This document shows positions 1-14,244 of a stretch of DNA of 14,244 bases, in pieces; the stretch's first letter is position 1; every line of letters starts with the position of its first letter. Made by a program: the position numbers and the translations under genes. Under the pieces are notes generated by a model. The model was not told the origin of the DNA and did no database searches. It was given only the letters and a program-made list of their open reading frames with translations. Source of the stretch: a bacterium (GTDB lineage: Bacteria; BMS3Abin14); contig JARGFV010000065.1 of the NCBI GenBank assembly GCA_029210545.1, forward strand, positions 1-14,244, written 5' to 3'.

Positions 1-29
1 TACCCGGACTTTGGCGATATTACAGTAGC

Positions 30-203
30 CTCCGTGAGGGAAGGGAAAACCACGCTTTCCCCTTCCCGTTGAGCCAAAGTCTCGCACAGACTTTGGTGAT
101 CTATCAGCAGTCATTGTAAGGAAAGGGAAAACGACACTTTTCCCTTTCCCCAGGACATTAATGAACCAGGAAAAGTCCCGATTGGACTTTTTGCGACCCT
201 GTC
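30..203. repeat. Hairpin-rich MITE-like element, copy R1 (tandem double form)
   Basis: This is a dispersed repeat without coding content, just downstream of the nifS stop. Two B-C units follow each other. The first has an imperfect purine hairpin (GGGAAGGGAAAA at 38-49 with its partner at 56-67) and a variant C hairpin, CCAAAGTCT at 74-82 pairing perfectly with AGACTTTGG at 88-96. The second has a perfect 12-bp hairpin (GGAAAGGGAAAA 120-131 with TTTTCCCTTTCC 138-149) and the standard C hairpin, AAAAGTCC 171-178 with GGACTTTTT 184-192, ending GCGACCCTGTC. A further fragment resembling the C end (GGACTTTGGCGA) lies at about 7-18, so the array may continue to the left. The GC-palindrome module seen in R2 and R3 is absent here. 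Confidence 0.7.
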
Positions 204-209
204 AAATTT

Positions 210-228
210 GAAATGTGAAATGTGAAAT
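210..228. repeat. Short tandem repeat GAAATGT x 2.7
   Basis: The heptamer GAAATGT is repeated at 210-216 and 217-223, with a partial third unit to 228. It fills the gap between element R1 and the nifS stop codon. It is an AT-rich micro-repeat with no visible function. Confidence 0.6.
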
Positions 229-233
229 TCGCC

Positions 234-1397
234 CTAGCACGCTCTGCTTGCCGACAGCGGCGACATTCTCCTGAGCCTCTCCACGATGCCCGGGAAGACC
301 TCAAGCAGTTGATCGATCTCCTCTTCGGTGGTTCCCCGCCCCATGGAAAAGCGCAGGGTGCCCTGGGCCAGAACCGTTTGGATCCCCATGGCCACGAGGA
401 CGTGGGAAGGTTCCAGGGAGCCGGAGGAGCAGGCCGAACCGGTGGACACCGCGATCCCCTCCATGTCAAGGGACAGGAGCATGGACTCGCCCTCCACGTG
501 GCCGACGCTGGCGCTCACCGTCGAGGGGAACGCCCGGGTGAGGTCCCCGTTGATGGTGATCTCCGGAATGGAGGATGTCAGGCCGTCCACGAGTTTTTTG
601 CGCAGGCCCGCCAGGCGGCCGTAGACCTTTTCCCTTTCGGCTTCGGCCAGGACAGCGGCTTCCCCGAACCCGACGATCCCGGCGATGTTCTCGGTGCCGC
701 TGCGGCGCCTCTTCTCCTGGTGCCCCCCGATGATGAGAGGGTCGATTCGGGTGCCCTTCCGGACGTACAGGGCCCCTACCCCCTTGGGTCCGTAGATCTT
801 GTGGCCCGCCATGGACAGGAGGTCCACACCGAGGTCATCCACTTTCGTGGCCAGTTTGCCGAAACTCTGGACGGCATCTGAGTGAAAAAGGACACCGGCC
901 TGGCGTGTAACGGACGAAATCTCCTCGATGGGCTGGACTGTCCCCACCTCGTTGTTCACGTGCATGATCGACACGAGGATGGTGTCGGGCCGGATCGCTT
1001 TTTTCACCTCGCCGGGATCCACGATCCCGTCCGATCCAACCGGAACGTAGGTGGCCTCGAACCCTTTTTTGACCAGCCACGACACCGACTGCATGACGGC
1101 CGGGTGTTCGATGACCGAAGTGACGATGTGTCCCTTCTCAGCGGCGAAGGCCACGCCCTTGATGGCGGCGTTGTCGCTCTCGGTGCCGCCGCTGGTGAAA
1201 ACGACCTGCGCGGGAGACGCTCCCAGCTGGCCGGCAACGCGGTTCCGGGCTTCTTCCAGGTGGGGCTTGATAACCTGTCCGAAACCGTGGGCTGAAGAAG
1301 GGTTCCCGAACAGTTCACCGAAGAAAGGCAGCATCCGGTCCCTTACCTCGGGACGCACAGGGGTGGTTGCGTTGTGGTCCAGGTAGATACCGCTCAT
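234..1397 (-). CDS. nifS: Cysteine desulfurase, NifS/IscS family
   Basis: This PLP-dependent enzyme removes sulfur from L-cysteine, giving alanine and an enzyme persulfide that feeds Fe-S cluster assembly in the cytoplasm. The 387 residues are normal for the class-I family. Visible landmarks are the N-terminal YLDHNATTP motif, TSGGTESDN (68-76) for cofactor phosphate binding, His98 in the IEHPA motif, Asp174 and Gln177 (SDAVQ), the Schiff-base lysine Lys200 in SMAGHK, and the catalytic Cys323 in STGSACSSGSLEPSHV. The start is secure: its ATG overlaps the stop of the upstream Rrf2 gene by four bases (ATGA), and a GGAG lies seven bases upstream. Co-translation with an IscR-like regulator points to a housekeeping or NIF-type Fe-S role. 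No nifU/iscU scaffold gene is in the window, so the nifS versus iscS label is a choice. The family call is near certain. Confidence 0.96.
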   Translation of the reverse strand: MSGIYLDHNATTPVRPEVRDRMLPFFGELFGNPSSAHGFGQVIKPHLEEARNRVAGQLGASPAQVVFTSGGTESDNAAIKGVAFAAEKGHIVTSVIEHPAVMQSVSWLVKKGFEATYVPVGSDGIVDPGEVKKAIRPDTILVSIMHVNNEVGTVQPIEEISSVTRQAGVLFHSDAVQSFGKLATKVDDLGVDLLSMAGHKIYGPKGVGALYVRKGTRIDPLIIGGHQEKRRRSGTENIAGIVGFGEAAVLAEAEREKVYGRLAGLRKKLVDGLTSSIPEITINGDLTRAFPSTVSASVGHVEGESMLLSLDMEGIAVSTGSACSSGSLEPSHVLVAMGIQTVLAQGTLRFSMGRGTTEEEIDQLLEVFPGIVERLRRMSPLSASRAC

Positions 1398-1840
1398 TTA
1401 CTGTCTCCTTTAACCTCTAAGGAGTCAGCCTCGGCGAGGAGGTCCGCGAGGGAGATGGAGGTAAGGAAACCCTGGACTTTCAAGGAAAGTCTTTCCCAAA
1501 GCAAGTGGGTCACACAGCCGGGATAGCGGTCGCACCCTTCCCTTTCGTGGCTCTCCTCGGTGCACAGGAACAGCTTTTCCGCGCCTTCCACGGCCCTGAT
1601 CACCTCTCCAAGAGAGATATCGGAAGCCTCCCGGGACAGAATATAGCCTCCTCCGGGCCCCTTGCGTCCGCGGACCACGTCCACCTTCTTCAGGCGGTTA
1701 AACAGCTGCTCCAGGTAGGGGTGGGAAATCCCCTCACGCTCGGAGATATCGGACAGGCGAACAGGTTTGCCGTCGATGGAATGCTGGGCAAGGTCCAGAA
1801 GTGCCCTGACGGTGTAGCTCGAGCGTGTTGTGATCTTCAT
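1394..1840 (-). CDS. Rrf2-family transcriptional regulator, IscR-like with three Cys
   Basis: This is a 148-residue DNA-binding regulator. The N-terminal winged helix matches the Rrf2 family: MKITTRSSYTVRALLDLA opening, the ISHPYLEQLFNRLKK recognition region (38-52), then the RGRKGPGGGYILSR wing (57-70). Cys93, Cys103 and Cys109 lie where IscR has Cys92, Cys98 and Cys104, although the first gap is wider (nine residues), so an Fe-S cluster is likely but unproven. I chose the ATG at 1840 because GGAGG lies just upstream and the protein then begins exactly at the family start. The frame stays open for 40 more codons upstream, but these run into repeat element R2. It overlaps nifS by four bases and follows cysE. 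A probable operator in front of cysE suggests it represses the whole group when Fe-S clusters are abundant. CymR-type cysteine regulation is the alternative. Confidence 0.92.
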   Translation of the reverse strand: MKITTRSSYTVRALLDLAQHSIDGKPVRLSDISEREGISHPYLEQLFNRLKKVDVVRGRKGPGGGYILSREASDISLGEVIRAVEGAEKLFLCTEESHEREGCDRYPGCVTHLLWERLSLKVQGFLTSISLADLLAEADSLEVKGDSK

Positions 1841-1865
1841 CCCGGATCCTCCACTATTGATAGGG

Positions 1866-2014
1866 TCGCAAAAAGTCCAGGCGGGATTTTTCGCTCCACG
1901 GAAAGGGAAAAGCGTCGTTTTCCCTTTCCTTACAAATAAATGACTTACGGTGCACGTCATTGATTTGGGCGCCCCGCGCGGGGCGCGTTGATGACTTTTT
2001 GCGAAGTCATCAAC
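1866..2014. repeat. MITE-like hairpin element, copy R2 (inverted relative to R3)
   Basis: The element lies between cysE and the Rrf2 gene. Its ends are perfect 12-bp inverted repeats, TCGCAAAAAGTC at 1866-1877 and GACTTTTTGCGA at 1993-2004. Inside, in plus order, are the C module; a perfect 12-bp purine hairpin (GGAAAGGGAAAA 1900-1911 with TTTTCCCTTTCC 1918-1929); about 27 bases of unique sequence; and module A (1957-2004). Module A holds an 18-bp perfect palindrome, GCGCCCCGCGCGGGGCGC (1969-1986). The right end folds again: GTTGATGACT 1987-1996 with AGTCATCAAC 2005-2014. Module A is identical over 48 bp to 9276-9323 on the other strand. The left end is only 26 bases from the Rrf2 start codon. 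Confidence 0.8.
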
Positions 2015-2026
2015 TTTAACAGCTTG

Positions 2027-2830
2027 TCAATCTGTCTTATCGGCCTTTTCCCCGGCATCCTCTGATTTACCCTTTTTTTCCCCGGCATCGTAATCCTTCG
2101 CGGCCTCTTCGATGGTTTTCTTGACGATGCCTTCGAGCCTGCAGCGAAGGTTTTCGAACTGGACCTGATCCTGTTCTTCGTCCTGATCATGTCTCTGGGC
2201 AAGCTCGTTGACCCTTTTGTTCATGAGCTGAAGCTGGTCCATCATGCAGTTGAAAGCCTGGGCCACCGGATCGGGCATGACCTGGTGGTTCAGGTCCACC
2301 TCGTCGACTTTCCTGCCTTCCTTGATCACGATCCGTCCCGGGATGCCCACCACCGTGGAGTTCGGGGGAACCTCCTTGACGACGACCGAGTTGGAGCCGA
2401 TCCGGCTGTTTTCACCCACCTCGAACGGTCCAAGCACCTTGGCCCCCGCCCCCACCACCACGTTGTCACGGAGGGTGGGGTGCCTTTTTTCCTTCTTGAG
2501 GCTCACGCCTCCCAGCGTAACCCCCTGGTACAGGGTGACGTTGTCGCCGATCTCGGTGGTCTCGCCGATGACAACACCCATGCCGTGATCGATGAAAAAA
2601 CCCTTCCCCACCCTGACCGCCGGGTGGATCTCGATGCCCGTGAGCATGCGGGAAATGTGGGAGGTGAGCCTGGCCAGGAACTTGAGTTTCCAGCCCCAGA
2701 GCCGGTGGGCGATACGGTGAAAAAAGAGGGCGTGGAACCCCGGATAGCTGAAAATAACATCCAGGGAACTCCGGCAGGCCGGGTCCCTCTCCTTGACCGT
2801 TCTGATATCCGCTCTGATCTTATCAAACAT
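2027..2830 (-). CDS. cysE: Serine O-acetyltransferase, short form with charged C-terminal tail
   Basis: It transfers acetyl from acetyl-CoA to L-serine, giving O-acetylserine for cysteine synthesis in the cytoplasm. The left-handed beta-helix hexapeptide repeats are clear from about residue 66 to 170. Landmarks are IEIHPAV (66-72), [15 protein letters not shown] (78-92) with the probable catalytic His82, YQGVTLGG (101-108), KRHPTLRDN (115-123) with His117, GAGAKVLG (127-134) and VVGIPGRIV (160-168). The N-terminal helical domain is short, as in the Bacillus-type enzymes. Residues about 190-267 form a helical, highly charged tail rich in Glu, Lys and Asp that is longer than usual and of unknown function. 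The ATG at 2830 gives the expected family start, but the ribosome binding site is weak. The gene heads the cysE-Rrf2-nifS group and has a good promoter upstream. Confidence 0.95.
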
Positions 2831-2866
2831 GGTTACAATTCCAGACTTGAGAGTTTGGTTGTTCGA

Positions 2867-2895
2867 AACTTAGCTTACCCAACGGATGTTGTCAA
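2867..2895 (-). promoter_or_regulatory. Sigma-70-type promoter of cysE
   Basis: On the minus strand a perfect -35 box TTGACA (2895-2890) is followed by a 17-base spacer and a weak -10 box TAAGTT (2872-2867). Transcription would begin about 30 bases upstream of the cysE ATG. The good -35 and weak -10 suit a regulated promoter. Confidence 0.6.
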
Positions 2896-2899
2896 CTAT
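2875..2899 (-). promoter_or_regulatory. Candidate IscR/Rrf2 type-1-like operator overlapping the cysE promoter
   Basis: Read on the minus strand, this 25-base stretch starts ATAGTTGAC and ends GTTGGGTAA. The E. coli IscR type-1 consensus is also 25 bases, with half-sites ATASYYGAC and GTCRRSTAT. By my count 20 of 25 positions agree: the left half-site matches fully and the right at seven of nine. It covers the -35 box and most of the spacer, a typical repressor position, and an IscR-like gene lies in the same group. Part of the left half is shared with the -35 box, so some of the match would occur anyway. Confidence 0.5.
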
Positions 2900-2951
2900 T
2901 GAAGCGCAGCAGGGTGGCTGAATCCTGGACAAAGAACAAAAAACGAAGATG

Positions 2952-3011
2952 AACCCGCACTTCTCACCAGCCTTCCGCTGCGGCGGCGGATACGGGTGAG
3001 AAATGTGGGTT
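2952..3011. repeat. Large compound inverted repeat, probable terminator after the HhH gene
   Basis: A 17-base left arm (2952-2968, AACCCGCACTTCTCACC) pairs with 2995-3011 with only two mismatches. The loop folds again, TCCGC 2974-2978 with GCGGA 2986-2990. Outside the arms, CGAAG-type sequence on both sides may lengthen the stem. On the minus strand the structure begins about 42 bases after the helix-hairpin-helix gene stop and is followed by CTTCGTTTTTTG, so it could end transcription. The GC-rich inner hairpin in a long outer stem also resembles REP-type or MITE-type repeats. It shares no obvious sequence with elements R1-R4. Confidence 0.6.
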
Positions 3012-3052
3012 AAGCTCCTTCTTCGTGCTTTGATCATCGAGCTTCGCGCCGG

Positions 3053-3595
3053 CTACTGGAGCGCCAATTCTCTTTTGAGCGCCTCCAGTTTCTTCGGGCC
3101 GATGCCGGGAACGGCGTCCAGCTGTTCCACGGATTCCAGGTATCCTCTGTTTTGGACGAATCGGTGGATCTTGCGGGCCAGAACCGGCCCGATGCCGCCG
3201 ATCCTTTCCAGGTCCTCCGGTGCGCACTTTGAAAGCTCCATGGGGATGCGCCACACGTGCCTTTCCGACTGGCTCATGGGGCGGACACTCCAGCCGCCAT
3301 CGGTTTTGAAAAGGACTCCGGCCCGGGGAAGGCAAAAACCGGACCCGAGCGTGTCCAGACGAAGTTTCAGTTGCCGGATCGCCCCGCCTGTGGTGGTCCC
3401 GGCGGGGAACGCCGCCAGAGCCCTGTCTTTCAGGGCGCTCGCGTCCAGAAGATATCCCTGGGACGGCCATTTTTCGGGGAATCGTGCGAGGTCAGGATAG
3501 ATGGGCCTGTTGAAGTACAGCCATACCTGTCCGGCAATGAGGATGAAGAGAAACAGGAGAAGGGTTATGCGTGCCTGGCGCTTGTCAAAGTTCAT
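3053..3595 (-). CDS. Membrane-anchored ComEA-like helix-hairpin-helix protein
   Basis: The 180-residue protein has one N-terminal membrane segment (about 9-28, TLLLFLFILIAGQVWLYF), a middle part of about 95 residues that I do not recognise, and a C-terminal double helix-hairpin-helix domain (about 126-176). The two hairpins are visible as LERIGGIGPVLARKI and LDAVPGIGPKKLEAL, the pattern of ComEA, which binds double-stranded DNA without sequence preference during uptake. The topology (anchor inside, domain in the periplasm) also fits ComEA, but the middle insert makes this longer than a minimal ComEA, so a competence role is only inferred. I preferred the ATG at 3595 because it puts the membrane helix at the usual place. 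A GTG at 3634 would add 13 residues; neither start has a clear ribosome binding site. The gene follows the glycosyltransferase after 153 bases with nothing notable between them. Confidence 0.8.
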   Translation of the reverse strand: MNFDKRQARITLLLFLFILIAGQVWLYFNRPIYPDLARFPEKWPSQGYLLDASALKDRALAAFPAGTTTGGAIRQLKLRLDTLGSGFCLPRAGVLFKTDGGWSVRPMSQSERHVWRIPMELSKCAPEDLERIGGIGPVLARKIHRFVQNRGYLESVEQLDAVPGIGPKKLEALKRELALQ

Positions 3596-3748
3596 GACTG
3601 GCAAGGTGCAAGTTTGTTGCCAGCCATAGGGCACAGGTCTGAGGACGTGAGGCGCAGTTGGAGTTCACAGCTCACTGCTGGTTGCTATGTGGCCTGGCAA
3701 GTCGATGTATCTTTATCTCAGTGGGAAGCAAACAGAAAAGTGCCGACA

Positions 3749-5446
3749 TCAGGACTCATCCCCAACCGTTGCGGCATCTCCGTTGATCTTAACTTTGTAG
3801 CTTCTGAAAAAGCCCCGAGCGATCAGATCGTCAATTCGTTCATGCTTTTGGAGATAAATAGCGACCAATTTTTTCTTAGTTGTAACCGGGATTTCAATGA
3901 TGTCCACGACGGACGGAAGTTGGCGAACGTTCTCCTTCTCATTGAATACGCTCCACAAAATGGCTTTATAAACGTATGTGGGAAAGGTTGCCATAAAGCT
4001 GCTGGGATCCGGATGGCCAATTAGAATATGAACACCTTGTTCCATCAGGTAACTTAAGGGGGCGATCCGTTTATGGCCAGGGCCATTGGCGGGAGCATAA
4101 AGACCGTTCTGGGCGATCCACCTGTCACTTAAACCCATCATATCTATGGTTCTGAGGTTCGAATAGTAAGGAACAGCTCCAGCAGCCACTATAGCAATTG
4201 TCACAGGTTCTCCAGGAGCATCCGGAAGAAGCTGCCCCAGAACTTTCCCCGTGGATATCCATGCCATTCCTTCATCTGACAAATGAAGTTGGAGTTGCTT
4301 TGTAGACTCGATCAAGGGGTTTTCAGGACTGGCCCGGTGGGTTAACTGGTGATGAACCGATCCTGCCAGCACAAGGATGAGAACCAATCCCCTTATTGTC
4401 AAAGACCGGGATATTATCCAGGTCGCCCACACCAGGATTACTATGAATAGCGGGAGAACGGGGACCATGAACCGGTATTCCATGAAATCGCCGCCCACCC
4501 TGATTATATAGGCCGTCCACATTAAGCAGATCCAGGAAAGAACCCATATGATTTGCGGCACTAATCGGGGCTTTCGAAAAATCGCCACAATTATTAAGAG
4601 GAGGAGTGGGTAAAAAAAATACGAAACCAGGAAGGTGTGAACGTAGGAAAGTCCGTAAGCGGAGACGAGCTCGGAAGGGAACTTTATGTAGAAGGTGTTG
4701 GGCAAAATAGAACCGTAATAATTATATTTCCAGGCCAGCCATGAGATCGATATCAGAAAGAGGGGGCTTATAAGAGCAATGAAACCAGTCCATCGTTTTT
4801 CCGTGCGATACCTGATCAGCAGCCAGGCAATCCAGGTCAGGAGTAGAGCGGCAATGAGAGCAGAATCCATTCGGGTTAGAAAGGCCGCGCCAACGACTAG
4901 TGACAGCAACAGGAGTTTGCTGTTTCGAAGATCCCGACGCGCGGAAACTTCCGCCGCCAGCCACACGGAGAAAAGAAGGAGGAAGGTCTGGAGCATGGTC
5001 TCCAACCCTCCCGTGGCAAAGGCCCTGAAAGTGTAAAGCCCTCCCAGGGCCAGAACTCCTGCCACACCTGCCCACGGCTCGCCTGTCACCAGGGTAACCA
5101 GTTGGTACTGAGCAGCCAAAGCCATGGTGAACAGAAGAATGCCCAGCACCATGCTGAACAAAACCGGGTCCGCGCCCAGCCTGATCGGGACTGACATGAT
5201 CAGGACCCAAAGGAAGTTGGAATAACCTTCGACTGGCAATTCACCAGGGTTCCACACCAGACCGTGGCCGTGAACCAGGTTTGCCGCGTAGCGGAACGAT
5301 ATGAAAGCATCGTCCATGAAAAACCGCTGAGCCCAGGCTATGCCAACATAGAAAACCGTCAGCACCACTGCGGCAGCTCCCGCATGAGAACGATAATCGC
5401 CTGTCATGTTAATGCCTGTATCTGGAATGGGCATTTGGTCAGGCAC
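3749..5446 (-). CDS. GT-C polytopic glycosyltransferase, AftB-like family
   Basis: This is an integral membrane enzyme of about 565 residues, likely moving a sugar from a polyprenyl-phosphate donor to an acceptor on the periplasmic side. After a first membrane helix comes the acidic loop FMDDAFISFRYA, with Asp45-Asp46 as the expected catalytic pair. NPGELPVEGYSNFLW (66-80) follows, a pattern I know from AftB-like arabinofuranosyltransferases and related GT-C proteins. About eleven membrane helices fill the first 380 residues, and a soluble domain of about 180 residues ends the protein. I chose a GTG start at 5446 because AGGAGG lies eight bases upstream; a TTG at 5452 is too close to that site and an ATG at 5434 is too far. 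It starts 29 bases after the deacetylase stop, so it is probably in the redox operon. The substrate cannot be told; it need not be arabinose. Confidence 0.8.
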   Translation of the reverse strand: MPDQMPIPDTGINMTGDYRSHAGAAAVVLTVFYVGIAWAQRFFMDDAFISFRYAANLVHGHGLVWNPGELPVEGYSNFLWVLIMSVPIRLGADPVLFSMVLGILLFTMALAAQYQLVTLVTGEPWAGVAGVLALGGLYTFRAFATGGLETMLQTFLLLFSVWLAAEVSARRDLRNSKLLLLSLVVGAAFLTRMDSALIAALLLTWIAWLLIRYRTEKRWTGFIALISPLFLISISWLAWKYNYYGSILPNTFYIKFPSELVSAYGLSYVHTFLVSYFFYPLLLLIIVAIFRKPRLVPQIIWVLSWICLMWTAYIIRVGGDFMEYRFMVPVLPLFIVILVWATWIISRSLTIRGLVLILVLAGSVHHQLTHRASPENPLIESTKQLQLHLSDEGMAWISTGKVLGQLLPDAPGEPVTIAIVAAGAVPYYSNLRTIDMMGLSDRWIAQNGLYAPANGPGHKRIAPLSYLMEQGVHILIGHPDPSSFMATFPTYVYKAILWSVFNEKENVRQLPSVVDIIEIPVTTKKKLVAIYLQKHERIDDLIARGFFRSYKVKINGDAATVGDES

Positions 5447-5475
5447 TGGCAAACCCTCCTAATAATGTCTCATGC

Positions 5476-6600
5476 TTAGATCACCCCGAATTCACGCAGC
5501 GATTTAAGCGTCTGGTTGAGATGCCTGTGGGCCAGGACCTGGTCCGGGGGCGGGTCGGGTTTCGGATCCCTGATGGTCAGCTGGCCGATGCCGGTTGCCC
5601 CGTACTTCCTGCGTTCCTTAAGGTAGCTTTCAGGAAGTTCGTCGGGAACCTCCTGCCCGGTGAGGATCCCCCATGCCAGGGTCCAGGAACGGGCCACGGT
5701 GTCCATCTCGTAACCGCCCCCGCCGGAGACCATGATATCCCCGCTGTGGATCTCCAGGAGCCGCGCCAGGGCATGTTCCACCGACCTGGTCGTCAGCATG
5801 AGATGAGCGAGAGGGTCTCCCGTCATGGTGTCGACGCCAAGCTGAACGACCACCAGGTCCGGAGAGAAGGAACGAAGGAGGGGGGGCACGACCGCCTCGA
5901 ACGCGTCGATGAAGGTGGGATCGGACGATCCGGGGGACAGGGGGACGTTGACGCTGTAGCCGTACCCCTTCCCCTCCCCCAGTTCCCTTTCGTAGCCGGT
6001 GCCGGGGAACAGATGGTCGGGGGTCTCGTGAATGGAAACGGTCAGGACCTGGTCCGACCCGTAAAACGCCTCCTGGACTCCGTCTCCGTGATGGGCGTCG
6101 ATGTCCAGGTAAAGGGTTTTTCTACCCTTTTCCACCTGGTCGGCGATAGCCACGGCCAGGTCGTTCAGGTAGCAGAACCCGGCCGCCCTGGCGTGATGGG
6201 CATGATGGAAACCGCCCCCGGTGTGCATCGCTACGGAACAGTTACCCTCGGCGACCTCTGAAAGGGCCATGAGGCTCCCGCCGCACACCAGGAGGCTCCA
6301 GTCCCACACACCTGCGAAAATGGGGTTGTCCCCGAGACCAAGTCCCCATTTCAGGGCGCCGGGGAAATGTTCTCCCCCGTTGGCTGCCTCAAGGGCCTCG
6401 AGGTAACCTGCGGAATGGGTTCTCAGCAGGTGGTCCCGTGTGGCGGGAACCGGTTCGGCCTGCCTTACTGCCGGCCCGTCCAGAAAACCGCAGGCCTCCA
6501 TGAGGTAATGGGTCAGGTAAAGGCGGGTCGGCCTCAGCGGATGGTGGGGTCCGTAGCTGAAGGTGCGGTACAATGGTGAATAAACAAGAAGTTGATCCAT
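5476..6600 (-). CDS. Histone-deacetylase-family zinc hydrolase, AcuC-like
   Basis: A class-I HDAC-fold amidohydrolase of 374 residues, expected to remove acetyl groups from lysines or small amides in the cytoplasm. The active site is complete. The His132-His133 pair lies in GGGFHHAHHARAAGFCYLND. Zinc ligands are Asp168 and His170 in DIDAHHGDG, and Asp262 in TGDPL. The transition-state tyrosine Tyr297 is in GGGGY. The substrate entry segment YSPLYRTFSYGPHHPLRP is at 7-24. AcuC deacetylates acetyl-CoA synthetase in Bacillus, and acetylpolyamine amidohydrolases are the other close group. No acetyl-CoA synthetase or acetyltransferase is in the window. The ATG lies ten bases after the NrfD stop without a good ribosome binding site, so translational coupling is likely. 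Family assignment is firm; the substrate is not known. Confidence 0.9.
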   Translation of the reverse strand: MDQLLVYSPLYRTFSYGPHHPLRPTRLYLTHYLMEACGFLDGPAVRQAEPVPATRDHLLRTHSAGYLEALEAANGGEHFPGALKWGLGLGDNPIFAGVWDWSLLVCGGSLMALSEVAEGNCSVAMHTGGGFHHAHHARAAGFCYLNDLAVAIADQVEKGRKTLYLDIDAHHGDGVQEAFYGSDQVLTVSIHETPDHLFPGTGYERELGEGKGYGYSVNVPLSPGSSDPTFIDAFEAVVPPLLRSFSPDLVVVQLGVDTMTGDPLAHLMLTTRSVEHALARLLEIHSGDIMVSGGGGYEMDTVARSWTLAWGILTGQEVPDELPESYLKERRKYGATGIGQLTIRDPKPDPPPDQVLAHRHLNQTLKSLREFGVI

Positions 6601-6610
6601 GACCGGACGG

Positions 6611-7828
6611 TTATTCGCAGGACGGACCAGCTTCGGAGACAGACGGCTCTTTAAGGTTTCTGGTCTGCTCCTCCGAATACTTGAACATGGGCAGCATGTA
6701 TTCGGCCGCCAGGATGATCAGGAACGGGACGGCCATGATGAAGATGCCGACAAGGACCCCTTCTTTCTCGAACATCGCGGGATGGTACGATTCCCGAAGA
6801 CCGGACAGCGATTTGGAGATCATCTGCCCGCCGATAACCACGTTCCACCTCATGGCAAAAACCTGGATAAGGAGCAGTGTGGCGGCGATGAAAGACAGGG
6901 TGTTGGCGACCCTGTCGCCCATGCTCTTCCTCAACAGTACGATAATCCCGAGGAGCATCAGGGGAATAAGCGCACCTACGACGATCTGCAGCCCCATGTA
7001 GGAGAAACTCAAGGGGCCGGAAAGCAGTTCGTGGACGATCTCCCACTCCTCGGCTTTCTCGTAGGCCATGGAGATCTCGGCCAGGAGCTCCAGCGAGAAT
7101 GTAATGATGAGAAACATCCACAGCCAGCCGCACATGGTGTCGATGCAGTCCCTGTCGATGACGAACCCTTTCAGCTTCATGATGATCTGGTACATGACGA
7201 TGAGGGCGGCGATCCCGGAAACCACGGCCGAAAAGATGAAGATGATGGGCATGAGCGGGGTGGACCAGTAGGGGTTGGCCTTGACTCCACCGAAAAGGAA
7301 CCCGACGTATCCATGGAGCAGGAACGCTCCGGGGATACCGATGGCGGCGAGGAAGTTGGTGACCTTGTGGTCCACCTCCAGGGCCTCTTCCGAGATGTCG
7401 TAGACACCCAGAGTCAGGATCCTGTAGATCCGCTGTCTCCAGCCCCGCGTTCTCCTGGCGTAGGTCACGATATCTTTCCGAAAGACCAGCCAGACCTCCA
7501 GCAGGAGGATGAACAGGTAACCGGTGTAGAAGAACCCGAAACCGGCCATTGCCGACTGGAACTGGGGCGTGAGGATGACGTTCATGCCACGGATGGGATG
7601 CCCCAGGTGGTTGAGCAGGGGCCAGGTGGCGACAAGGAGGAACGCCAGGGATGCCATGAGGGCGAAACTGGCCACCGGCTTGAGCTGTTTGATCCCGAAC
7701 ACGTGATACAGGGACGAAACCACGAAAGCCCCGGCTACCAGCCCCGTAATGTAGGGGTATATGACGATCATCAGCGACCAGTGGATATGGAGGTCGTTGG
7801 GAAATACATAACCGACTGTCTCCAACAT
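6611..7828 (-). CDS. nrfD: NrfD/PsrC-family quinone-interacting membrane subunit
   Basis: A 405-residue integral membrane protein with about nine hydrophobic helices, of the NrfD/PsrC/HmcC type that exchanges electrons between the menaquinone pool and a periplasmic iron-sulfur partner. The opening HIHWSLMIVIYPYITGLVAG is typical of NrfD proteins in anaerobic respiratory complexes, and a cytoplasmic connecting region of about 35 residues follows the third helix. The ATG at 7828 overlaps the ferredoxin stop by one base (TGATG). It is preceded by AAGGAGGT, an ideal ribosome binding site six bases away, so the two are made together. The charged tail (about 380-405) is cytoplasmic or periplasmic depending on helix count. 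Whether it oxidises or reduces quinone cannot be told, because no catalytic molybdopterin subunit is nearby. Confidence 0.92.
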   Translation of the reverse strand: MLETVGYVFPNDLHIHWSLMIVIYPYITGLVAGAFVVSSLYHVFGIKQLKPVASFALMASLAFLLVATWPLLNHLGHPIRGMNVILTPQFQSAMAGFGFFYTGYLFILLLEVWLVFRKDIVTYARRTRGWRQRIYRILTLGVYDISEEALEVDHKVTNFLAAIGIPGAFLLHGYVGFLFGGVKANPYWSTPLMPIIFIFSAVVSGIAALIVMYQIIMKLKGFVIDRDCIDTMCGWLWMFLIITFSLELLAEISMAYEKAEEWEIVHELLSGPLSFSYMGLQIVVGALIPLMLLGIIVLLRKSMGDRVANTLSFIAATLLLIQVFAMRWNVVIGGQMISKSLSGLRESYHPAMFEKEGVLVGIFIMAVPFLIILAAEYMLPMFKYSEEQTRNLKEPSVSEAGPSCE

Positions 7829-8619
7829 CAGCGGACCTCCTTGTCAAGGCCGAGATAGTAGCATTTCGGTTTGGTGAGCAACTGGGGCTGAAGCATGCCG
7901 ACCCTCTCCTCTGCCAGGACCTTCGTGACCGGATCGTAGGGGTCGCGGATGTCGCCGAAACGCCTCGTGCCGGTGGGGCAGGCCTGCACGCAGGCCGGCT
8001 TGAGACCCTTCGTGATTCGCTGGTAGCACCAGGTGCACTTGTCCGCAACGTGGGTGACGGGGTTGATCCATCTGGCAGCATAGGGACATGCCTGGACGCA
8101 GTAGCCGCAAGCCATGCAGCGTTCCTTGTCCACCAGCATGACACCGTCCGGGCTCTTGAAGGATGCCCCGAAGGGACACACCTGGACACACGGCGCTTCA
8201 CTGCAATGGTTGCACATTTTCGGAACGAAATAGGCTTTGGAAACACCTGAAACCCCGGCCGTGGCAGCCGGAAAACCGTAAAGTCCCCCGTTGGGCGAAT
8301 CGATGTGGGCATGGTCCGATTCAGGTCCCTTCTGGTACCTCTCGACCCAGGTGCGGTAAAACCCCGTGGGCACCTTGTTCTCACGCCTGCACGCCTGGAC
8401 ACAGGAGCCGCAACCGATACACTTGTGCAGATCGATTATGTAGGAATAAAGGTGTTCCCTTGGGTTGTAGCCGGTCAGGTCCATTTCAGGCTGAACCGTG
8501 GTGCCGGCCAGTGCCCTTTTAACCCGTCCGGGAATGAGGCCGAAGGCGACCGCGGCGACGCTGCCGAGCAATGCGCCCGCCGTCGTTCGCAGGAAATTTC
8601 TTCTGCTCGTTTCTTTCAT
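7828..8619 (-). CDS. Tat-exported 4x[4Fe-4S] ferredoxin subunit, NrfC/PsrB/HmcB type
   Basis: A 263-residue periplasmic electron-transfer subunit. The N-terminus is a Tat signal, SRRNFLRTT followed by a hydrophobic stretch and a likely cleavage after ALA near residue 38. Sixteen cysteines form the four-cluster pattern of NrfC/PsrB/DmsB proteins: Cys67/70/73/77, Cys136/139/144/148, Cys168/171/174/178, and Cys195/198/210/214. The unusually spaced set CTWCYQRITKGLKPACVQAC is diagnostic of this family. I chose the ATG at 8619 because GAGGAG precedes it by about six bases and it places the twin arginine at residues 6-7; an upstream in-frame ATG at 8637 would add six residues. It lies 45 bases after the tetraheme cytochrome and overlaps nrfD. 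It presumably carries electrons between the cytochrome hemes and NrfD. Confidence 0.94.
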   Translation of the reverse strand: MKETSRRNFLRTTAGALLGSVAAVAFGLIPGRVKRALAGTTVQPEMDLTGYNPREHLYSYIIDLHKCIGCGSCVQACRRENKVPTGFYRTWVERYQKGPESDHAHIDSPNGGLYGFPAATAGVSGVSKAYFVPKMCNHCSEAPCVQVCPFGASFKSPDGVMLVDKERCMACGYCVQACPYAARWINPVTHVADKCTWCYQRITKGLKPACVQACPTGTRRFGDIRDPYDPVTKVLAEERVGMLQPQLLTKPKCYYLGLDKEVR

Positions 8620-8664
8620 GGTGACTCCTCGCATCATAATCTCAAGATCTCCAGGTGATTCTGA

Positions 8665-9183
8665 CTACATGGAAGGATCGTGGGGATCATGACAGTCCAG
8701 GCACACATTCGGCGAATTTTCAACGTCCATTTCCGCCAGATGTTCGACGATACGCACCTGCGGGAAATGATCGGGTTTCGCCGGCTGGGCTTCGTGACAG
8801 CGGATACAGAGATCTTTGGCCTGCTGGATCTCCATCTCTTCAGACCACTCGTATTTCCCAGGGTTCGCCATGAAATCCTCGATCTTCTCGAAATGAACAT
8901 GGCTGTTGAGAGGACCGTGGCAGGTTTCGCAGTTGATGCTTGCGTGTGCGGTCTCCAGGAATTCGCTCACCCTGTCCTCATGGCAACTGGCGCACGATTC
9001 GGCACCCGCTCCATGCTGGACCTGAAGGGCTTTCTCCTCCCGCAATGCATCGCCCCGATAGGGACCGTACTTCCCGAAGGTCGGATAGAGGGCCTGAACA
9101 ATGACCACCCTCCCGACGATGTACAAGGCGATGACAATGACGATGATGAGAACCGCTCGCCAGAGATGTTTGGTGTGTTCCAT
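8665..9183 (-). CDS. Membrane-anchored tetraheme cytochrome c
   Basis: A 172-residue cytochrome with an uncleaved-looking N-terminal helix (about 8-30, WRAVLIIVIVIALYIVGRVVIV) and a periplasmic domain with four CXXCH heme sites: Cys64 (CASCH), Cys85 (CETCH), Cys126 (CIRCH) and Cys161 (CLDCH). Other histidines (for example His80, His95, His97, His139, His148, His168) could be distal ligands. It does not look like classic cytochrome c3, which is soluble and shows CXXXXCH sites, nor clearly like NrfH. The ATG has GAGAGG eight bases upstream and a hairpin in the leader just beyond. It is the first gene of the operon with the ferredoxin and NrfD, so it probably passes electrons between that module and a soluble partner. 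No exact family name can be given. Confidence 0.9.
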   Translation of the reverse strand: MEHTKHLWRAVLIIVIVIALYIVGRVVIVQALYPTFGKYGPYRGDALREEKALQVQHGAGAESCASCHEDRVSEFLETAHASINCETCHGPLNSHVHFEKIEDFMANPGKYEWSEEMEIQQAKDLCIRCHEAQPAKPDHFPQVRIVEHLAEMDVENSPNVCLDCHDPHDPSM

Positions 9184-9200
9184 AATGAGTACCTCTCACC

Positions 9201-9230
9201 GCAGCGTTTCGGGGAACCTCGTTACGCTGC
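9201..9230 (-). promoter_or_regulatory. Hairpin in the leader of the tetraheme cytochrome gene
   Basis: GCAGCGT at 9201-9207 pairs perfectly with ACGCTGC at 9224-9230. Inside, CGGGG and CCTCG can pair further with a G-U step. The structure ends 17 bases before the start codon, just upstream of the GAGAGG ribosome binding site. It could modulate mRNA stability or translation of the redox operon, but it matches no riboswitch family I know. Confidence 0.4.
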
Positions 9231-9275
9231 CGGCTGGTTTGTCGGAAGGCGCATTTTCCCGTAACTTTGATTGCG

Positions 9276-9449
9276 TCGCAAAAAGTCATCAACGCGCCCC
9301 GCGCGGGGCGCCCAAATCAATGAATAGCCGCACATGGGAAGGGCGCCCGGATCAGTGACTGAAATACAGGCCACTGATCCGTGAGGGAAGGGGAAACCAC
9401 GCTTTTCCCTTTCCGTGAAGCGAAAAGTCCCGGATTGGACTTTTTGCGA
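9276..9449. repeat. MITE-like hairpin element, copy R3 (longest single copy)
   Basis: A 174-bp element between the 97-residue protein gene and the tetraheme cytochrome gene. Its ends are perfect 12-bp inverted repeats, TCGCAAAAAGTC (9276-9287) and GACTTTTTGCGA (9438-9449). In plus order it holds module A (9276-9323, with the 18-bp palindrome at 9294-9311); a private hairpin, GGATCAGTG 9349-9357 with CACTGATCC 9372-9380; the purine hairpin (9385-9396 with 9403-9414, slightly imperfect); and the C hairpin (GAAAAGTCC with GGACTTTTT). Module A is identical over 48 bp to the inverse of 1957-2004. The right end is eight bases from the stop codon of the 97-residue protein gene and may act as its terminator. 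Confidence 0.8.
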
Positions 9450-9457
9450 CTCTATCA

Positions 9458-9751
9458 TTATTCGTCCCCGTGACTATGGGGAGGGTTGACATCCCTGCCC
9501 CGGGTTTCCGAAACCGGTTTCCCTTCTGACGCGAAGAGCCAACTGATGAAAGATCTGTCTCCGAAGCGGGGTTTGTGCAGCCTTATCTCCGGTTCCTCTT
9601 CAAACTTTTCGGATGCGAAAAGCCACCTCCAGAACCCCTTTTCGCTGAACCGTGACCGGTATTCCGGACCGGGCCCCTCTTCCGTTTCGTAGCGATCCGG
9701 GGACAATATCCAGAAGATCACTGTCCACGGTTTTTTCCAGGTAACTTTCAA
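9458..9751 (-). CDS. Unrecognised 97-residue protein with three Trp-rich repeats
   Basis: I do not recognise this protein. It is built of three repeats spaced 28-29 residues apart: VIFWILSPD (11-19), FWRWLFASE (40-48) and FISWLFASE (68-76). Each is an aromatic-hydrophobic patch ending in an acidic or Ser-Glu turn, linked by charged, Pro/Gly-containing sequence. The end is His-rich (PPHSHGDE). No signal peptide, full membrane helix or metal motif is visible; the hydrophobic patches could lie flat on a membrane or bind a partner. The start is TTG at 9751, supported by GAGGAGG seven bases upstream, an almost ideal ribosome binding site. A weak promoter-like pair (TTGACC 9833-9828, TATCCT 9812-9807, short 15-base spacer) lies upstream. 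It sits between the DUF2339-like gene and the tetraheme cytochrome operon, with repeat elements on both sides. Confidence 0.7.
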   Translation of the reverse strand: MKVTWKKPWTVIFWILSPDRYETEEGPGPEYRSRFSEKGFWRWLFASEKFEEEPEIRLHKPRFGDRSFISWLFASEGKPVSETRGRDVNPPHSHGDE

Positions 9752-9836
9752 TTAAGCGCCTCCTCAAACGCGGGCCTGTATCAGGAAATATAAACCTCTC
9801 CATAACAGGATAACAAGAAAATCGGCAGGTCAAGTA

Positions 9837-9880
9837 TTGATGACTTCGCAAAAGACCAGGCGGGACTTATCGCGACCCTG
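9837..9880. repeat. Short, degenerate copy R4 of the MITE-like element
   Basis: This 44-bp remnant begins TTGATGACTTCGCAAAAG, matching the outer end of R2 (inverse of about 1997-2013). It continues CCAGGCGGGA and ends TCGCGACCCTG, matching the C end of R1 and R2. The purine hairpin and GC palindrome are missing, as if the two ends had been joined by an internal deletion. It lies 65 bases after the stop of the DUF2339-like gene. Confidence 0.55.
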
Positions 9881-9945
9881 CTTGTTACCTGTCAGTGATA
9901 TCCGAACCAGCCGAACGGTATGACCGTAATTTTTCACCGGTTATA

Positions 9946-11721
9946 TCACCCTATACCATGTTTTTCCGTCAACCGGTGCCACTGTCCGAGTACCCAGGAG
10001 CCTGCCGCGGCGGCCATTCCGAATGAAAAGACGCTGGCGACCACGGGAAGCCCCTTGATCTTGAAAAGATCGTAGAAGAACGCCTTGCCGCCGCCCAGTA
10101 CGGTAACGAGAACGGCAACCCATTTGATCTGGGCATCGACCTGTTTTCGGGCAATCATGAACAGGCCAAGGGCGCCGAGGTTAAGGATCAGGCTTTGACC
10201 AGCTGTAAAGGCGGCCCCGTCTCCAAGACCCGCATACAGGCCGGCTCGCAGGGCCAGGAAAGCGGCCCCGACACTGACCAGGAGCGGGATCGCCCCGCTG
10301 ACATCGTTCCGGTCCAGTCGCCCGAAATACAGGCTGTCGCCCGGCGGGTCCGTTGTCTTTACGATGTGGTAATGTCCGAGGGCGACCACGGCTATTACCG
10401 TCATGCCGGCCAGTGTGGCGGCGAAGTGGGTCCCGGAAGGCGACATGAGCAGCAGGAGGCCCGAGGCGCCCAGAACCGTTCCCTGCAGGAAATACCCGGT
10501 GACCCTGACCCCGGCGCTTTTCCACCGCGCCGAAAGCCATGCGAGGCTGATCGCCGCCCAGGAAAGGATGGCGAGGGCGATCACCGATTCCCCTGAAAGG
10601 TCCCTGAACGAAAGGGCCAGCAGCAGCGCGGCAGGGAAGGCGAAAGTGTTGGCTCCCTTCGTCCCGGCACCGGCTCTTCCGGCCTTGAGGGCAGCGATCC
10701 CCAGCAGTGCGCTCGCTGTCAGGACCCCCGAGACGCCGAGGACCTTTAAGCCCTCCCCCAAAGCTGAGACGACCATGAGGGCGGCAACATAGGCGCCCGC
10801 GGATGCCGCCGTGGGGAGGATGTTGTCGAAGGGACGCCGGGTATCGTGATCACTTTTCCAGATGGCGTACACCGATATCCCGATGTAGTAGGCGAGGAAG
10901 ACGGCCACCAAGGTGAAAAACCAGGCAAGTGTGCCTGGAACCGCACCGAGCCTGAGCGCTTCAGAGCGCAGAGCGAAACTCCAAAGGAAAAACAGGGTTG
11001 AGGTAAAGAGATACACCAGGATCCGAAGCCACCAGCCGCGGGGCAGTCGTGCCGCGGAGAAAGCCATAATGTTGACAGCGAGAAGGTAAACGGCGAGGGG
11101 AACGAAATCGGGCTTTGGAAAAGCCAGGGGCAGTGCAGCCAGAAGCACGGCCAGGGTTCCCACGCCAACCGGGATCGTGGCCCGCTGGGTCCAGCTGATC
11201 ACTGCCATCCCGCTTCCCGCAACGGCGAGGATGGCGTAGGCCGGCACCGTGGAGATGGAACCGAACCCGGCATGGGCCTCCAGTACCACCGCCACCAGCA
11301 GGAGAACTCCGCTGATGCTGAAAATGGGAGCAAGGGGAAGCTTTTTCCGGTACATGAAAAGACCGGCTGCCTCAAGAGCGGTGGCGTATCCGATGCCAAG
11401 AAGGGTCCCCGGCCTGGGACCCAGGGCGCCGCTGTCCGTAAGTGTCCTGAGAATCAGGGCGAGAAGCAGGATCAGGCTTACGACAGCCCCCCGGGACATG
11501 ATGGCTGCCAATCCTCCTACAGACCAGGGACTCTGTTTTCTCTTTGCTTCGATGAAAGGGATGTCACCCTGCACAGGTACGGCTTCCTGGAAAACCGGTG
11601 TCCTTTCACCTGACAAGGCTTCGAGTTTTGCAACCCGCTCCGCCAGGGCGGTGACCTGATCCCGCAGTTCTCTCATGGCCCGGCTATGTCTATCTTCCTG
11701 GTCGATCAACTGCTCCTCCAT
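9946..11721 (-). CDS. DUF2339-like polytopic membrane protein
   Basis: A large membrane protein (591 residues from the chosen start) of unknown function. Residues about 5-36 are charged and heptad-like (RHSRAMRELRDQVTALAERV), probably a cytoplasmic coiled coil. A linker follows, then about 17-18 closely spaced hydrophobic helices running to the C-terminus, with the end pattern GGGKAFFYDLFKIKGLPVVAS. This layout (short coiled coil, then many helices with FFYDLF-type motifs near the end) matches the DUF2339 predicted-membrane-protein family. The ATG at 11721 is my choice because coding character begins there. An ATG at 11739 and a TTG at 11838 are also open, but the extra residues are AT-rich and contain the promoter leader; no start has a strong ribosome binding site. 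It appears to be its own transcription unit, with no functional tie to the neighbours visible. Confidence 0.8.
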   Translation of the reverse strand: MEEQLIDQEDRHSRAMRELRDQVTALAERVAKLEALSGERTPVFQEAVPVQGDIPFIEAKRKQSPWSVGGLAAIMSRGAVVSLILLLALILRTLTDSGALGPRPGTLLGIGYATALEAAGLFMYRKKLPLAPIFSISGVLLLVAVVLEAHAGFGSISTVPAYAILAVAGSGMAVISWTQRATIPVGVGTLAVLLAALPLAFPKPDFVPLAVYLLAVNIMAFSAARLPRGWWLRILVYLFTSTLFFLWSFALRSEALRLGAVPGTLAWFFTLVAVFLAYYIGISVYAIWKSDHDTRRPFDNILPTAASAGAYVAALMVVSALGEGLKVLGVSGVLTASALLGIAALKAGRAGAGTKGANTFAFPAALLLALSFRDLSGESVIALAILSWAAISLAWLSARWKSAGVRVTGYFLQGTVLGASGLLLLMSPSGTHFAATLAGMTVIAVVALGHYHIVKTTDPPGDSLYFGRLDRNDVSGAIPLLVSVGAAFLALRAGLYAGLGDGAAFTAGQSLILNLGALGLFMIARKQVDAQIKWVAVLVTVLGGGKAFFYDLFKIKGLPVVASVFSFGMAAAAGSWVLGQWHRLTEKHGIG

Positions 11722-11861
11722 CCGAAAAGAATAACACATTTGAAAGGCGAGACGTCCTTTTACACGATCCCGGGAATAAAAAACAAGCGTTTTAAATAAA
11801 AAAAAATTAATAAATATCAACATTTTAGGGCGATTCAAGCATCAATATTCCGTCAAACAAA

Positions 11862-11891
11862 AATATAAATAATTTAACTTTACACTTTCAA
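11862..11891 (-). promoter_or_regulatory. Sigma-70-type promoter of the DUF2339-like gene
   Basis: On the minus strand TTGAAA (11891-11886) and TATATT (11867-11862) are separated by 18 bases, each one mismatch from consensus, in a strongly AT-rich stretch. Transcription would start near 11855, giving a leader of about 130 bases to the chosen ATG. A terminator at 11967-11996 isolates it from the upstream cytochrome gene, as expected for a new transcription unit. The AT-richness makes chance matches easier. Confidence 0.5.
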
Positions 11892-11966
11892 TACTTTGCT
11901 GCCCTAGCCTTTGGCGACGGCTGGAGAAAATCAAGACCTGGGTTTTGATCTAATCACTTGGAAACA

Positions 11967-11996
11967 CAAAAAAGGCCCGGCTTTTCAGCCGGGCCG
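11967..11996 (-). terminator. Intrinsic terminator after the 13-heme cytochrome gene
   Basis: On the minus strand a perfect 8-bp GC stem, GGCCCGGC with GCCGGGCC (11995-11988 and 11981-11974), has a six-base loop and is followed directly by six U residues (11973-11968). It starts about 35 bases after the cytochrome stop codon. This is the clearest terminator in the window. Confidence 0.9.
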
Positions 11997-12029
11997 AAGC
12001 GGTATTGTTCAGGTTCCGGGTGCGGAATT

Positions 12030-13886
12030 TTATTTGAAATCGTGGCACTCGTAGCAGGCATCCCCCGCGTTGTGCTCTACCTTGTCGTCGTGGCACTGGT
12101 AGCATGCTTCCCGGTCAGGAACCACCCATGCATGGGGTGTGTGGCAAACCAGGCACCCGTCCTCCAGGTGCTCGTCCACGTCGAGGTGAAGTTCAGCCAG
12201 TTCGCCGTCGTGGCAATCGACACAATCCATGGTGGGCTGGACCTTCTGGAGGTCCAGGTGGCACTCGGAACACTCGAAATCGCCCATTCCCACGTTCTCG
12301 TCATACTCGGATACGCCCTTCTGCTCGTGGCATGTGGCGCAATCCCTCGCAGGCGGCAGGCCGCCGGTATGGCAGACGTTGCAGTTCATCTCGGCATGCC
12401 GGTACTTCAGGTCCCAGGGATGCCAGTTGTCCCACTCCTGCCCCTTGGGAACCATCTCGGCCCAATGGGTGCTGACCGAACTCCGGGGCATGGTGTGGCA
12501 GATCTCGCAGTCGCGCCGGATCACCTTGCCATCCTCGGACACATGCTTGCCGTCGTGACACCGGAAGCATCCGGGTGAGATCCAGTGGCCGATGTTGTCC
12601 GGGTATTCACTCCAGCTGACGTTCATCTCAGGGAAGAAGTTCACTTCGTGTATCCCGGTGACGACCTTGACGGCATCCTCGATGGCCGCTGCTTTGCTGT
12701 CCACGATCCCGGGATACCCTTCCCTATAGAAGCTCCAGATCTTTTCCCGGATCGCTTCCGCCGCTTCCTCGTGGCTGGCATAATCCCCGATGAGGGCTTC
12801 CACGCCCACCTTCTTTATGTAGGGAAGTTTATGGTCGATAGCCTCTTCCACCAGGGCCTTGTCCATGGCCTTGTCAGGTGAGTTATAGATGTGGGTGGGC
12901 CGGTTGTGGCACACAACGCAGTCCACCAGGCGAACCTCTGGAGCGTGACCATCCTTGCCACCGCCTCCCTCTTCTTCCTCGTAACCCTCCATGCGGTACT
13001 CGACCACGGTGCCGTCCCCGTACTCTTCCCACACGACGGGGATGACCTGCAGCCCGGGATCGGCCGCCTGGAAGGTGACTTTCTTGTCGGCGAGCATGTG
13101 CCAGTGGATACCGGATCCGCCCTCTTTGGCGGCGCTTTCCCCCCCGCCGATCCGGACCAGCATGGATACGTCGTGGGCGACGTTTTGCTCATCGAACCCG
13201 AAATGGGTGTGGACCTTGAGCTTTGAGCCGTAGAACTTTTCGGGCCAGTGACACTCCTCGCAGGTCTCTCTCGCCGGTCTCAGGTGCTGGATGGCAGGGG
13301 GGATGGGCCTCGGGAAGGAGTCCAGGAGCACGGCAAATAACTGCCGCGTTCCGGCAAGTTTCGATTTGACATACCACCCGGCACCGGGCCCGACGTGGCA
13401 TCCGGCACACGACACTTTGGCGTGGGGGGAGTTCTGGGACGCCACGGCCTCGGGTTCCATGACCTCGTGGCACAGTTCGCCGCAGAAGGTGAGCGACTCG
13501 GTGAAATGGTAGGCTTCGTAGGCGATCACCGTCAGCAGCAGGGCAACAAAGATGGTCCCCACCATGAATACGGTGAACCGGGTCCTATGGGCCCCCAGGT
13601 TGAGGTCCAGGATCGGGAACCTCGGTATCTCTACAGGCGATGTCTTTCTCCTGCGCTTTTGCTCGTCCCACATTCCCCATGCGACGAGAAACAGGCCGGC
13701 CATGAAAAAGACCGGCAGGATGAAAAAGAGAAGAACACCCAGATAGGCGGAATGGACGTTGGCGAGAAAGTCTATGATGAGCAGAAGGGCGATCAGGAGC
13801 CCCGCCACGATGGACATGATGAATCCCAGATAGCTCATGGGGTTCCGCCACAGTCCCCTCTCTAAAATCCTCTTGTCGTCAGTCAT
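12030..13886 (-). CDS. Inner-membrane 13-heme cytochrome c, NapC/NirT (ImcH-like) with extended C-terminal heme tail
   Basis: A 618-residue protein likely to take electrons from menaquinol and pass them into the periplasm. Three membrane helices (about 18-40, 48-72, 105-124) precede the NapC/NirT-type part. There the first heme site is CGELCH at Cys135-His140 (CX3CH, followed by Met143), then Cys160, Cys209 and Cys323 CXXCH sites. A segment of about 110 residues separates these from nine more CXXCH sites at Cys440, 460, 502, 516, 539, 555, 578, 595 and 611. That is 12 CXXCH plus one CX3CH. The start RNPMSYLGFIMSIVAG, the three-helix layout and the PRPIPP...LRPARETCEECHWPEKF block resemble Geobacter ImcH, which has about seven hemes. 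I chose the ATG at 13886 (AGGGAG upstream) over an earlier start at 13943. It stands alone, ended by a strong terminator. The ImcH comparison is from memory. Confidence 0.9.
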   Translation of the reverse strand: MTDDKRILERGLWRNPMSYLGFIMSIVAGLLIALLLIIDFLANVHSAYLGVLLFFILPVFFMAGLFLVAWGMWDEQKRRRKTSPVEIPRFPILDLNLGAHRTRFTVFMVGTIFVALLLTVIAYEAYHFTESLTFCGELCHEVMEPEAVASQNSPHAKVSCAGCHVGPGAGWYVKSKLAGTRQLFAVLLDSFPRPIPPAIQHLRPARETCEECHWPEKFYGSKLKVHTHFGFDEQNVAHDVSMLVRIGGGESAAKEGGSGIHWHMLADKKVTFQAADPGLQVIPVVWEEYGDGTVVEYRMEGYEEEEGGGGKDGHAPEVRLVDCVVCHNRPTHIYNSPDKAMDKALVEEAIDHKLPYIKKVGVEALIGDYASHEEAAEAIREKIWSFYREGYPGIVDSKAAAIEDAVKVVTGIHEVNFFPEMNVSWSEYPDNIGHWISPGCFRCHDGKHVSEDGKVIRRDCEICHTMPRSSVSTHWAEMVPKGQEWDNWHPWDLKYRHAEMNCNVCHTGGLPPARDCATCHEQKGVSEYDENVGMGDFECSECHLDLQKVQPTMDCVDCHDGELAELHLDVDEHLEDGCLVCHTPHAWVVPDREACYQCHDDKVEHNAGDACYECHDFK

Positions 13887-14244
13887 TAAGTGGTCTCCCT
13901 GCGGATTTGTTCCATTGTTCACAAAAGACTCTTTCCATTGCACTTACGTAACTGCTTCATTTCGCACAATAATCCATGTTCGTCAAGCATCTACTGTGTA
14001 CCTTGTTTGCGAAGTTATTCACATATAAAAAACCACCAGGTTTAGCCGGTAGTTTTTTATATCTCGTTCATTCAAAACTGAATTTCAATATCAGCAATCC
14101 TGTCTACCAGAACGGTCAAAGACCCGCCTCTTCCCCTTTTCCTCTCCCCCGGTGTCAGAGCACTTTGGCAATGACTTTGCATTCCTTCATGCATGGGACG
14201 TCCACTGAGGGTCATTCAGAACATCTACCCCTACCACCTGGTCT
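13887..14244. other. Upstream region of the 13-heme cytochrome gene without a supported gene
   Basis: This stretch of 358 bases holds the leader of the cytochrome gene and a terminator-like hairpin (annotated separately). I see a TTGACG on the minus strand near 13985 but no convincing -10 box. There is also a small inverted repeat TTGT-TC-ACAA near 13915 that is too common to call an operator. I checked for a GEMM-type (c-di-GMP or cGAMP) riboswitch, because such elements precede cytochrome genes in Geobacter, and found none. Beyond 14063 there are only short open frames on both strands, none with clear coding signals. Confidence 0.5.
14023..14062. terminator. Bidirectional terminator-like hairpin upstream of the cytochrome gene
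   Basis: Fifteen bases at 14023-14037 (ATATAAAAAACCACC) pair with 14048-14062 with a single mismatch, leaving a ten-base loop. The outer stem is A-run against T-run, so either strand gives a hairpin flanked by U residues. It would insulate the cytochrome gene from whatever lies beyond the window on the right. Its inner stem is short, so its efficiency is uncertain. Confidence 0.65.

Follow-up and report, generated by a model that had tools for sequence, protein, structure and literature searches.

A new family of non-autonomous DNA transposons (MITEs) built of hairpin modules in an uncultivated bacterial lineage

Hairpin repeats in the window and their copies elsewhere

Four hairpin-forming repeats (R1 to R4) lie scattered over the 14,244 nt of DNA analyzed here (the window), which is the entire contig C65 of a 2.72-Mb BMS3Abin14 genome in 241 contigs. 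Two of them share an identical 48-bp core in opposite orientations, raising the question of what kind of element they are and how they spread. An earlier note, made from the sequence alone, had proposed a miniature transposon (MITE) or a composite REP-like family. The arms, purine hairpin and GC palindrome of R2 and R3 are present where it placed them, and both repeats hold as elements, although it drew their limits a few bases too short (correct, 1859-2011 and 9269-9456). Its "variant" R1 is a truncated long modular copy, partial because the window is a complete contig whose start cuts it, and its "remnant" R4 looks like a decayed copy of the two ends. The features are as follows.

1..203, plus strand: R1, right-hand portion of a long modular copy that the contig start truncates on its left; a pair of purine hairpins with 82-nt spacing, a CCAAAGTC..GACTTTGG hairpin, the right cap and a terminal repeat (185-203)
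1853..1858: R2 flank ACTATT in the target-duplication position, decayed (partner AACTTT at 2012-2017)
1859..2011, minus strand: R2, complete standard element of ~154 nt, left end toward 2011 (covariance model, 168.6 bits; arms)
1859..1877: R2 right terminal inverted repeat GATAGGGTCGCAAAAAGTC (from the sequence)
1868..1894: R2 right cap hairpin (H5; from alignment A1 and its pairs)
1900..1929: R2 purine hairpin (H4)
1935..1967: R2 middle hairpin (H3)
1969..1986: R2 GC palindrome hairpin (H2)
1988..2013: R2 left cap hairpin (H1), which includes arm GACTTTTTGCGAAGTCATC
9267..9292: R3 left cap hairpin, with the left terminal inverted repeat (9269-9287) inside
9269..9456, plus strand: R3, complete element of 188 nt with one extra middle module (covariance model, 140.1 bits)
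9294..9311: R3 GC palindrome hairpin
9349..9380: R3 middle hairpin GGATCAGTGACTG...CACTGATCC
9385..9414: R3 purine hairpin
9420..9456: R3 right cap hairpin, with the right terminal inverted repeat at 9438-9456
9839..9883 (approximate): R4, degenerate "ends only" copy of ~45 nt, both terminal repeats folded as a single hairpin

R2 sits in a leftward gene row, with cysE on one side and a gene for an Rrf2-type regulator on the other, and R3 lies upstream of a multihaem cytochrome gene. R4 resembles a 45/46-nt class of copies consisting of the two ends alone (n = 8 in a 1.1-Mb sample).

R2 and R3 are not alone in the genome: a search for further copies recovered 376 exact occurrences of the end motif TCGCAAAAAGTC in 2.72 Mb (reversed control, 0). 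The sampled DNA gave 61 complete copies (40 to 650 nt) in this genome (1.11 Mb read) and 30 in the relative G003 (0.8 Mb read). Complete copies contain no gene, have a modal length of 153 to 155 nt and occupy ~0.9% of the sampled genome. Arms were found within 200 nt of 24 of the 51 contig ends sampled, compared to 2.2% of interior windows, and the family therefore accounts for much of the fragmentation of this assembly. Both arm and element are present in 11 of the 12 genomes of the taxonomic family. Outside it, 374 genomes were almost uniformly near background for the arm, the few exceptions having 4 to 10 copies. A covariance model built from the 61 copies and run on the family genomes plus 133 outside genomes matched the same 11 family members and only one of the 133 (G103; single match, 2.4e-8). 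Rfam gave no match in the window, and a literature search for the arm sequence returned nothing related.

The 48-bp identity that first drew attention to the pair is real (1957-2004 is the exact reverse complement of 9276-9323), and the earlier note took it as a sign of recent movement or gene conversion. However, 1.1 Mb of the genome contains 14 exact occurrences of this 48-mer, 12 of which lie beyond the window, so the identity reflects the family's common left-end sequence. R2 and R3 also differ elsewhere in their number of modules, and the flank pairs of both have decayed to matches at three of six bases. Recent gene conversion, or one copy moving directly into the other's place, would account for two exactly identical stretches in opposite orientation; given these observations, we regard either event as exceedingly improbable.

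Target duplications, empty sites and the mode of spread

The terminal inverted repeats are imperfect and ~18 bp long (GATGGACTCGCAAAAAGTC / GATAGGGTCGCAAAAAGTC). Taking GAT...ATC as the element limits and mismatched flank pairs as the expectation, we looked for target-site duplications and found identical 6-bp flanks at 23 of the 61 copies (1.05 expected) and at 16 of 30 in G003 (0.93 expected). Flank matches at 4 or 5 bp were not in excess over expectation, and we therefore set the duplication at 6 bp. Its consensus is AANNTT, and it flanks the younger copies. A run with other element limits suggested 7 bp; the difference is a single G, either the element's own or a target preference.

Comparison of orthologous loci revealed empty sites for both complete copies of the window. 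Three relatives, G001 (taken as CP070719), G002 and G009, have no element at the R2 site between cysE and the Rrf2-type gene, and G009 carries the family elsewhere. The R3 site is empty in three relatives, whereas the corresponding spacer of bin582 (CP070698) contains a degenerate copy in the same orientation. The nearest match to the NrfD protein here is that of SZUA-204, a genome without an element at the R3 site, so the copy in bin582 either inserted independently or is old and has been lost from other genomes. At C11:14877-15031, a fresh copy with a perfect AAATTT duplication adjoins or interrupts an older, degenerate element. G003 has the older element unbroken at the orthologous place; the fresh copy is a nested insertion.

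The repeats are one new and well-supported family of non-autonomous DNA transposons. Support for the MITE reading comes from the terminal inverted repeats, the 6-bp duplications, the empty sites, the nested insertion and a transposase gene that carries the family's ends (described below). The composite REP-like reading fared differently. On that reading, the family would be a REP/BIME-type set of hairpins mobilized as single strands by a Y1 (RAYT) transposase, and the elements are hairpins in a genome with two Y1 transposase genes (L031 and L032); a further such gene starts at the end of the window. However, the copies make 6-bp target duplications, and Y1 enzymes are not known to do so. The Y1 genes are also little linked to the arms (none near L031 and one element ~0.8 kb from L032), whereas an IS1182-like gene carries the family's ends. 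The REP-like mechanism is therefore unsupported, and spread by a Y1 enzyme seems to us very improbable.

A candidate transposase with the family's ends

Searching the sampled DNA for arm-to-arm units of 0.6 to 4 kb yielded five candidates, one of which holds a transposase gene (C1:15757-17422, 520 aa); the earlier note had suggested looking for such a gene bounded by the same arms. The protein has the Pfam domains DUF772 and DDE_Tnp_1, and its best NCBIfam match is IS1182 (NF033551; 1.6e-33, with 116 bits against a cut-off of 270). The unit ends in GATGGACCCGCAATTAGTC and GACGGCATCGCAAAAAGT; at the 5' end of its homologues in G009 and G007, the sequences are GACGGACTCGCAAAAAGT and GATGGCTTCGCAAAAAGT. 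These ends match GATGGACTCGCAAAAAGT at 15 to 17 of 18 positions. Ends common to the element and the IS1182-like gene occur in three genomes, although every gene copy found was damaged or partial. No other DUF772 locus in the taxonomic family had arms bounding a transposase gene at both ends, and G001 has no arms and neither transposase (IS1182-like or other DUF772).

Relative to the G007 copy, the C1:15757-17422 gene is missing an internal stretch with the motif RFRAGVEATMS, which the broken G007 copy retains. We take this motif to hold the third catalytic residue (glutamate) of the DDE triad, and the triad is accordingly predicted to be incomplete in the C1 copy. The flanks of this unit (AACCTT and AATATT) do not form a clean duplication. 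An intact transposase with the family's ends was not found in the genomes examined, and the assembly of G003, with 226 arms and fresh duplications, contains no close homologue of the gene. From the shared ends, we infer that an IS1182-type transposase likely moved the elements.

The explanation as a whole, a MITE family with an IS1182-type mover and a modular hairpin interior, is in our judgment highly probable. An IS1182-type DDE transposase would have bound the ends shared with the element, excised or copied the element, and inserted it at AT-rich sites through a staggered cut of 6 bp. Movement in this genome is probably over, because the transposase gene is without the part carrying the third catalytic residue, or else it may depend on a transposase copy absent from the assembly. 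Independent hairpin modules follow one another in the interior, and their number rises and falls by tandem duplication and deletion. The pairing within the hairpins is probably maintained by repair of imperfect palindromes at replication, by selection, or by both; in the selection variant, a compact fold would make insertion into transcribed spacers tolerable. Counting against this explanation are the lack of an intact transposase, the sub-cut-off IS1182 score, the unclean flanks of the insertion sequence and the decayed duplications of R2 and R3.

Maintained hairpins and comparison with known elements

The modal copy (153 to 155 nt) consists of five hairpins: left cap, GC palindrome, middle, purine and right cap. 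Longer copies, up to 564 nt, have extra middle hairpins and tandem purine-hairpin units of ~82 nt, and the 45/46-nt class has the two ends alone. In the alignment of 61 copies, 97.8% of pair cells were standard pairs, compared to 36 to 55% in slid controls. Pairs changed on both sides numbered 12 of 46 (5.2 in shuffles), and cells changed on both sides numbered 66 (14.6 in shuffles). The shuffle control ignores relatedness, and related copies can exceed it; these excesses therefore indicate that pairing is maintained and leave the cause aside. Judging from the alignments, compensatory changes have preserved the hairpins across genera. Repair of palindromes by template switching would produce the same compensatory changes without any RNA function. 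The maintained pairing of the five hairpins poses a testable question, palindrome repair versus RNA function.

A selected RNA strand should show more G-U than A-C combinations. In alignment A1, G-U exceeded A-C by 33 to 17 cells (three awkward pairs left out), and in a larger set the left-to-right strand had 67 G-U and 41 A-C pair-by-genome combinations. This modest excess may be a weak hint of RNA-level pairing, too weak for a decision. Together with the conservation of five hairpins over genera, it is what would favor reading the elements as selected structured RNA genes or mRNA elements (acting in stability, processing or attenuation), with spread being secondary.

By rough gene calls, 13 of the 61 copies fell inside predicted frames, of which many are probably spurious and run through the element. 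The other copies lay between genes, in either orientation, in a sample of which 89% was called coding, and showed no clear bias toward convergent, divergent or tandem neighbors. Several results speak against an RNA role. There was no orientation rule relative to genes in this genome (10 same and 12 opposite in tandem contexts). Scans for promoter- or terminator-like sites at R2 and R3 were negative, presence at the same site differs among relatives, Rfam gave no match in the window, and the shuffle control leaves in the relatedness that can inflate compensatory counts. We therefore consider it improbable that the elements are primarily RNA genes or mRNA elements.

A narrower idea keeps the transposable element and adds selection on its interior: selection would act on the hairpin chain itself, as a folded RNA of the left-to-right strand, the element carrying a conserved set of hairpin modules family-wide. 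We think this unlikely; if true, hosts or the element would use the RNA modules, e.g., to control transcript processing around the insertion.

Returning to the MITE family, its closest parallel in organization is the BOX elements of Streptococcus pneumoniae, which are 67 to 637 bp long and number more than 100 copies in a ~2-Mb genome (PMC3049150). BOX elements have terminal inverted repeats, target duplications, a folded structure and nesting of repeats, and an insertion sequence with similar ends, ISSpn2, has been proposed as their mover (PMC3049150). The elements described here share terminal repeats, duplications, folding, high copy number, nesting and a suspected insertion sequence as mover. 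As in BOX, the end modules are fixed and unlike each other, and the number of tandem middle modules between them varies; lengths here are ~45 to 564 nt. Apart from their apparently different sequences, the elements differ from BOX in their likely mover (an IS1182-like gene rather than ISSpn2), in having several kinds of hairpin module and in their compensatory pairing changes across genera. The likeness is one of organization, and we claim no common descent.

The Chunjie MITE of Geobacter uraniireducens is 178 to 235 bp long, with terminal and direct repeats, and is present in dozens of copies plus partial ones; it also occurs inserted in an operon (PMC10969869). By description it is similar in being a MITE with terminal and direct repeats and many full and partial copies, but the modular hairpin array seen here does not feature in the review's description of Chunjie (PMC10969869). 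Palindromes serve as targets for some IS1182-family members, and IS1272 replaces target stem-loops without duplication (PMC5678879). Our candidate resembles this family in transposase type (DUF772 plus DDE domains and the best NCBIfam match), a likeness at the level of the protein; unlike IS1272, the elements here make 6-bp duplications. The MITE family is new, and its kind of element and organization are already known. As a MITE of modular hairpins from an uncultivated lineage, it is well resolved, with duplications, empty sites, nesting and a likely source transposase.

Related ends also occur around other interiors. Viral contigs scanned with the terminal repeat gave 14 stretches, mostly coding coincidences, but four of them (L213-L216) show repeats that have the same left end with another core; no transposase with the family's ends was seen at these viral repeats. 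A search with a 20-nt end pattern in the phylum of G370 gave few matches. In the genome studied here, a different core lies between the same ends (L024:1722-1835). The same end motif is thus present with other cores in other lineages, and a wider set of repeats may share this mover.

Element repeats at contig ends and in tandem

In the genome under study (G000), the exact end motif of the element (the arm) lay within 200 nt of 24 of the 51 contig ends sampled, compared with 2.2% of interior windows. Examples of arms near contig ends are as follows:

C2:57-68, arm
C4:50-61, arm
C5:56-67, arm

The assembly of G000 is broken by element repeats, and its element copy counts are therefore lower bounds. 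One locus (L196; G000:C6:3909-4240), partly masked as N, carries a row of three element ends spaced approximately 160 nt apart. This array is the whole element copied in tandem.

The R3 spacer in relatives

The intergenic spacer that holds the complete element R3 is occupied in the relative bin582 (CP070698), whereas it is empty in three other relatives. The bin582 copy (L061:8559-8616) is degenerate and shares the orientation of R3.

End motif beyond the element family

Within G000, repeats at L024:1722-1835 and L197 (at 378) have the ends of the element around a different core, so several MITE families may have common ends. Short repeats starting with TGATGGCTTCGCAAAAAGTCC or close variants were also seen in other lineages, at loci of G370 and G103 (L183-L195) and in viral contigs (L213-L216), with cores that differ from that of the element. 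The end motif extends beyond this MITE family. G103, which is outside the taxonomic family, also yielded one match to the element covariance model (2.4e-8), which may reflect either transfer or chance resemblance.

Y1 transposase gene start at the window end

The window ends within the following feature:

14191-14244, Y1 (RAYT-like) transposase gene, of which only the start (MGRPLRVIQNIYPYHLV) precedes the contig end

This start is nearly identical to that of the Y1 gene in L032, and CGGTGTCAGAG-type repeats lie upstream of both.
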